DNA from: Telluria aromaticivorans
Lineage (GTDB): Bacteria; Pseudomonadota; Gammaproteobacteria; Burkholderiales; Burkholderiaceae_D
Direction of reading: 5' to 3'
Assembly: GCF_013003915.1 (NCBI RefSeq)
Contig: NZ_JABAIV010000007.1
Location: 124,001 to 188,000 of the forward strand
DNA length: 64,000 nt
Shown here: one piece after another, positions 1-64,000 of the stretch
Layout: every line of letters begins with the position of its first letter
How positions within the stretch are numbered: the stretch's first letter is position 1
Translations under genes and position numbers: made by a program
The notes under the pieces: model-generated
Database searches by the model: none
What the model saw: only the letters and a program-made list of their open reading frames with translations
Told to the model about the DNA's origin: nothing

Positions 1-1086
1 ACGGTGCTGACCGACGTGTATCACATCACCCTGCTGTTCAGCTTCACGCGCGCCTACTTTTTGGTAGACATGGAAGTGCCGTCGGCGTTCGTGGGCTTCC
101 TGCGCAGCCTGATGCCGCGCAAGCCGCGCAGCGAAATCTATACCGTGCTGGGCCTGCAGAAGCAGGGCAAGACCCTGTTCTACCGCGACTACCTGCAGCA
201 CCTGAAACACAGCTCGGACCGCTTCCAGATCGCGCCCGGCATCCGCGGGCTGGTGATGCTGGTGTTCGAACTGCCGTCCTTCCCCTATGTGTTCAAGGTG
301 ATCAAGGATTTCTATCCGCCCCCGAAGGACACCACGCGCGCGCTGGTCAAGGAAAAATACTTGCTGGTGAAGCACCACGACCGCGTCGGGCGCATGGCAG
401 ATACCCTCGAATATTCCGACGTCGCCTTCCCGCTGGCGCGCTTTTCCGAAGAGCTGCTGGCCGAACTGAAGGAATTCGCGCCCTCACTGGTCGAGATCGA
501 AGGCGAGCGCATTATCGTGCGCCACCTGTATATCGAGCGCCGCATGGTGCCGCTGAATATTTATCTCGGCAATGCGCAGGAACAGGGAAACGAGGAACGC
601 ATCGAGCACGGCGTGATCGAATATGGGAATGCGATCAAGGACCTGGTGGCGGCGAATATCTTCCCCGGCGATATGCTGTATAAAAATTTCGGCGTCACCC
701 GCCACGGCCGCGTCGTGTTCTATGATTACGATGAGATCGAGTACCTCACCGACTGCCATTTTCGCGATATCCCGGAAGCGCGCAACGAAGAAGACGAGAT
801 GTCGGCAGAACCGTGGTACCCGATCGGCAAGCACGACGTCTTCCCGGAACAATTCGGCCGCTTTTTGCTTGGAAATCCCAGGATTCGTCACTACTTTATG
901 AAACACCACGCGGACTTGCTTACCCGCGATTATTGGCAGTCCCACAAGGACCGCATATTGGCGGGCGTCGTCGACGACGTCTTCCCGTACCCGCAGCAGA
1001 TCCGCTTTTGCAATCACCAGGCTATCCCCACCCCGGCGCCGCAGCATTCACCTGCACAGCCAACCATTTTGGAGAACACACAATGA
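1..1086 (+). CDS. aceK: Isocitrate dehydrogenase kinase/phosphatase, C-terminal part (5' cut by window edge)
   Basis: The frame is open at the left edge, so only about 361 C-terminal residues of a protein usually near 580-600 residues are present. AceK phosphorylates and dephosphorylates isocitrate dehydrogenase in the cytoplasm, switching carbon between the TCA cycle and the glyoxylate shunt. The visible part contains the family kinase core: the nucleotide-binding stretch APGIRGLVM, the [10 protein letters not shown] strand with its ATP-binding lysine, and the catalytic region [13 protein letters not shown] followed by VVFYDYDEI. The C-terminal tail is Pro/Ala-rich and unconserved in appearance. 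The stop codon overlaps the start of the next gene in an ATGA arrangement, so the thiolase is probably translationally coupled to aceK. Confidence 0.95.
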
Positions 1087-2282
1087 ATGATCCAGTCGTT
1101 ATCGTTGGCGCCGCCCGTACCCCGATGGGTGCCTTCCAGGGCGATTTCTCGTCGAAGTCGGCGAGCGACCTCGGCGCGGTGGCGATCAAGGCCGCAGTCG
1201 AGCGCGCCGGCGTATCCGCCGACAGCATCGAACACGTCTACTTCGGCAACTGCCTGATGGCCGGCCAGGGCCAGGCCCCGGCGCGCCAGGCGCTGATCAA
1301 GGCCGGCCTGCCGATGTCGGTCGGCGCCGTGACCCTGTCGAAAATGTGCGGCTCGGCGATGCAGGCCGCGATCTTCGCGCATGACCAGCTGGTGGCCGGC
1401 AGCGCCGACATCGTGGTCGCCGGCGGCATGGAATCGATGACCAACGCCCCTTACCTGATCCCGAAAGCGCGCGGCGGCTACCGCATCGGCCACGCGCCGA
1501 TGTTCGACCACATGATGATGGACGGCCTGGAAGACGCCTACTCGCGCAACGAGAAGACCGGCGAAGGCCGTTCGATGGGCACCTTCGCCGAAGAATGCGT
1601 GGCGACTTACCAGTTCTCGCGCGAAGAGCAGGACAACTTTGCCATTGAATCGGTCAAGCGCGCGCAGGCTGCCAACAACGAAGGCTGGTTCAACTGGGAA
1701 GTCGCGCCGGTGAGCGTGGCTACCCGCGCCGGCGAGCTGGTAGTCGAGAAGGACGAAGGCCCGCTGAAGGCCAAGATCGACAAGATCCCGTCGCTCAAGC
1801 CTGCCTTCAAGAAGGACGGCACCGTGACCGCCGCATCGTCCTCGTCGATCAACGACGGCGCCGCCGCCCTGGTGATGATGCGCGAATCGAAGGCCAAGGA
1901 ACTGGGCCTGGCCCCGATCGCCCGCGTGATCGGCCACGCTACGTTCGCGCAGGAACCGAACCTGTTCACCACCGCCCCGATCGGCGCGATGCAGAAGCTG
2001 TTCAAGAAGACCGGCTGGACCGCCGCCGACGTCGACCTGTTCGAGATCAACGAAGCCTTTGCCGCGGTGCCGATGGCCGCCATGCGCGACCTCGACATCC
2101 CGCACAACAAGGTCAACATCCACGGCGGCGCCTGCGCCCTGGGCCACCCGATCGGCGCATCGGGCGCGCGCATCATCGTGACCCTGCTGGGCGCGCTCAA
2201 GCGCACCGGCGGCAAGCGCGGCGTCGCGTCGCTGTGCATTGGTGGCGGTGAAGCGACGGCGATGGCGATCGAGCTGGTTTAA
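1083..2282 (+). CDS. Acetyl-CoA C-acetyltransferase (thiolase)
   Basis: A 399-residue thiolase, the normal length. It catalyses the reversible condensation or cleavage of two-carbon units on CoA (acetoacetyl-CoA to two acetyl-CoA). Seen: nucleophile Cys89 in SKMCGSAMQ, the NEAF motif, the [14 protein letters not shown] signature with the catalytic His, and the C-terminal Cys in SLCIGGGEA. The ATG at 1083 overlaps the aceK stop by 4 nt and has GGAG about 7 nt upstream. A longer reading starting inside aceK is unlikely. The following SDR and acyl-CoA dehydrogenase suggest a role in fatty-acid, ketone-body or amino-acid acyl-CoA breakdown. Biosynthetic (PHB) use cannot be excluded from sequence alone. 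Confidence 0.95.
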
Positions 2283-2290
2283 TCACGAAA

Positions 2291-2328
2291 TGTGGTTAAT
2301 GGAATGGTTTTTACTTGCATTAACCACA
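2291..2328. repeat. 11-bp inverted repeat after the thiolase gene
   Basis: Arms TGTGGTTAATG (2291-2301) and CATTAACCACA (2318-2328) are perfectly complementary around a 16-nt loop, starting 8 nt after the thiolase stop. No T-run follows, so it is not a classical terminator. It may be a transcript 3'-end hairpin or an operator. Confidence 0.45.
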
Positions 2329-2349
2329 ATACGATATGAATCGCGATCC

Positions 2350-2452
2350 CGTAGGGTGGGCAGGTTCCCTGCCCACGCGTTCAACGAAAGAACGCGTCAC
2401 CACAATGCATCCATGAGTTGAACGCGCGGTCGGCGAAGCCGACCACCCTACG
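2350..2452. repeat. Intergenic palindromic repeat, family A copy 1
   Basis: Outer arms CGTAGGGTGG and CCACCCTACG bracket two hairpins: GTGGGCAGG/CCTGCCCAC with loop TTC, and GGTCGGC/GCCGACC with loop GAA. The hairpins are joined by GCGTTCAAC and GTTGAACGC, which also pair. Three more copies with the same architecture lie near 24.3, 51.4 and 61.4 kb. It sits between the thiolase and the SDR. Confidence 0.9.
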
Positions 2453-2470
2453 AATGAAAAGGAGCCTGTC

Positions 2471-3139
2471 ATGCCTACTGCCCTGATCCTCGGCGCCTCG
2501 CGCGGCATCGGCCACGAGATGGTGCGCCAGTACCGCATCGATGGCTGGCGCGTCATCGCCACTGCCCGCAAGCAGGAAGACTGCGACGAACTCGCCCAGC
2601 TGGGCGCCGTCGCCCACCAGCTCGACGTGACGGGCGCCGAGTCGATCGCCGCGCTGGCCTGGCGCCTCGACGACGAACAGGTCGACCTGGCCTGGCTGGT
2701 GGCCGGCGTCTATGGCCCATCTGGCTCGAGCTTCCCGACCGGCCCCGAATTCGACACGGTCATGCACACCAACGTGCTGGCCGCGATGCGCCTGATCCCG
2801 GTCGTCGGCCCGCTGCTGGCCGACACCCGCGGCAAGCTGGCCGTGCTGTCCTCCAAAATGGGCTCGATCGGCGCGCGCCACAGCACCGAAGGCACGCTCT
2901 ACCGCGCCAGCAAGGCCGCACTCAATTCGGTGTTGGCCGATGCCGCCATCACCTATGGCGCGCAAGGCGTGACCTGCGTGGCCTTCCATCCGGGCTGGGT
3001 CCAGACCGACATGGGCGGCGCAGGCGCGGCCCTCACGGTCGAGCAGAGCGTGGGCGATTTGCGCGCCACGCTGGCGAAGCTGGACGCGTCCAGCAACGGC
3101 AGCTTCCTGAACCACGACGGCGAACCGATCCCCTGGTAA
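2471..3139 (+). CDS. SDR-family NAD(P)-dependent oxidoreductase
   Basis: A 222-residue short-chain dehydrogenase/reductase. Seen: N-terminal cofactor motif GASRGIG (residues 8-14), a VAG turn in place of NNAG (77-79), active-site Ser in LSSKMGS (about 127-128), and YxxxK as Y144-R-A-S-K148. A good ribosome site (GGAG) precedes the ATG. It resembles the C-factor/carbonyl-reductase type of SDR rather than the FabG type. The substrate is not identifiable. The flanking thiolase and acyl-CoA dehydrogenase suggest an acyl-CoA or alcohol intermediate, but this is inference. It is separated from the thiolase by a palindromic repeat and so may be transcribed separately. Confidence 0.9.
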   Translation: MPTALILGASRGIGHEMVRQYRIDGWRVIATARKQEDCDELAQLGAVAHQLDVTGAESIAALAWRLDDEQVDLAWLVAGVYGPSGSSFPTGPEFDTVMHTNVLAAMRLIPVVGPLLADTRGKLAVLSSKMGSIGARHSTEGTLYRASKAALNSVLADAAITYGAQGVTCVAFHPGWVQTDMGGAGAALTVEQSVGDLRATLAKLDASSNGSFLNHDGEPIPW

Positions 3140-3180
3140 GCCGCACACCACATAACAAGACAACGAGACAACGAGACACG

Positions 3181-4308
3181 ATGATACTGAGCGAAGAACA
3201 CCAGATGATCCGCGACGCCCTGCGCAGCTTTTCGCAGGAGCGCCTGGCCCCCGGCGCCGCCCGCCGCGACAAGGAACACAGCTTCCCGAAAGAAGAGCTG
3301 AAGGAACTGGCCGCACTCGGCGCCTTCGGCGTCGCGGTGCCGGAACAATACGGCGGCGCGGGCCTCGACTACGTGTCGCTGGCGCTGGTGCTCGAGGAAA
3401 TCGCGGCCGGCGACGGCGGCACCTCGACCATCATCTCGGTCAACAACTGCCCGGTATGCTCGATCGCCATGATGTATGCGAACGAAGAGCAGAAGGAGCG
3501 CTTTCTGCGCCCGCTGGCGCAAGGCGAGATGCTCGGCGCCTTCGCGCTGACCGAACCGCATACCGGCAGCGATGCGTCGGCACTGCGCACCACGGCCGTA
3601 CGTGACGGCGACGACTACGTCATCAACGGCACCAAGCAGTTCATCACCAGCGGCAAATACGGCGACGTGGCGATCGTGCTGGCCGTCACCGACAAGGCGG
3701 CCGGCAAGAAGGGCATCAGCGCCTTCTGGGTGCCGACCGCGACGCCCGGCTATATCGTCGCCGGCATCGAAGAGAAGATGGGCCAGCACTCGTCGGACAC
3801 CGCGCAGATCCTGTTCGACAATTGCCGCGTGCCTGCGGCGAACCTGATCGGCACCGAGGGCATGGGTTATAAAATCGCCCTGTCGGGCCTCGAGGGCGGC
3901 CGCATCGGCATCGCCTCGCAGTCGGTCGGCATGGCCCGCGCCGCGTACGAGGCGGCGCTGGCGTATTCGAAAGACCGTGAAAGCTTCGGCAAGCCGATCT
4001 TCGAGCACCAGTCGGTGCAGTTCCGCCTGGCCGAGATGGCGATGCAGATCGAGGCGGCGCGCCAGCTGATCCTGCATGCGGCCTCGATGAAGGATGCCGG
4101 CCTGCCCTGCCTGAAGGAAGCGGCGATGGCCAAGCTGTTCGCCTCCGAGATGGCCGAGCGCGTGGTGTCGAATGCGATGCAGGTGTTCGGCGGCTATGGC
4201 TATGTGGCCGACTTCCCGGTCGAGCGCATCTACCGCGACGTGCGCGTGTGCCAGATCTATGAGGGCACCAGCGACATCCAGAAGATCCTGATCGCGCGCG
4301 CACTGTGA
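3181..4308 (+). CDS. Acyl-CoA dehydrogenase (short-chain/butyryl-type)
   Basis: A 375-residue FAD-dependent acyl-CoA dehydrogenase, catalysing alpha,beta-dehydrogenation of an acyl-CoA with electrons passed to ETF. Seen: FAD/substrate segment FALTEPHTGSDAS, the middle-domain TKQFITSG, the RESFGKPI helix, and the C-terminal VFGGYGY and IYEGTSDIQK motifs. The Glu in YEGT is the catalytic base position of the short-chain enzymes. That Glu position and the length favour a butyryl-CoA-like enzyme over isovaleryl-CoA dehydrogenase, whose base lies elsewhere. The upstream 40 nt contain a short tandem GACAACGAGACAACGAGACA and only a weak ribosome site. The stop overlaps the next gene's ATG by one base (TGATG). 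Confidence 0.93.
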   Translation: MILSEEHQMIRDALRSFSQERLAPGAARRDKEHSFPKEELKELAALGAFGVAVPEQYGGAGLDYVSLALVLEEIAAGDGGTSTIISVNNCPVCSIAMMYANEEQKERFLRPLAQGEMLGAFALTEPHTGSDASALRTTAVRDGDDYVINGTKQFITSGKYGDVAIVLAVTDKAAGKKGISAFWVPTATPGYIVAGIEEKMGQHSSDTAQILFDNCRVPAANLIGTEGMGYKIALSGLEGGRIGIASQSVGMARAAYEAALAYSKDRESFGKPIFEHQSVQFRLAEMAMQIEAARQLILHAASMKDAGLPCLKEAAMAKLFASEMAERVVSNAMQVFGGYGYVADFPVERIYRDVRVCQIYEGTSDIQKILIARAL

Positions 4309-4844
4309 TGAGGGTTCGTCCTGCCACGCCGGAAGACCTGCCGGCGCTGTTCGCCTACCTGGGCGAACAGCTGGCGGAAAACGGCCGCGATGGCGCCCCG
4401 CTGTTCCAGCCGATGGAGCAGACCGATGCCGGTGTTCCGCCGGCGATGCAGGAGCGCTTCGCAAGCGGCATGGCGACGCCGGTCGGTGAGCCGGGCTGGC
4501 GCCATGTGTGGATTGCGCTCGACGAGCTTGGCGCGGTAGCCGGGCACATCGACCTGCGCAGCTATCCCGAGGCGGCATCGCGCCACCGCGCCCTGCTCGG
4601 CATGGGCGTGCGCCACGACCAGCGCCAGGCGGGCCTGGGCACGCGGCTGGTGCAGGAAGCGCTGGCCTGGGCCCGCGCCACGCCTCCTTTCGACTGGGTC
4701 GACCTGGAAGTGCTGTCGCAGAACCACAAGGCGCGCGCGCTCTACGTGCGCACCGGCTTCCACGTCACCGGCGAAGTGCCGGACCTGTACCGCATTGGCG
4801 GCGTGTCGGTTGGCGCGGTGTCGATGAGCTTCGCGCTGGCCTGA
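4308..4844 (+). CDS. GNAT-family N-acetyltransferase
   Basis: A 178-residue acetyl-CoA-dependent N-acyltransferase fold. Seen: the acetyl-CoA pyrophosphate loop RQAGLGT (motif A, R/Q-x-x-G-x-G/A) followed by LVQEALAWA, and the motif-B region NHKARALYVRTGF. The ATG overlaps the stop of the acyl-CoA dehydrogenase, so both are likely made from one mRNA. An in-frame GTG three bases upstream is an alternative start. The acceptor substrate cannot be deduced. The coupling may be operonic convenience rather than a shared pathway. Confidence 0.88.
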   Translation: MRVRPATPEDLPALFAYLGEQLAENGRDGAPLFQPMEQTDAGVPPAMQERFASGMATPVGEPGWRHVWIALDELGAVAGHIDLRSYPEAASRHRALLGMGVRHDQRQAGLGTRLVQEALAWARATPPFDWVDLEVLSQNHKARALYVRTGFHVTGEVPDLYRIGGVSVGAVSMSFALA

Positions 4845-4901
4845 AGCAGTACTTATGCCGCGCGCATTGACCGGGTTCGCGGCAGGTCCAATACTCGCGG
4901 G

Positions 4902-5972
4902 ATGACTCGTTTATCCCGTTCTCTCCTCGCTTTCATTCCTTTGCTGTGCGGCCTCGTTCACGCCGCCGAACCGGTTGCCTATCTCGGCAAAGCGGACTGC
5001 CGCATCGCACCGCTTTTGCCCGCACCCGTGAATGCTGCAGTGTCCTGGTCGGGCGCGTGCAAGGACGGTTACGCGGAAGGCAAGGGCGTGCTCGAATGGC
5101 AGGTAGTGGGCGACAGCAAGCGCCGGCTGGAGGGCGTTCTTGTCCGGGGGGAGCTGGGGGGCGAAGGCACCCTGACCTATGAGGCAGGCAAATACATCGG
5201 AACCCTCAGGCAAGGCATGCCGCACGGGACCGGCTATTTCGAGTATGCCAAAGGCGGCCAGTATGAAGGCGGCGTCGTGGACGGGCGGCCCGAAGGCACG
5301 GGTGTGCAGATCGCGCTGGACGGCTCGACCTACCAAGGCGAATGGAAGACGGGTAGGCGCCACGGCGCCGGTAAAGCCGTGTTCACGCTCGGCGGTAGCT
5401 ACGAAGGGGAATGGCGCAACGGCCGGTTCCATGGCCTTGGGAAGATCGTCTATAACGGCAGTGGCCGAACCTATTCCGGTGAATTCGTCGATCATCGTGC
5501 CCTTGGTGCGACCCCCATGCCCAGCGGCGATTACGAACGGTTCGGCTTGAGGGACGAGTATCCTTCCGTCGGCTCGCACGTGCGGCGCGACCGCGTCCAC
5601 GGCGCAGTTGCGCCGGTCGATGCGACCTGGCAGGCCTTGACGCCGGAACAGCAAAATATCATGCGAAACGCCTATCCCGCCCTCGACGATGACGATGAAC
5701 CACCCTATCCACTCAAGGGCACGCGCGCGTTCTATGCGGGGGTGGCAAACCTGTACCGTAAATTTACCGACTTCCAGGGCGACGCGCTGGTCTATGTCAC
5801 CGTAGGCGCCGACGGCGTGCCTGTGACGACCAGCACTTACGGCGTGAAGCACCAGGAGTTCGGGCGCTACCTGTCGATGATCGCCATGCTGCAGCGCTTC
5901 AAGCCGGCGCAGTGTGCCGGTTCGCCGTGCCAGATGATCTTCCCGATCAGATTCCGCTTCTACCTGAAATAA
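4902..5972 (+). CDS. Exported MORN-repeat protein with TonB-C-like C-terminal domain
   Basis: A 356-residue protein with a signal peptide (cleavage probably after LVHA, about residue 21-22). Residues about 95-205 carry at least four MORN-type units, such as YEGGVVDGRPEGTG, YQGEWKTGRRHGAG and YEGEWRNGRFHGLG. The last 65 residues read VTVGADGVPV, then SMIAMLQRFKPA, then a closing IRFRFYLK. This matches the strand-helix-strand pattern of TonB/energy-transduction C-terminal domains. It would act in the periplasm or at the envelope. MORN repeats usually mediate membrane or protein contacts. No partner is evident and the function is unknown. There is no strong ribosome site before the ATG. Confidence 0.8.
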   Translation: MTRLSRSLLAFIPLLCGLVHAAEPVAYLGKADCRIAPLLPAPVNAAVSWSGACKDGYAEGKGVLEWQVVGDSKRRLEGVLVRGELGGEGTLTYEAGKYIGTLRQGMPHGTGYFEYAKGGQYEGGVVDGRPEGTGVQIALDGSTYQGEWKTGRRHGAGKAVFTLGGSYEGEWRNGRFHGLGKIVYNGSGRTYSGEFVDHRALGATPMPSGDYERFGLRDEYPSVGSHVRRDRVHGAVAPVDATWQALTPEQQNIMRNAYPALDDDDEPPYPLKGTRAFYAGVANLYRKFTDFQGDALVYVTVGADGVPVTTSTYGVKHQEFGRYLSMIAMLQRFKPAQCAGSPCQMIFPIRFRFYLK

Positions 5973-5993
5973 GCCGGTCCGGCGCACCGAGCC

Positions 5994-7043
5994 TCAAGAC
6001 ACGGCAGCTTCCAGCAGCGTCACGGTCTGCGCCGCGGTATCGAGCGTGGCCCGGACCCCGATTGGCAGCGTGAACTGGTTGCGGATATGGCCGATCGAAT
6101 AGCCGGTCACCGCCGGAATCGTGAGGCGGTTGAGGTGCTGGGCGAAGGTCTCGTCCAGCGTCAGCGACGGGCGGTCCGGTTCGGGCTTGCAGTCTTCGCA
6201 GATGCCGACCATGACACCGGCGGCATTCGCCAGCCCGACCGACAAATCGAGCTGGGTCAGCCAGCGGTCGAGCCGGTAGGGCGCTTCGTCGACCTCTTCC
6301 AAAAACAGCAGGCTGTCTCGGAAGTTGGCGGCATACGGCGTGCCGCTCAGGGCCGCCACCAACGACAGGTTGCCGCCCATGAGCGGGCCTGTCGCCACGC
6401 CCGCCGTGATGGTGCGGATCCCGTAATGCGGTTCGGCCTGGGCGCGCAGCACGTTCTCCTGCGCCATCGGGATCGTGTACGGCGCACGCGGATCGCTCAA
6501 CAAGGCCATCATGTGCTCTCGCGAGTAATCCGACAGCGTCGACGAGGCCACCGGGCCATGGAAGCTTACCAGGCCGGTCTTGTTGTAGATCGCCAGGTGG
6601 AGCGCCGTAATATCCGAGTAGCCGAGCAGGATGGTCGGGTTGCGGCGAATCAGGCCGTAGTCAAGGCCGGCGAGCAGCGAGATGCAACCGGAGCCACCGC
6701 GGATCGGCCAGATCATCTTCACTTCCGGATCGGCGAACATGGCGTGCAGGTCGGCCAGGCGCTGCTGCACCGAGCCGGCGTAGTTGCCGTGCACCGCTCG
6801 CAGGTAAGTACCCACTTTCACGCGCAGGCCCAGCGCTTCGATGTTGCGGATGGCTTTGTCGATGGAGCGATCGTTGGCGTAGCCGCCGGGGGCGACCAGG
6901 CCGACCAAATCGCCGGGGCGCACGCGCGGGGGTTTGATCAGCTTCTTTGTGGGACGGCGGGATGCACCGGAGGCAAGGCTGGGGAAGCTGGCGGCGATGC
7001 CTGCTGCGGTGAGGGCGCCGAAGCTGCGCCGGTTGATAGTCAT
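5994..7043 (-). CDS. L,D-carboxypeptidase, peptidase family S66, Tat-exported
   Basis: A 349-residue LdcA-family enzyme that removes the terminal D-Ala from murein tetrapeptides. The catalytic triad is visible: Ser143 in LLGYSDIT, Glu249/250 in LFLEEVDE and His319 in SIGHIRNQF. The N-terminus has a twin-arginine signature (NRRSFGAL) and an Ala-rich segment ending ASGA, so it should be exported by Tat. The E. coli enzyme, by contrast, is cytoplasmic. It starts the cell-wall block of this window and lies downstream of the TonB receptor on the same strand, separated by that gene's terminator. A role in trimming external or periplasmic muropeptides is inferred. Microcin-C-type self-immunity is the alternative for the family. 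Confidence 0.9.
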   Translation of the reverse strand: MTINRRSFGALTAAGIAASFPSLASGASRRPTKKLIKPPRVRPGDLVGLVAPGGYANDRSIDKAIRNIEALGLRVKVGTYLRAVHGNYAGSVQQRLADLHAMFADPEVKMIWPIRGGSGCISLLAGLDYGLIRRNPTILLGYSDITALHLAIYNKTGLVSFHGPVASSTLSDYSREHMMALLSDPRAPYTIPMAQENVLRAQAEPHYGIRTITAGVATGPLMGGNLSLVAALSGTPYAANFRDSLLFLEEVDEAPYRLDRWLTQLDLSVGLANAAGVMVGICEDCKPEPDRPSLTLDETFAQHLNRLTIPAVTGYSIGHIRNQFTLPIGVRATLDTAAQTVTLLEAAVS

Positions 7044-7110
7044 GTGAAATGAGCTAAACAGTTACCGTCGTTCCGGCCAAGTTCTGCGTGCGTTGTGGTG
7101 ACGCTTGCAA

Positions 7111-7162
7111 ACTTGGAGTGGCCAATGCCAATGGCATTGGCCACGCCTTCGCCGGGATGACG
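7111..7162. repeat. Intergenic hairpin repeat, family B copy 1
   Basis: On the minus strand the unit reads CATCCCGGCGAAGGC, then a hairpin GTGGCCAATGCCA-T-TGGCATTGGCCAC, then TCCAAGTT. Copy 2 lies at 49324-49376. The stems differ at two base pairs but remain paired in both copies. Just upstream, near 7065-7083, CCGTCG-TTCCGGCCAAGTT repeats the tail module of family C. Confidence 0.85.
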
Positions 7163-7218
7163 TGCTGAGGTAACTGGAGAGAATGCACACTTCCACTGTT
7201 CATGCCCTCCACCACAAA

Positions 7219-7268
7219 GAAAAACGGCCCGCGCCGCAGAAGCTTTCGCCTCCCTCGACAGCGGGCCG
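7219..7268 (-). terminator. Rho-independent terminator of the TonB receptor gene
   Basis: Minus strand: stem CGGCCCGC (7261-7268) pairs with GCGGGCCG (7225-7232) around a 28-nt loop, followed by TTTTTCTTT. It lies 16 nt after the receptor's stop codon. Confidence 0.75.
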
Positions 7269-7283
7269 CCATAAACGGTCAAC

Positions 7284-10133
7284 TTAGAAGAACTTGTAGG
7301 TCGCCATCAGGGTGAACGAGCGGCCGCGCGGGTCGGCGACGCGTGGTTCCCACGAGCTGCCGGCGCCGGTGTTGCTGTCGTAGGTGATCGCGAACGGTGG
7401 ATCTTCATCCAGCATGTTCTTGATGCCCGCGGTCAGCGACACGTTCTTGAAGCCGGTATAAGTCGCCGTCAGGTTGAAGATCGAGTAAGCATCGACTTTC
7501 GGGTTGTAGTTCGACGGTTTCACCAGGCCGTTCGCGACGCCCGGCAGCACCTGGTCGGTATAGCCCGAACGGTAGATGTTCTGCAGCATGCCGCTCCAGT
7601 TGCCGTACTTGTAGGTCGCGTAGGCGCTGTGCTTCCACTTCAGGCCCAGGTCGCCGGTGAAGATGAAACGGCCCACTTCGCTGGCGCCGAACGGGGCGTT
7701 GGTCGTCGGACGCGACTTCTTCTCGAGCAGGCGCGAACCGTCCAGCCCTAAGGTCCACGAGGAACCGGTGCTGAACTTGCCATTGAAGCGCGCACCCACC
7801 TCCAGGCCGCGGGTATGGCGCTCGCCGGCATTGACCCAGCGCTGGTCGATGATGATGATCTCGCCGGCGGCGTTGCGGATGAACTGCTCTTCGAACAGGT
7901 TGTAGTTCGCGACCATGGTCGTGATCGGGAACACGTCGATGGTATTTTCCTTGCGGATTTCCCACAGGTCGGCATTGGCCGAGAACCAGTTGAACGGCTC
8001 GAGGACGATACCAACGGTCGCCTGCTTCGCGGTTTCCGGGCCCAGGTTGGCCTTGCCGCCGGTGACATAGCTCGGATTGATCGATTCGCAACCAGGACGG
8101 CTGGCATCGACCAGGCCGGTCGGGCACCTGGCCGGGTCGACCAGGTCCTTGCCGGCGTACGGCGATTCGGTCAGGCCATTGAACAGCTGGTTGAACGACG
8201 GGGCGCGGAAGCCTTCGTTGTACGAACCGCGGAACAGCACCTGCGGGATCGGCTGGTAGCGGAACGCGATCTTCGGGTTGGTCGTGCTGCCGATGCCGCT
8301 GTAGTTGTCGCGGCGGATGGCCAAGGTCACTTCCATGTCCTTGATCACCGGGACCAGCAGCTCGGCGTAGACCGCCTTGATATCGCGGTGCACGTTGTCC
8401 AGCGCGTTGGCATCGTCGAAGGGCGCGTTCAGGATCGCCGGACGGGCGGCAGCGGCACGGGCGTCGCCGTTGAACTTGTACTCTTCGCGGCGCAGGTCGG
8501 TGCCGATGGCGGCCATCACCGAACCGGCAGGCAGCTTGAAGATTTCACCCGACAGGGCGGCATCGACCTGGGTCAGAATGGTCTTGCCGCCGTACAGGGT
8601 CACGCCTGCGGCCGAAGTGCTCTTGATCAGGTCGATCGCTTCCTGCGACTGGGTCTGGCCCGGCAGCAGGAAAGGATTGATCTTGCCGCTGCCCAGCGCA
8701 TTGGCCAGGGCGACGGTGTAGTTGAAGCCGGTGCCCAGTTGCGATTCCGACTCGCTGAAGGCGCGCGAAGCACCGACACGGTAGTCGAAACGGTTGCCGA
8801 ACAGGTTCAAGGGGCCATCGGCGCCAACCAGGAAGCGAGCTGCCTTGGTTTCGGTGACGATCTCGCGGTTGCCGCAGTCCATGCAGCGCCAGCGGTAGGC
8901 GATTGGCAGCCCGCGGTTCGCCGAAATGCTCGGGAAGACGGCGACCAGGCGGTTGTAGACGTCGTTATAGGCCGCACCGGTGCTCGGGTAGAACGAGCTG
9001 GCGCCGAAGGTCGTGGCGCCCGGCGAGATCTGGTTCGGCGAGAAGCGCTTGGACACTTCCACGTTCGAGCCCACGCCTTCGATGAAGAACTGGTGCTCGC
9101 CCGACTGGAAAGTGGCACGCGCCAGGGCATTGCTGTTCTTGACCGGCTGCTGCAGGACGGCGGCACGGCCGGTGTCCCAGGCGCAGCCATAGGCGGCGCC
9201 GGCGCTGTTCCACAGCTTCTCGTCGTACGGACCCATGCCGTCGATGCTGGTGCAGCCGGCGCCGCCCGGCAGGTCGAGGATGCTGATGCCGTTATAGGTC
9301 GTGGTGCCACCGCCCGGGATGGTCGGGCCGGTGCCGGTGCGCGACAGCAGGGTCGGCGCAAGCGTGGTGGCGAAAATGTTCGCATGCGGCGAACCTCGGG
9401 TATCGACCGACACGCCGCGGTCCGGCTGGAAGGTGTTGACGAAGTCGCGCTGGTCGCCGCGCAGGGCCTTGTTCTGGCTGTGCGCCACGGTGGCCAGCAC
9501 GTTCCAGCCGTTCGCATCGAGGTCGCCCCAGCCGCCGGTCAGCGAGACGCGGCCGATTTCGCCGCCGCTTTCCTGGGCGACGTCGGTGAAGGCCTGGGCT
9601 TCCAGGCCGTTGTAGTTTTTGCGCAGGATGAAGTTGATGACGCCGCCGATCGCGTCGGTGCCGTAGATGGCCGATGCGCCGTCTTTCAGCACTTCGACGC
9701 GTTCCACCGCCGCCATCGGGATCGAGTTCAGGTCGACTGCCGAACCCTTCATGCCGTGGGTCGCCACGCGGCGGCCGTTGAGCAGCACCAGGGTCGAATC
9801 CGAGCCCTGGCCGCGCAGGTTGGCCGACGAGGCGCCGTTGTTGCCGCGCTGGGCGCCGGAGGTGACGTCGGCGTTCGAGGCCAGGTTGTCCGAGCCGTTG
9901 CCATTGACGTTGAGCGTCGCGATCAGCTGCTCGGCAGTGACGATGCCCTGGTCTTCGAGCTGCTTGCGCGAGATGATCTCGACCGGCAGCGCGCCTTCCT
10001 TGGCAATGCGTTTGATGCTACTGCCGGTGATTTCGACACGCTGGATCTTGCCGGTGACCGGGACGTCCTGGGCCATTGCTGGGCCGACTACGCCGATCAG
10101 GGCGATCAAATGGGCAAGCTTCTTTAACTTCAC
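7284..10133 (-). CDS. TonB-dependent outer-membrane receptor
   Basis: A 949-residue receptor. Signal peptide ends AMAQ (residue 22). A TonB box-like VEITGSS follows near residue 33. The plug domain has LLNGRRV and the typical DGASAIYGTDAIGG stretch. A long beta-barrel closes with the aromatic terminus ATYKFF. The start is GTG, supported by TAGGAG 6 nt upstream. The length and loop-rich barrel fit the large carbohydrate/peptide receptors of Massilia, Xanthomonas and Caulobacter rather than siderophore receptors, but the ligand is not determinable. Position between an L,D-carboxypeptidase and a peptide-binding-protein/serine-hydrolase pair suggests peptide or muropeptide import. Confidence 0.93.
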   Translation of the reverse strand: MKLKKLAHLIALIGVVGPAMAQDVPVTGKIQRVEITGSSIKRIAKEGALPVEIISRKQLEDQGIVTAEQLIATLNVNGNGSDNLASNADVTSGAQRGNNGASSANLRGQGSDSTLVLLNGRRVATHGMKGSAVDLNSIPMAAVERVEVLKDGASAIYGTDAIGGVINFILRKNYNGLEAQAFTDVAQESGGEIGRVSLTGGWGDLDANGWNVLATVAHSQNKALRGDQRDFVNTFQPDRGVSVDTRGSPHANIFATTLAPTLLSRTGTGPTIPGGGTTTYNGISILDLPGGAGCTSIDGMGPYDEKLWNSAGAAYGCAWDTGRAAVLQQPVKNSNALARATFQSGEHQFFIEGVGSNVEVSKRFSPNQISPGATTFGASSFYPSTGAAYNDVYNRLVAVFPSISANRGLPIAYRWRCMDCGNREIVTETKAARFLVGADGPLNLFGNRFDYRVGASRAFSESESQLGTGFNYTVALANALGSGKINPFLLPGQTQSQEAIDLIKSTSAAGVTLYGGKTILTQVDAALSGEIFKLPAGSVMAAIGTDLRREEYKFNGDARAAAARPAILNAPFDDANALDNVHRDIKAVYAELLVPVIKDMEVTLAIRRDNYSGIGSTTNPKIAFRYQPIPQVLFRGSYNEGFRAPSFNQLFNGLTESPYAGKDLVDPARCPTGLVDASRPGCESINPSYVTGGKANLGPETAKQATVGIVLEPFNWFSANADLWEIRKENTIDVFPITTMVANYNLFEEQFIRNAAGEIIIIDQRWVNAGERHTRGLEVGARFNGKFSTGSSWTLGLDGSRLLEKKSRPTTNAPFGASEVGRFIFTGDLGLKWKHSAYATYKYGNWSGMLQNIYRSGYTDQVLPGVANGLVKPSNYNPKVDAYSIFNLTATYTGFKNVSLTAGIKNMLDEDPPFAITYDSNTGAGSSWEPRVADPRGRSFTLMATYKFF

Positions 10134-10192
10134 GCGTTTCTCCTAACGTTTTCCCTGGGCGGCCGGAGGGTGCGTCACCGGCTCGTATATAT

Positions 10193-10210
10193 GTAATGTC
10201 TTGGCATTAC
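10193..10210. promoter_or_regulatory. Inverted repeat upstream of the TonB receptor (candidate operator)
   Basis: GTAATG-tcttgg-CATTAC lies 60 nt upstream of the receptor's GTG start, in an AT-rich stretch that is the only plausible promoter space. The binding protein is unknown. Confidence 0.35.
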
Positions 10211-10320
10211 GTTATTTTTTCCATTTCAGGGTACGCCGGGTTATTTGGCGCTATCCAATGAAATATCTGGCGGCCAGTATAACTAACAGGAATGTTTTAT
10301 TTAGGAAAAACTAACGAAAT

Positions 10321-12120
10321 CTAGCGCCTAGCCCGGCCGGAACGTGCCCTTTGCGCAACATCGACATCCAGGTAGCGCCACTGCGTAAATTCGACCGGAT
10401 GGCGTTTGTAGTTTTTCAACCACGGATGGCGCAGGTCCCCCGACAGCACGTGGGTCAGCGGCACCCAGGGGTTCCAGGCGTGGAGCAGCTGGTTCATCTC
10501 GAAGTACAGCTTCTGGCGCTCCGGGCCGTCGCGCAAGGCGCGTGCATGTTCATAGCGCTGGTTATAGGCCGGCAGGTTGAAGCGCGAGTAATTGGCGCGG
10601 CCGGCATTCGGTCCGTACAGCAGCTGGTAAAAATTGTCGCCGTCCGGGAAGTCGGCGATCCAGTTACTTTCGAACATCTGGACCGTACCCAGGCGCGAGG
10701 CCTTGATGATCTCGGTCTTCTTGTCCGACTTGAAGGTGACGCGCAGGCCGATCGCATTCAGGCATTTGCGCCACAGCTCGTCGCGCAGGCGTCCACCCAC
10801 GGTCGCTTCGCTGTGCATCGTGAGCGTCAGCGGACGGTCGTCGGGCGTACGCCTGAATCCATCCGCATCGCGCCGCGTATAGCCGTGGCGGTCGAGCAGC
10901 GCATTGGCAAGCGCCGGGTCGTAGGGCACCGGGCTGCGGTAGTTCGGGTCGTAACCGAGCACGTTGGGCGGTAGCGGCGACTCGGCCTTGATTGCGAAGC
11001 CTTTTTTCAGCAGCGCGATGTCTTCGGCATTGTTATAGGCCAGCGAGATTGCGCGGCGCAGCGCCAGCTTGTCCTTGCCGTAGCCGCCGACCACCGGGTC
11101 GGTCATGTTCATCCACATGTAATAGGTCTGCAGCACCGGGAAGCGCGACAGGGTGACGCCGCGCGCCGCCAGCTCGGGTTTCAGCTGGCCGTCCCGCACC
11201 ACCATGTCGGTCATCGACTCGGGGATCTGCTCGAGGTAATCGTATTCGGCGTTCAGGAAGCCCAGCATGCGGCCCTGGAATTCCTCGGCGATGCGCACCT
11301 CGACGCGGTCCACGCGCGGCAGGCGCTTGCCGTTCAAGGCGGCGGCGATGGCCTTGTCTTCCGCGCTGTAATTCGCCCCGTCTCCCGGCGTGGCCTGGAA
11401 CACGGCGCTCGAGTAGGGGTTGGCCAGCAGGATGATGCGGTCGCTGCGCTTCCACTCGCCGATCATGAAGGGGCCGGTGCCGATCGGATGGTTGCCGGCC
11501 TGGCCGGGATAGGCCTCGATCACTTCGCGCGCGACCACGCCGGTGGCCGACGTGGCGAGATAGAACAGGAAGTTGTTGTCCGGCGCCTTCAAACGAATGC
11601 GGAGCAGGTAGCGGCTAGGTGCCTGCAGGCCGGCGATGGGCGCGTCGATGTTGAAGTCCTCGCGCAGCGCCTCGTCGCCCGCGAGCTTCCCTTCGAACAT
11701 ATAGGCCCAGGGCGACTTGAGCGCCGGGTTGTACAGGCGCTTGATGCTGTAGACGTAGTCTTGCGCCGTCATCTCGCGTTTTATCCCCTTGAAGGCCGGG
11801 TCCGGGGTGAAGTAGATGCCGGGACGAATGCGGAAGGTGTAGCTCAAGCCATCGGCGCTGATCTCCGGCATGTCAGTCGCGGTATTCGGGCGCAGCCTGG
11901 CCGGGCGCGCCAGGTAGTCGTAGCGCAGCAGCGGATCGAACAGGTTTTCCAGCAGCGAGAGCGTGGCGTTGTCGGACGCCGAAGCCGGGTCCAGGCCGGT
12001 CTCGCTGGTGGACAGGAACATGCGCAGGACTTTTTCCTGCGGCTGCGCTGCCGGCTGCGCGCCCGCACTGCCGGCGCACAGCAGGGAGAACACGAGGGCG
12101 GTGGTCAGGCGAAATGTCAT
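10321..12120 (-). CDS. ABC transporter substrate-binding protein, family 5 (oligopeptide type)
   Basis: A 599-residue periplasmic binding protein of the DppA/OppA/MppA type with signal peptide ending GAQ. Family features seen: ETGLDPASASDN near the N-terminus, YTFRIRPGIYFTPDPAF, TAQDYVYSIKRL, and GTGPFMIGEW. No permease or ATPase genes lie nearby, so it is an orphan that must use a permease encoded elsewhere. E. coli MppA does this for murein tripeptide. Its ATG overlaps the stop of the serine hydrolase upstream (ATGA), so the two are co-translated. The C-terminus is unusually Arg-rich (RARSGRARR). Muropeptide binding is inference from context; ordinary peptides are equally possible. Confidence 0.9.
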   Translation of the reverse strand: MTFRLTTALVFSLLCAGSAGAQPAAQPQEKVLRMFLSTSETGLDPASASDNATLSLLENLFDPLLRYDYLARPARLRPNTATDMPEISADGLSYTFRIRPGIYFTPDPAFKGIKREMTAQDYVYSIKRLYNPALKSPWAYMFEGKLAGDEALREDFNIDAPIAGLQAPSRYLLRIRLKAPDNNFLFYLATSATGVVAREVIEAYPGQAGNHPIGTGPFMIGEWKRSDRIILLANPYSSAVFQATPGDGANYSAEDKAIAAALNGKRLPRVDRVEVRIAEEFQGRMLGFLNAEYDYLEQIPESMTDMVVRDGQLKPELAARGVTLSRFPVLQTYYMWMNMTDPVVGGYGKDKLALRRAISLAYNNAEDIALLKKGFAIKAESPLPPNVLGYDPNYRSPVPYDPALANALLDRHGYTRRDADGFRRTPDDRPLTLTMHSEATVGGRLRDELWRKCLNAIGLRVTFKSDKKTEIIKASRLGTVQMFESNWIADFPDGDNFYQLLYGPNAGRANYSRFNLPAYNQRYEHARALRDGPERQKLYFEMNQLLHAWNPWVPLTHVLSGDLRHPWLKNYKRHPVEFTQWRYLDVDVAQRARSGRARR

Positions 12121-13652
12121 GGCTTGACTGGGGTAAGCTTGAGCTCCTGCACCTTGGGATCACGTTCGGGCGTGAGCGTGAATTTGACGGTCACCGTACC
12201 GCGCTCGCCATGCAAGGGGAAGCTGCCGCGCAGCCCGTTCTCGGCCTTGACCGGGCCGACCGAGGTGATTTTACCGATCGGCTCCAGCTTTTCGCGCGCG
12301 TGCACGATCCAGTCTTCGCGCGAGCGGTCGAGGAAGAAGTTGTCGGCCGTGATCGCGCTCCCCAGCGAAGCATCCCACGACTGCAGCAGTTGCGCCACTT
12401 GCAGTTGGCGCGTCGCCAGGATCGGCGATACGGCAACCGGGGCCGGGCCGAGATCGGCCCGCTCGACCAAGGTGACCAGCACCTTGGCCGTGGGGCCGTA
12501 CACCGGCCCATAGCGCAGGTTGCTGAAGGCGAATACGCCGACCCCATGGTCCGGCGCGAAATAGTACTGGCTGCCGAAGCCGGGCAACCCGCCTCCATGG
12601 CCGGAGATCACCACGCCGCGGCTATCGCCTATCCATTCGAGGCCGTAGCCGTAGGAATGCATCCGCGGATTCGGAGTTTTGCCATCAAGCATAGTCGCCT
12701 TGCCGGCCAAGCTTTCAAATGCGTGCGGCTGATGCATCTCGCGCACCGAGGCACGGCGCAGCGGGCCGCGCTCCGGGTCGCTGCGGGCCGGCCAGGCGTC
12801 CAGGTGGAAGGCGATGTAGCGGGCAAAATCGTCGCTAGTGGTGATCAGTCCGCCCATTGCGGCGCCATCGCCATCGGGCAGGATCGGTTCAAGCTCCCAG
12901 TGGTCGCGGTCCCAGCGGTAGCCCAGCGCCAGCTTGCCCGGCGCGGCTTGCGTATATTCCCAGCGCGTGTTGTTCATCCCGAGCGGGCGCAGTACCTCGC
13001 GCGTGACGTAATCCTGGAAGCGCATGCCGGACGCCTTGCTGACCACCTTGCCCAGCATGATGTACCCCAGGTTGCTGTACTCGAAGCCGACGCCGGGAGC
13101 GTTGGAGAACGACAGCCCGCCGCCGACCAGCTGTTCGATCCTGGCGCTGGAAATGGCCATCTGGCGGTCGCCCCAGGGATTGTCTTCGGGCAGACCGGTG
13201 GTCATGGTCATCAGCTGGCGTATCGTCAGCGCGGGCGAGTCGGTGGTCGGCAGCTGGAGGCGGCGCAGTTCGGGCAGGTAATCGGCGACCGGATCCTCCA
13301 ACCGCAGCTTGCCCGCGTCACGCAGCTTCAGTGCCGCCAGCGCCACGAAGCTCTTGGTCATCGACGCGATACGGAATTCGGTTGAATTCGTCGCAGGGAT
13401 CTTGCTCCCGACATCGGCAAGGCCGAGCGCGCGAACATGCACCAGCTTGCCGTCCAGGACCACGCCATACACCAGGCCCGGCAGGTGTTCTTTGGCGGCA
13501 AGGTCCGCGTACAGCTTGTCGATTTCGGGAAGCAGCGCAGCAACGCGTTCGCTACGGCCAGGGGCCTGCGCCTGCGCGTAGCCATTCGCGGCGACGGCAC
13601 TGCCGAGTGCGAAAACAAGGCTGCACAAGATACTGCAGGATTGACGATGCAT
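12117..13652 (-). CDS. Serine hydrolase, class C beta-lactamase/PBP-like
   Basis: A 511-residue exported protein (signal peptide ending around AQAQA, residue 30) with the serine beta-lactamase/D,D-peptidase fold. Seen: S97-M-T-K100, YSN (in FEYSNLGYIMLG) and HGG (in SGHGGGLPG, replacing KTG). A C-terminal extension of about 110 residues follows the catalytic domain. HGG in place of KTG is typical of esterase, D-aminopeptidase or Pab87-like members, so it is probably not an antibiotic-resistance enzyme. It overlaps and is translated with the peptide-binding protein. Release of amino acids or D-amino-acid peptides for that protein is a reasonable but unproven role. Confidence 0.88.
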   Translation of the reverse strand: MHRQSCSILCSLVFALGSAVAANGYAQAQAPGRSERVAALLPEIDKLYADLAAKEHLPGLVYGVVLDGKLVHVRALGLADVGSKIPATNSTEFRIASMTKSFVALAALKLRDAGKLRLEDPVADYLPELRRLQLPTTDSPALTIRQLMTMTTGLPEDNPWGDRQMAISSARIEQLVGGGLSFSNAPGVGFEYSNLGYIMLGKVVSKASGMRFQDYVTREVLRPLGMNNTRWEYTQAAPGKLALGYRWDRDHWELEPILPDGDGAAMGGLITTSDDFARYIAFHLDAWPARSDPERGPLRRASVREMHQPHAFESLAGKATMLDGKTPNPRMHSYGYGLEWIGDSRGVVISGHGGGLPGFGSQYYFAPDHGVGVFAFSNLRYGPVYGPTAKVLVTLVERADLGPAPVAVSPILATRQLQVAQLLQSWDASLGSAITADNFFLDRSREDWIVHAREKLEPIGKITSVGPVKAENGLRGSFPLHGERGTVTVKFTLTPERDPKVQELKLTPVKP

Positions 13653-13864
13653 GCTGGTCTCTTCCCGATAGGCGCGATTTTGGAGAGAAGATTATGCCCG
13701 GATTCTGATGCTATTGAGAAAACAAAAACCAGGTCCTGGACAGGCCACACCATAAAATTCATAACTTTTGAACATGGCGCAGACGCATTCTTTCATCTGT
13801 GCAGCTTATTCCCGGCCTATACTCTCGCTGCACAATCGAACGGTATCTCAGCGGCAGCGAACTC
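13653..13864. promoter_or_regulatory. Divergent promoter region between the serine hydrolase and spmAB
   Basis: This AT-richer gap drives two divergent transcripts. Toward spmAB a TATACT box is visible at 13818-13823, with no convincing -35 at the right distance. A small palindrome CCAGG-t-CCTGG lies near 13729-13739. No further element was recognised. Confidence 0.4.
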
Positions 13865-15103
13865 ATGGCACTCAATTACATCTGGACCGGTTTCTTCCTC
13901 GTCGGCTTCATCGCGGCACTCGCGCAGTGGCTGTTCATGGGCGACACCGAAATCTTCAAGCGCATCATCGACGGCACCTTCGACGCGGCCAAGATGGCGG
14001 TGATGGACATCGCCCTGCCGCTGGCCGGCGTCATGACCTTCTGGCTCGGGATCATGAACGTGGGCGAAAAGGCCGGCCTGATCCAGCGCTTCGCGCACGT
14101 CATCGCGCCCTTCTTCGCGCGCATCTTCCCCGGCGTACCGCGTGAGCACCCGGCCAACGGCCACATGGTGATGAACTTCTCGGCCAACATGCTGGGCCTG
14201 GACAATGCCGCCACCCCGTTCGGCCTGAAGGCGATGGAAAGCCTGCAGTCGCTCAACCCGCAGAAGGACGAGGCGACCGACGCCCAGCTGATGTTCCTGG
14301 TGATCCAGACCTCGGGCCTGACCATCATCCCGCTGGCCGTGATGGCGCAGCGCGCAGTGCTGGGCGCGGCCAACCCGGCCGACATTTTTATTCCCACCCT
14401 GATCGCGACCTATACCGCGACGATCGCCAGCATCATCCTGGTCGGGCTGCGCCAGCGCATCAACCTGCTCGACCCGGTGATCTTCGCCTGGATCGGCGGC
14501 ACTGCCGCGTTGATCGCCTCGATGGTGTTCAGCTTCACCTATTTCCTCGACAAGTCGCAGATCCAGCTGGTCTCGAGCGTCGTCGCCAACCTGGTGCTGT
14601 TCGGGGTGATCGCTGCCTTCATGACGGCCGCCCTGCGCAAGCGGGTCAACGTGTTCGAGACCTTCATCGAAGGCGCCAAGGCCGGTGTCGAGACCTCGAT
14701 CAAGATCATTCCCTATTTGGTTGGCATGATCGTCGCCATCAGCGTGGTGCGTAATTCGGGCGTGCTGGGCCTGATCGTGAGCGGCTTCGCCTGGGTCTTC
14801 AATGCACTCGGCCTGCAGACCGACTTCGTCGGCGCCCTGCCGACCGCGCTGATGAAATCCCTGTCGGGCAGCGGCGCGCGCGCCATGATGATCGATGCGA
14901 TCAAGACCTATGGCGTGGATTCGTTTGTCGGCCGCCTGGCCAGCATCCTGCAGGGCGCGTCCGACACGACTTTCTATATCATCGCGCTGTATTTCGGCTC
15001 GGTCGGCATCCGCAAGACGCGCTATGCGGTCAGCTATGGTTTGCTGGCCGACCTGATCGGCATCATTGCCGCCATCTTCGTCGCCTATCTCTTCTTCGGT
15101 TAA
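13865..15103 (+). CDS. SpmA-SpmB fusion membrane protein (nucleoside-recognition/Gate domains)
   Basis: A 412-residue polytopic membrane protein. The N-terminal half carries the SpmA pattern (NMLGLDNAATPFG, residues about 109-121). The C-terminal half carries the SpmB pattern (SGSGARAMMIDAIK and ILQGASDTTFYI). In Bacillus these are two proteins, spore maturation proteins A and B, needed for spore-core dehydration. In non-sporulating proteobacteria the fused form is of unknown function. The ATG at 13865 begins the hydrophobic MALNYIWTGF segment. An upstream in-frame start would add an unlikely leader. A PBP4-type carboxypeptidase follows 9 nt downstream, echoing the Bacillus dacB-spmA-spmB operon. 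Confidence 0.9.
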   Translation: MALNYIWTGFFLVGFIAALAQWLFMGDTEIFKRIIDGTFDAAKMAVMDIALPLAGVMTFWLGIMNVGEKAGLIQRFAHVIAPFFARIFPGVPREHPANGHMVMNFSANMLGLDNAATPFGLKAMESLQSLNPQKDEATDAQLMFLVIQTSGLTIIPLAVMAQRAVLGAANPADIFIPTLIATYTATIASIILVGLRQRINLLDPVIFAWIGGTAALIASMVFSFTYFLDKSQIQLVSSVVANLVLFGVIAAFMTAALRKRVNVFETFIEGAKAGVETSIKIIPYLVGMIVAISVVRNSGVLGLIVSGFAWVFNALGLQTDFVGALPTALMKSLSGSGARAMMIDAIKTYGVDSFVGRLASILQGASDTTFYIIALYFGSVGIRKTRYAVSYGLLADLIGIIAAIFVAYLFFG

Positions 15104-15112
15104 AGGATTGCC

Positions 15113-16609
15113 ATGCTGCGCGGACTATTGCCCCCCTTGACTCTCGCCACCGCCCTCTTTGCCACGTTTGGCTTGGCCCATGCGCAGCTGCCGGCCCCGG
15201 TGGCGCAGGTGATGGCGCAGCAGGGCCTGCCGGAAGATGCACTCGGCGTGCTGGTGCTCAAGGGCGATGCGGTGGTGCTGTCGCACGGGGCCGCACGGCC
15301 GATGCAGCCGGCGTCGACGATGAAGCTGGTGACGACCCTGGCCAGCCTGGAACGCCTCGGGCCTGCTTTTCGCGGCCGCACCGAACTGCGCGCGACTAGC
15401 AGCATCGACAAGGGCGTCCTGCGCGGAAACCTGATTTTAAAAGGCGGCGCCGACGCCGACCTTTCCGGCGAAGATGTGGAGAACATGCTGCGCGCCCTGC
15501 ATTACCAGGGCATTCGCCGCATCGAGGGCGACCTGGTGCTGGACCGCCAGCTATTCCAGCCTGCCCGCACCGACGTCGGCATCCCGCCTTTCGACGAGTC
15601 GCCCGAAGCCTATTACAACGTGATTCCCGATGCGCTGCTGGTCAACAAGAACATGCTGCAAATCGACATGCGCTCGACCGGCAAACAGCTCAAGCTGCAG
15701 ATGCAGCCGGCGCTGGACCGCGTGAGCATTGGCTCGGATATGACCCTGGTCGATGCCGATTGCTCGACATGGGAGACCGGCTGGAAGCTGCCCGAAGCCG
15801 TGCGCCAGAAGGATGGCCGCATCAAGGTGGTCCTGCACGGGACCTTCCCGAAAGACTGTGCGCGCACCTACAGCATCAACGTGCTCGATCGCGACGACTA
15901 CATCGACCGCCTGTTCCGCCAGAAGTGGAAGGAACTGGGCGGCAAATTCAGCGGCAAGGTGGTCGACGGCGTGACACCGCCGGGATCCACCCTGCTGGCC
16001 GAGCACACCTCGCGCATGCTGCCCGAGCTGGTGCGCGACACCAATAAGCCCTCCGACAACCTGCTGGCGCGCACCCTGTTCCTGAGCCTGGGCAGCCTGC
16101 AGGCGGATCCGGCGGCCGGCAGTTTTGCGGTGCCCGCCACCGGCGAGACCACCTTTGCGCGGTCCGACGCGGCCGTGCGCGAATGGATGCGCGGCCATCG
16201 CATCGACGATGCCGGTTTCGTGATCGAGAACGGGTCGGGCCTGTCGCGCCTTGAGCGCATCTCGCCGCAGCAGATGGCCTACCTGCTGCAGGCCGGCCTG
16301 CGCAGCAACTGGGCGCCCGAATTCCAGGCCAGCATGCCGATCGCCGCCATCGACGGCACCCTGCGCCGCCGCCTGCACGGCACCGCCGCTGCGGGCCGTG
16401 CGCGCTTGAAGACCGGGACGCTGCGCAACGTGGTGGCGCTGGCCGGCTATGTGCCGGATGCGAACGGGGTGCAGAACGTGTTCGTGGCGATGGTCAATAG
16501 CGAGCAGGCGGGGAATGGGCGCGGGCGTGCGGTGCTGGAGGCGCTGGTGGAGTGGGTGGCGCGGTCGGGGAGCGTACATCCGCAGGTGGCGGCGCCTGCG
16601 GCGCCGTGA
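15113..16609 (+). CDS. dacB: D-alanyl-D-alanine carboxypeptidase/endopeptidase, PBP4 type (family S13)
   Basis: A 498-residue periplasmic penicillin-binding protein with a signal peptide ending AHAQ (about residue 25). Catalytic motifs: S68-T-M-K71 (in PASTMK), SDN (in KPSDNLLAR), and KTG (in RLKTGTLRN). The large insertion between SxxK and SxN is typical of the S13 family. It removes terminal D-Ala and cleaves D-Ala-mDAP cross-links. It follows the SpmAB fusion by 9 nt with AGGA as ribosome site, so they form one operon. Its products (D-Ala, cross-link-freed peptides) would feed the VanX-like dipeptidase and D-amino acid dehydrogenase encoded nearby. Confidence 0.93.
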   Translation: MLRGLLPPLTLATALFATFGLAHAQLPAPVAQVMAQQGLPEDALGVLVLKGDAVVLSHGAARPMQPASTMKLVTTLASLERLGPAFRGRTELRATSSIDKGVLRGNLILKGGADADLSGEDVENMLRALHYQGIRRIEGDLVLDRQLFQPARTDVGIPPFDESPEAYYNVIPDALLVNKNMLQIDMRSTGKQLKLQMQPALDRVSIGSDMTLVDADCSTWETGWKLPEAVRQKDGRIKVVLHGTFPKDCARTYSINVLDRDDYIDRLFRQKWKELGGKFSGKVVDGVTPPGSTLLAEHTSRMLPELVRDTNKPSDNLLARTLFLSLGSLQADPAAGSFAVPATGETTFARSDAAVREWMRGHRIDDAGFVIENGSGLSRLERISPQQMAYLLQAGLRSNWAPEFQASMPIAAIDGTLRRRLHGTAAAGRARLKTGTLRNVVALAGYVPDANGVQNVFVAMVNSEQAGNGRGRAVLEALVEWVARSGSVHPQVAAPAAP

Positions 16610-16637
16610 GGTGATCGTGGCTGCGCGTCGAACTTAG

Positions 16638-16676
16638 GCTCCGGCCTTCGCCGGAGCGACCTTGTTTTATTTTGTC
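16638..16676 (+). terminator. Possible terminator after dacB, built from a repeat module
   Basis: Stem GCTCCGGC/GCCGGAGC with loop CTTC (16638-16657), then GACCTTGTTTTATTTT. The T-rich stretch starts a few bases after the stem, so it is a weak terminator. The hairpin matches the TTCCGGCCTTCGCCGGAA module of repeat family C. Confidence 0.45.
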
Positions 16677-16716
16677 AGCTGAGTTTCGGAAGCGGTTTCT
16701 ATACCACCACCCTAAA

Positions 16717-16761
16717 AACCGTCGTACCCGCCACTGGCGGCTACGACTTCCGGCCAAGTTT
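16717..16761. repeat. Intergenic hairpin repeat, family C copy 1
   Basis: GTCGTA-c-CCGCCA-c-TGGCGG-c-TACGAC (16721-16747) followed by TTCCGGCCAAGTT. Copy 2 at 49218-49274 is in the opposite orientation and has a compensatory C-G to G-C swap in the inner stem. The gap between dacB and the deacetylase holds only this and the hairpin at 16638. Confidence 0.8.
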
Positions 16762-16796
16762 GCGTGAATGAGGTCGGCTCAAAACGCAGCCACAAA

Positions 16797-17714
16797 TCAC
16801 AAGCCTTTCTTCTCCAAAGCCTCGATCTCAAAATCCCCATCGTCCATCAGCCGCAACCCCAGCTCCGCAGTCGACAAGCCCAAACTCCTCCCCATCGACA
16901 GCAACAAACTCTGACCCGGCGCTGCCCGATCCGGCATCAACTGGTACACCGGATCGGCAAACGCCTCGCTTGGGGTCGTGATCGCCCACCCCATGTCCTT
17001 GAACTGCTTGACCACATCGTCCAGCCACAGCGCATTGATCAGGTTATGGTGCAGCAGCAGCACCTGGGGAATGTCCCGGCCCCGCAGGCGCTGGCTGAGT
17101 GCGCGGTAGGCCAGGGCGCGCTGGCGGATGTGCGCCAGGTAGGCCTGGCGAATCGGCTCGACATCGGCCTGCGGATTCTTTTCCAGCACCTCGACCAGCT
17201 TCTCGTTCAGCCGCCAGTCGCTGGTGTCGAGCGTGACATAGGCGTTGCGGTAGCCGTGCTGGCGCAGGAAGACGCGCATGCCGTCGCGCTTGTCCTTGGT
17301 GTTCCCTTCGCGCAGGTAGGTAAAGCGGAACCATTTCTGGTAGCCCGGCAGTGCGGCGATGATGCGGTCGCAGTCGAGCACTTCCTGCTGGTAGTGGGCC
17401 AGGCTGACCTTGGCACTGTCCAGGTCGGGGTGGGTCATCGTGTGGTTGGCAACGGCATGTCCGGCCTGGCCCCAGGCGCGCGCCAGCGCCAGGCCCTCCG
17501 GGCGGTCGGCGCCGTTGCCGGCCGTGACGAACAGCGCAGCCTTCACTTTATGCTTCGCCAGCGCGGATAGCATGGCCTCGTTGCGCGCCTGCGGCGACAG
17601 GCGCGGGGTCGTGGCCAGCGTAGGGCCATCGTCGAAGCTGAAGGCGACCGACTGGGCGGCGGCGGGGACGGACAGCAGCAAAGAGAGTAAAGCCGCAGGC
17701 AGGAAGACGCGCAT
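16797..17714 (-). CDS. Polysaccharide deacetylase (NodB domain), exported
   Basis: A 305-residue protein with signal peptide ending AAAQS (about residue 21), followed directly by the carbohydrate-esterase-4 fold. Seen: D28-D29 in FSFDDGPT (metal Asp and catalytic base) and the metal His pair H91-x3-H95 in HTMTHPDL. LDTSDW and LLHHN follow as motifs 4 and 5. It should remove acetyl groups from GlcNAc/MurNAc or chitin-like polymers in the periplasm or outside. The chosen ATG starts the signal peptide; the frame is open further upstream without a plausible N-terminus. It is the last gene of the minus-strand cell-wall block, 94 nt after the dipeptidase gene. Confidence 0.88.
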   Translation of the reverse strand: MRVFLPAALLSLLLSVPAAAQSVAFSFDDGPTLATTPRLSPQARNEAMLSALAKHKVKAALFVTAGNGADRPEGLALARAWGQAGHAVANHTMTHPDLDSAKVSLAHYQQEVLDCDRIIAALPGYQKWFRFTYLREGNTKDKRDGMRVFLRQHGYRNAYVTLDTSDWRLNEKLVEVLEKNPQADVEPIRQAYLAHIRQRALAYRALSQRLRGRDIPQVLLLHHNLINALWLDDVVKQFKDMGWAITTPSEAFADPVYQLMPDRAAPGQSLLLSMGRSLGLSTAELGLRLMDDGDFEIEALEKKGL

Positions 17715-17808
17715 CGTCAGCAGGAGAAGACCGAAAAGCTGAATATAGCCGGGCGGCGCCAGGGTGTCGACCTTATTCGCAGTCGGGAGTCGTGCGGAAG
17801 GAATGGGC

Positions 17809-18435
17809 TCAGAGAACCCGGCGGAAAGTCGCGCGCACCAGCTCGCGGTCGCCGCAATCGAAATGCCACCATTCGGTATTGATGCCGAGGAAGCCCGCCC
17901 CCAGCATCCCTGCGCGCAGCAGGCGGCGGTTGGCCACCTGTTCATCCGTCAGCTGGCCGGCCACGAGAAACCCTTCTTCCAGCGCCGGGTGCGACAGCTC
18001 GGTCATGTCGTCGAAGCCGGTGCCCATGTCCAGCTCCACGCCTGCTTCATCGAGCAGGGTGATGTCGAGCGCCATGCCATACGAATGGATCGAGCCGCGC
18101 ACCGGGTTGGCCAGGTACATCTGCAGGCCGGTGCCTTCCAATGCATTCCATAGCTGCTCCTGCACGCGCTGCGGGCGCAGGGCGTCGAGCACCAGCGCGG
18201 TGTAGCCGGGGCGCTCACGCGCCAGCCAGGCCACCACGTTTTCCAGCGCGGCGGCGGCATCGCGGTGCAGCCAGGCGCAGTCGAAAGGCGAATACAGGTC
18301 ACGCCCGACGAAGTTGTTACTGGTGGCGTAGCGCAGGTCGACGGCGATGCCGGCGATGCTCGAGAGATGGCGGAATTCCGGGCTGCCGGCGATGTCTTCG
18401 CTGGCCACGCCCGGTTCCAGCCCGATGCTGGTCAT
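17809..18435 (-). CDS. ddpX: D-Ala-D-Ala dipeptidase, VanX/DdpX family (M15D)
   Basis: A 208-residue zinc peptidase. The VanX residues are present at nearly the VanX spacing: zinc ligands H117 and D124 (SIHSYGMALD) and H191, catalytic E188 (EWWHFD), and Arg87 in LRPQR. It also has the DLRYATSNNF signature. It hydrolyses D-Ala-D-Ala to free D-Ala. Without vanH/vanA partners here, a nutritional or recycling role like E. coli DdpX is likely. No signal peptide is seen, so it is cytoplasmic. Its ATG overlaps the stop of the LysR gene (ATGA), implying translational coupling to that regulator. Confidence 0.93.
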   Translation of the reverse strand: MTSIGLEPGVASEDIAGSPEFRHLSSIAGIAVDLRYATSNNFVGRDLYSPFDCAWLHRDAAAALENVVAWLARERPGYTALVLDALRPQRVQEQLWNALEGTGLQMYLANPVRGSIHSYGMALDITLLDEAGVELDMGTGFDDMTELSHPALEEGFLVAGQLTDEQVANRRLLRAGMLGAGFLGINTEWWHFDCGDRELVRATFRRVL

Positions 18436-19337
18436 GCACAACCCTTGTCGAGACAGGCGCGCGCGGTCGCGCCGATACAGTTGGCCAGCTCGCGCGCCCC
18501 GTGCGACAGGGGAGAATGGCTGGCGCTCAGCAAATACAAATGCACCGGGATCGCCGGCGCCCACTCGCGGCACTGGACCTTGCCAGGGGTGGCCGAGGCG
18601 GCCGTGAACGGATCGAGCACGGCCATGCCGGCGCCGGCTTCCACCAGCGAACGGGCGATCTGGTAGGTCTGCACCACCGTGTGGTAGACCGGCTGCACGC
18701 CCTCGGCTTCGCAGGCCGCGACCACGATCTCGCCGAGCGGGTCGCCGTCGTTCAGGCCGATCAGCTCACCGACCAGGCCTTCGGCGCCGAAAGGCAGGGC
18801 CAATTCTGCGTCGGTCCAGGTGCCACTAGGCGCCATCACGGTCAGGTTGCCGTGGGCGATCGGCTCGGCCACGATGCCGGGGTGGCGCGGGTCGTGCAGC
18901 GACAGCGCGAGATCGGCTTCGCCCAGGCGCAGCGCGTTGACGATCTCGCTGGTGTGGTGGGTCGCCAGCTCGCAGCGCGCCATGGGAAAATCGCGGCGCC
19001 AGGCCGACATCGCCTGCGGCAGCACGCTGATCGCGATGGTCGGGGTCGACACCAGGCGCACGGTTTCCACCGCGCGGCCCTTCAGGCTGGCCGCCAGGCG
19101 GCGGATGCCCTGCAGGTCGCGGTTCAGCTTTTCGGTTTCCACGAACAGGCGGTGCGCTTCCGGCTTCGGATACAGCTTGCCGCGCACGCGTTCGAACAGC
19201 GGCATGCCCAGCTGCAGCTCGGCGTGCTGGAGCACTTTCGTCACCGCGGGCTGGGAAATATGCAGGACCTGGGCGGCACCGCTGATGGTACCGACCTGCA
19301 TGATGGCGTGGAAAACTTCGATATGACGCAGGCGCAT
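18432..19337 (-). CDS. LysR-family transcriptional regulator
   Basis: A 301-residue LysR protein. The winged helix-turn-helix is at residues about 1-62 (RLRHIEVFHAIMQVGTISGA, then ISQPAVTKVLQ), followed by a periplasmic-binding-like effector domain. Its stop overlaps the start of the VanX-type dipeptidase gene in an ATGA arrangement, so regulator and enzyme are made together. This differs from the usual divergent LysR layout and suggests it controls the block as part of it. The effector is unknown; D-Ala or a muropeptide is a guess from context. Confidence 0.9.
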   Translation of the reverse strand: MRLRHIEVFHAIMQVGTISGAAQVLHISQPAVTKVLQHAELQLGMPLFERVRGKLYPKPEAHRLFVETEKLNRDLQGIRRLAASLKGRAVETVRLVSTPTIAISVLPQAMSAWRRDFPMARCELATHHTSEIVNALRLGEADLALSLHDPRHPGIVAEPIAHGNLTVMAPSGTWTDAELALPFGAEGLVGELIGLNDGDPLGEIVVAACEAEGVQPVYHTVVQTYQIARSLVEAGAGMAVLDPFTAASATPGKVQCREWAPAIPVHLYLLSASHSPLSHGARELANCIGATARACLDKGCA

Positions 19338-19418
19338 CGCTTTATCCTTCAGTAGAGTCCCCGCGCAGCGGGCGCGGATTGGTCGAAGGATACAGGGAAA
19401 ACCCGGCTGGGGCGACCG

Positions 19419-20447
19419 TCACAGTGTGCCTGGTGTCGCCGGAGAGGCAGGCGCCGCAGCGGGGACCGGCGGGCTGACCGGGGTCGGCTCGGGGACCGGA
19501 ACCGCCGGGCTCGGCACTGGCAGCGGGGCGGCCGGGGCAGGCGCGGTTTCCGGGATGAGCGGCGCCGGCGGCGGCAGTGGCACCTGCGCGGGCGGCAGCG
19601 GCGGCACCGGGCTCGTGATTACAGCTGGCGGCACGACCGGCAGCGGCGCATTGGCCGGCGTGGTCAGCACTTCCAGCAGCGTCGCGGTGTCGGCGTCCAG
19701 GTTGCCGGCGATATCGGCAGGACGGTATTTCATCTGGAACGCGGACAGCACGGTGCGGGTTTGCGGGTCGAGCAAGCCGCTCTGCACGATGGCGTAGCCG
19801 TGGGTGGCCAGCTTGCGCTGGAACCAGGCGACGTCCGGCAGGAAGGCCTCGAAGACGGGGCGCACGGCGGCCACGCGGTTGGCGTCCGGCCACAGCACGA
19901 GGCCGGCCTGGGCCAGCTGCTGCCACGGGAACAGCGGACCCGGGTCCTGCTTGCGCTGCGGCGCGATGTCGCTGTGTCCCAGCACGTTCTCGGGCGCGAT
20001 GCCGTGGCGCTGGACGATGTCCTTCACCAGCCCCACCAGGGCGTCGACCTGGATTTGCGGGAAGGGGGCGTACACCCGGCCGGCCGGCGTGTCCTTCCAG
20101 CCGGCGTTGACGATCTCGATGCCGATCGAGCTGTTGTTCAGCTGTGTATAGTTCTTCCAGCTCGAATTGCCGGCGTGATAAGCGGCCCGGCTTTCGTCGA
20201 CCAGGCGGTAGATGACCGGCTGTGGCGCGTCCGTGAGCAGGTAGTGAGCACTTACCTGCTGCTCGGTCAGGATCTTGATCGAGAGGGGCGTGTCGGCCAC
20301 GGTGTAGTGCAGCACCAGGAAGCGCGCGCGGCTCGACTGGCCCTTGGCGGTCAAGCTGGTGTCGACCCTGGGGCCGACGGGTTCGACGGGCGCGGTGGCG
20401 CAGCCTGCCAGCAGGGCGAGGATGACGGGGACGATCAGGGTTTTCAT
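19419..20447 (-). CDS. amiD: N-acetylmuramoyl-L-alanine amidase lipoprotein, AmiD-like
   Basis: A 342-residue outer-membrane lipoprotein candidate: lipobox LLAGC with lipidated Cys16. The Amidase_2 domain (about 40-190) shows zinc-ligand regions VLHYT and LGHSDIAP followed by K-x-DPG. A peptidoglycan-binding-like helical domain (about 205-265) comes next, as in E. coli AmiD. The last ~75 residues are a Pro/Ala/Val-rich tail that AmiD lacks. It cleaves between MurNAc (or anhydroMurNAc) and L-Ala in the periplasm, giving free sugars and peptides. The start is 19 nt after the sugar-kinase stop, so they are co-transcribed. Confidence 0.9.
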   Translation of the reverse strand: MKTLIVPVILALLAGCATAPVEPVGPRVDTSLTAKGQSSRARFLVLHYTVADTPLSIKILTEQQVSAHYLLTDAPQPVIYRLVDESRAAYHAGNSSWKNYTQLNNSSIGIEIVNAGWKDTPAGRVYAPFPQIQVDALVGLVKDIVQRHGIAPENVLGHSDIAPQRKQDPGPLFPWQQLAQAGLVLWPDANRVAAVRPVFEAFLPDVAWFQRKLATHGYAIVQSGLLDPQTRTVLSAFQMKYRPADIAGNLDADTATLLEVLTTPANAPLPVVPPAVITSPVPPLPPAQVPLPPPAPLIPETAPAPAAPLPVPSPAVPVPEPTPVSPPVPAAAPASPATPGTL

Positions 20448-20466
20448 CTAAAGCAATCCTGTACTG

Positions 20467-21387
20467 TTATTGGTTGGGTGCTGCGGCCAGCCGCGCGGCC
20501 GCGTAGTGGGCGCGCAGGCCGGTCTGGCTCAGCGTGGCATCCGGCGGCAGGGCCGCGCGCATGGTTTCGACGATGGCCGGGTGCAGCTCGGCGGCGCGGC
20601 CGGCCAGCGCCACCGGGCGCGGGCCGAAACGCCGGATCAGGGCCAGCGCCAGGCGCGCCAGCTCGGTGCCGGCTTCGCGCAGGATAGCAGCGGCGGCCGG
20701 ATCGCGCTCGGCGGTCGCGGCCACCGCGATCGCCAGCTTGCCGACCTCGCCGCGTTCGCGGCCATAGATGAACTGGCGCGAGAACGACCAGTCCGAGCCG
20801 CCCACGTGCTGGAACACGGCATGCGCCATCGGCGACTCTTCCCAGGCGCCGGGGCGCTCATCTTCCAGGCGCCAGATGTGGCGCAGTGCTTCGCGCGCGA
20901 TCCAGAATCCGCCGCCGCCATCGTCCAGCACCACGCCGCGCCCGCCGGCGCGATGGAAGCCGCCGCGGTCGTCGATGAAGGCGCCGATCGAGCCGGTGCC
21001 GGAATACACGAGATAGCCCTCGCCCGGCTTGAAGCTGGCGAGGTAGGCGATTTCGATGTCGTTACTAAAAGCTACCGCGCCAGGGGCCAGGCCGAGCAGG
21101 CCGCCCAGCCACTGCTGCAGCTGGTCGGACTCGCCGCCAAAACCGGTCAGGCCGGCGCGCACCGCAGCCGGGCGGCCCTGGGCCAGCACCGCGCTCGCGA
21201 TCCCGGCAAAGGCCGCCTGCACGGATTCGCGCCCTTCGGCACTGCCCATCTGCAGGGCCGACAGCCCGGGCGCCGTGCCCTCGGCGACGATGCGCCCGCC
21301 CGGCGCCGCCAGGGCCCAGCGGGTCTGGGTGCCGCCGGCATCGATGCCGAGGCCGAGGCCCTCTTGCTGCTGTTCGGAGTTATGCAT
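20467..21387 (-). CDS. BadF/BadG/BcrA/BcrD-type amino-sugar kinase (GlcNAc/MurNAc kinase)
   Basis: A 306-residue ASKHA-fold kinase. Seen: phosphate-1 loop GIDAGGTQTRW (residues 14-24), SNDIEIAYL with its catalytic-type Asp, phosphate-2 SGTGSIGAF, and GGRGVVLDDGGGGFWI. Family members phosphorylate GlcNAc, glucosamine or, in Clostridium MurK, both MurNAc and GlcNAc. Here it lies three genes downstream of murQ, which needs MurNAc-6-phosphate. No anmK or murP-type PTS gene is seen in the window, so a MurK-like dual role is the attractive reading. Plain GlcNAc kinase is the conservative one. Confidence 0.87.
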   Translation of the reverse strand: MHNSEQQQEGLGLGIDAGGTQTRWALAAPGGRIVAEGTAPGLSALQMGSAEGRESVQAAFAGIASAVLAQGRPAAVRAGLTGFGGESDQLQQWLGGLLGLAPGAVAFSNDIEIAYLASFKPGEGYLVYSGTGSIGAFIDDRGGFHRAGGRGVVLDDGGGGFWIAREALRHIWRLEDERPGAWEESPMAHAVFQHVGGSDWSFSRQFIYGRERGEVGKLAIAVAATAERDPAAAAILREAGTELARLALALIRRFGPRPVALAGRAAELHPAIVETMRAALPPDATLSQTGLRAHYAAARLAAAPNQ

Positions 21388-21474
21388 AAGTCCGCAAGTG
21401 TAGTTGTCGCCACGCCGGCACGCGAATGAATGCTGGCGCTGTGCATATGAACAAAGCTTATGAGCCTTGCATCG

Positions 21475-23082
21475 TCATTTCGGTTTGCGCCAGGCCTGCA
21501 CGGGCGCGCCCTCATTGCCGAGGCGGTCGACCGCGCTCACATAGACCAGGTTGGCGGCGCCAAGCCTGGCGTCGTCCGGCACCGTCCAGTCCACGCGCGA
21601 GGCCGGGGCCACCGCAAAGCGCCACTCGCCGCCGTGGCGCGCCCAGATCGCGTACAGCGCGGTGCCCTTGCCCGCCTTGAGGGTCAAGCTCACGCCGTCC
21701 TTGCGCTGCATGCTGGAGACCTGCGGCATGCCCGGACGCTCGCTCGAGAGCCAGGTGGTGGCCGGCACCAGTGCCTGGCCGGCATAGGTGGTGGCGCGCA
21801 GCTGGTCGCTGATGCCCTTGCGGTTCTGGGTCAGGGCGACCATGCTGAAATGGACGTGGCCGGTGGACAGCGGGCGCGCGCGCGTGACGGCGATCTGCTG
21901 CAGGATCTCGTCCGGCTCGAACTGCTTGGTCGGCGCCGGGGCGCCGATGCGGCTGGTGAACAGGCCCGGCCACATGTGGCGGCCTTGGGTGTTCTGGCCG
22001 ATCCAGTAATCGAGCAGCACGGGATAGGACTGGGCCGCCGGTGCGATCGCCCAGTACAGCTGCGGGGTGAAGTAATCGACCCAGCCGTTCTGCAGCCACA
22101 GCTCGGCGTCGGCGTATAGCTTGTCGTACTGCGAAAAGCCATTGATGCCGGGCGGGCGGCGGTCCGGGCGGCCCAGGCCGAAGGGGCTGATGCCAAAACG
22201 CACCCAGCTCTTCTCGCGGTGGATGCCCTTGTACATGGATTCGATCAGGCGGTTGACATTGTCGCGGCGCCAGGACGGGCGATCGAGCTTGCCGCCACTT
22301 TGCAGGTAGCGTTCCCAGGCCGGGGTATCCGGAAAGTCCAGTTCCGGCTTGGCCGCCGCTTTTCCGTTGCCGTTGCCATCGAGGGCCGACGCATTGCCGG
22401 CGACGTCAGGTGCTTCGATCGGGTAGGGATAAAAATAGTCGTCGATGTGCACGCCGTCGATGTCGTAGCGGCGCACCACGTCGAGGATCACGTCCATGGT
22501 CTGCTTCGAAGCGGCTTCTTCGCCCGGGTCCATCCACATGAACTTCCCGTAGCGCTTCACCGCGGATGGGATGGTGTTGGTGATGTGGTTCGGCGCCGCC
22601 GGCGAGCGTGCATTGTCGTGGCGCGCGCGGTAGGGGTTGAACCAGGCGTGCAGTTCCAGCCCGCGCGCATGCGCTTCGGTCACCCAGAATTTCAACGGGT
22701 CATAGAAAGGCTGCGGCGGCTTGCCCTGCGCGCCATTCAAATATTCGGTCCACGGCTCGATCTTCGATGGATAGATTGCATCGGCGGCCGGGCGCACCTG
22801 CAGCACGATGGCATTCAGTTTGAGCGACACGGCGCGGTCCAGGATGGCGATGGCTTCCTGCTGCTGCTGCGCGCTCGGGAGGCCCGGCTTGCTTGGCCAG
22901 TCGATGTTGGCGACGGTCGAGACCCAGGCAGCGCGGAATTCGCGGGGGGCCGGCGGCGGCATGTCGGCCTGGTCGCCTGGTTTGCCCGGCTGTGTGGTGC
23001 AGGCGGTCATCAGGCCGCCCAGCGCCAGCGCACCGGTGAGGCCTGCCAGCGTCAGCGCGCGTTTTTTCAGATCGGGTTTCAA
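21475..23082 (-). CDS. DigH/YddW-like glycoside hydrolase lipoprotein (GHL10 domain)
   Basis: A 535-residue protein. The probable start is TTG at 23080-23082 with TTGGAG upstream; earlier in-frame codons lie inside the neighbouring acyltransferase gene. A lipobox-like LMTAC places the lipid on Cys28. The glycosyl-hydrolase-like GHL10 domain has FRAAWVSTVANIDWP, AWFNPYRA and DIDGVHIDDYFYPYP. The last ~90 residues look like an FN3-type beta domain. E. coli DigH is an outer-membrane lipoprotein that cuts peptidoglycan strands stripped of stem peptides. With the AmiD-like amidase next door, this enzyme would act on the denuded glycans that amidase makes. Confidence 0.85.
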   Translation of the reverse strand: MKPDLKKRALTLAGLTGALALGGLMTACTTQPGKPGDQADMPPPAPREFRAAWVSTVANIDWPSKPGLPSAQQQQEAIAILDRAVSLKLNAIVLQVRPAADAIYPSKIEPWTEYLNGAQGKPPQPFYDPLKFWVTEAHARGLELHAWFNPYRARHDNARSPAAPNHITNTIPSAVKRYGKFMWMDPGEEAASKQTMDVILDVVRRYDIDGVHIDDYFYPYPIEAPDVAGNASALDGNGNGKAAAKPELDFPDTPAWERYLQSGGKLDRPSWRRDNVNRLIESMYKGIHREKSWVRFGISPFGLGRPDRRPPGINGFSQYDKLYADAELWLQNGWVDYFTPQLYWAIAPAAQSYPVLLDYWIGQNTQGRHMWPGLFTSRIGAPAPTKQFEPDEILQQIAVTRARPLSTGHVHFSMVALTQNRKGISDQLRATTYAGQALVPATTWLSSERPGMPQVSSMQRKDGVSLTLKAGKGTALYAIWARHGGEWRFAVAPASRVDWTVPDDARLGAANLVYVSAVDRLGNEGAPVQAWRKPK

Positions 23083-23102
23083 TTTCGCTCCAATATTTTT
23101 AT

Positions 23103-24245
23103 TCAGACTTTGACGAACCACCGCTTGCGCCACATGGCATACGCGAGCGCGAACATGCAGGCATTGAACAGGATGGCATATAACAGTGAGGTGTTGGCGG
23201 CGCCCAGCGGCAGCGCCTTGATCGGCGCATACAGTGTGCGGCCCAGCGAGAGCTGGCTGCCGTCCGGCTGCGCCAGCTTGATAAACCCGAGCATCTTGGC
23301 CACGAAGCCGGAGAAGGCAAAAATGAACAGCGCGTTCATCCCGTAGACCACAAACGGTTTCGCCCACACGGCCGCGCGCTCGCGCACCAGGGCCTGCGGC
23401 GCGGCGTCGAGCAGCCAGAAAAACACGCCGAAGGCCAGCAGCGCCCAGCCGGTCATCCACAGGCAGTATGACACCGTCCACAGGCTCTTATTGATCGGCA
23501 TGAGGACCACGTCCAGGCTGGAACCCAGCGCCAGGAACACCAGGCCCGCGAACAGCATCCAGACGGTCTGCTCGATGCGCGGCAGCTTGGAGGCCAGTAC
23601 GCGCCCGGCGAGCACGCCGAACAGCTGGCTGCACAGGGCGGGGATGGTACTCATTAAACCTTCCGGGTCCCAGGTTTTGGATTGCACCCACATGTGGCCG
23701 TCCAGGACCATGCGGTCGATCCAGGCGCCGAAGTCCTTGCCCGGTTCGAGCACGCCGGCGCCGATGCCGGGCACCGGCACCCACAGCATCAGTACCGCAT
23801 ACAGCGCCAGCAACGCGGCGACCACCGCGAGCTGGGCGCGCCAGCCGAGGTAGACCACGATGGGTGCGGCCAGCACGGTGCACAGCGCGATGCGCTGGAG
23901 GACGCCCGGGATGCGCACGGCGCCGAAATTGAAATGCGGGATCAGGTTCAGCAAGAAGCCGATCAGGAAGATCAGCGCGGCGCGTTTGGCCAGCTTGGCC
24001 AGCAGGCGCGGTTTGTCGGCGCCGGCCGCTGCCAGGCGCCCGAGCGACAGCGTCATGGCGACGCCGCCGATGAACAGGAAGAAGGGGAAGATACAGTCGG
24101 TGAAGGTCCAGCCGTTCCACTTGGCGTGGGCCAGCTGCGCATGCAGGTTGCCCCAGTCGCCCGGGTTATTCACGAGCACCATCGCGGCGATCGTAAAGCC
24201 GCGGAAGGCGTCGAGCGAGATCAGGCGCACCGGTGCATCGCGCAT
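23103..24245 (-). CDS. NagX/DUF5009-family membrane acyltransferase
   Basis: A 380-residue polytopic membrane protein beginning RLISLDAFRGFTIAAMVLVN, the signature of the COG4299/HGSNAT-like family. Further features: WTFTDCIFPFFLFIGG, and about ten hydrophobic helices. In other proteobacteria nagX belongs to GlcNAc-utilisation regulons. The human relative acetylates terminal glucosamine across a membrane. It may modify amino sugars during import. The ATG chosen is preceded by GAGG; upstream in-frame residues are unlikely. It precedes the DigH-like gene by 20 nt. Confidence 0.87.
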   Translation of the reverse strand: MRDAPVRLISLDAFRGFTIAAMVLVNNPGDWGNLHAQLAHAKWNGWTFTDCIFPFFLFIGGVAMTLSLGRLAAAGADKPRLLAKLAKRAALIFLIGFLLNLIPHFNFGAVRIPGVLQRIALCTVLAAPIVVYLGWRAQLAVVAALLALYAVLMLWVPVPGIGAGVLEPGKDFGAWIDRMVLDGHMWVQSKTWDPEGLMSTIPALCSQLFGVLAGRVLASKLPRIEQTVWMLFAGLVFLALGSSLDVVLMPINKSLWTVSYCLWMTGWALLAFGVFFWLLDAAPQALVRERAAVWAKPFVVYGMNALFIFAFSGFVAKMLGFIKLAQPDGSQLSLGRTLYAPIKALPLGAANTSLLYAILFNACMFALAYAMWRKRWFVKV

Positions 24246-24318
24246 TGCTGCGTATTCCTCATTTGGTTGTTGTTTCAATGCTGCGGACCTGCATGGCACG
24301 CGTTGGCTACATCTATAT

Positions 24319-24449
24319 CGTAGGGTGGGCGGGGTAATTCTGGGCAATGCCCGGAATTACAAACGCCCGCGCGTTCAAACCGACTGTGAACAGATGTGCG
24401 TTCATTTCTAAGCTGGTTGAACGCGTGGGCAGAATCTGCCCACCCTACG
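24319..24449. repeat. Intergenic palindromic repeat, family A copy 2
   Basis: Outer arms CGTAGGGTGGGC and GCCCACCCTACG. The left half has an extended hairpin GTAATTC/GAATTAC with inner GGGC/GCCC. The right half has GTGGGCA-gaatc-TGCCCAC. GCGTTCAA and TTGAACGC join them. This subtype matches copy 4 at 61.4 kb. It fills the gap between the AmpG-like and NagX-like genes. Confidence 0.9.
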
Positions 24450-24494
24450 GGTTTGCGGTATGGACGCGCATCGTCCACAAGTTGGTTGCCACCG

Positions 24495-25790
24495 TTATTT
24501 CTTGCCGAATTCCGGATCGATCTTCACCAGCGCCGCCATGATGAAAGCCGGGATGGTCGACAGGCAGGCCCAGATGAAGAAGTTCTTGTAGCCGAGGTAT
24601 TCCTGCAGGTCGCCGCTCCACATGCCCGGCACCATCATGCCCAGGGCCATCAGGCCGGTGCAAATCGCGTAGTGGGCGGTCTTGTGCTCGCCCTCGCAGA
24701 CCATGATCATGTACAGCATCATCGCGGTGAAGCCGAAGCCGTAGCCGAACTGCTCGACCGCCAGCGAAGCACAGACCAGGGCGAAGCTGGTCGGCTGCGC
24801 CTGGGACAGGTAGACGAACACCAGGTCCGGCAGGTGCACCGCGAACACCATCAGCCACAGGCAGCGCTTCAGGCCCAGGCGCGAGATCAGGTAGCCGCCG
24901 GCCAGGCCGCCCAGCGTCAGGAAGGCGATGCCGATGGTGCCGTAGGCGACGCCGTACTGCGCGGTCGTGAGGCCCAGGCCGCCTTTGATGAGCGGGTCTT
25001 TCAGGAAGGGCGCCACAAGTTTGAGCAGCTGCGCTTCCCCTAACCGGAAGGTCAGGATGAAGCCGAGGATCAGCCAGATGTCGCGCTTGCGGAAGAACAG
25101 CGCGAAGGTGACGAAGAAGTCACGCAGCGGGTTGTCGGTGCGGGCGACCTTGTGGTCGGCGTCCGGCCGCGGCAGGATGTAGCCGTGCCACAGGAAGGCC
25201 AGGAAGAAGAACGCGGCGAGCACGAAGAACACGATCGACCAGGCCTGGTGCACGTCGCCCAGCCGGGTCGCCAGGTAACCGGCCAGCACCACCAGCGGGC
25301 CCTGTCCGGCCAGCGTCGCCAGGCGGTAGAAGGTGGAGCGCACGCCGACAAAGGCAGCCTGCTGCTTCTGGCGCAGGCCGAGCATGTAGAAGCCGTCGGC
25401 CGAGATGTCATGGGTGGCAGAACTGAAGGCCATCAGCCACATCACGGCCAGGCTGGCGACGAAGAAGTTCGGCAGGTGCAGCGTCAGGCCCACTGCGACC
25501 AGCGAAGCCGCGACCGCCAGTTGCAGCAGCACCGTCCAGCGGCGCTTGGTGCCGAACATGTCGACGATGGGCGACCACAGGGGCTTGATGACCCAGGGCA
25601 GGTAGAGCAGGCTGGTGTAGAAGGCGATGTCGGAATTCGAGATCCCCATGTCCTTGTACATGATCACCGACAGGCTCATCACCACCACATAGGGGATGGC
25701 CTGGGAGAAGTACAGGGAAGGTATCCAGCCCCACGGACTTGGCTGCGACGGGCTGGAAGGCGGGGGGCTTTTATCGAGCGAAGTCTGCAT
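24495..25790 (-). CDS. AmpG-like major facilitator superfamily transporter
   Basis: A 431-residue inner-membrane protein with about 12 hydrophobic helices and the PAT/AmpG layout: YFSQAIPYVVVMSLSV, MYKDMGISNSDIAFYTSL, PLWSPIVD, and SATHDISADGF. AmpG imports GlcNAc-anhydroMurNAc muropeptides; AmpG-like MurT of Tannerella imports MurNAc. The gene sits 42 nt after murQ on the same strand, so a muropeptide or MurNAc substrate is likely. A free amino-sugar transporter is the alternative. The N-terminal Pro/Ser tail (DKSPPPSSPSQPSP) is unusual but looks cytoplasmic and harmless. Confidence 0.87.
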   Translation of the reverse strand: MQTSLDKSPPPSSPSQPSPWGWIPSLYFSQAIPYVVVMSLSVIMYKDMGISNSDIAFYTSLLYLPWVIKPLWSPIVDMFGTKRRWTVLLQLAVAASLVAVGLTLHLPNFFVASLAVMWLMAFSSATHDISADGFYMLGLRQKQQAAFVGVRSTFYRLATLAGQGPLVVLAGYLATRLGDVHQAWSIVFFVLAAFFFLAFLWHGYILPRPDADHKVARTDNPLRDFFVTFALFFRKRDIWLILGFILTFRLGEAQLLKLVAPFLKDPLIKGGLGLTTAQYGVAYGTIGIAFLTLGGLAGGYLISRLGLKRCLWLMVFAVHLPDLVFVYLSQAQPTSFALVCASLAVEQFGYGFGFTAMMLYMIMVCEGEHKTAHYAICTGLMALGMMVPGMWSGDLQEYLGYKNFFIWACLSTIPAFIMAALVKIDPEFGKK

Positions 25791-25832
25791 AGGTCTTTCG
25801 TGTTCGGCAGGCGCAGTGCGCCAGGTGCTGCG

Positions 25833-26711
25833 TCAGGCGATGGCGTCGCGCACGCTGCCGTGCGCCGACTCCAGCAGCGCCTGCGCCTGCCCGACGGTGG
25901 TTTGTTTGATCAAGGCCACGATCGCAGTCTTGACGTGGTAGCCGCACTGTTCCAGCACTGCCTGCGCAGCCGCCTCATCGGCGCCGGTGGCAAACACAGT
26001 GAGGCGGACGGCGCGCCGCACCAGCTTGGCATTGGTCGCCCGGAAGTCTACCATCAGGTTGCCGTAAACCTTGTTCAAACGCACCATTAGCGCACTGGAA
26101 AAAGTGTTCAGCGCGATCTTCTGCGAGGTGCCCGCTTTCAGGCGGGTGGAGCCGGAAATGACTTCCGCCCCGGTATCCAGGGTGATGCCAATCTCGGCAT
26201 CGTTCGCGACCGGCGCATCGGCATTGTTGGAAAAGCCGATCGTCAGCGCGCCCGCTTCGCGCGCCGCGCGCAAGGCGCCCAGCACATAGGGCGTATGGCC
26301 CGATGCGGCCAGCAGCAGCACCACGTCGTCGGGACCGACGCCGACGCTCTTGAGGTCTGCCGCGCCCTGCTCGAGATCGTCCTCGGCGCCCTCGACCGCC
26401 ACGAACATGGCATCGACGCCGCCGGCCAGCAGCGCCACCGCGCGGCCATGCGGCCACGAGAAGGTCGGGTTCAGCTCAACGCTGTCGAGCACGCCCAGGC
26501 GGCCGGAGGTGCCGGCGCCGGCGTAAATCAGGCGGCCGCCCGCTTCCATCCGCGGCAGCGCCGCAGTGACGGCGGCAGCGATGCGCGGCGCCGCGGCGCG
26601 CACTGCCTCGACTGCGCGGGTCTGGTCGTCGATGAATACATTCACCAGTTCGACCGTCGGGTACTGGTCGAGGGTGGCATGGTCCTGGGCCGGGGTTTCG
26701 GTTTTCAGCAT
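25833..26711 (-). CDS. murQ: N-acetylmuramic acid 6-phosphate etherase
   Basis: A 292-residue SIS-domain enzyme that cleaves the lactyl ether of MurNAc-6-P to give GlcNAc-6-P and D-lactate in the cytoplasm. Seen: GTSGRLGVLDSVELNPTF with the catalytic Glu (position of E83 in E. coli), AVEGAEDD with the second catalytic Glu (E114 equivalent), and AASGHTPYV/KAGTSQKIALN in the SIS fold. It is the first enzyme gene after the GntR regulator. The upstream gap holds a site sharing half-sites with the GntR promoter region. It is the clearest marker that the block handles peptidoglycan amino sugars. Confidence 0.96.
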   Translation of the reverse strand: MLKTETPAQDHATLDQYPTVELVNVFIDDQTRAVEAVRAAAPRIAAAVTAALPRMEAGGRLIYAGAGTSGRLGVLDSVELNPTFSWPHGRAVALLAGGVDAMFVAVEGAEDDLEQGAADLKSVGVGPDDVVLLLAASGHTPYVLGALRAAREAGALTIGFSNNADAPVANDAEIGITLDTGAEVISGSTRLKAGTSQKIALNTFSSALMVRLNKVYGNLMVDFRATNAKLVRRAVRLTVFATGADEAAAQAVLEQCGYHVKTAIVALIKQTTVGQAQALLESAHGSVRDAIA

Positions 26712-26744
26712 GGACTTGTCTCTGGGTGCGGAGTGATCGATAAA

Positions 26745-26761
26745 ACCAGTGTAATACCAAT
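26745..26761. promoter_or_regulatory. Candidate GntR site upstream of murQ
   Basis: ACCAGTGTAATACCAAT here and ACCACTTGATACCAAT at 27655-27670 share two ACCA half-sites and a common ATACCAAT end, differing by one base in spacing. Both lie in the promoter gaps of genes next to the GntR regulator. Assignment to that regulator is inference. Confidence 0.4.
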
Positions 26762-26808
26762 TTTCGGATTTATCCCATGAAAGCTAGGCCCGGCATCATG
26801 CCGAAAAG

Positions 26809-27549
26809 TTATGCAGGCCGGCGCAGCTCGGCAACGAAATCGTAATGGTCGCTCAGGCAATATGAATGCGTCAGCTCGACCGGCTCGCCGGATTCCAGGT
26901 AGCCGATGCGGGTAATGAACAGCACCGCGCGCCCTTCCGGCACGTCGAGGCGTGCCGCCAGTTCGCTGGATGCGTTCATGGCGCGCAGGTGCTGCAGCGC
27001 GCGCACCGGCATGTGGCCGGTCTTGGCCAGGTGGGCATACAGGGAACCGCCGACATTCTCGGGACGCGGCAGCACGGTGGCCGGAATGATGCTGACCTCA
27101 TACGCCATCACCACGCCGTCGGCCAGGCGCAGGCGCTCGAGCCGTGCCACCCGCGAATTCGGCGACAGGCCGAGCGAGAGCTGTTCGTCGGCGTCGGCCA
27201 GCACGACTTCGCGCCGCAGCCAGTGGCTGCTCGGCGTATAGCCGCGCTGCTGCAGCTGTTCCGAAAAACTCGACAAATCGGACAGCGGCTGCTCGATGCG
27301 CGGCGCAATGTAATTACCCGAGCCGCGCTTGCGCACCACCAGGCCCTGGTCGACCAGCTGGTCGATCGCCTTGCGCGCGGTGACGCGCGAGACGTCGAGC
27401 CGCTCGGACAGGGTGCGTTCGGAGGGCAGCGCCTGGTCGGCCTGGTAGCGGCCATCGCGTACGTCCTGCGCGAGCTTGCGCGCCAGCTGCATGTACAGTG
27501 GCGAGTTGTCGTTCAGGTCGAGCTGGAAGACGGGGCTGGTCGTGGTCAT
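26809..27549 (-). CDS. GntR-family (HutC/UTRA) transcriptional regulator
   Basis: A 246-residue regulator. The N-terminal winged helix (about 15-85) has LPSERTLSERLDVSRVTARK and GLVVRKRGSGNYI. The C-terminal UTRA ligand domain (about 100-240) includes YEVSIIPATVLP and GYLESGEPVELTHS. Relatives DasR, NagR and YvoA sense GlcNAc-6-P or GlcN-6-P. MurQ makes GlcNAc-6-P, so a product-sensing repressor of this block is likely. Start: ATG at 27549 rather than the upstream in-frame codon, because the homologous N-terminus begins a few residues before FQLDLNDNSPLYMQLA. It is the first gene of the minus-strand block. Confidence 0.9.
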   Translation of the reverse strand: MTTTSPVFQLDLNDNSPLYMQLARKLAQDVRDGRYQADQALPSERTLSERLDVSRVTARKAIDQLVDQGLVVRKRGSGNYIAPRIEQPLSDLSSFSEQLQQRGYTPSSHWLRREVVLADADEQLSLGLSPNSRVARLERLRLADGVVMAYEVSIIPATVLPRPENVGGSLYAHLAKTGHMPVRALQHLRAMNASSELAARLDVPEGRAVLFITRIGYLESGEPVELTHSYCLSDHYDFVAELRRPA

Positions 27550-27652
27550 CGGCGTGTCGAAGGTGGCGCACAAAGTGTAATGGCGACATCGTCGCCCGGC
27601 ACAAAGCAGCCCATGAAAAAGCGTTGTAATGGCATTCGCTTGCCTTATAAGC

Positions 27653-27670
27653 ATACCACTTGATACCAAT
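27653..27670. promoter_or_regulatory. Candidate GntR operator in the divergent gntR/serine-hydrolase promoter
   Basis: ATACCACTTGATACCAAT contains two ATACCA half-sites spaced 10 nt start to start. A TTGATA that could serve as a -35 for the rightward gene overlaps it (27660-27665), and TTATAA, a possible -10 for the leftward gntR, lies just below it. This fits autoregulation and control of both directions. Confidence 0.4.
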
Positions 27671-27794
27671 ATAAAACGGTTATGCCACCGCCACGGCTAT
27701 TCATTTGGCAAGGCTTCCTGTCCCTCCGTATGCTCAGCAGGAAGCTTCAGTTGGCGCACACAATAACAAGCCGCAAGGGCGAAAGGGAGACCGG

Positions 27795-29156
27795 ATGAAC
27801 GAACGCAGGCGATCATTGCTGGGCATGGCCTTGCTGGGCAGCGTGGAACCGCTGTTCGCGGCGCCGCCTTCTTCTGGCGCGCCGTCCCTGCCGGCCGAGG
27901 CGCGCCGGGCGCTCGATGCCGAACTCGCGGCGGTCGTGGCCGATCCGGCGATGCAGCTGGCCAGCCTGTCGGTGGTCGCGCTCCGCGCCGGACAACCGGT
28001 GTATGAACAGGCGCTCGGGCGCCGCTTCATCGGCCATGGCGCCCTGCCCGACAAGCCGGCTACGCCAGGCACCCTGTACCGGATCGCCTCGGTCTCCAAG
28101 ATGATGACGACCCTGGGCCTGATGCGGCTCGTCGAATACGGCAGGATGGACCTGGAGGCCGATGTGTCGCGCTACCTGGGCTTCAGCCTGCGCAACCCGC
28201 ATTTCCCCGAGCAGGCCATCACCCTGCGCAGCCTGCTCACCCATACCTCGTCGCTGCGCGACGACGCCGGCTATTCCTGGCCCCTGGCCACCTCGCTGAA
28301 AGACGTGCTGCTGCCGGGCGGTCCGCTGTTCGGTAGCGGCAAGATGTGGGCCGAACGCGCCGGTCCGGGCGCCTTCTTCACTTACTGTAATCTCGCTTGG
28401 GGCGTGATCGGCACGGCCATGGAAGGCGCCACCGGCGAGCGCTTCGACCTGCTCATGCAGCGCCTGCTGTTGCAGCCACTCGGCATCCAGGCCGGTTACC
28501 ACCCGTCGACCTTGCCGCCGGCGGCGCTCGGGCGCCTGGCGACGCTGTACCGCAAGCGCACCGTGGACACCGAATTCTGGAATGCGCAGGGCCTGTGGAT
28601 TGCCCAGGTCGACGATTATTCCGTCAAGCCGCCGGCGCCGCCGATTGGCATCGCCACCTATGTCCCGGGCAGCAACGCCACGCCTTTCAGCCCGACCGGG
28701 GGCCTGCGCATCTCGGCGCGCGACATGGGCGTGGTCATGCGCATGCTGGTCAACGGCGGCATGCACGGGGCCACGCGCCTGTTCCAGCGCGCGACGCTCG
28801 AGCGCATGTTCGCGCGCCAGTGGACCACCGACGGCGCCGGCGGCAATGGCGATACCCTGGGCGGCTTGTTCAATGCCTGGGGCCTGGGCAATGCCCACTT
28901 CCCCGACCGTCCGGGCATGGGGCTGGTCGACGGCGGCGGCTTCGCGGCCGTCGGACACCTCGGCGAAGCATATGGATTGCGTTCGGTGTTCGCCTTCGAT
29001 CCGGCGCGCGGCGATGGCCTGGTGGTACTGGTGGGCGGCAGCTCGGCCGACCCCGACCTGCAGAAGGGGAGCTATTCCAGCCTGGCGCGCTTCGAGGAAC
29101 GCATCCTCACCGCGCTCTACCGGTATGCCATCGTCGGCCAACGGGCGGCAACATGA
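27795..29156 (+). CDS. Serine hydrolase, class C beta-lactamase/D,D-peptidase-like
   Basis: A 453-residue protein. The ATG at 27795 has AGGGAG 6 nt upstream. Motifs: S99-V-S-K102 (in RIASVSK), YCN (in FFTYCNLAWG, the YxN element) and HLG (in VGHLGEAYG). The N-terminus (NERRRSLLGMALLGS, then FAAPP) looks like a Tat-style export signal. The family includes AmpC, D-aminopeptidases, esterases and low-molecular-weight PBPs. It is transcribed divergently from the GntR regulator and precedes D-amino acid dehydrogenase, suggesting it releases D-amino acids from cell-wall peptides. A beta-lactamase activity cannot be excluded. Confidence 0.87.
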   Translation: MNERRRSLLGMALLGSVEPLFAAPPSSGAPSLPAEARRALDAELAAVVADPAMQLASLSVVALRAGQPVYEQALGRRFIGHGALPDKPATPGTLYRIASVSKMMTTLGLMRLVEYGRMDLEADVSRYLGFSLRNPHFPEQAITLRSLLTHTSSLRDDAGYSWPLATSLKDVLLPGGPLFGSGKMWAERAGPGAFFTYCNLAWGVIGTAMEGATGERFDLLMQRLLLQPLGIQAGYHPSTLPPAALGRLATLYRKRTVDTEFWNAQGLWIAQVDDYSVKPPAPPIGIATYVPGSNATPFSPTGGLRISARDMGVVMRMLVNGGMHGATRLFQRATLERMFARQWTTDGAGGNGDTLGGLFNAWGLGNAHFPDRPGMGLVDGGGFAAVGHLGEAYGLRSVFAFDPARGDGLVVLVGGSSADPDLQKGSYSSLARFEERILTALYRYAIVGQRAAT

Positions 29157-29268
29157 TGCCAAGCTCCTATTTATATACCGTGGTTATGGCGTCCGGCGCG
29201 ACTTTCATTGGCCGTGATGGGGACCAGCGCCTAAGCTCCATGCTCGTACTTAACAAGAAGAGTGCAGG

Positions 29269-30528
29269 ATGCAGCAAATGAGGGAACAAGTGCTCGTCAT
29301 CGGCGGCGGCGTGGTCGGCCTGGCCTCGGCCTGGTGGCTGGCCGAAGCCGGCTACCGCGTCACCGTGCTCGAACGCGCCCCGGAAGTCGGCAGCGGGTCC
29401 AGCTACGGCAATGGCGGGCAGCTGAGCTACCGCTACGTGTCGCCGCTGGCCGACGCGGGCGTGCCGCTGAAAGCCCTGCAGTGGATGTTCCAGGACACCG
29501 GTCCGCTGCACTTCCGTCCCGAAGCCGACCTGCGTCAGTACCGCTGGCTGGCCAGCTTCCTGGCCCATTGCCGCGCCGACGTCAACCGCAAGACCACGGC
29601 CAAGCTGCTCGAACTGGGCGAACTGTCGCGCCAGGGCATGAAGCAGCTCGAAGTGACCATCCCGCTCGACGAATTCGACTGGCGCGACGCCGGCAAGCTG
29701 GTGGTCTACCGCTCGCGCGACCTGTTCGTGAAAGCGGCCGGCAAGGCCGGCGCCGGCGAAATCTGGTCCCCGAGCGAATGCGCCGCGCGCGAACCTTCGC
29801 TGGCGGCGGCCGAACCGCTGCTGGCCGGCGGCATCTATAACAGCGGCGAAGCGGTGGCCGACTGCCACGCTTTCTGCCTGGCGCTGGCCGATCGCCTGCG
29901 CGCCCATCCATGCTTCCAGGGGTTCGTGGGCGGCGAGGCGCGCCGCCTGCTGGTCGACGGGGGCCTCATCACCGGCATCGAAGTGCAGGATGGCGCGGAC
30001 ACCCGCACCATCGCCGCCGACAGCTATGTGCTGGCGGCCGGCATCCAGAGCCGCACCCTGTCCGACACCGTCGGCATCACCCTGCCGCTCTACCCGCTCA
30101 AGGGCTACAGCCTGACCGCCCCGATCCGCGCCGACGACGTGGCGCCGGAAATCAGCGTCACCGACTTCGAGCGCAAGGTGCTCTATGCGCGCATCGGCGA
30201 CAAGCTGCGCGTGGCCGCCATGGTCGACATGGTGGGCGAAGACCTGAGCCACAACCAGAAACGGGTGGACAGCCTGACCCGCCAGGTGAAGGAAACCATG
30301 CCGCGCGCGGCCGACTACTCGAAGCTGTCGGTCTGGGCCGGCCTGCGCCCCGCCACCCCGAGCAGCGCCCCGATCATCGGCGCCACGCCGTACGCCAACC
30401 TGTGGCTGAACGTCGGCCACGGCCCGCTGGGCTTTACTTTCGCCTGCGGCAGTGCCGCCCTGCTGGCGGGCGCGATGCAGGGTGAGGCGCCGCCGTTTTC
30501 GCTCGACGGGTTGACCCTGCGGGGCTGA
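29269..30528 (+). CDS. dadA: D-amino acid dehydrogenase, DadA family
   Basis: A 419-residue FAD-dependent oxidase-fold protein (DAO family). It oxidises D-amino acids, chiefly D-Ala, to keto acids and ammonia, passing electrons to the respiratory chain at the inner membrane. Seen: dinucleotide motif VIGGGVVGLASAWWLAEAG (residues about 9-27), ERAPEVGSGSSYGNGGQLSY (the DadA-type signature), and the C-terminal GLRPATPSSAPIIG with NVGHGPLGFT. The first ATG (29269) has a weak AGG; ATG at 29278 is an alternative. It closes the cell-wall block: D-Ala released by DacB, LdcA and the VanX-type dipeptidase would end here as pyruvate. Confidence 0.92.
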   Translation: MQQMREQVLVIGGGVVGLASAWWLAEAGYRVTVLERAPEVGSGSSYGNGGQLSYRYVSPLADAGVPLKALQWMFQDTGPLHFRPEADLRQYRWLASFLAHCRADVNRKTTAKLLELGELSRQGMKQLEVTIPLDEFDWRDAGKLVVYRSRDLFVKAAGKAGAGEIWSPSECAAREPSLAAAEPLLAGGIYNSGEAVADCHAFCLALADRLRAHPCFQGFVGGEARRLLVDGGLITGIEVQDGADTRTIAADSYVLAAGIQSRTLSDTVGITLPLYPLKGYSLTAPIRADDVAPEISVTDFERKVLYARIGDKLRVAAMVDMVGEDLSHNQKRVDSLTRQVKETMPRAADYSKLSVWAGLRPATPSSAPIIGATPYANLWLNVGHGPLGFTFACGSAALLAGAMQGEAPPFSLDGLTLRG

Positions 30529-30571
30529 CCGCGGTCCGTGCCCCCGCCGGAAATGGCGGATAATGGCGCCC

Positions 30572-31012
30572 ATGTCCAAAACGACCACACCCGGACCCTG
30601 TCCTTGTGGCGGGCCGTCGCTGGCCGCCTGCTGCGGCCCCTTCATCCTGGGGGAAGCCCTGCCGCCGACGGCAGAGGCGCTGATGCGCTCGCGCTATACC
30701 GCCTACAGCCAGAAGAACGAGTCTTACCTGATGGCGACCTGGCACCCCAGCACCCGTCCGGGCGAGCCGATCATCGACCAAAAAGAGCCAATCCGGTGGC
30801 TGGGACTTGAGGTAAAATCTGCTTTACGTTTACGTCAACGTAAAGTAAATTTGCCGGATGATCCAGACAGTGACACCGTTGAATTCGTCGCCCGCTTCAA
30901 GGTGGGAGGACGGGCGCACCGGCTGCACGAAGTGAGCCGTTTCCTGCGCGAGCCCGATCCACAGACCGGGGCGCCGCGCTGGTATTACGTGGACGGCAGT
31001 TTCCCGACATAA
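30572..31012 (+). CDS. YchJ-family (UPF0225) SEC-C motif protein
   Basis: A 146-residue protein with an N-terminal SEC-C zinc motif (CPCGGPSLAACC), MRSRYTAY and the conserved VEFVARFKVGG, HEVSRF and WYYVDGSF blocks of the YchJ family, whose function is unknown. An in-frame ATG 9 nt upstream is also possible. Odd: residues ALRLRQRKVN near the middle are written with AT-rich codons (TTA, CGT, CAA, AAA, GTA, AAT), unlike the CTG/CGC usage around them. That stretch is a perfect DNA palindrome (see 30822-30845). The gene therefore seems to carry the control region of the downstream leucine operon. Confidence 0.87.
   Translation: MSKTTTPGPCPCGGPSLAACCGPFILGEALPPTAEALMRSRYTAYSQKNESYLMATWHPSTRPGEPIIDQKEPIRWLGLEVKSALRLRQRKVNLPDDPDSDTVEFVARFKVGGRAHRLHEVSRFLREPDPQTGAPRWYYVDGSFPT
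30822..30845 (+). promoter_or_regulatory. LiuR-like operator/promoter embedded in ychJ
   Basis: Perfect 9-bp arms CTTTACGTT (30822-30830) and AACGTAAAG (30837-30845) around TACGTC. LiuR, the MerR-type regulator of leucine/isovalerate operons in proteobacteria, is known to bind ACGT-rich palindromes of this style. TTTACG (30823-30828) and TAAATT (30846-30851) are 17 nt apart and could be the -35 and -10. mccB starts about 300 nt downstream. No liuR gene is in the window, so the regulator assignment is inference. Confidence 0.6.
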
Positions 31013-31017
31013 CAGAA

Positions 31018-31136
31018 GGGACCTTGAAGAACCGTCGCGAGCGGCGGCAGTGTTGGCCGAGAAGCGCAGCTGTACGATAGGTACAGCGAGCATCGCAGGG
31101 CGACAATGCAACGCGCAGTAGGTTATTCAAGGTCCC
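31018..31136 (+). promoter_or_regulatory. Candidate structured 5' leader RNA of mccB
   Basis: The whole ychJ-mccB gap can fold. Outer arms GGGACCTTGAA (31018-31028) and TTCAAGGTCCC (31126-31136) are a perfect 11-bp pair. Inside are GTCGC/GCGAC, a perfect hairpin GCTGTAC-gatag-GTACAGC, and a small GCGA-gca-TCGC. The closing stem ends 17 nt before the mccB ATG. It has no T-run and matches no riboswitch class known to me. Confidence 0.5.
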
Positions 31137-31153
31137 AACAGAAGAGACAAGAC

Positions 31154-32761
31154 ATGCCCCTTATCGAGAGCAAACTCAACCCGCGCGGCGAAGACTTCAA
31201 GGCCAATGCGGCAGCCATGCAGCTGATCGTGGACGACCTGCGCGCGAAAGTCGCCCAGGTTGCACTCGGTGGCGGCGAAGCGTCCAGCGCCAAGCACGTC
31301 GCACGCGGCAAGCTGCTGCCGCGTGACCGCGTGCAGATGCTGCTCGATCCGGGCACGCCCTTCCTCGAATTCTCCCAGCTGGCCGCGTACGAGATGTATG
31401 ACGGCGCGGCGCCCGCCGCCGGCATCATCACCGGCATCGGCCGCGTGGCCGGCCAGGAATGCGTGATCGTCTGTAACGACGCCACCGTCAAGGGCGGGAC
31501 CTATTACCCGATGACGGTGAAAAAGCACCTGCGTGCCCAGGAGATCGCCGAGCAGAACAAGCTGCCCTGCATCTACCTGGTCGACTCCGGCGGCGCCAAC
31601 CTGCCGAACCAGGACGACGTGTTCCCGGACCGCGACCACTTCGGCCGCATTTTTTATAACCAGGCGAATTTGTCTGCGAAAGGCATCCCGCAGATCGCGG
31701 TCGTGATGGGCTCGTGCACCGCGGGCGGCGCCTACGTGCCGGCGATGAGCGACGAATCGATCATCGTCAAGGAACAGGGCACCATCTTCCTGGGCGGCCC
31801 GCCGCTGGTAAAAGCCGCGACCGGTGAAGTGGTCACGGCCGAAGACCTGGGCGGCGGCGACGTCCACACCCGCCTGTCGGGCGTGGTCGACCACCTGGCG
31901 CAGAACGATTTGCATGCGCTGTCGCTGGCCCGCACCATTGTGTCGAACCTGAACCGGGTCAAGCCGGTTCAAGGCGCGCTGCGCCCATCGCTTGAGCCTC
32001 GCTATGCGCCGGAAGAACTGTATGGCGTCATCCCGGTCGACACCCGCAAGCCCTTCGACGTGCGCGAAGTGATTGCCCGCGTGGTCGACGGCAGCGAGTT
32101 CGACGAGTTCAAGGCGCGCTACGGCACCACGCTGGTATGCGGCTTCGCCCATATCTATGGCATGAAGGTCGGCATCATCGCGAACAACGGCATCCTGTTC
32201 TCGGAATCGGCACTGAAGGGCACCCATTTCATCGAGCTGTGCTGCCAGCGCAAGATCCCGCTGGTCTTCCTGCAGAACATCACCGGCTTCATGGTGGGCC
32301 GCAAATACGAAAACGAAGGCATCGCCCGCAACGGCGCCAAGATGGTGACCGCGGTCGCTACCGCCTCGGTGCCGAAGTTCACCGTCATCATCGGCGGCTC
32401 GTTCGGCGCTGGTAACTACGGCATGTGCGGCCGTGCTTTCTCGCCGCGCTTCCTGTGGATGTGGCCGAACGCGCGCATCTCGGTGATGGGCGGCGACCAG
32501 GCCGCATCGGTGCTGGCCACCGTGAAACGCGACGGCATCGAGGGCAAGGGTGGCCAGTGGTCGGCGGAGGAAGAAGCCGCCTTCAAGCAGCCGATCAAGG
32601 AACAGTACGAGCACCAGGGCCACCCGTATTACGCGTCCGCGCGCCTGTGGGACGACGGCGTCATCGACCCGGCCGATACCCGCACCGTGCTGGGACTGGG
32701 CCTGTCGGTTGCGCTCAACGCGCCGATCGAGGACACGAAGTTCGGCGTGTTCCGGATGTAA
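31154..32761 (+). CDS. mccB: Methylcrotonyl-CoA carboxylase, carboxyltransferase (beta) subunit
   Basis: A 535-residue subunit that moves CO2 from carboxybiotin to 3-methylcrotonyl-CoA in leucine breakdown. Two crotonase-like halves are seen. The N-terminal half has [34 protein letters not shown] and the [15 protein letters not shown] stretch. The C-terminal half has [30 protein letters not shown] and [11 protein letters not shown]. These are diagnostic for MCC-beta rather than propionyl-CoA carboxylase. The start is ATG 31154 after AGAAGAGA; an in-frame upstream ATG lies inside the leader stem and is less likely. It is the first gene of the liu/bio operon. Confidence 0.95.
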
Positions 32762-32774
32762 AGGGAGCTTTACA

Positions 32775-33560
32775 ATGGAATACCAGACCCTCACCATCGC
32801 CATCGACGACAAGGTGGCCGCGATTACCCTGAACCGCCCGGACGTGCGCAACGCCTTCAACGAGCACGCCATCGCCGAACTGGCGCTGGCTTTCGACGAG
32901 CTTGGCCGCATTGATGCCGTACGCGCTATCGTGCTGGCCGCGAACGGCCCGGCCTTCTGCGCCGGTGCGGACCTGAACTGGATGAAGAAGATGGCCGGCT
33001 ACTCGCACAGCGAGAACCAGGAAGACGCCGCGCGCCTGGCCGACATGCTGCGCACCATCTACCTGTGCCCGAAGCCCACTGTCGCCAAGGTGCAGGGCGA
33101 CTGCTACGCCGGCGGCATGGGCCTGGTCGCGGCCTGCGACATCGTAGTAAGCAGCGAGGTCGCCAACTTCTGCCTGTCCGAAGTGAAGCTCGGCCTGATC
33201 CCGGCCACCATTTCGCCCTATGTCATCAAGGCGATGGGCGAGCAGGCGGCGCGCCGCTATTTCCTCACCGCCGAACGCTTCGATGCGCGTGAAGCCCACC
33301 GCATCGGCTTCGCGCACGAAGTGGTCGCGGCGGACATGCTCGACGCCTCCGTGGCCGGCATCGTGAAGTCCTTGGTGACCAACAGCCCGAATGCCGTGGT
33401 AGAGGCGAAAAAACTGGTGCGCGAAGTCGTGGGCCAGCCGGTCAACGACGCGCTGCTGGCGGACACCGCCAACCGCATCGCCGCCATCCGCGCCTCGATG
33501 GAAGGAAAAGAAGGCGTCGCCTCCTTCCTGGAGAAGCGCAAGCCGACCTGGCTGAACTGA
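32775..33560 (+). CDS. liuC: Enoyl-CoA hydratase, probably methylglutaconyl-CoA hydratase
   Basis: A 261-residue crotonase-fold protein. Seen: LNRPDVRNAFN, FCAGADLNWMKKM (oxyanion loop; the NWMK variant is typical of liuC), CYAGGMGLVAACDIV, and the LSEVKLGLIPATISPYV segment. It hydrates 3-methylglutaconyl-CoA to HMG-CoA between MccAB and HMG-CoA lyase. The start is well fixed by AGGGAG 7 nt upstream of the ATG, 13 nt after mccB. The role is inferred from the strict leucine-operon context as well as sequence. Confidence 0.92.
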   Translation: MEYQTLTIAIDDKVAAITLNRPDVRNAFNEHAIAELALAFDELGRIDAVRAIVLAANGPAFCAGADLNWMKKMAGYSHSENQEDAARLADMLRTIYLCPKPTVAKVQGDCYAGGMGLVAACDIVVSSEVANFCLSEVKLGLIPATISPYVIKAMGEQAARRYFLTAERFDAREAHRIGFAHEVVAADMLDASVAGIVKSLVTNSPNAVVEAKKLVREVVGQPVNDALLADTANRIAAIRASMEGKEGVASFLEKRKPTWLN

Positions 33561-33568
33561 ATACTGGA

Positions 33569-34915
33569 TTGAACTTGAAACCGCAAACCTCTTCCGACTG
33601 GATCGCACGCAGCCTGCGCAGCGTGTGGCACCCGTGCACCCAGATGCAGCACCACGAAGAGGTGCCGCTGATCGCGGTCAGCCACGGCAAGGGTCCGTGG
33701 CTGTACGACCATGAAGGGCGGCGCTACCTGGACGCCATCAGCTCCTGGTGGGTCAACCTGTTCGGCCACGCCAACCCACGCATCAACGCGGCCCTGAAAG
33801 ACCAGCTGGACAAGCTCGAACATGCGATGCTGGCCGGCTTCACGCACGAACCGGTGATCGAACTGTCGGAGCAGCTGGCGGCCCTCACCGGCCATGCGCT
33901 GGGACACGCCTTCTATGCGTCCGACGGCGCCTCGGCGGTCGAAATCGCCATGAAGATGAGCTTTCACTCGTGGCGCAATGCCGGCCATGCGGGCAAGCAG
34001 GAATTCGTCTGCCTGCAGGGCAGCTACCATGGCGAGACCATCGGTGCGCTCAGCGTCACCGACGTCCCGCTGTTCAAGGATGCCTACGGCCCGCTGCTGC
34101 GCGCCTCGCACGTGGTACCAAGCCCCGATGCGCGCAACGCCATTGAGGGCGAGTCGGCGCAGGACGTGGCGCGCCGGGCTATCCTAGACGTGCGCGCCCT
34201 GTTCGAGGCACGCGGCGAACGCATCGCCGCCATCATCGTCGAGCCGCTGGTGCAGTGCGCGACCGGCATGGCGATGTACGACCCGCTCTATCTGGAACTG
34301 CTGCGCGAGCTGTGCGACCAGCACCATGTGCACCTGATCGCCGACGAAATCGCCGTGGGCTGCGGCCGCACCGGCACCTTCTTCGCCTGCGAGCAGGCCG
34401 CCATCTGGCCAGACTTTTTATGCCTGTCGAAAGGCATCAGCGGAGGTTACCTGCCGCTGTCGCTGGTACTGACCAGCGACGAGATCTACCAGTCCTTCTA
34501 CAGCGAAGACATCACGCGCGGCTTCCTGCACTCGCACTCCTACACCGGCAACCCGCTGGCCTGCCGCGCGGCGCTGGCGACGCTGCAGATCTTCGAAGAC
34601 GACGACGTGTTGAACCGCAACCGCGAGCTGGCGACAAAACTGACCGTGGCGCTGGCGCCGCTGGCCGAGCACGACCGCGCGCGCCACTTCCGCCAGCGCG
34701 GCATGATCTTCGCGTTCGACGCGGTCGAACCCGACCCGAGCCGCGCCTCGAGCTTCTCGCGCCGCTTCTTCACCACCGCGACGGAGAACGAACTGCTGCT
34801 GCGCCCGATCGGCCGCACCGTCTACCTGATGCCGCCGTATATCCTGGACGACGAGGAAATCGCCGGCCTGGCCGAGCGCACCCAGCGCGTCTTCGAATCG
34901 GTGATCGCGGGCTAA
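33569..34915 (+). CDS. bioA: Adenosylmethionine-8-amino-7-oxononanoate aminotransferase (DAPA synthase)
   Basis: A 448-residue class-III PLP aminotransferase that makes diaminopelargonate from KAPA and SAM in biotin synthesis. Seen: [13 protein letters not shown] and [14 protein letters not shown] (both typical of BioA), [25 protein letters not shown], and PLP Lys288 in [13 protein letters not shown]. No ATG is available near the N-terminus. Two TTG codons are candidates, 33569 and 33575; TGGA sits at better distance from 33575. It begins 8 nt after liuC, so the biotin genes continue the leucine operon rather than starting a separate transcript. Confidence 0.94.
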
Positions 34916-34919
34916 TTGC

Positions 34920-36104
34920 ATGAACCTCATCGCCGCCATCGACCGCAAGCTCGCCACGCTCGCCGCGCACAGCCTCACGCGCCGCCTGCGTGTCGCCGAC
35001 AGCGCCTGCGCTCCGCGCCAGGTCGTCGATGGCCGCCCCATGCTGGCCTTCTGCAGCAACGATTATCTCGGCCTGGCGGCGCACCCGCTGGTGATCGAAG
35101 CGTTGCGCGAAGGCGCCAGCCGCTACGGCGCCGGCAGCGGCGCCTCGCACCTCGTCAGTGGCCACAGCCGCGCGCACGCGCTGCTGGAAGAGCGCCTGGC
35201 CGAGTGGATGTCGCCGCATATCGAGAAGGCCAGGGCTCTCTACCTGTGCACCGGCTACATGGCCAACCTGGCCATCCTCACCGCCCTGGGCGCCGACCTT
35301 GACGCGATGATCTTCTCGGAAGCGCTGAACCACGCCTCGCTGATCGACGGTGCGCGCCTGGCGAAGGCCGGCGTGACGGTCTATCCGCATGGCGACGTCG
35401 AAGCACTCGACAAGCTGCTGGCCGCCAGCAGCGCCAGTACGAAAATCGTCGTTACCGACAGCGTCTTCAGCATGGACGGCAACCTGGCGCCGCTGCCCGA
35501 GCTGCTGGCGCTGTGCGAACGCCATGGCGCCTGGCTGGTGGTGGACGACGCCCACGGCTTCGGCGTGCTGGGACAGAACGGCCGCGGCGCGCTCGAACAT
35601 TTCGAACTGCGCTCGCCGAACCTGGTCTACATGGGCACCCTGGGCAAGGCAGCCGGCGTGGGCGGCGCCTTCATCGCCGCGCATGCCAGCGTGATCGAAC
35701 TGCTGGTGCAGCGCTCGCGTCCCTATATCTACACCACGGCCGCGCCGCCCGCGCTGGCGCATGCGCTGCAGGCCAGCCTCGACATCATCGGCGGACCCGA
35801 AGGCATGCAACGCCGCGCCCACCTGGCGGCGCTGGTGGACAGCCTGCAGGGCGCGCTGCGTTTAAAGCGCTGGCAGCTGGCGGCTTCAAGCACTGCGATC
35901 CAGCCGATCATCATCGGCAGCAACGAGGATGCGCTGCGCGCCGCGGCCGGCCTGCACGAGCAGGGCCTGTGGGTGCCGGCGATCCGCCCGCCGACCGTGG
36001 CGGCGGGCACCGCGCGCCTGCGCGTGACCCTGTCGGCCGCACACACTTTTGAGGAAGTGGCGCTGCTGGCAGGGGCGCTCAACGACATCGAAAGGTCCAC
36101 ATGA
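34920..36104 (+). CDS. bioF: 8-amino-7-oxononanoate synthase (KAPA synthase)
   Basis: A 394-residue PLP-dependent alpha-oxoamine synthase that condenses pimeloyl-ACP/CoA with alanine. Seen: [21 protein letters not shown] (the glycine-rich substrate region), [12 protein letters not shown] (PLP-binding Asp and His), and PLP Lys243 in [11 protein letters not shown]. It starts 4 nt after the bioA stop and its own stop overlaps the bioD start. Length and motifs are normal. The alternative, 2-amino-3-ketobutyrate ligase, is excluded by the biotin context. Confidence 0.94.
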
Positions 36105-36922
36105 ACAACCTGAACGAACCCGACCTGCCGCTGGCGCTGACGCCGGTCGTCACCGTGCCGATGCCTGGTGGCGTGGTCACCGCCGAGGCGCAGCCGGAAG
36201 CACTCGCGCATGACGCCATGCCCTCGCGCTTCTGCTGCTTCGTCACCGGAACCGATACCGAGATCGGCAAGACGCTGGTTTCCAGCGCCATCCTGTACAA
36301 GCTGGCCCACAGCGGCCGCCGTGCCTGCGGCATGAAGCCGGTGGCGGCAGGCGCCACCATGGTCGACGGCGAACTACGCAACGAGGATGCCGATATGCTG
36401 CGCGCAGCCGGCAACGTGCACCTGCCCTCCAGTATCACCACTCCCTTCATGCTGAAGGAACCGGCCGCGCCGCACATCGCCGCCGCTTTGGAAGGCGTGA
36501 CCATCGAAGCTGTGCCGATCCTGGCCGCCTTTACCGAAATCCAGGCGGCGTCCGACGCCGTGGTGGTCGAAGGGGTGGGCGGTTTCCGCGTGCCCTTCAA
36601 CGACGACTTCGACAGCGCCGACCTGGCCGCGCAACTGAACCTGCCGGTGGTGCTGGTGGTGGGCCTGCGCCTGGGCTGCATCAGCCATGCGCTGCTGACG
36701 GTCGAAGCGATTGTCGCGCGCGGACTGGTGCTGGCCGGCTGGGTCGCCAATACGGTCGACCCGGACATGCGCTTCGAGGCTGAGAACATCGAGGCGCTCG
36801 AACAGCGCATCCCGGCGCCGCTGCTGGGCCACGTGCCACGCCTGACCGAACCCACGGCCGCCGCCGCCGCCGAATTCATCGACCTTGCGGGACTGCCGGG
36901 CTGGCATTCCCCACGTCTGTAA
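36101..36922 (+). CDS. bioD: Dethiobiotin synthetase
   Basis: A 273-residue ATP-dependent carboxylase closing the ureido ring of dethiobiotin. The P-loop GTDTEIGKT is at residues 50-58, followed by [16 protein letters not shown] and GWVANTVDP. The protein has an N-terminal extension of about 40 residues relative to E. coli BioD, rich in Pro/Val/Ala. An internal ATG (Met40, at 36218) would give the ordinary length. The ATG at 36101 overlaps the bioF stop (ATGA), which favours the longer form by coupling. Confidence 0.93.
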
Positions 36923-36950
36923 TCAAAGAATAGCTACTCAAGGAACCACC

Positions 36951-37985
36951 ATGTCCCAACTTAACACCGTCGCCCTGCACCGCCCTGTCGCCGCCATCAA
37001 GCAGGCAGAGAACGCCACCTGGCCATTGGCCGACGTGCTGGCGCTGTTCGAACTGCCGTTCACCGAGTTGATGCACCGCGCCCAGACCCTGCACCGCGCG
37101 CACTTCCCTGACGGCGACGTCGAGCTGGCCACCCTGCTGTCGATCAAGACCGGCGGCTGCGAGGAAGACTGCGGCTACTGCCCGCAGGCCGCGCGTTACG
37201 ACACCGGCGTCGAGGCCAAGAAGATCCTCGACCTCGACACCGTGCTCGATGCGGCGCGCCAGGCCAAGGCCAGCGGCGCCACCCGCTTCTGCATGGGCGC
37301 CGCATGGCGCAGCCCGAAGGAGCGCGACATGGAAAAGGTCGAGACCATGGTGCGCGAGGTAAAAGCGCTGGGCATGGAAACCTGCGCCACCCTCGGCATG
37401 CTCGAAGAAGGCCAGGCCGAACAGCTCAAGCGCGCGGGTTTGGACTACTACAACCACAACATCGACACCGCGCCCGACTTCTACGACAACGTGATCTCGA
37501 CCCGCGAATACCAGGACCGCCTGGACACCCTGGGCCGCGTGCGCAGCGCCGGCCTGAAGGTCTGCTGCGGCGGCATCGTGGGCATGGGCGAGACGCGCGA
37601 ACAGCGCGCCGGCCTGATCGCCCAGCTGGCCAACCTGAACCCCTACCCGGAATCGGTCCCGGTCAACCACCTGGTTCAGGTGGAAGGCACGCCGCTGCAC
37701 GGCATCGAGAAGCTCGACCCGATCGAATTCGTGCGCACCATCGCGGTGGCGCGCATCACCATGCCTGAGGCGCGCGTGCGCCTGTCGGCGGGCCGCCGCG
37801 AACTGGGCGAGGCCGTGCAGGCGATGTGCTTCATGGCCGGCGCCAACTCGATCTTCTATGGCGACAAGCTGCTCACCACCGGCAACCCGGAAGCGGACGA
37901 CGACCGCGTGCTGCTCGAGAAGCTGGGCCTGAAGACCCGCGCGGCAACCCTGGATTCGGCGCCCAAAGCCGCTTGCGCCTGCTGA
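36951..37985 (+). CDS. bioB: Biotin synthase
   Basis: A 344-residue radical-SAM enzyme inserting sulfur into dethiobiotin. The SAM cluster CxxxCxxC appears as C-EED-C-GY-C followed by PQAARYDTG. Further motifs: [44 protein letters not shown], and [10 protein letters not shown] with the conserved Arg near the [2Fe-2S] cluster. The ATG at 36951 has AGGA upstream; an in-frame ATG at 36885 lies inside bioD and is unlikely. It is the last biotin gene before mccA; no bioC or bioH is present in the window. Confidence 0.96.
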
Positions 37986-37992
37986 ACCACGC

Positions 37993-38014
37993 GGCGGCCG
38001 GGGAGACACGGCCG
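37993..38014 (+). other. GC hairpin between bioB and mccA
   Basis: GCGGCCG/CGGCCGC (7 bp, loop gggagacac) lies just after the bioB stop with no T-run. It could stabilise or attenuate the transcript between the biotin genes and mccA. Confidence 0.4.
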
Positions 38015-38050
38015 CTCATGAACCGATAATCAACAAGCGAAAGACAACGC

Positions 38051-40075
<2,025 letters not shown>

Positions 40076-40100
40076 TTAACGATCACATTCGGGGGGGACT

Positions 40101-41030
40101 ATGCGCATTTTGCTGTTCCGCGAAGACGGCGTGATCGAGCCGTGGGCGCGCGAATTCGCCGCCCTCATGCCGCAAGTGCAGACCATCGCATGGCGGGAAG
40201 GCGAAGCCCTGCCGCCCTGCGACTACGCCGTGCTGTGGAGCCCCACGCCGGCCCTGCTGGACCAGCTCGCGCACGTGCGGGCGATCTTCCTGATGGGCGC
40301 CGGGGTCGACGCCCTGCTCAAGCTGGGCGACGCCTTGCCGCCCGTGCCGATCGTGCGCCTGGGCGACGCCGGCATGGGCGTGCAGATGGCGGAATACGTG
40401 GCGCACGCCGTACTGCGCTATTTCCGCCGCTTCGAGGAATACGAGCAGCAGGCACGCCACGGCGCCTGGAACCCGCTGCCGCAGATCGCGAAACAGGATT
40501 TTTCGGTCGGGATCATGGGCCTGGGCAGGCTGGGCCTGCCGGTGGTGGAGGCGATGCGCCTGTTCGGTTTCCCGGTGCGCGGCTGGAGCCGCACGCCCAA
40601 GGCTATCGCTGGCGTCGACTGCTTCCACGGCACGGACGGGCTGGATGCCTTTTTGCGCGGGACCCGCGTGCTGGTCTGCATGCTGCCGCTTACGCTTGAT
40701 ACGGCCAACCTGCTCGACCGCCACAACATGGGCAAGCTGCTGCCGGGCGCCTACCTCATCAACGTCGCGCGCGGCCCGATCCTGGCCGAGCCCGACCTGA
40801 TGACCCTGATCCGCTCGGGCCACATCGCGGGCGCCACGCTCGACGTGTTTCGCCACGAGCCGCTGCCGGCCCCGCATCCTTTCTGGAACGAGCCGCGCAT
40901 TTCCATCACCCCGCATATCTCGGCGCTGACCGTGCGCCATGATGCCGTGCGCCAGATCGCCGACAAGATCGCGGCATTGGAAAACGGCCAACCGGTCGCC
41001 GACCTCGTCGACCGCCAATTAGGATACTGA
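40101..41030 (+). CDS. ghrA: Glyoxylate/hydroxypyruvate reductase A-type D-2-hydroxyacid dehydrogenase
   Basis: A 309-residue NAD(P)H-dependent reductase. Seen: the Rossmann motif VGIMGLGRLGLPV, WSRTPKAI (cofactor-selecting region), LPLTLDTANLLD, NVARGPILAEPDL (catalytic Arg/Glu region) and TPHISALT with the catalytic His. It reduces glyoxylate, hydroxypyruvate or related 2-keto acids. It lies between mccA and HMG-CoA lyase with 25- and 5-nt gaps. It has no known step in leucine catabolism, so it may be a passenger or act on a keto acid from the pathway. Confidence 0.88.
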   Translation: MRILLFREDGVIEPWAREFAALMPQVQTIAWREGEALPPCDYAVLWSPTPALLDQLAHVRAIFLMGAGVDALLKLGDALPPVPIVRLGDAGMGVQMAEYVAHAVLRYFRRFEEYEQQARHGAWNPLPQIAKQDFSVGIMGLGRLGLPVVEAMRLFGFPVRGWSRTPKAIAGVDCFHGTDGLDAFLRGTRVLVCMLPLTLDTANLLDRHNMGKLLPGAYLINVARGPILAEPDLMTLIRSGHIAGATLDVFRHEPLPAPHPFWNEPRISITPHISALTVRHDAVRQIADKIAALENGQPVADLVDRQLGY

Positions 41031-41035
41031 ACAGC

Positions 41036-41956
41036 ATGAACCAACAAGCCAGCTTGCCGAAGAAGGTCAAGATTGTCGAAGTGGGCCCGCGCGACGGCCT
41101 GCAGAACGAAAAAGAGGCGCTGTCGGCCGAGGTGAAGATCGAGCTCGTGAACCGGCTCGCACGCGCCGGCATCCCGAATGTCGAGGCGGCGTCTTTCGTG
41201 TCGCCGAAATGGGTGCCGCAGATGGCCACCAGCGCGGAAGTCATGGCAGGCATCGAACGCCTGCCCGGCACGATCTATTCGGCGCTGACGCCGAACATGC
41301 AGGGCTTCGAGGCGGCGTTAGCAAGCAAAGCCGATGAAGTCGTGATCTTCGGCTCGGCCTCGGAAGCCTTCTCGCAAAAGAACATCAACTGCTCGATCGC
41401 GGAATCGATCGCGCGCTTCGAACCGGTGGCCAAGGCGGCCAAGGCCAATGGGCTGCGCCTGCGCGGTTCGATCAGCACGGCCTTCGGTTGCCCCTACCAG
41501 GGCGAGGTGCCGCTGGATGCGGTGGCCGACGTGGTGCGCCGCATGCGCGACCTCGGTTGCGACGAGATCGACATCGCCGACACCATCGGCGTCGGCACCG
41601 CGCGCCAGACCCAGGCGGTGATGCTGGCGGCAAGCCGGGAATTCCCGCTGCTGCAGCTGTCCGGCCACTTCCACGATACCTACGGCCAGGCGCTGGCGAA
41701 CATCTACGCGGCGCTGGAGGTTGGCGTAGCGATCTTCCACTCGTCGGTGTCGGGACTGGGCGGCTGCCCGTATGCGAAGGGCGCCACCGGCAACGTGGCG
41801 ACCGAGGACGTGTTGTACCTGCTGCATGGCCTGGGGATCGAGACCGGTATTGACCTGGACCAGGTGGTCGATGCCGGGCAGTTCATTTCACAGCAGCTGG
41901 GCCGCAAGGGCGCCAGCCGCGCGGGGAACGCCCTCTTGGCCAAACGGGCGGGTTGA
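41036..41956 (+). CDS. mvaB: Hydroxymethylglutaryl-CoA lyase
   Basis: A 306-residue TIM-barrel lyase that splits HMG-CoA to acetoacetate and acetyl-CoA, the last step of leucine breakdown (liuE role). Seen: VEVGPRDGLQNEK with the catalytic Arg/Asp, EAASFVSPKWVPQM, and the active-site signature GLGGCPYAKGATGN with the essential Cys (about 244). HFHDTYGQALANI carries the metal His. It is the final gene of the operon, followed by a strong terminator. No CoA-transferase for acetoacetate is in the window. Confidence 0.94.
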   Translation: MNQQASLPKKVKIVEVGPRDGLQNEKEALSAEVKIELVNRLARAGIPNVEAASFVSPKWVPQMATSAEVMAGIERLPGTIYSALTPNMQGFEAALASKADEVVIFGSASEAFSQKNINCSIAESIARFEPVAKAAKANGLRLRGSISTAFGCPYQGEVPLDAVADVVRRMRDLGCDEIDIADTIGVGTARQTQAVMLAASREFPLLQLSGHFHDTYGQALANIYAALEVGVAIFHSSVSGLGGCPYAKGATGNVATEDVLYLLHGLGIETGIDLDQVVDAGQFISQQLGRKGASRAGNALLAKRAG

Positions 41957-42011
41957 CCCGCTTCGCGTCCGGCGCCGGAAGATTCCGGAAGCCGGACAAG
42001 AGCCGGAAACG

Positions 42012-42047
42012 AAAAAAGCCGACAGTTTTCACTGTCGGCTTTTCTCT
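42012..42047. terminator. Bidirectional rho-independent terminator between mvaB and tRNA-Pro
   Basis: Perfect stem GCCGACAGT (42018-42026) and ACTGTCGGC (42031-42039) with TTTC loop. AAAAAA precedes it and TTTTCTCTT follows, so it can end both the rightward liu/bio operon and the leftward tRNA transcript. Confidence 0.9.
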
Positions 42048-42053
42048 TAATGC

Positions 42054-42130
42054 TGGTCGGAGTACAAGGATTCGAACCTTGGACCCCCTGGTCCCAAACC
42101 AGGTGCGCTACCGGGCTGCGCTACACTCCG
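42054..42130 (-). tRNA. tRNA-Pro (anticodon TGG)
   Basis: A 77-nt tRNA on the minus strand. The acceptor arms CGGAGTG and TACTCCG pair, the anticodon arm CCTGG-TTTGGGA-CCAGG gives anticodon TGG, the T-arm contains GGTTCGAATCC, and the 3' CCA is encoded. It stands alone, convergent with the leucine operon. Confidence 0.97.
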
Positions 42131-42232
42131 AAGACCAAGATCATAGCGGGGAAGCAGGCTTCGGTCAAGGTTTAAGGGCAAAATAAGTGACTCATCGTAT
42201 TCTTTGCCGATCGTGTTCAAGCGGACAATATT

Positions 42233-42841
42233 GTGAATTTTGCAGTGCAGGGCAGCATGGATAAGGGCAGCGCGCAGGGAAACCGGCGTTTTCTCATGGG
42301 CATCGGCGTATCGGTTGCCGTGCACGTGTTACTGATGTTCGCTTATCGCCACAGCGGGACGGTCCTGCCGGCGGCCGCGCCGGAACCGCAACCACTTGTC
42401 GTGTTCATCCGCCCGCCGCCGCCCGCGCCGCCGCGGGTGGAAGTGGCGCCGCAGCTACGTGCGGAACCGGTGGCGCAACGCAGCGCCCGCAAGCCGGTGC
42501 CGAAGCGGGTGATTGCCGTGCCCGCGTCACCGCAGGAAGCGCCTGCGGATCCGTTTGTCGTGCAGCAGCCTGACGCACCGGCCCCAGCAGCCGAAGGTGC
42601 GCCAACGTTTGACATGAATGCGGCGAAACAGACGGCGCGCCAGCTGGCTGGTCACACCAGGCTCGGCCGCGAGGGAACGGCGCTGGCGCAGTTTCCCGAG
42701 CCGCCATTGGAGACGGAATCGAAGTATGCAAAGGCGATCAGCAAGGCGAAGCGGCGCAATTGCAAGGATGGCTTGCCGGGAGGCTTGCTGGCGCCGCTGT
42801 TCCTGATGATGGACAAGAAGGATAGTGGGTGCAAATGGTGA
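42233..42841 (+). CDS. TonB-N-like proline-rich membrane protein, function unknown
   Basis: A 202-residue protein. A single hydrophobic helix (about residues 20-38, FLMGIGVSVAVHVLLMFAY) is followed by a Pro-rich stretch (RPPPPAPP) and a Pro/Ala linker to about residue 130. The C-terminal block (KYAKAISKAKRRNCKDGLPG, then two Cys in the last 30 residues) is basic. The N-terminus looks like TonB, but no TonB C-terminal fold is evident. GTG at 42233 and ATG at 42257 are both possible starts; the latter has AGGGC nearby. No neighbour explains it. Confidence 0.7.
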   Translation: MNFAVQGSMDKGSAQGNRRFLMGIGVSVAVHVLLMFAYRHSGTVLPAAAPEPQPLVVFIRPPPPAPPRVEVAPQLRAEPVAQRSARKPVPKRVIAVPASPQEAPADPFVVQQPDAPAPAAEGAPTFDMNAAKQTARQLAGHTRLGREGTALAQFPEPPLETESKYAKAISKAKRRNCKDGLPGGLLAPLFLMMDKKDSGCKW

Positions 42842-42894
42842 GGCGGGGGCGCTTCTCGACGCTTGAATGGTCGAGCACAGCGACCCCCGCGAGT

Positions 42895-43605
42895 TCAGCT
42901 GGGCACTGTCATATTTTGCGTATTCCCGCTCGATCGAACTAATACGGCTGCCACTCCCAGGTGCCAGATGGAATGCACACCAAAAATTGCCACGAGGCTG
43001 GCCGGCGTCAGGCGCACGTCGGCGATCAGGATGAACAGCCCGGTAAACAATCCGGCCGCAACCCCGAGCGCCGCGCACCAACGTGACCATGGTAAACCAG
43101 GCGCGGATGCCAGGGCGTATGACCACGCCAAGAATGCAGCGCACATCGACAGCAGCCCTGCTTTGGTCAGCACTTGAATAATGGTTCCGATAACGCGCAG
43201 GACGATGTAGATGATGTCGACCTCGTTTTGAGACGCTGCGACGAACTGCCGCGCTAGTTGAGGTACCGCAAAGCCATCGAGCAGCATCGCCCCGACAACG
43301 ACACAGCAGCCAATTCCATAGGCGGCCATTGCAACGATCACTGGAGCGCGCCGACGCCCGAGCAGCGCACTGAACACCGCAAAACCACCGGCCAACATCG
43401 CCAGCATGACAATCAGCACGCCATGCACGAGGCCGTCAAGGAGCTGCAGCGAAACGAGCTGGGCCAGGCTTTCCTGGACAGACGATGCTTTGCTGGCGAC
43501 GGGGTGATGGGACAAGGCGAACAGGGCAAGACCTGTGGTGGAAGCGATGGCGAGCGCGGCCCGGCGCCGATGCGATGGGAGGGGAACTGCTGCTGGCAAG
43601 GACAT
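42895..43605 (-). CDS. Six-helix membrane protein, unrecognised
   Basis: A 236-residue inner-membrane protein with about six hydrophobic segments (near residues 17-35, 55-82, 89-115, 130-165, 170-195 and 203-225) and short loops. No catalytic motif or transport signature is recognisable. The start has AAAGG 6 nt upstream. It is divergent from a TetR regulator, and the gap holds a near-perfect palindrome, so it is probably the target of that repressor. A role in stress or drug response is only a guess from that pairing. Confidence 0.75.
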   Translation of the reverse strand: MSLPAAVPLPSHRRRAALAIASTTGLALFALSHHPVASKASSVQESLAQLVSLQLLDGLVHGVLIVMLAMLAGGFAVFSALLGRRRAPVIVAMAAYGIGCCVVVGAMLLDGFAVPQLARQFVAASQNEVDIIYIVLRVIGTIIQVLTKAGLLSMCAAFLAWSYALASAPGLPWSRWCAALGVAAGLFTGLFILIADVRLTPASLVAIFGVHSIWHLGVAAVLVRSSGNTQNMTVPS

Positions 43606-43680
43606 GGGATACCTTTACTTTGTGGCTGGTATCCCAGTAATATCATTGCGGCCACGTAGAGCGGCACAGCACTCCCACCC

Positions 43681-43702
43681 GTTTGTCCGCTAGCAGACAA
43701 AC
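43681..43702. promoter_or_regulatory. TetR-type operator between the membrane-protein gene and tetR
   Basis: Arms GTTTGTC and GACAAAC flank a central GCTAGC. The 22-bp element is fully symmetric except for one base pair. It lies in the divergent promoter gap, 34 nt before the regulator's ATG. Confidence 0.75.
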
Positions 43703-43735
43703 CCGCCATATTGTCCGTCGAAAAGAGAGGCTTGC

Positions 43736-44290
43736 ATGGTTGACGAGATGCTGGACCGCCGCCGCCAGCGCACCCGCGCCTTGCTGCACAGTTCATTCGT
43801 CGAACTATTGCTGGAACAAGGCTACGAATCGCTCAAGATCGGCACCGTCGCGGAGCGCGCCAATGTGGGTCGCTCGACCTTCTATGAGCATTACCGGACC
43901 AAGCACGACCTCTTGCGCGCCAGCATCGCCGGCCCGTTCTCGATCCTGGCTGACCTGGTCTGTCCACCCATATCGACCGAGGCCGTGACGGTCCTGCTTC
44001 GGCATTTTCGGGACCACCAGCAGGTGGCGCGCGTCTTGCTGAGCTGGCCGACGCGACCCCTGCTCGGCAATACGCTGGCCAATCTGATCGTCGAACGTCT
44101 TAAACGTCGTCCCGCTGGCTTTTCGCGCATCCCGCTCGAGATAATTGCACGGCAAATAGCGGAGGCCCAGCTCTCGCTTGTCGAGCATTGGGTGCAGGGG
44201 CGCCCTTCGCTGGATCTTGAGGTGGCGTCAGATGCGCTCAGGCGCACTGCGGTCAGCTTGGCCGGTGCGTACAGCGACACAACTATCTAG
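43736..44290 (+). CDS. TetR-family transcriptional regulator
   Basis: A 184-residue regulator. The TetR helix-turn-helix is at residues about 8-52: RTRALLHSSFVELLLEQGYE, then IGTVAERANVGRSTFYEHYRTKHDLL. The C-terminal ligand domain is divergent, with a TetR_C-like helix set. GAGAGG lies 5 nt before the ATG. It is divergent from the membrane-protein gene across a strong palindrome, so it is likely an autorepressor controlling that gene. Its TAG stop overlaps the TAG of rsmI on the other strand (CTAG), so the two genes converge end to end. Confidence 0.9.
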   Translation: MVDEMLDRRRQRTRALLHSSFVELLLEQGYESLKIGTVAERANVGRSTFYEHYRTKHDLLRASIAGPFSILADLVCPPISTEAVTVLLRHFRDHQQVARVLLSWPTRPLLGNTLANLIVERLKRRPAGFSRIPLEIIARQIAEAQLSLVEHWVQGRPSLDLEVASDALRRTAVSLAGAYSDTTI

Positions 44291-45198
44291 TCTGCACTTC
44301 CCTTGATCTGCAACGCACGGTCGTACAAGGCATTTTTCTTGCGTCCGGTAATCTGCGCGGCCAGGTTGGCCGCCTGCTTGACGGAACACTCCGTCAGCAG
44401 GATCTGCAAAATGCGTTCCGCCTCGACATCCTGCGCATCCGTCTCGAGCACCGCGCCCTCGACCAGCACGACGAACTCGCCGCGCTCGCGGTGCTGGTCG
44501 GCCTTGACCCAGGCCAGTGCCTCGCTCAGCGGGCAGCGGTGGATTTCCTCGAACATCTTGCTGAGCTCACGCGCGAACACCACCTGGCGCACAGGTTCGA
44601 ATGCCGATACCAGGCCTTCGACACATTCGACGATCCGGTGCGGCGCTTCGTAGAAGACCAGGGTCGAGGTTTCGCGCGCCAGCAGCGCCAGCGCCGACTC
44701 GCGCTGTTTCGACTTGGCCGGCAGGAAGCCGACAAAGTGAAACCGGTCGTTCACCAGGCCGCTGGCGGACAGGGCCGTGATCGCCGCCGACGGTCCCGGC
44801 AACGGCACCACGTTCAGGCCTGCCGCGCGCACCGCATCGACGATCCGCGCACCGGGGTCGGACACGGCCGGCGTGCCGGCATCCGACACCAGCGCCACCC
44901 GCTGCCCGCCCCGAAGGCGTTCGACGATCTTGTCCGCTACCTCGCGTTCGTTGTGCTGGTGCGCGGCAATGGTTTGCTTGCTCAACCCGAAACGCTGCAG
45001 CAGCGCGCCGGTCTTGCGGGTATCTTCGCAGGCCACGACATCGCTGAGGGCCAGCAGGTGCAAGGCGCGCAGCGTGATGTCGGTGACGTTGCCGATCGGT
45101 GTAGCCACGACATACAGCGTTGCGGTAGGATAGGACTGTTGGGCCGCTTCGCCCATGACGGGTAGCCGGGCGATGTCGATGGTCTGCTGTTCTGTCAT
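44287..45198 (-). CDS. rsmI: 16S rRNA (cytidine-1402-2'-O)-methyltransferase
   Basis: A 303-residue SAM-dependent tetrapyrrole-methylase-fold enzyme acting on C1402 of 16S rRNA. Seen: LYVVATPIGNVTDITLRA, CEDTRKTGALLQRFG, LVSDAGTPAVSDPG, VPLPGPSAAITALS and FYEAPHRI, all hallmark motifs. The C-terminal RsmI helix-turn-helix domain (TECSVKQAANLAAQITG) is present. It faces lpoA head to head with only 11 nt between start codons, as in the E. coli yraL-yraM arrangement. Confidence 0.96.
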   Translation of the reverse strand: MTEQQTIDIARLPVMGEAAQQSYPTATLYVVATPIGNVTDITLRALHLLALSDVVACEDTRKTGALLQRFGLSKQTIAAHQHNEREVADKIVERLRGGQRVALVSDAGTPAVSDPGARIVDAVRAAGLNVVPLPGPSAAITALSASGLVNDRFHFVGFLPAKSKQRESALALLARETSTLVFYEAPHRIVECVEGLVSAFEPVRQVVFARELSKMFEEIHRCPLSEALAWVKADQHRERGEFVVLVEGAVLETDAQDVEAERILQILLTECSVKQAANLAAQITGRKKNALYDRALQIKGSAD

Positions 45199-45209
45199 AA
45201 GGGGTTCCG

Positions 45210-46487
45210 ATGCTGAAGAAAAATATCAAGGCGCTGCTTGCGACAACCGCGCTGGCCTCCCTGGGCCTGCTGGCGGGATGCGGCAGTACGCCCTTGCCAC
45301 CCGACACCGGTTGTGGCGTACCGGGCGGATTGTGCGCGCCCGCCGCGCCGAGTGCAAGTCCGGTGCCGAGCGAACCCGGCTATACGCCCCCTCCTCCCGT
45401 CGAGCCTGCCCGTACCAGCCCGGTCGAACTGCCGCCTCCGGGCGACGGCCGCCCGCTCGCCACCGATGCGATGCCGGCAGCAGGCGTGCGCATTGCCCTG
45501 CTGCTGCCGCTGCAGTCCGGCACGCTCGCCCAGCCGGCCGAAGCGGTACGCGCGGGTTTCATGGCCGCCTACGAGCGCGACCGCACCGGCGTGACCGTCA
45601 GCGTGATTCCCACCGGCGACTCGGCCCAGGCCACGCTCGACGCCTATGGCCGCGCCGCGCCGCATCACGACATCATGGTCGGGCCGCTGGCTAGGGGCGC
45701 CGTGGCTGCGCTGGCCACCAGCGGCGCCGTCAGCCGGCCGACCATTGCCCTGAACCACCCGCAACTCGACGGGCCGCTGCCGCGCCAGATGCTGGTGGTC
45801 GGCCTCTCGCTCGAAGACGAAGCGCGACAGGTCGCCGACTGGGCCGCCGCCGAACAGCCGGGCGGCCGCGCCCTGGTGCTGACCGGGTCCGCCGCATGGC
45901 AGCAACGCCTGACCGGCGCGTTTACCGCGCGCTGGTCGCAGCTGGGCCTGAAGAATTCCGTGGTCGATTTACCCAGCGCCGACGGCTATGTGGACGGCAA
46001 CGCCCTGGCCGAGCTACGCGCACGCATGCAGGCCGACCCGCCGCAATTGATATTCGCGGCGCTCGACGCGGTGCAGCTGCGCCAGGTGCGCAGCGCCATC
46101 GGCACCTCGCTGCCGACCTATGGCACCGCCTCGGTCAATCCTGGGCGCGACCCGGCTACCCAGGCCCCCGAGCTGGCAGGAGTGCGCATCCTCGACCTGC
46201 CCTGGACCGTGCAGCCCGACCACCCGCTGGTGGCGAGCTATCCGCGCTGGGGCGGCGCGCTTGATGGCTTCGACATGCAGCGCCTGTACGCGCTGGGCAT
46301 CGACGCCTACCGTATCGCGCGCGAGCTGGCCCTGCGCCCCGGCGGCGCCTTCCAGCTGGACGGCGTCACCGGCCGCCTGTCGATCGACATGGGCAACGGG
46401 GCGGGCGCGCCATCTTTCCGGCGCGTGGAGACCGGCACGGTCTACCGCGACGGCGGCACCTTCGAAGCGGCAGCATTCGGGCGCTGA
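45210..46487 (+). CDS. Penicillin-binding protein activator LpoA-type (LppC family) lipoprotein
   Basis: A 425-residue outer-membrane lipoprotein: lipobox GLLAGC with Cys24, a Pro-rich linker to about residue 80, then a periplasmic-binding-like domain (IALLLPLQSGTLAQPAEAVRAG and the HHDIMVGPLARGAVAAL stretch). It corresponds to the C-terminal domain of E. coli LpoA, which stimulates PBP1A. The N-terminal TPR-like domain of enterobacterial LpoA is absent, as in other betaproteobacteria. Gene order rsmI/lpoA/yraN/diaA/dolP supports the call. It links to the cell-wall theme of the window. Confidence 0.88.
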   Translation: MLKKNIKALLATTALASLGLLAGCGSTPLPPDTGCGVPGGLCAPAAPSASPVPSEPGYTPPPPVEPARTSPVELPPPGDGRPLATDAMPAAGVRIALLLPLQSGTLAQPAEAVRAGFMAAYERDRTGVTVSVIPTGDSAQATLDAYGRAAPHHDIMVGPLARGAVAALATSGAVSRPTIALNHPQLDGPLPRQMLVVGLSLEDEARQVADWAAAEQPGGRALVLTGSAAWQQRLTGAFTARWSQLGLKNSVVDLPSADGYVDGNALAELRARMQADPPQLIFAALDAVQLRQVRSAIGTSLPTYGTASVNPGRDPATQAPELAGVRILDLPWTVQPDHPLVASYPRWGGALDGFDMQRLYALGIDAYRIARELALRPGGAFQLDGVTGRLSIDMGNGAGAPSFRRVETGTVYRDGGTFEAAAFGR

Positions 46488-46488
46488 C

Positions 46489-46848
46489 ATGTGGCCGCTG
46501 CGCCTGTCATTGCGGCAGGCCCAGGGCCGCAGCTGGGAGCAGGCCGCCCTGCTCCACCTGAAACGCCAGGGCCTGGTCCTGGCCGAGGAAAATTTCCGCT
46601 GCAAGGGCGGCGAAATCGACCTGGTCATGCGTGATGGCGATACTTTCGTGTTCGTCGAAGTGCGCCAGCGCGCGGATACTGAACACGGCGGCGCGGCCGC
46701 CAGCATCACTCCCCCCAAGATCCGCCGCCTGGTGCGGGCGGCCCAGTGTTACCTGTTGCGCTTCTCCACGACGCCGCCCTGCCGCTTCGACGTGGTCGCC
46801 ATCGATGGCAGCCACATCGAATGGTTACAAGATGTCATTACTTCCTGA
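46489..46848 (+). CDS. YraN-family (UPF0102) putative endonuclease
   Basis: A 119-residue restriction-endonuclease-like fold protein: EENFRCKGGEIDLVMRDGDTF, then VEVRQR, the GEIDLV...VFVEVR pattern with the acidic metal residues. Function is unknown; nuclease activity is inferred for the family. It starts 1 nt after the lpoA stop, in the conserved yraM-yraN order. Confidence 0.9.
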   Translation: MWPLRLSLRQAQGRSWEQAALLHLKRQGLVLAEENFRCKGGEIDLVMRDGDTFVFVEVRQRADTEHGGAAASITPPKIRRLVRAAQCYLLRFSTTPPCRFDVVAIDGSHIEWLQDVITS

Positions 46849-46901
46849 TTGAAATGTAAGCAATTTTTACTGTGGTTGCCCGCCTTCGGTTGCTACTACA
46901 C

Positions 46902-46907
46902 TATAAT
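46902..46907 (+). promoter_or_regulatory. -10 box for diaA, placed for a near-leaderless mRNA
   Basis: A consensus TATAAT ends 8 nt before the diaA ATG (46916). No ribosome site lies between them, so transcription would begin almost at the start codon. The -35 is weak. Confidence 0.5.
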
Positions 46908-46915
46908 CCCCGGCT

Positions 46916-47509
46916 ATGAATACTCAACGCATCCTCGCTCACTTCCAGGAGAGCGCCGACCTGAAAATGAAGTCGGCTGCTACTCTCGCCCAACCTATTT
47001 CGCAGGCGATCGAACTCATGTTCGGCGCTTTGTCCAACGGCAACAAGATCCTGGCCTGCGGTAATGGCGGTTCCGCCGCCGACTGCCAGCACTTTGCTGC
47101 CGAACTCGTAGGCCGCTTCGAGCGCGAGCGCTTCCCGCTGCCCGCCATCGCCCTGACCTGCGACACCTCCATCCTGACGGCCGTCGGCAACGACTACAGC
47201 TTCCGCGAGATCTTCTCGAAACAGGTGCAGGCCTTCGGCCAGGCCGGCGACGTCCTGCTGGCGATTTCGACCTCGGGCAACTCGGCCAACGTGCTGGCTG
47301 CGGTGGAAGCGGCGCTGGAACGCGAAATGCGTATCGTGGCCTTCACCGGCAAGGACGGCGGCGCGCTTGCCAAGCTGCTGACCGATGCCGATGTCCATAT
47401 CAACGTGCCCCACGCACGTACCGCTCGCATCCAGGAAGTGCATCTGGTCGCGATTCACTGCATTTGCGACGGCATTGACGTCGCATTGTTCGGAGGAGAT
47501 GAAGAATGA
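46916..47509 (+). CDS. diaA: SIS-domain protein DiaA/GmhA family
   Basis: A 197-residue SIS protein. Seen: [46 protein letters not shown] and [15 protein letters not shown], shared by sedoheptulose-7-phosphate isomerase (GmhA) and the DnaA-binding replication-initiation factor DiaA. Position between yraN and a BON lipoprotein is that of E. coli diaA (yraO), which favours the DnaA role. The start overlaps no ribosome site but lies right behind a TATAAT. The stop overlaps the next gene's ATG. Confidence 0.88.
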
Positions 47510-48126
47510 TGAATAAGCGCCCGCTGGCCGGCCTGGTATCAAAAATCGTACTGGGCACCGCGCTGGCTGCCTCGCTGTCGGGCTGTATCGGCCTGGCGGT
47601 AGGCGGCGCTGTGATGACCGCTGTCTCCGCAAACGACCGCCGCACCATCGGCATGCAGACCGAAGACAAGTCGATCAACGTCAAGGCCGAGATCAAGATG
47701 CAGCAGCTCACCGGAGAGCATGGCCACGTCAACGTGACCAGCTACAACCGCAAGGTGCTGCTGACCGGCGAAGTCCGCGACGAAGCCATGAAGCAGGCCG
47801 CCGAGCGCGAAGTGCGCGAGATCTCGAACGTGGTCGCCGTGGTCAACGAGCTGGAAATCGCCGGCCCGTCGAGCTATACCTCGCGTTCGAGCGACGCCCT
47901 GATCACTACCAAGGTCAAGGCCAGCCTGGTCGACAAGAAGACCATCTCGGCCAGCTCGGTGAAAGTCACCACCGAGCGCGGCGTTGTCTACCTGATGGGC
48001 CTTGTCACTCCGCGTGAGGGCAATATCGCGGCCGACGTCGCCAAAGGCGTGGCCGGCGTGAACCGCGTCGTCAAGATCTTCGAGTACATCAGCGAAGAAG
48101 ACGTCAAGTCTAGCCAGGCTTCGTAA
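47506..48126 (+). CDS. dolP: BON-domain outer-membrane lipoprotein, DolP (YraP)-like
   Basis: A 206-residue lipoprotein with lipobox SLSGC (Cys27) and two BON domains (about 50-118 and 126-200), such as [15 protein letters not shown] and [17 protein letters not shown]. coli DolP supports outer-membrane integrity and BAM function. GGAGGA precedes the ATG at 47506; the adjacent ATG at 47509 is equally usable. It closes the rsmI/lpoA-to-dolP conserved cluster and is followed by a strong terminator. Confidence 0.92.
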
Positions 48127-48141
48127 GCTTCGCCCCCCCAG

Positions 48142-48168
48142 CGGCAGGACTTCGGTCCTGCCGTTTTT
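48142..48168 (+). terminator. Rho-independent terminator after dolP
   Basis: Perfect stem CGGCAGGAC/GTCCTGCCG closed by a TTCG tetraloop, followed by TTTTT. Confidence 0.93.
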
Positions 48169-48182
48169 ACACCTGCTCCCAC

Positions 48183-48701
48183 ATGACCGCACCTAACCCT
48201 TCCCGCACCTGGTTCAAGCCCGCCGCCATCGGTGCGGTCGTGCTGGCGCTGGCCGGCATCGGCTACGCCTCCTTCACGGCCAGCAGCGCGGCGCCCGACG
48301 TCACCTTCATCAGCATCACCGGCGACAAGATCAGCACCCAGTCCATGCGCGGCAAGGTCGTCATGGTGAATTTCTGGGCGACTTCCTGCGTCACCTGCGT
48401 CAAGGAGATGCCGCAGATGGTGGAGACCTACGAGAAGTACAAGGGACAGGGACTGGAATTCGTGGCGGTGGCGATGCAGTACGACCGGCCCGACTACGTG
48501 CTGAATTTTACCGAGACCCGCAAGCTCCCCTTCATCGTGGCGATCGACGCGGCCGGCGACATCGCCAGACAGTTCGGCGACGTCACCCTGACGCCGACCA
48601 CCTTCCTGATCGACAAGAACGGCAAGATCATCAAGCGCTATGTCGGCGAGCCGGAATTCCCGGTCCTGCACAAGCTGATCGAGAAAGAGCTCGCCGGCTG
48701 A
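48183..48701 (+). CDS. TlpA/ResA-like membrane-anchored thioredoxin
   Basis: A 172-residue protein with an N-terminal hydrophobic anchor or signal (residues about 12-32) and a thioredoxin fold. The redox motif is C69-V-T-C72 in FWATSCVTCVKEMP, and a cis-Pro region TPTTFLID follows. It would act as a thiol-disulfide reductase in the periplasm, possibly for cytochrome c maturation or general reduction. It starts after the dolP terminator and is convergent with the thioesterase gene (stops 4 nt apart). Confidence 0.9.
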   Translation: MTAPNPSRTWFKPAAIGAVVLALAGIGYASFTASSAAPDVTFISITGDKISTQSMRGKVVMVNFWATSCVTCVKEMPQMVETYEKYKGQGLEFVAVAMQYDRPDYVLNFTETRKLPFIVAIDAAGDIARQFGDVTLTPTTFLIDKNGKIIKRYVGEPEFPVLHKLIEKELAG

Positions 48702-48705
48702 TCTT

Positions 48706-49125
48706 TTACTTCGGGTAGAGGATCATCTGGGTGCAGCGGAACAGCGCAATCGTCTTGGAGCTAGCCTTGTCGGTCACGATCGCATCCCATACCTGCGTCG
48801 TGCGCCCCAGGTGCACGGCGGTTGCCACCACGGCGATCGTGCCCTGGCGCGCGGTGCCCAAGTGGTTCGATTTCAGTTCGATGGTGGTGAAGCTCTGGGC
48901 GCCTTCCGGCAGGTTGGCGATGCAGGCGTAGCCGGCCGCGGTATCGGCCAGCGTGACCACGCTGCCGGCGTGCAGGTAGCCGTTGGGGGCCAGCAGGTGC
49001 GGCTCGACCGGCAGCTCGGCGCTGACGCGGCCCTCGGCGACTTCGGTGATGCGGATGCCGAGGTGGCCGGGGAGGAAGGACTTGCCGAATTCGTTGAAGG
49101 ATTCTGGGGTGTGTTTCAGGGTCAC
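48706..49125 (-). CDS. PaaI-type hotdog-fold thioesterase
   Basis: A 139-residue acyl-CoA thioesterase-like protein. Seen: PNGYLHAGSVVTLADTAAGY, the HGG-type active-site helix with its catalytic Asp, and the ELKSNHLGTAR strand. It resembles PaaI/MenI-type hydrolases that release CoA from aryl- or acyl-CoAs. The substrate cannot be told and there is no operon partner. Confidence 0.88.
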   Translation of the reverse strand: MTLKHTPESFNEFGKSFLPGHLGIRITEVAEGRVSAELPVEPHLLAPNGYLHAGSVVTLADTAAGYACIANLPEGAQSFTTIELKSNHLGTARQGTIAVVATAVHLGRTTQVWDAIVTDKASSKTIALFRCTQMILYPK

Positions 49126-49217
49126 GGTGGGTCGCTTTTGGGTAAAAAGCGGGATCGTACACTGTGCGTGGGGTTCTTGCTGTGGTGGTCCGGTGAGCGT
49201 TGGAGGCTGAACTACGA

Positions 49218-49274
49218 AACTTGGGTTCCGGCCTTCGCCGGAAGTCGTAGGCGCCAGTGGCGCGTACGACGGTC
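49218..49274. repeat. Intergenic hairpin repeat, family C copy 2
   Basis: AACTTGGGTTCCGGCC-TTC-GCCGGAA followed by GTCGTA-g-GCGCCA-g-TGGCGC-g-TACGAC. Compared with copy 1 (16717-16761), the inner stem has a swapped base pair and the TTCCGGC hairpin is complete. Confidence 0.8.
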
Positions 49275-49323
49275 TTTAGTGTGAGGGCTACGAAAACCGC
49301 TCTGTGACCGCATACATTTGAAC

Positions 49324-49376
49324 CGTCATCCCGGCGAAGGCGTGAACAATGCCACTAGCATTGTTCACTCCAAGTT
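49324..49376. repeat. Intergenic hairpin repeat, family B copy 2
   Basis: CATCCCGGCGAAGGC, then hairpin GTGAACAATGC-cacta-GCATTGTTCAC, then TCCAAGTT. Flanks are identical to copy 1 at 7111-7162, while the stem differs by two compensated base pairs. With the family C unit it fills the 264-nt gap between the thioesterase and helicase genes. Confidence 0.85.
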
Positions 49377-49389
49377 CGTACCGCACCAA

Positions 49390-51375
49390 CTAGCGCCTGC
49401 GCTTGCCCCCACCCTGCTTCTGCCCCCCACCCTTCTGCCTGGCCGCCGTATTCTGCTGCTGCAGCATCGCATCCACCCGTTCCGACGCCTCGCGCGCCAG
49501 TTGCTGGGCCAGGTCGATACTCGGGAAGAATTCCGGCTCGCGATAGCCCAGCCAGGCATAGGCCGAATACAGGCGGCAGGTATCCTCGACCTCCTGCAGG
49601 TTCATGTAGAACAGCTCCTGGGTGGGCGGCGCCAGCTTGAAGACCTTCTTCTTGGCCAGCGACAGCGCCCAGTGCTCCCAGGCGCTTTGCAGGGTCGGCA
49701 CCCTGCTGGAAATCGGCACCAGCGACAGCATGAACTTGTCCGCCACGCTCAGGGGCAGCGTATCGAGCCATTCGGCGCGTTCGTTCTGCTCCTCGGTGAT
49801 GCGCGGGTAGAAGAAACCATCCGGCACGTCGATGTTGTGCACGAAGCGGCGCAGCAGCTTCACCAGCGAGGTCTCGCCGGTGACCGAGGCAATACGGTGC
49901 AGCTGCTCGAGCGAGGGCGCCACGGCGAAACCATTGGCCGCCAGCGGCGGGATCTTCTCCTTCATCAGCGAGCGCATGACGGAGTGGGTCTCGTCGTCGT
50001 AGCCGGCGACAAAACCTTCCTCGTGCACGCCGTAGCGCCCTGCCCTACCGGCGATCTGCTTGGCCAGCGCTGCGGAGATCTCTTCTTCCTCGACCCCGTT
50101 GTACTTCACCGCCGTGGTCATCACGATGCGGGCGATCGGCATGTTCAGGCCCATCGCCAGCGCGTCGGTGCCGACCACGATGTCGGCCTGGCCCTCGCGG
50201 AAGCGTTCGGCCTGCGCGCGCCGTACCTCGGGCGACAGGTTGCCGTACACGGTGGCCACCGACAGGCCCTTCTCGGTGATCATGTCGCGCCACATCAGCA
50301 CCTCGCGCCGCGAGAAGGCGATCACCGCGTCGCCGCGCCGCAGGTTGCCGAGCTTGCGCACCGGGCCTGGCTCCATCGCCAGCGGCGCCATGCGTTTCAG
50401 TACATGCACTTCGAGCGGCACTTCGAGGCGCTCGGCCAGTGCCTCGATGGCGCGCCGCGCTTCCGGAGCGCCGACCAGGAACACGGTGGACGCCGGCGCG
50501 CCGCAGACAGCCGCGGTCCAGGCGGCGCCGCGGTCGCGGTCGGCCAGCATCTGGATCTCGTCGATCACCGCCACCTCCACCGGCGCCTTGGTATTCAACA
50601 TTTCGACCGTGCTGGCGACATGGGTCGCGCCTTCGGCCAGGCGGCGTTCTTCGCCGGTGACCAGGCTGACCTTGATGGGCTTGCCGTGCGGGCGCGCCGC
50701 TTGCAGGCGCTCGTAGTTTTCCAGCGCCAGCAGGCGCAGGGGCGCAAGGTAGACGCCGCTCTCGGCCTTGGCCAGCGCTTCCATCGCGCGGTGGGTCTTG
50801 CCCGAGTTGGTGGGCCCCAGCAGGGCGATGAACTTGCGCTGCATGCGGCTGGCGACCTCGAAGGACTCGGGGTACTCGGCCAGGTTGATGCTTTCCTTGG
50901 TGCGCGCGGCGTGGCGTTCTTCCTGTTCGCGTTCGACCGCGTGTGCCAGGCGCTGCGAGATGCGCTGGAAGACGTATTCAGCCGGCTCCGAAGTTTCCAG
51001 CTCGTCGAGCACATCGAGGAAGAGCATCGGGCTCCAGCCGAAATCGTCGGCTTCCTCGGCGATGTTGCGCACGAATTCTTCGGCTTCTGTCTGCAGCTGT
51101 TCGAGCGCATCGGGCGTGGCGCGTTCTTCGAGCACGCCGCGCCGGGCCAGCATGTCCATCTTGCGCCACTTGCTCGGCTTGGCCAGCACGCCGCGCGAGG
51201 GCACCAGGCGGTAGGGCACGCGCAGGCCTTCGTAGCGCACTTCGCCCGAGAAGCGCAGGAATACGCGGCCTTCCATTTTTACAAGCTCGATGCCGCGCTC
51301 GGCGAAATCGAGTTCGCGTTCGAGGAAGGCGTCGTCGTCCTGGGTGTCGTCGGGTGGGGTGTGGGATTGGGTCAT
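49390..51375 (-). CDS. SUV3-like DExH/D RNA helicase
   Basis: A 661-residue helicase. N-terminal ~170 residues are charged and helical. The core follows: Walker A GPTNSGKTH, motif Ia APLRLLALE, Walker B/DExx VIDEIQML, VGAPEA, then helicase C-domain IAFSRREVL, VYGNLSPEVRRAQ, VVGTDALAMGLN and QIAGRAGRYG. This set is that of SUV3, the mitochondrial degradosome helicase. The extreme C-terminus is basic (QKGGGQKQGGGKRRR). The start at 51375 (MTQSHTPPDD) is preferred over an ATG 30 nt upstream. RNA turnover is inferred from family; no nuclease partner is adjacent. Confidence 0.87.
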   Translation of the reverse strand: MTQSHTPPDDTQDDDAFLERELDFAERGIELVKMEGRVFLRFSGEVRYEGLRVPYRLVPSRGVLAKPSKWRKMDMLARRGVLEERATPDALEQLQTEAEEFVRNIAEEADDFGWSPMLFLDVLDELETSEPAEYVFQRISQRLAHAVEREQEERHAARTKESINLAEYPESFEVASRMQRKFIALLGPTNSGKTHRAMEALAKAESGVYLAPLRLLALENYERLQAARPHGKPIKVSLVTGEERRLAEGATHVASTVEMLNTKAPVEVAVIDEIQMLADRDRGAAWTAAVCGAPASTVFLVGAPEARRAIEALAERLEVPLEVHVLKRMAPLAMEPGPVRKLGNLRRGDAVIAFSRREVLMWRDMITEKGLSVATVYGNLSPEVRRAQAERFREGQADIVVGTDALAMGLNMPIARIVMTTAVKYNGVEEEEISAALAKQIAGRAGRYGVHEEGFVAGYDDETHSVMRSLMKEKIPPLAANGFAVAPSLEQLHRIASVTGETSLVKLLRRFVHNIDVPDGFFYPRITEEQNERAEWLDTLPLSVADKFMLSLVPISSRVPTLQSAWEHWALSLAKKKVFKLAPPTQELFYMNLQEVEDTCRLYSAYAWLGYREPEFFPSIDLAQQLAREASERVDAMLQQQNTAARQKGGGQKQGGGKRRR

Positions 51376-51432
51376 GGCGCCTGCGCGATGTCTAGTTGCT
51401 ATCAACTATATCGCAGCAAGAGGGGGAGCACG

Positions 51433-51541
51433 GTAGGGTGGGCGGATTCCCGCCCGCGCGTTCAAATCACGCTTGACCAGACGCGCATCGGATGATCACG
51501 CACCGGTTGAACGCGCGGTCGGCAAAGCCGACCACCCTACG
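51433..51541. repeat. Intergenic palindromic repeat, family A copy 3
   Basis: Outer arms TAGGGTGG and CCACCCTA. Left hairpin GGGCGG-attc-CCGCCC; right hairpin GGTCGGC-aaa-GCCGACC as in copy 1. GCGTTCAA and TTGAACGC join them. It lies between lipA's 3' side and the helicase promoter. Confidence 0.9.
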
Positions 51542-51571
51542 GTGTAGCGTTAGGTTGCGACAGCGATCGAG

Positions 51572-52567
51572 TTACGCGGCGACGCCTGCGTTATGCGCCT
51601 GCACGTCCGCGTGGTAGGACGAACGCACCATTGCACCGACTGCCGCGTGCACGAAGCCCATTTCGTAAGCGGCTTCTTCGAACTTCTTGAACTGGTCCGG
51701 GTGCACGTAGCGGCGCACCGGCAGGTGCGAGTTCGACGGCGCCAGGTACTGGCCGATGGTCAGCATGTCGATGTCGTGCTCGCGCATGTCGCGCATCACC
51801 TGCAGGATTTCTTCATCCGTTTCGCCCAGGCCGACCATGATGCCCGACTTGGTGACGGCGCTCGGGTACATCTTCTTGAAGTCACGCAGCAGCACCAGCG
51901 AGTGCGTGTAGTCGGCGCCCGGGCGCGCTTCCTTGTACAGGCGCGGCACGGTTTCCAGGTTGTGGTTCATCACGTCCGGCAGGCCGTCGGCGAAGATGTT
52001 CAGGGCCTTTTCCAGGCGGCCGCGGAAGTCGGGCACCAGCACTTCGATCTTGGTGCTTGGCGACTGGGCGCGGGTCTTCTGGATGCACTCGACGAAGTGG
52101 CCGGCGCCGCCGTCGCGCAGGTCGTCGCGGTCCACCGAGGTGATCACGACATACGACAGGCGCAGGTCGGCGATGGTCTTGGCCAGGTTGCCCGGCTCGT
52201 TGACGTCGAGCGGGTCCGGACGGCCGTGGCCGACGTCGCAGAACGGGCAGCGGCGGGTGCACTTGTCGCCCATGATCATGAAGGTCGCGGTGCCCTTGCC
52301 GAAGCATTCGCCGATGTTCGGGCAGCTGGCTTCTTCGCACACCGTCACCAGGTTGTTTGCGCGCAGGATGTCCTTAATCTCGTAGAAGCGCGACGACGCG
52401 GTCGCCGCCTTCACGCGGATCCAGTCCGGCTTCTTCAGGCGCTCGCCGTCGGCGATCGGGATGATTTTGATCGGAATGCGCGAGGTCTTGCTGGCGCCTT
52501 TTTGCTTGTCGGTGGCGTTGTAGGCGGGGGCAGCGAGGTTGCTGGCAGTGGTGGTTTCGGTAGTCAT
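51572..52567 (-). CDS. lipA: Lipoyl synthase
   Basis: A 331-residue radical-SAM enzyme inserting sulfur into octanoyl-protein. The auxiliary cluster Cys set is in [14 protein letters not shown] and the SAM cluster is C-TRR-C-PF-C in [29 protein letters not shown] and [11 protein letters not shown] also match. It follows lipB by 25 nt in the conserved ybeD-lipB-lipA operon. Confidence 0.97.
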
Positions 52568-52592
52568 AGCCTAGTGCCCTGGCGGGCTTCCA

Positions 52593-53291
52593 TTAGAGGT
52601 TGTTCGTTGCCGGCTCAGTCGCTTCGACCGATGCCAGTTGGCGCACCAGCTGCTGCGCCAGCGCCTGCTGGACATCCTCCAGCGGGGCTTCCACACCCAT
52701 CGTGCGCATGTCGACCGTGGCCAGGCCAGAGTAACCGCACGGGTTGATCCAGGTGAACGGGGCCAGGTCCATCGCCACGTTCAGCGAGACCCCATGGTAG
52801 GTGCAGCCGTTGCCGCGTACCTTGAGGCCGAGGGCGGCGATCTTCGCGCCTTTGCGCGGGCCGCCTGCCATGTAGATGCCGGGTGCCCCGGCAACGCGTT
52901 CGCCCGCGAGATTATACGCCGCCAGCACGTCGATGACCGCCTGTTCGATTTTCTCCACAAACTGGCGCGCATACAGCTTGCCGCCTGGTTTGTTGCGGCG
53001 CAGGTCCATCAGGAGGTAGATCACGACCTGGCCGGGGCCGTGGTAGGTCACTTCGCCGCCGCGGTCGGTCTGGACGACGGGCACGCCATGCGGCGCCAGC
53101 ACGTGGGCGCGGTCGGCGCCCAGGCCCAGCGTAAACACGGGCGGGTGCTCGACGATCCACAGCTCGTCCTGCGACTCGGGCGTGCGCGCGTCGGTAAAGG
53201 CGCGCATCGCAGCGAAAGTCGGTTCGTAGTCGGCGCGGCCGAGCTCGCGGATGAGCGGCGTGGCAGGACGGGTCGGGAGCATGGGTATCAA
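52593..53291 (-). CDS. lipB: Octanoyl-[ACP]:protein N-octanoyltransferase
   Basis: A 232-residue transferase that moves octanoate from ACP to lipoyl domains. Seen: [32 protein letters not shown] with the catalytic Lys, and catalytic Cys (about 185) in NPCGYSGL. The first ATG gives [13 protein letters not shown]; Met4 (53282) is an alternative start. Upstream partner of lipA. Confidence 0.95.
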
Positions 53292-53367
53292 GCGGGAATA
53301 TGGACAGCCCCGTCATTATAAGGCAGCGCGAAGGCCCGCGCTCCGCCGCAGCCGGCCCGCTGTGGCT

Positions 53368-53655
53368 TTACAGCACCATCTTGACCATGGGATGGGTCGA
53401 CAGGGCGCGGTAGACCTCGTCCAGCATCTCGCGGCTGGTGACCCAGACGGTGACGGTCAGGCCGGTGTAGTTGCCTTTCGACGAAGGGCGGGTCTCCACC
53501 TTGCCGGCATGGAAAGTCGGATCGAACCCGGTCACAACCTCGATGATCGTCGGCGCGAAGTCGATGTGCGTCGGCCCCATCACCTTGATCGGGAAGTCGC
53601 TCGGGTATTCAATGAGGGAATCTTTCGAGTCGATGAGGCTATCTTTCGGGTCCAT
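53368..53655 (-). CDS. ybeD: DUF493/YbeD-family protein
   Basis: A 95-residue ACT-like fold protein: YPSDFPIKVMGPTHIDFAP, VETRPSSKGNYTGLTVTV and the YRALSTHPMVKMVL end. Function is uncertain in the family. The N-terminus contains a short tandem duplication (PKDSLI then SKDSLI). It is first in the ybeD-lipB-lipA order, 76 nt before lipB. Confidence 0.9.
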   Translation of the reverse strand: MDPKDSLIDSKDSLIEYPSDFPIKVMGPTHIDFAPTIIEVVTGFDPTFHAGKVETRPSSKGNYTGLTVTVWVTSREMLDEVYRALSTHPMVKMVL

Positions 53656-53715
53656 GGCTTTTCGTCCTGTGCAAAGCAGCATTGTAGCTGCTTCAATTGT
53701 GGGCTGCACTGCGGG

Positions 53716-53745
53716 AAAAAAAGAGGCCGGCGCTGTGGCCGGCCT
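53716..53745 (-). terminator. Second terminator-like hairpin upstream of ybeD
   Basis: Minus strand: AGGCCGGC/GCCGGCCT, 8-bp stem with 6-nt loop, followed by CTTTTTTTT. It lies beyond the FecR-gene terminator, so it may end read-through or a separate small RNA. Confidence 0.6.
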
Positions 53746-53924
53746 GAACTATTTCTTTTACCTGGAGAAATAGCGGGACATTCGGGCCGCTCGGAGCAGC
53801 GTTGCTGCCTCGAGCGAGTGATGCCACTTTACCCAGGCCGGGCCCGGGCCGCGAGCGCAATGAGATAAACGGCAGTATGCCGCGACGGGCGGGGCAAACC
53901 AAGGGATGGACGGCATCCGGATGT

Positions 53925-53954
53925 AAAAAGAGCCGGATGTCTCCATCCGGCTCT
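53925..53954 (-). terminator. Rho-independent terminator of the FecR-domain gene
   Basis: Minus strand: AGAGCCGGATG/CATCCGGCTCT, 11-bp stem with GAGA loop, then TTTTT, starting 6 nt after the stop codon. Confidence 0.9.
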
Positions 53955-53959
53955 CGCTG

Positions 53960-55957
53960 TCAGCGCTCCTGCTGGCGGACGCCGCGCTCTTCGCTGCGCG
54001 TGCGTCCCTCCCGCTGGCGGCCCGGCGGCGGGCCTGACTGTTCAGGTGCCGGCGCCGGCGAGGCGGCACGCTGCTGCGGCGGCGGCGAGAAGGCTTGCGG
54101 CGGCGGGGCGGCAGGGCGTGGCGGCGGGGCCACGGCCTGGGCCTGCGGTGCCTGCATCTGCACCTGTGGCTGCGGCATCGCTACCGGCGGCTGCTGGCGC
54201 TCGCGGCGGCCCTCGAAACGATCGCCGCGCTCACCCCGGTCGCCGCGATCCCCTCGCTCGCCGCGTTCGGTGCCGGCGCGTTGGTCATCGCGCTCGACAC
54301 CACGCCAGGCTTGTGGACGGGATGGCTGCACCACCGCCGCTGCAGGGGGCGGCGCCTCCGTGATCACGCCCGGCTGGAACGGTACCTGCGGGGCAGGCGC
54401 TGCCGCCACCGGGGCACGCGGCGCCGGGTTGGTCGTCAGCACCGGCTGGCGCTGGCCGCGCTCGAAGCGATCGCGCTCGCGGCCATCGCGGTCGATGCGG
54501 TTCGGGATACCGTCGCCGTCACGATCACGGTCGACGCGGTTGCGGATCCCATCGCCGTCGCGGTCGCGGTCGATGCGGTCGGGGATGCCGTCGCGGTCGG
54601 CGTCGCGGCGTGCGCCGGCACCGCGCCAGCCCTGCGGCGGCGGCGGTGCGGCGCCCGCAGCACTTGGCACGGCCTGCGGCGACAGGGTCGCACGCGGCAC
54701 GTTCGACACCACGACCTGCCCGCGCCCGCCGAAGTTCGCGTGCGGGACCACGGTCAGCCCGCGCTGGCGGTAGTCGGGCTTGCCCGGTCCGTCGCTACGG
54801 TCACCGTCGCGGTCGCGGCGGTGGTCGTCGCGGCGGTCATCGTTCTTGCGGTCGCGGCGGCCGTCGCGGTCGCGCCAGGCATTCAGCCGACGCAGGCGCT
54901 CGTCCGACAGGCGGTAGCCCGGCACGAAATGGTCGCCCGGACCGAGCGGATACCAGCCGGTCGCCGGACGCGAACCGTGCACATTGAAATTGACGTTCCA
55001 GCCGCTGCCGCCGACCCAGCCGACCAGCGCCGGCGCCCAGATCGGGCGGCGCTCGCGGTGGCCGGGCGCCCAGGCCCAGCGGTTCCTCACGTGCACCCAA
55101 CGGCCGTAGTGCGAGGGCGCATAGCCCCAGGGCGCGTTGTCGACCCAGGTCCAGCCCCACGGGGCGATATACGTCCAGCGGCCGTCGCGGTAGGGCACCC
55201 AGCTGGAGGCAACCTGCGGGATCCACAGCGCGCCGTATTCGACGTCGTCCTGCCAGCTGCCGTGGCGGTCCAGCTCTTCGTAGCCGGTCATCTCGGTGGT
55301 GACATAGCGGGTCGAGCGCGCGCTGTCGTCCTGGCGGTCGCGCGCCAGCGCCCAGTCGTCGAACCCGTCGCGCCGGGCCTGCAGGGTTCGCACGTCGTCG
55401 TCGCGCAGTTCGGCGCTGCGGCCGGCGCGCACCGTCAGGCTGGCGCCCCCGCCGTCGACCTGGGCTTCGCCATCGAACACGCTTACCACGCTGGTGTCGC
55501 GCACGCGCTCGGCATCCACCCGCAGGCGGCCCGGTTGCAGCATGCGCACGCGTCCCTGCGGCGTGACCAGCTCGAATTCGGGCAGCACGTCTTCGCTCAG
55601 GATGCGGATGCTGGCGCTGCCGTAATGCAGGCGCAGGCGCATGCTGTCGTCATCGAGCTCGGTGACTTCGAGCGAGCTGTCGCCGTCGACGCGGATCGCG
55701 GTCGAGCCGATGCGCAGTTCGGTGCGACCGTTCGCCGCGGTGGTGACCAGGTTGCGGGTGGTGACCGGCCAGTTCACCAGGGCCTCGGTGGCGGTGTCGC
55801 CCACGCCGGTGCTGATGCTGACCTTGCCCTGTGCCAGCGAGACGCGGCCGACCCGGCCCGGCGGCTCGGTATCGAGCCGCGTGTCCTGTGCCGGCGCGAC
55901 AGTGGATAGTGCCGCGAGCGCGAGCATCACGGCAGTCTTGGCGAATCGGTTGTTCAT
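53960..55957 (-). CDS. Exported FecR-domain/DUF6600 protein with Asp-rich repeats
   Basis: A 665-residue protein. The signal peptide ends APAQ (about residue 24). A FecR-type beta domain (about 35-190) includes VSLAQGKVSISTG and SSLEVTELDDDSM. Next is the Trp/Tyr-rich DUF6600 block (about 225-340: WIPQVASSWVPYRDGRWTYI, WGWTWVDNAPWGYAPSHYG, RWVHVRNRWAWAPG). Then a low-complexity region follows with calcium-site-like repeats (DADRDGIPDRID, DRDGDGIRNRVD, DRDGDGIPNRID), and a Pro/Gln/Ala-rich tail ends it. It is probably periplasmic or surface-associated. Function is unknown; the Asp repeats resemble thrombospondin type-3/calcium-binding units. Confidence 0.85.
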   Translation of the reverse strand: MNNRFAKTAVMLALAALSTVAPAQDTRLDTEPPGRVGRVSLAQGKVSISTGVGDTATEALVNWPVTTRNLVTTAANGRTELRIGSTAIRVDGDSSLEVTELDDDSMRLRLHYGSASIRILSEDVLPEFELVTPQGRVRMLQPGRLRVDAERVRDTSVVSVFDGEAQVDGGGASLTVRAGRSAELRDDDVRTLQARRDGFDDWALARDRQDDSARSTRYVTTEMTGYEELDRHGSWQDDVEYGALWIPQVASSWVPYRDGRWTYIAPWGWTWVDNAPWGYAPSHYGRWVHVRNRWAWAPGHRERRPIWAPALVGWVGGSGWNVNFNVHGSRPATGWYPLGPGDHFVPGYRLSDERLRRLNAWRDRDGRRDRKNDDRRDDHRRDRDGDRSDGPGKPDYRQRGLTVVPHANFGGRGQVVVSNVPRATLSPQAVPSAAGAAPPPPQGWRGAGARRDADRDGIPDRIDRDRDGDGIRNRVDRDRDGDGIPNRIDRDGRERDRFERGQRQPVLTTNPAPRAPVAAAPAPQVPFQPGVITEAPPPAAAVVQPSRPQAWRGVERDDQRAGTERGERGDRGDRGERGDRFEGRRERQQPPVAMPQPQVQMQAPQAQAVAPPPRPAAPPPQAFSPPPQQRAASPAPAPEQSGPPPGRQREGRTRSEERGVRQQER

Positions 55958-56094
55958 GGTGTGCTCCGGCTGGCGGTGGGCAAAAGGCGTGGACGAGGTG
56001 CGGCTACCAGATTACAACGCACAGGGACGCGCAGCAGCTACGGTACTTACAGAAAGTTGCAACTGCTGTGTAACGGATACACGGAACCACCCTC

Positions 56095-56213
56095 AGCGCT
56101 TGTGAAAAAACCTTCAGGGCAAGTGGTGCGGCAATCCGCCGCTGAGTCGAAGACAGTACGCTAGTACGGCGAGACGAGGCAACGCAGCCATGGAGGAATT
56201 TTTCACAAGCGCT
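56095..56213. repeat. 119-bp element with perfect 15-bp terminal inverted repeats
   Basis: AGCGCTTGTGAAAAA (56095-56109) and TTTTTCACAAGCGCT (56199-56213) flank 89 nt of unrecognised sequence. The right arm reaches the first base of the lysE stop codon. It may be a long-loop transcript-end hairpin or a miniature inverted-repeat element. The remaining gap to 55958 is the FecR-gene promoter space. Confidence 0.6.
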
Positions 56214-56854
56214 CAGGCGGCGCGGCGGCCCGGCTCGACCAGGAAAAGCAGCGCGCCCATGATCACCAGCACGGCCCCGAAGATGCGGTTCTGGAGTTTC
56301 ACGGCGCGCACGTCGCGGAAGAAGCGCTGCATCGACGAAGCCAGTGCGGCATAGCCGTGCATCACGATCGAGTCGATGGTCACCATCGTCACGCCCAGGA
56401 TCGCCAGCTGCGGCAGCAGGGGCGCCTCCTTGGAGATGAACTGCGGCAGCACCGCCACCATGAAGATGATGCCCTTCGGGTTGGTGGAATTGGTCAGGAA
56501 GCCGGTCATCACGCGCTTGCCGAAGCTCGGGTGCGCGGCCAGTCCGGCGGTGTCCACCGAGGTCGCTTCGGCCCTGGCACGCCAGGACTGGATGCCGAGC
56601 CAGATCAGGTAGAGCGCGCCGATGGTCTTGACGATGGTGAAGGCCAGGCTTGATGCCAGCAGCAGCGAACCGACGCCGGCGCCGGCGATGACCAGCACCA
56701 GGATCAGCCCGAATTGCAGGCCGAGCACGGTGGCGCTGGCTTTCTTCAGGCCGTAGGCAAGCCCGTGCGACATCGACAGCACGGCGCCGGAGCCGGGCGA
56801 AATGGCGATCAGGGTGCCGGCGATGACAAAGGCGATCCAGGTGGCGAAGCTCAT
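56213..56854 (-). CDS. LysE/RhtB-family amino-acid exporter
   Basis: A 213-residue six-helix membrane protein with the family N-terminus AGTLIAISPGSGAVLSMSHGL, then GLQFGLILVLVIAGAG, LYLIWLGIQSW, GFLTNSTNPKGIIFM (the conserved NPK motif) and a C-terminal pair of helices. It exports amino acids such as homoserine, threonine or lysine; the specificity is not readable. It is monocistronic. Confidence 0.92.
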   Translation of the reverse strand: MSFATWIAFVIAGTLIAISPGSGAVLSMSHGLAYGLKKASATVLGLQFGLILVLVIAGAGVGSLLLASSLAFTIVKTIGALYLIWLGIQSWRARAEATSVDTAGLAAHPSFGKRVMTGFLTNSTNPKGIIFMVAVLPQFISKEAPLLPQLAILGVTMVTIDSIVMHGYAALASSMQRFFRDVRAVKLQNRIFGAVLVIMGALLFLVEPGRRAA

Positions 56855-56950
56855 GCTGCAGGCGGGGGAATGAGGAAAAAAGGGGGGAAACGAAAAGGGG
56901 CCGGCGCGCGCATCCGGTGACGGAGCGCAGCGCGAGCCCTGGGTACTGCC

Positions 56951-57235
56951 TTACTTCTTCTTTGGATTGACAGCAGCTTTCAGCGTAGCGCCGGCAGCAA
57001 AGCGTGGCGACTTCGATGCAGCGATCTTGATGACGTCGCCGGTTGCCGGGTTGCGGCCCTTGCGCGCGGCGCGCTTGGTGACCGAGAAGGTGCCGAAGCC
57101 GGTGATGCCGACGGTGTCACCTTTCTTCAGGCGCTCGGTGATGATCTCGAGGATCGTGTTCACGGCGCTATTGGCGGCCGCGCCAGACATCTCGGTGCGC
57201 TTCGCGAATTCCGCGATCAGTTCGCCTTTTTTCAT
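56951..57235 (-). CDS. HU-family DNA-binding protein
   Basis: A 94-residue histone-like protein: MKKGELIAEFAKRTEMSG, GITGFGTFSVTKRAARKGRNPATG (the HU/IHF signature arm) and a Lys-rich C-terminus. It bends and compacts DNA. The start at 57235 has GGAGAG upstream; longer readings would add an unrelated leader. AT-rich sequence above it (near 57265-57290) is the likely promoter. Confidence 0.95.
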   Translation of the reverse strand: MKKGELIAEFAKRTEMSGAAANSAVNTILEIITERLKKGDTVGITGFGTFSVTKRAARKGRNPATGDVIKIAASKSPRFAAGATLKAAVNPKKK

Positions 57236-57358
57236 AAGTCTCTCCGGGGTTAAAAGAGCGGGAAGATTAGCATAAATATTGCTATGTGTAATCTCGCTCC
57301 CGGGAGGCGAATTCAGGCGCGCTTCAAACCAGGCTTCAGGCAATGCGCAGGCGAGGCG

Positions 57359-57580
57359 TCAGGCGAGCCCGGTTTCACCGACCGGCGCGGCCAGGCGGTG
57401 GCGCAGGGCGGCATTGATCAGGGTCTGGTAGCCGGTGCCGCAGCGCTCGGACAGGTTGCGGAATTCGTTCAGGACTTCGTCGTCGAGGTAGATCGTGATA
57501 CGGGTCTTGCGTTTCGGCGGACGAGCGCGGCGCACAGGTGCGGCAACCTGGGTTGCTTGCAGGGTCGATTCGATATTCAT
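57359..57580 (-). CDS. BrnA-type antitoxin-like ribbon-helix-helix protein (no toxin partner)
   Basis: A 73-residue protein: a basic linker (RRARPPKRKTRITIYLDDEV) followed by FRNLSERCGTGYQTLINAAL, the pattern of BrnA/CopG-like DNA-binding antitoxins. GGAGACGCC before the ATG fixes the start. A BrnT-like toxin gene normally lies upstream; none is found on either side here. It may be a solitary regulator. Confidence 0.75.
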   Translation of the reverse strand: MNIESTLQATQVAAPVRRARPPKRKTRITIYLDDEVLNEFRNLSERCGTGYQTLINAALRHRLAAPVGETGLA

Positions 57581-57777
57581 GGCGTCTCCTTCGGTGGGCG
57601 AGGCTGCAGTACCGCAGCCAACAGTGTGCAATATACGTACGTCCTCGCGCCAGTGCCTGCCAAAAGCGACGAGATGCAGATTTCCGCGACTGGAATGCAA
57701 AAAGCCGCGCTGAACCGTGTGACTGCAATTCCCGCCTCGGGTAAGATGATGCAAACTTGACACAATTGGAGCAATCG

Positions 57778-58713
57778 ATGGCTGGCAGTCTGCTGTTATT
57801 ACTGGACGATATCGCAAGCGTCCTCGACGACGTGGCGGTGATGAGCAAGGTGGCGGTGAAGAAAACCGCCGGCGTGCTCGGCGACGACCTGGCCCTGAAC
57901 GCCCAGCAAGTGACCGGCGTGAATGCCGAGCGCGAGATCCCGGTGGTGTGGTCGGTGGCCAAGGGCTCGTTCAAGAACAAGGCGATCCTGGTACCGGCGG
58001 CGCTGGCCATCTCGGCCTTCGTTCCCTGGCTGATCACCCCGCTCTTGGTGATCGGCGGCGCCTTCCTGTGCTTCGAGGGCGCAGAAAAGCTCGCCCACAA
58101 ATTCCTGCACAAGGAAGAAGACGCCCGGCACAAGGCCGAGCTCACGGCCGCGCTGGCCAATCCGGCGGTCGACATGGTCGCGCTGGAGAAGGACAAGATC
58201 AAGGGTGCGATTCGCACCGACTTCATCCTGTCGGCGGAAATCATCGTGATCGCCCTGGGCACCGTGGAAAACGCGCCCTTCAGCCAGCAGGTCATGGTGC
58301 TGGTCACCATTGCGCTGGCGATGACGATCGGCGTGTACGGCCTGGTGGCGGCCATCGTCAAGATGGACGATGCCGGCCTTTACCTGAGCCAGAAGACCGG
58401 CGGACTGGCGCGCAACACCGGCAAGCTGCTGCTGGCGACTGCGCCGCGCCTGATGAAATTCCTGTCGGTGGTCGGCACTGCGGCCATGTTCATGGTCGGC
58501 GGCGGCATCATCGCCCACGCCTGGGCGCCGCTGCACCATTTTTCGGAAAGCACAGCCGGCATGGTAGCCGGCGTGCCTGGCGTAGGCGGCGTGCTGGCGG
58601 CGATTGCCCCGACGGTGGTCGATGCGATTGCCGGCATCATCGTCGGCGCCCTGGTGCTGATGGCCGTGACCCTGGTGCAGCGCATGCGCGGCAAGAAGGC
58701 GGTCGCGCACTGA
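57778..58713 (+). CDS. DUF808/YedI-family membrane protein
   Basis: A 311-residue polytopic protein beginning [20 protein letters not shown], with [35 protein letters not shown] and several C-terminal helices, all typical of the YedI family, whose function is unknown. GGAG lies 7 nt before the ATG; an upstream in-frame TTG is unlikely. A terminator follows. Confidence 0.92.
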
Positions 58714-58767
58714 TTCGCCCTGGTGATTCTGGCCCGGCGGTTCTGCCGGGCGCATTTGTAGAGCATC

Positions 58768-58801
58768 ACGCGCCCTCCGGAGACCGGACGGCGCGTTTTT
58801 T
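58768..58801 (+). terminator. Rho-independent terminator after the DUF808 gene
   Basis: ACGCGCC/GGCGCGT outer stem with inner TCCGG-aga-CCGGA, followed by TTTTTT. Another GC hairpin (GCCCGGC/GCCGGGC) lies just before it near 58732-58751. Confidence 0.85.
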
Positions 58802-58810
58802 CTGTCTGAC

Positions 58811-59299
58811 CTAGACTGAGGGCGGCGGCGGTTCATCCTTGCGCGTCAGGGCGGTGCCGGCAGCCAGGCCCAGCGCCAGGGCCGCGTACACGATTGCCAG
58901 GCCCGGCGTGGAAATGTGCTTTTCGTAGCCCGGTTGCAGGCGCTTGGGTGTGAGCTTGTAGTCGGCAAAGGCGGCAAAGGCCGAGGTGGCGGCCGACGCG
59001 GTCAGGATGCCGACCGGCGTTTTACGGTCAAGATATTTCCCTGCCACTTTTTCGAACACGATCGACCAGAAGGTGGAGCTGGCGTGGTGGATCAGGTAGC
59101 CCGGCACGGTGTAGCGCATCGACGGCCCGCTGTGGCGCGCGGCCTTGTCGCCATGCACGTAGTGGCTGACTGCATTGGTCGGTGCGAATGCGCTGCCGGT
59201 TTCCTTCTTGCCGACGATGGCCAGCGCCACCGTCGAGAGAATGCTGGAAGCGGCGCCGGAGACGAGGCCGCGCTGTAGTGTCGTGGTCCAGTTTTGCAT
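58811..59299 (-). CDS. Small membrane protein, unrecognised
   Basis: A 162-residue protein with hydrophobic segments near residues 10-28 (GLVSGAASSILSTVALAIV), 68-85, 98-115 and 133-152. Polar parts include SMRYTVPGYLIHHASSTFW and KRLQPGYEKHISTPG. No family is recognised with confidence. AGGGGA precedes the ATG at 59299; an upstream in-frame ATG is weaker. It is convergent with the DUF808 gene and divergent from the dehydrogenase gene. Confidence 0.75.
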   Translation of the reverse strand: MQNWTTTLQRGLVSGAASSILSTVALAIVGKKETGSAFAPTNAVSHYVHGDKAARHSGPSMRYTVPGYLIHHASSTFWSIVFEKVAGKYLDRKTPVGILTASAATSAFAAFADYKLTPKRLQPGYEKHISTPGLAIVYAALALGLAAGTALTRKDEPPPPSV

Positions 59300-59469
59300 G
59301 AGGTCCCCTGGTGATTTGGTAAAAGAAAGCATGGAGGTGAATGTTGCTGCATTGACCACAATACCGAACAATGCGTCTGGCTGGCGCGCCGATCCGGCGG
59401 TCCTGTCCAAGTGTGTTCAACCCGGCCGGATTCGGAGCCAACGACAAGCTGTTTTTCAAGGAGAACCCC

Positions 59470-60495
59470 ATGCGGGCTTACCAGATTCTTCCCGGCGCAA
59501 ACATCGACGGGCTGCAGTGTGTGGATTATCCCGACCGCGCCCTGGCGCCGGGCGAGGTGCGCATCCGCGTGCATGCGGTGTCGCTCAACTACCGCGACCT
59601 GATGGTCGCCAGCGGTAACTACCTCGTCAACGTGGACGACCCGATCATCCCCTGTTCGGACGGCGCCGGCGAAGTGCTGGCGACCGGGCCGGGCGTCACG
59701 CGCGTGCAGGTCGGCGACCGCGTCGTCGGCTCGTTCTTTCCGCACTGGGCGGACGGAAGGACCTCGGCCGAGAGAATCCGCCGTTCGCTGGGCGGCGACA
59801 TCGACGGCATGCTGGCCGAAGAAGTCGTGCTGCACGAAGACGCGCTGGCGAAGATCCCGGCCAGCCTGAGCTTCCTGGAAGCGTCTACCATGCCCTGCGC
59901 CGGCGTCACTGCCTGGAATGCGATTTTTGTCTCCAGTAACGGCATCAAGCCGGGCGACACCGTGCTGCTGCTCGGGACCGGCGGCGTCTCGGTGCTGGGC
60001 ATGCAGCTGGCCAAGGCGGCCGGCCTGCGCACCATCATCACCTCGTCGAGCGACGACAAGCTGCAGCGCGCGCGCGAGCTCGGAGCCCACCACACGATCA
60101 ACTACCAGGAGATCCCAGAATGGCATGAGGAAGTGCTGGCCCTCACGCAGGGCAAGGGCGCCGACGTGGTGCTGGAAGTGGGCGGCAAGGGAACCGTCAA
60201 CCGCTCGGTGTCGTCGGCGGCGATGGGCGGGACGGTGGCCATCATCGGCGGCGTCAGCGGCTTCGGCGGCGAAGTGAACCCGGCCTCATTGCTGGCCACC
60301 GCCAAGCGCCTGGTCGGCATTTTCGTGGGCAGCCGCGGCATGCTGGAAGACGTGATGCGCTTCACGGACGTCGCGGGCATCAAGCCCGTGATCGACCGCG
60401 TCTTCCCCTTCAGACAGGCGCAAGAGGCCTACCGCTACATGGAGTCGGGCTCGCACTTCGGCAAGGTGGTGATCGACGTGACCGACAGGTCGTAA
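59470..60495 (+). CDS. Zinc-independent MDR-family NAD(P)-dependent alcohol dehydrogenase
   Basis: A 341-residue medium-chain dehydrogenase: an N-terminal GroES-like domain (VSLNYRDLMVASG, PCSDGAGEVLATG), then the Rossmann domain with LLLGTGGVSVLGMQLAKAAG. The cysteine cluster of zinc-binding family members is missing, so it resembles quinone-reductase-like MDR enzymes. CAAGGAG precedes the ATG. The substrate is unknown. It converges on the glutaminyl cyclase gene with 11 nt between stops. Confidence 0.9.
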   Translation: MRAYQILPGANIDGLQCVDYPDRALAPGEVRIRVHAVSLNYRDLMVASGNYLVNVDDPIIPCSDGAGEVLATGPGVTRVQVGDRVVGSFFPHWADGRTSAERIRRSLGGDIDGMLAEEVVLHEDALAKIPASLSFLEASTMPCAGVTAWNAIFVSSNGIKPGDTVLLLGTGGVSVLGMQLAKAAGLRTIITSSSDDKLQRARELGAHHTINYQEIPEWHEEVLALTQGKGADVVLEVGGKGTVNRSVSSAAMGGTVAIIGGVSGFGGEVNPASLLATAKRLVGIFVGSRGMLEDVMRFTDVAGIKPVIDRVFPFRQAQEAYRYMESGSHFGKVVIDVTDRS

Positions 60496-60506
60496 TCAGC
60501 GCGTGA

Positions 60507-61277
60507 TCAGCGTTTGAGCGGCACCAGCTCGATCTCGAACACCTTCGGCCACAGCTTGCCGGTGACGAACAGGCGCCGGCGCTTGCTGTCCCAGGCGATG
60601 CCGTTCAGGACGGCGTCCGGGTCGGCGGTGCCTCGCTGCGCGGGTGGCAGCAGGCCCTCCAGGTTGATCACGCCCTTGACCTTGCCGGTAGTGGGATCGA
60701 TGCGGACGATCAAGTCGCTGCCCCAGACGTTCGCAAACAATTCGCCGTCGACGACTTCGAGCTCGTTGAGCTGCGCGATCGGTTTGCCTTCATGCGTCAC
60801 CTGGATGCGGCGCAGTTCCTTGTAGCTGTTTGGCGCGAGGATGCGGATGAAGGAGCTGCCATCGCTCATGTAGACCTGCTTGGCATCGCTGGCCAGGCCC
60901 CAGCCTTCGCCGGCGTACTTGAAGGTGTTCTTCAGCTTGAAGGTCTTCATGTCGAACACATAGCCGACCTGCGAAGTCCAGGTCAGCGCCACGATGTCCT
61001 GGCCGACCGGCGTCGAGCCTTCGCCGAACACGTCTGCCGGCATGTCCGCCTTCTGCACCACCTTGCCGCTGCCTAGGTCGACCTTGCGCAGTGACGAACT
61101 GCCGGCACGGCCCGTGGTCTCGAACAGGTGGCCGTCGCGGAAGAACAGGCCCTGCGTAAAAGCCTTCTGGTCGTGCGGGTAGCTGTTCTTGACGACGAAG
61201 CCGTAGAGGGGAACGGCTGCCTGGGCGGCGCTGGCGAGCGTGCAGGCGAGGGCGAAGGTGGCGAGTCGTTTCAGCAT
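60507..61277 (-). CDS. Glutaminyl-peptide cyclotransferase (plant/bacterial beta-propeller type)
   Basis: A 256-residue exported protein (signal peptide ending AAQAA, about residue 20) with the five-bladed propeller signature: NSYPHDQKAFTQGLFF, ETTGRAGSSSLRKVDL, ALTWTSQVGYVFD, GEGWGLASD and NELEVVDGELFANVW. It forms pyroglutamate at peptide N-termini in the periplasm, with an unknown target. Length fits the family. Confidence 0.93.
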   Translation of the reverse strand: MLKRLATFALACTLASAAQAAVPLYGFVVKNSYPHDQKAFTQGLFFRDGHLFETTGRAGSSSLRKVDLGSGKVVQKADMPADVFGEGSTPVGQDIVALTWTSQVGYVFDMKTFKLKNTFKYAGEGWGLASDAKQVYMSDGSSFIRILAPNSYKELRRIQVTHEGKPIAQLNELEVVDGELFANVWGSDLIVRIDPTTGKVKGVINLEGLLPPAQRGTADPDAVLNGIAWDSKRRRLFVTGKLWPKVFEIELVPLKR

Positions 61278-61353
61278 GATGAGAACTGTAGCACGCCAGT
61301 AGGGCGGGCGTGCTTCCAGACATGGCTCAAGGTCACGTAAGAGCCGTTGGCGA

Positions 61354-61494
61354 CTCGTAGCGTGGGCAATCCGTAATTCAGGGCATTGACCTGAATTACC
61401 TTGCCCACGCGTTCAAATCGTCTTTGCTCCGTTGAAAGGCGACTATATTCAGGCACTGGTTGAACGCGTGGGCAGAATCTGCCCACCCTACGAG
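61354..61494. repeat. Intergenic palindromic repeat, family A copy 4
   Basis: CTCGTAG-c-GTGGGC and GCCCAC-c-CTACGAG form the outer arms with one mismatch. The left half has GTAATTCAGG/CCTGAATTAC inside a CGTGGGCAA/TTGCCCACG stem. The right half is GTGGGCA-gaatc-TGCCCAC, identical to copy 2. It fills half of the 277-nt gap between glutaminyl cyclase and the SRAP gene. Confidence 0.9.
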
Positions 61495-61554
61495 CCGCCG
61501 GCGGCGCTCAAGTGATTGGCATCAGGCCATCGCCGCCACTACCCCGTCACCGGA

Positions 61555-62238
61555 TTAAAACAGCGACAGGTTCGGCGATTCCACGGGCGCCTTGCGCACC
61601 GTCTGCGGCGCGGCCCAGTCCTTCATGCGTCCGGCCGGATACGGCCGCAGGAAGCTGCGTGCCACCTCGACATCGCGGCAGGCCAGCCAGTCCTCGACTT
61701 CATCCGGTGCGATCACGACCAGCGAGCGCTTCTCGTCGTCCGGCTTGTGCATGCGCGACATCAGCGGGTGGTCGTCGGCATTGATCGTGATCTGCGTGAA
61801 CGAAGAGGTCATTGAGCCATCGGCTTCGCTCCACTCGCGCCACAGGCCCGCCACGAAGAACAGGCTGTCGTCCTGCATCCCGATCGCATGGCGCTGCGCG
61901 CGGCCGCTTTCGTAGCAGGGCTCGTAGAACCAGGCCATCGGCACGGCGCACAGCTGCAGCCGGCGCCAGCTTGGGGCGAACGAACGCCGCTCGCCCAGCG
62001 ACTCGGCGCGCGCATTCATGGTGTCGAAGGGCTTGACGCCGGGCGGGATGTGCCGGCGCGGCACGATGCCGTAGCTGGCCAGGCAGGGCTCCGGCAGGCC
62101 GTCGCGGCCGCTGCGGATGATCGGGGCGAGGTAGTCTTTCCAGACTTCGTCGGGCCAGCGCCAGTCGGCGGGCAAGTCGCTGAAGGCGCCGAGCGTGCCG
62201 AACTGCTCGCGGGTGGGGGTGTGATAGTTGACGCACAT
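61555..62238 (-). CDS. SRAP domain protein (YedK/HMCES), abasic-site processing
   Basis: A 227-residue protein with catalytic Cys2 directly after the initiator Met (MCVNYHTPTREQF), the MNARAES motif, AWFYEPCYESG with the conserved Glu, and HPLMSRMHKPDDE with the active-site His. The family covalently binds abasic sites in single-stranded DNA through Cys2 to protect forks. It is monocistronic. Confidence 0.93.
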   Translation of the reverse strand: MCVNYHTPTREQFGTLGAFSDLPADWRWPDEVWKDYLAPIIRSGRDGLPEPCLASYGIVPRRHIPPGVKPFDTMNARAESLGERRSFAPSWRRLQLCAVPMAWFYEPCYESGRAQRHAIGMQDDSLFFVAGLWREWSEADGSMTSSFTQITINADDHPLMSRMHKPDDEKRSLVVIAPDEVEDWLACRDVEVARSFLRPYPAGRMKDWAAPQTVRKAPVESPNLSLF

Positions 62239-62288
62239 GGTCCGGCCAGCATAGTGCGGCAGGCGCGCCTTGGCAACCGCCTATGGGA

Positions 62289-62771
62289 CTAGAAATACGC
62301 GATCAACCGTCCGGCGGTAATCACGGCGATCCACAAGGCCAGCGAAAGCAGGGCGTGCACTAGCGCCACTGGCGGGCCGCGGCCCGACCACGCGTCGGCA
62401 TGCCGGTAAGGCCCCGCATGAAAGGCAAGGGCGTTGATGCCGGCAACCAGGATCAAGCCCAGCTTGACCAGGAAGACCCGGTTGGCCAACAGCGCCAGCG
62501 GATCCGCGATGAACAACAGCAGCCCGGTAGGAACGACCAGCAACATGCTGCCCGCCGACCATGGCAGCAGGTGGCGCGCCAGCGCTTTTACGCGAAGCTG
62601 GTACCCGAAACCGAGCACGCGCAGGTCGAACATCGCCACCGCTCCCACCAGCACGGCAAAGCCGAGGATGTGGAGCGTCTCGACGATCGGGTACAGCCAG
62701 GCGTGTTCGCGCAGGGCCAGCGCCAGCGGCAGGGACGCGGCCCAGCTGGCTGCCTCCTGCAGCGAGGTCAG
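62289..62771 (-). CDS. CopD-like four-helix membrane protein with an apparent CTG start
   Basis: About 160 residues with four hydrophobic helices, reading LTSLQEAASWAASLPLALAL, then WLYPIVETLHILGFAVLVG, LRVLGFGYQLRV, TGLLLFIADPLALLAN and LALWIAVITAGRLIAYF. The conserved HILGFAVLVG helix is lost if a later GTG (62654) is used. No ATG, GTG or TTG lies at the expected N-terminus; CTG at 62769-62771 overlaps the upstream gene's TGA and has GGAG ahead of it. The family (DUF6644/CopD-like) is of uncertain function. It is coupled to the DUF6152 gene. Confidence 0.72.
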   Translation of the reverse strand: MTSLQEAASWAASLPLALALREHAWLYPIVETLHILGFAVLVGAVAMFDLRVLGFGYQLRVKALARHLLPWSAGSMLLVVPTGLLLFIADPLALLANRVFLVKLGLILVAGINALAFHAGPYRHADAWSGRGPPVALVHALLSLALWIAVITAGRLIAYF

Positions 62772-63106
62772 CGCAGCTCCGTGGTCTTGTCCTTGATCGT
62801 GATGCGTTCGGCGCGCAGCTCATCGGCCTTGCTGCGGTGGGCATACCCCACCACCGTGGCCTGGCCGCCGACTGCGAGGTTTTCCTTCGGCAGGCCGCGG
62901 TTTTCCATACGGCTTGGGGGCGCCAGCACCACCAACCAGGTTTTATCGGCCGTCTTGAGGCGAACAAAACCGTGCGGCTGCATGTAGCCGGACTCCTCGA
63001 TGGTGCCGGCCAGGGTCAGCGGCTTGTCGGCGTTGTATTCGCTCCAACCGTGGTGGGCGGAAGCAGTGGTGGCCACCAATGCGGCCAGCAGGAACCAGCG
63101 TTTCAT
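62768..63106 (-). CDS. DUF6152-family periplasmic protein
   Basis: A 112-residue exported protein. The signal peptide ends TASAHH (about residue 18), then HGWSEYNADKPLTLAGTI, GYMQPHGFVRLKT, APPSRMENRGL and GYAHRSKADELRAERI, the DUF6152 pattern. The His-rich mature N-terminus (HHGW) suggests metal binding, perhaps copper, but this is inference. ATG 63106 starts the signal peptide. It is followed with overlap by the CopD-like membrane gene, supporting a shared metal-related role. Confidence 0.85.
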   Translation of the reverse strand: MKRWFLLAALVATTASAHHGWSEYNADKPLTLAGTIEESGYMQPHGFVRLKTADKTWLVVLAPPSRMENRGLPKENLAVGGQATVVGYAHRSKADELRAERITIKDKTTELR

Positions 63107-63166
63107 GGGCACACTCCAGTGATGGAAAAGACACCTGATTCTACGCCCGGGTGGCGATGGGGACCG

Positions 63167-63745
63167 TCAGTTTTCGGCGACATGCGCGCGCAGGCGGCCG
63201 ATGACGTCCAGCTTTCCCCGATCGGCCCGGGCGACCACGATCTCCCCCTGCGCCACCGATTCGTTCACCAGTGCGCGGATGTTGACGTCATGCGTCACCA
63301 GCACCAGGTTGTCCTTGCCGGCATAGGCGTCAACCCGGGCGAGGGTTTCGCGCACCTTGGCCTGTCCAGCCCCCTCGCTGTCCCGGAACATGGAATCGAG
63401 CATCGGGGCGTCTTCCACGCGGCCGAAGGCAAGGCGGGCGGTGTCGAGGCAGCGGCACCAGCGGCTCGACCATACCGGCCCGAGCGAAATGCCGCGCTGG
63501 CGGAAAGCCGCGCCGATCGCACGCGCGTCACGCTTGCCGGCCTCGGACAGGTTGCGCTGGGTGCTGCAGACGCCCAGGCGAAAACCGGGAGGATCGCCGA
63601 TGCCGGGATGGGTAGCGGCATGGCGGATCAGCAGCACATGGCCGCCGGCCTGCAGGCGCTGCCACAGGTCGTCCTCGCCATTGGCCGCCGCCAGGCGCCC
63701 GCTTGTGAGCGCGGCAATTGCTGCTAGACAGTGTCGTCGAAGCAT
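63167..63745 (-). CDS. Histidine phosphatase superfamily protein, exported
   Basis: A 192-residue protein with a signal peptide ending AAANG (about residue 22) and the RHG-type motif at R41-H42 in LLIRHAATHP. GVCSTQRNLSEAGKRDARAI follows, then the second catalytic His in LVTHDVNI. GGAGG lies 8 nt before the ATG at 63745; upstream in-frame ATGs are possible but lack a good site. Substrate unknown; likely periplasmic. Confidence 0.85.
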   Translation of the reverse strand: MLRRHCLAAIAALTSGRLAAANGEDDLWQRLQAGGHVLLIRHAATHPGIGDPPGFRLGVCSTQRNLSEAGKRDARAIGAAFRQRGISLGPVWSSRWCRCLDTARLAFGRVEDAPMLDSMFRDSEGAGQAKVRETLARVDAYAGKDNLVLVTHDVNIRALVNESVAQGEIVVARADRGKLDVIGRLRAHVAEN

Positions 63746-63865
63746 GGTTTTAGCCTCCGTAGCCTTCGTCGGATCGATATTCATTATCGATCCGGGCGCC
63801 GCAGATGAGCGCACGACTGCCGGAATCGGCTAAGCTGATGCGTTCACCCATCCGATCCGACCGCC

Positions 63866-64000
63866 ATGCCGACCCAGCGCCCGGCCACCCAGGCCGACCT
63901 TGCCGATCTGTGGACCTTGCGTACCCGTGCGGTTCGCGCGTCCTGCGCCTCGCACTATCCGGCCGGGGTGATCGACACCTGGTGCGCCAGCCCGGCGCCG
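63866..64000 (+). CDS. GNAT-family acetyltransferase, N-terminal fragment (cut by window end)
   Basis: Forty-five residues are visible, starting MPTQRPATQADLADLWTLRT, then RAVRASCASHYP. The RPATQADLADLWTLR opening and CASHYP are typical of a GNAT N-terminal arm. The catalytic domain lies beyond the window. It is divergent from the histidine phosphatase gene. Confidence 0.7.
   Translation, partial: MPTQRPATQADLADLWTLRTRAVRASCASHYPAGVIDTWCASPAP

Follow-up and report, generated by a model that had tools for sequence, protein, structure and literature searches.

A predicted LiuR operator within the coding sequence of ychJ in Telluria aromaticivorans and related genera

The ychJ–mccB locus

We analysed a 64,000-nucleotide stretch of the Telluria aromaticivorans genome (hereafter the window; contig NZ_JABAIV010000007.1, positions 124,001 to 188,000). 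Near its middle, ychJ is followed by a short repeat element and then by mccB, liuC, four bio genes and mccA:

30572 to 31012, plus strand: ychJ coding sequence, host of the candidate operator (146 aa; alternative ATG at 30563; Pfam YchJ_M-like, E 3.7e-23)
31016 to 31140, strand not assigned: repeat element with terminal inverted repeats GGGACCTTGAA...TTCAAGGTCCC, between ychJ and mccB
31154 to 32761, plus strand: mccB (liuB), the presumed first target (Pfam Carboxyl_trans)
32775 to 33560, plus strand: liuC, enoyl-CoA hydratase family
33569 to 37985, plus strand: bioA, bioF, bioD and bioB, filling the liuC–mccA interval (named by recognition of their sequences)
38051 to 40075, plus strand: mccA (liuD), with biotin carboxylase domains and a biotinyl domain

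ychJ starts 43 nt after an FAD dehydrogenase gene, and mccB stands directly after ychJ in all 62 genomes of the genus. We take the names mccB, liuC and mccA to apply from recognition of the sequences and from gene order and neighbourhood, the NCBIfam matches of mccB and liuC lying below the curated cut-offs. The repeat element, of ~120 bp, has 11 matches in the genome counting itself; a similar-looking element occupies the ychJ–mccB gap in locus L029, and different inverted-repeat-like inserts are found there in L038 and L095. The bio genes stand between liuC and mccA, the gene for the biotin-carrying carboxylase subunit, and they also follow liuC in L195–L198 and L200. Biotin synthesis may share LiuR control.

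A three-repeat palindrome in the ychJ reading frame

Within ychJ, we distinguished four overlapping features:

30812 to 30847, plus strand: constrained block of 12 codons (mean synonymous identity 0.997 in the 62 genus genomes, 0.983 in 97 genomes)
30813 to 30818, plus strand: -10-like hexamer TAAAAT, separated by 4 nt from the 22-bp operator downstream
30822 to 30845, strand not assigned: candidate LiuR-type operator (core 22-mer at 30823 to 30844; ACGT at 30826, 30832 and 30838)
30824 to 30844, plus strand: operator-coded peptide LRLRQRK (residues 85–91), in a segment missing from the YchJ of operator-less genera

The initial annotation of this DNA, made from its letters, had described a perfect 9+9 palindrome within ychJ, about 300 nt upstream of mccB. 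Positions 30822–30845 indeed read CTTTACGTT-TACGTC-AACGTAAAG, with 9+9 arms around a 6-bp spacer, in frame inside the gene, and from the end of the core to the mccB ATG we measured 309 nt, a distance inflated by the ~120-bp repeat element that sits between them. The core is preferably given as the 22-mer TTTACGTTTACGTCAACGTAAA, which holds ACGT three times at 6-bp steps. Judged from the sequence, the two halves of the 24-mer match at 11 of 12 base pairs.

Palindromes of this kind are common in the window: we counted 26 perfect 9+9 cases with a gap of at most 8 (nested registers counted), against 5–8 in each of five order-2 Markov shuffles. Symmetry alone therefore proves nothing, and we rejected it as proof of function. 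Longer perfect palindromes occur at 7118–7144 and 42014–42043 (13+13, with gaps of 1 and 4). The weight of the ychJ site lies in codon bias, conservation and motif identity rather than in symmetry.

Codon choice and conservation reveal constraint on the DNA

The codons read in frame at the site are TTA CGT TTA CGT CAA CGT AAA GTA AAT. Across eight window genes, ychJ included and the operator block left out, TTA makes up 2 of 313 Leu codons, CGT 17 of 191 Arg codons, CAA 7 of 95 Gln codons, GTA 10 of 230 Val codons and AAT 9 of 81 Asn codons; AAA, with 27 of 101 Lys codons, is less rare. The description of the whole run as rare codons thus holds for TTA, CGT, CAA, GTA and AAT, and less well for AAA. 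GC3 is 0.00 over 30812–30850 as against 0.77 in the remainder of ychJ.

YchJ was detected in 62 of 62 genus genomes. Fifty-eight of these carry the exact 22-mer, and the remaining four comprise three close variants and L069, in which a six-base in-frame deletion has cost one operator repeat and left two. We extended the comparison to 97 genomes, namely these 62 and 35 loci of four nearby genera (five genera in total), where the exact 22-mer is present in 88 and TTA CGT TTA CGT is invariant (97/97). As the genomes are related, the counts are not independent events, and the rest of the same gene served as the control.

Synonymous sites do not vary freely in these relatives. Synonymous identity over the 97 genomes was 0.983 within codons 30812–30847 and 0.602 in the other ychJ codons, which bears out the proposal that nucleotide-level constraint overrides codon preference here. 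The seven operator codons show zero synonymous variants in the 97 genomes; their replacements are Gln to Lys (8), Lys to Gln (6) and Lys to Asn (1), and one two-codon deletion is the sole operator-codon change that removes an ACGT repeat. Outside 30812–30847, the majority residue is coded by a single codon at just 1 of 129 positions. Amino acids therefore vary while synonymous sites are fixed, a pattern not accounted for by constraint on the protein. In 35 loci that lack the operator, synonymous identity was 0.459 inside the corresponding codons and 0.472 outside, indicating no constraint there. The nucleotide constraint that marks an intragenic operator is thus found inside this coding sequence, and the earlier observation of a constrained site is confirmed, on evidence stronger than first described.

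The same motif recurs at liuR and at acyl-CoA genes

LiuR has been described as a MerR-family protein that represses the use of branched-chain amino acids (PMC3223726). One study assigns it 103 regulons in its table and 104 in its text (PMC5343134).

In the genome studied here, a MerR-family gene (G000:C22:121281-121679; Pfam MerR_1) lies ~2.3 kb before the window and 33 kb upstream. We take it to be liuR from its gene neighbourhood and by recognition; among its NCBIfam matches there was no LiuR family model, and those seen were to other MerR-family regulators, below cut-offs. LiuR was present in 23 of 23 operator-bearing genomes tested and also in 23 of 32 tested without the operator, so its presence is not specific.

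The exact pattern TTNACGTNNACGTNNACG occurs at six places in the 5.2-Mb genome, whereas the reversed control occurs at none. Five of the six are upstream of liuR, in the gap between liuR and the next gene, in ychJ, before icmF and before a short-chain dehydrogenase gene; the sixth is G+C-rich and possibly a chance match. The gene next to liuR encodes an acyl-CoA dehydrogenase, presumed to be ivd, and the motif stands before it. The motif also stands before icmF, which passes its NCBIfam cut-off. In L163 (1501–1572), a LiuR-type site lies directly before icmF (fused isobutyryl-CoA mutase), suggesting icmF as a regulon member.

Over 16 genomes, the pattern gave 82 rows against 16 for the control, with zero in one genome of genus g20. 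A looser 16-mer, with up to two mismatches, gave 12 and 12 rows against 11 and 11 for the control, hardly above it, so that only the exact three-repeat pattern is telling. Three things expected of a LiuR regulon are found in this genome: a liuR-type gene, the same motif at liuR and at acyl-CoA genes, and a site upstream of a gene of branched-chain breakdown (mccB). The LiuR assignment first proposed by inspection gains support from the LiuR-like MerR gene and from the matching motif at four other places.

The site coincides with an extra segment in YchJ

A total of 136 non-genus genomes had a YchJ match, and we examined 73 of them (38 with the site, 35 without). The 35 loci without it come from 23 other genera of the family; none of them has the pattern in ychJ, and all have a shorter YchJ protein. 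The stretch running from the W of WLGLEV to VEF spans 17–21 residues in these, compared with 24–34 where the site is present. Genera g2 and g10 also carry the ychJ site, with similar flanks. Among 45 loci from named records, 18 have the site (Massilia, Rugamonas and one Burkholderiales MAG) and 27 lack it, including Herbaspirillum, Noviherbaspirillum, Paucimonas, and Herminiimonas and Undibacterium MAGs. Among named YchJ proteins, the nearest comes from Massilia yuzhufengensis (91%).

Structure prediction placed the segment between two strands. A solved YchJ (9vxg) has an eight-residue gap opposite RLRQRKVN; the second-best structure match (2jq5) shows just a two-residue gap near the segment, which counts against an insertion. 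In an AlphaFold model (window plus named loci; mean pLDDT 83.5), the segment falls between strands 74–83 and 100–111, block means drop to 59 for residues 81–90 and 69 for residues 91–100, and a short helix is drawn at residues 85–90 with low confidence. An earlier structure model gave the same strands within one residue, with residues 86–91 below 50. Viewed together with the genus comparison, this suggests that the operator DNA entered YchJ as an in-frame insertion between two strands. The title of PDB entry 9vxg describes YchJ as a ROS-sensing transcription factor protecting Salmonella; the operator's host protein may thus itself be a regulator.

Separation of the two halves of the liu cluster

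In the compact gene order, the upstream half consists of liuR, an acyl-CoA dehydrogenase gene (ivd), aceK, a thiolase gene and an acyl-CoA dehydrogenase gene, and the order continues with ychJ, (an acyl-CoA synthetase gene), mccB, liuC, the bio genes and mccA; in some genomes, genes of this series are missing or outside the stretch examined. The aceK gene (isocitrate dehydrogenase kinase/phosphatase) is second after liuR within the liu cluster, in other genera too; it covers L162 5254–7083, reaching into window positions 1–1083.

In the window genome, the first liu half ends at ~4305 and ychJ begins at 30572. All 15 core genomes that have both genes on one contig show a liuR–ychJ distance of 21.7–46.3 kb, and in g2 it is 142.8 kb; the 22 operator-less genomes measured all fall within 2.0–8.7 kb. 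These figures cover 15 of the 20 core genomes and 22 of the 23 LiuR-bearing genomes that lack the operator, the two genes being on different contigs in the others, and leave aside 9 genomes without a LiuR match.

Genus g10 combines the operator in ychJ with a compact cluster (L128 and L129; liuR–ychJ 6.5 and 6.9 kb). In both loci, an acyl-CoA synthetase gene stands between ychJ and mccB. This arrangement weakens the idea that the operator arose to compensate for the splitting of the operon: separation was evidently not its original reason, and the operator may have been in place beforehand and made the split possible.

On the MccB tree, the distribution of the operator requires three changes, and one origin was not rejected (AU p 0.095, 0.284 and 0.223; tree of 38 of 74 rows, a subset of core genera, with the long-branch row g18 left out). 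A single gain is therefore neither established nor rejected on this tree.

Promoter-like signals at the site

The constrained block begins about at TAAAAT, and the preceding codon, GAG, is also kept (93/97). We inspected 99 ychJ sites, 96 of them core and 3 from g2 and g10: the hexamer is exactly TAAAAT in 82, TAAAAA in 9, TTAAAT in 4, TAGAAT in 3 and shifted in one. Upstream of liuR, 13 of 30 loci have a TACAAT-type hexamer (12 TACAAT, 1 TACGAT) that precedes the first repeat by 2–4 nt, while 17 of 30 did not match this spacing; these are raw counts without a shuffled control. The ychJ site so appears to share a geometry found before liuR in part of the loci. At the sites between liuR and the next gene, TATGAT or TATCAT lies downstream of the operator, mostly by 7–8 nt, in 11 of 30 loci (raw count).

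No -35 element was recognised for the ychJ site, and a sigma-70 consensus scan of 30500–31200, limited to 16–18 nt spacers, returned zero promoters. We rejected a candidate promoter with a -35 of TTTACG inside the operator and a -10 of TAAATT downstream, the downstream hexamer not being conserved in relatives; by eye, the bases downstream of the operator are not conserved as a -10 in these. Classical MerR activator sites overlap a promoter spacer of 19–20 bp (PMC5045206). The ychJ site does not have that arrangement of hexamers flanking the operator at MerR spacing, its -10-like hexamer lying upstream. In 97 genomes the ychJ–mccB gap measures 8–142 nt (median 28; at most 30 nt in 54 and at most 50 nt in 92), leaving little room for a promoter there. 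We infer that a promoter may lie inside ychJ, with its start region covered by LiuR. This internal promoter is less sure than the operator, because no -35 was recognised and the scan found no promoter.

How the site may act

Taken together, these observations make it very probable that ychJ carries, in frame, a predicted LiuR operator that would control mccB-liuC-bioAFDB-mccA, the distal half of a split liu operon. On this explanation, RNA polymerase would start at a promoter inside ychJ using TAAAAT as its -10; LiuR, bound immediately downstream where transcription presumably begins, would block it; and an intermediate of leucine, isoleucine or valine breakdown would release LiuR. The operator DNA would have been gained by in-frame insertion at a point between two strands of YchJ, which would make the peptide LRLRQRK a by-product of the operator, and the distal half of the former liu operon would have been free to move tens of kb from liuR with LiuR control kept.

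The main rival to an internal promoter is a read-through roadblock, in which LiuR bound in ychJ would mainly stop polymerases arriving from upstream of the gene. The scan without a promoter fits this reading, as do the 43 nt that separate ychJ from the FAD dehydrogenase gene and the position of the g10 operator inside a compact cluster. A roadblock, however, has no need of TAAAAT, about where the constrained block starts, nor would it call for the spacing of this hexamer to be that seen before liuR in 13 of 30 loci; we consider it unlikely. That the box belongs to some other regulator with an ACGT-rich site would agree with LiuR binding here being a prediction from sequence, but five of the six exact sites fall at liuR (before and after it), ychJ/mccB, icmF and the short-chain dehydrogenase gene, and we hold this to be very unlikely.

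A hairpin in the ychJ–mccB transcript, acting in processing or attenuation in place of a DNA operator, has even less probability. As RNA, the palindrome could form a stem, which in many relatives would be extended by TCTGC/GCAGA, and each of the five outermost pairs matches in 69 to 95 of 96 sites. However, the ACGT repeats (intact in 96, 96 and 95 of 96 sites) have changed less than most outer pairs, one inner pair is non-complementary in 89 of the 96, and upstream of liuR and icmF these repeats are set in different flanking sequence. (These pair and repeat counts cover 96 of the 97 core loci; L100, whose first repeat is one base off, was inspected separately.) Least likely of all is that LRLRQRK matters for YchJ, its codons being kept for that reason or by chance and the likeness to LiuR boxes reflecting an inert site. 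Inert, unconserved intragenic sites are reported to be common for E. coli PhoB (PMC10294691), and the short, low-confidence helix at residues 85–90 could hint at a role for the peptide; against this, amino acids change where synonymous sites are fixed, the reverse of protein constraint, and the segment is absent from YchJ elsewhere.

With LiuR control from within ychJ as the preferred explanation, we think it rather likely that operator and -10 box were gained together as an in-frame insertion in a conserved gene and fixed lineage-wide, so that the DNA preference of LiuR would dictate part of YchJ, and that this switch let the liu halves separate by 20–140 kb while staying co-regulated.

Significance and relation to known systems

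The ychJ case offers some 100 genomes as replicates and dozens of site-less relatives as controls. DNA readout seems here to override codon choice, even adding residues to a protein, which cautions that lineage-specific protein loops need not mean protein function. It also suggests a route by which an operon may split without loss of regulation, the distal half keeping an operator inside a gene that accompanies it. An operator gained as an in-frame protein insertion was not found among the matches listed from the open-access literature, which is weak evidence of absence.

The arrangement resembles the LiuR regulon of Proteobacteria, in which a MerR-family gene stands beside an acyl-CoA dehydrogenase gene, sites lie at the regulator gene and before genes of acyl-CoA metabolism, and liu genes are targets (PMC5343134, PMC3223726, PMC7238569). 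It differs in that the site for the mccB half lies within ychJ, seemingly as an in-frame insertion, and none such is described in the accessible parts of these papers. A repressor operator within a coding sequence is known from gal OI inside galE of E. coli, which forms a pair with an external operator and lies in the first gene of the operon under its control (PMC4693257). The ychJ site, by comparison, occupies a gene upstream of its presumed targets, adjoins what would be an internal promoter and makes the protein longer. Conserved intragenic sigma-54 promoters of E. coli likewise drive the next gene through a long leader over coding sequence, without a repressor operator or an in-frame insertion as far as the available part of that report describes them (PMC4591121).

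Palindromic DNA in frame in protein genes is also seen in the Rickettsia palindromic elements, which are repeated and ~150 bp long (PMC10969869), unlike the single ~22-bp regulatory-sequence site at one place in ychJ. A dispersed repeat of the Rickettsia type was considered and does not fit, as the exact motif has six places in the genome, five of them at LiuR-type targets. Finally, the PhoB sites of E. coli are, like this one, transcription factor sites within genes, but are reported as unconserved and inert (PMC10294691), whereas the sequence of the ychJ site has stayed almost unchanged. Binding sites inside genes are often written off as noise; ychJ provides a clean natural counter-case.
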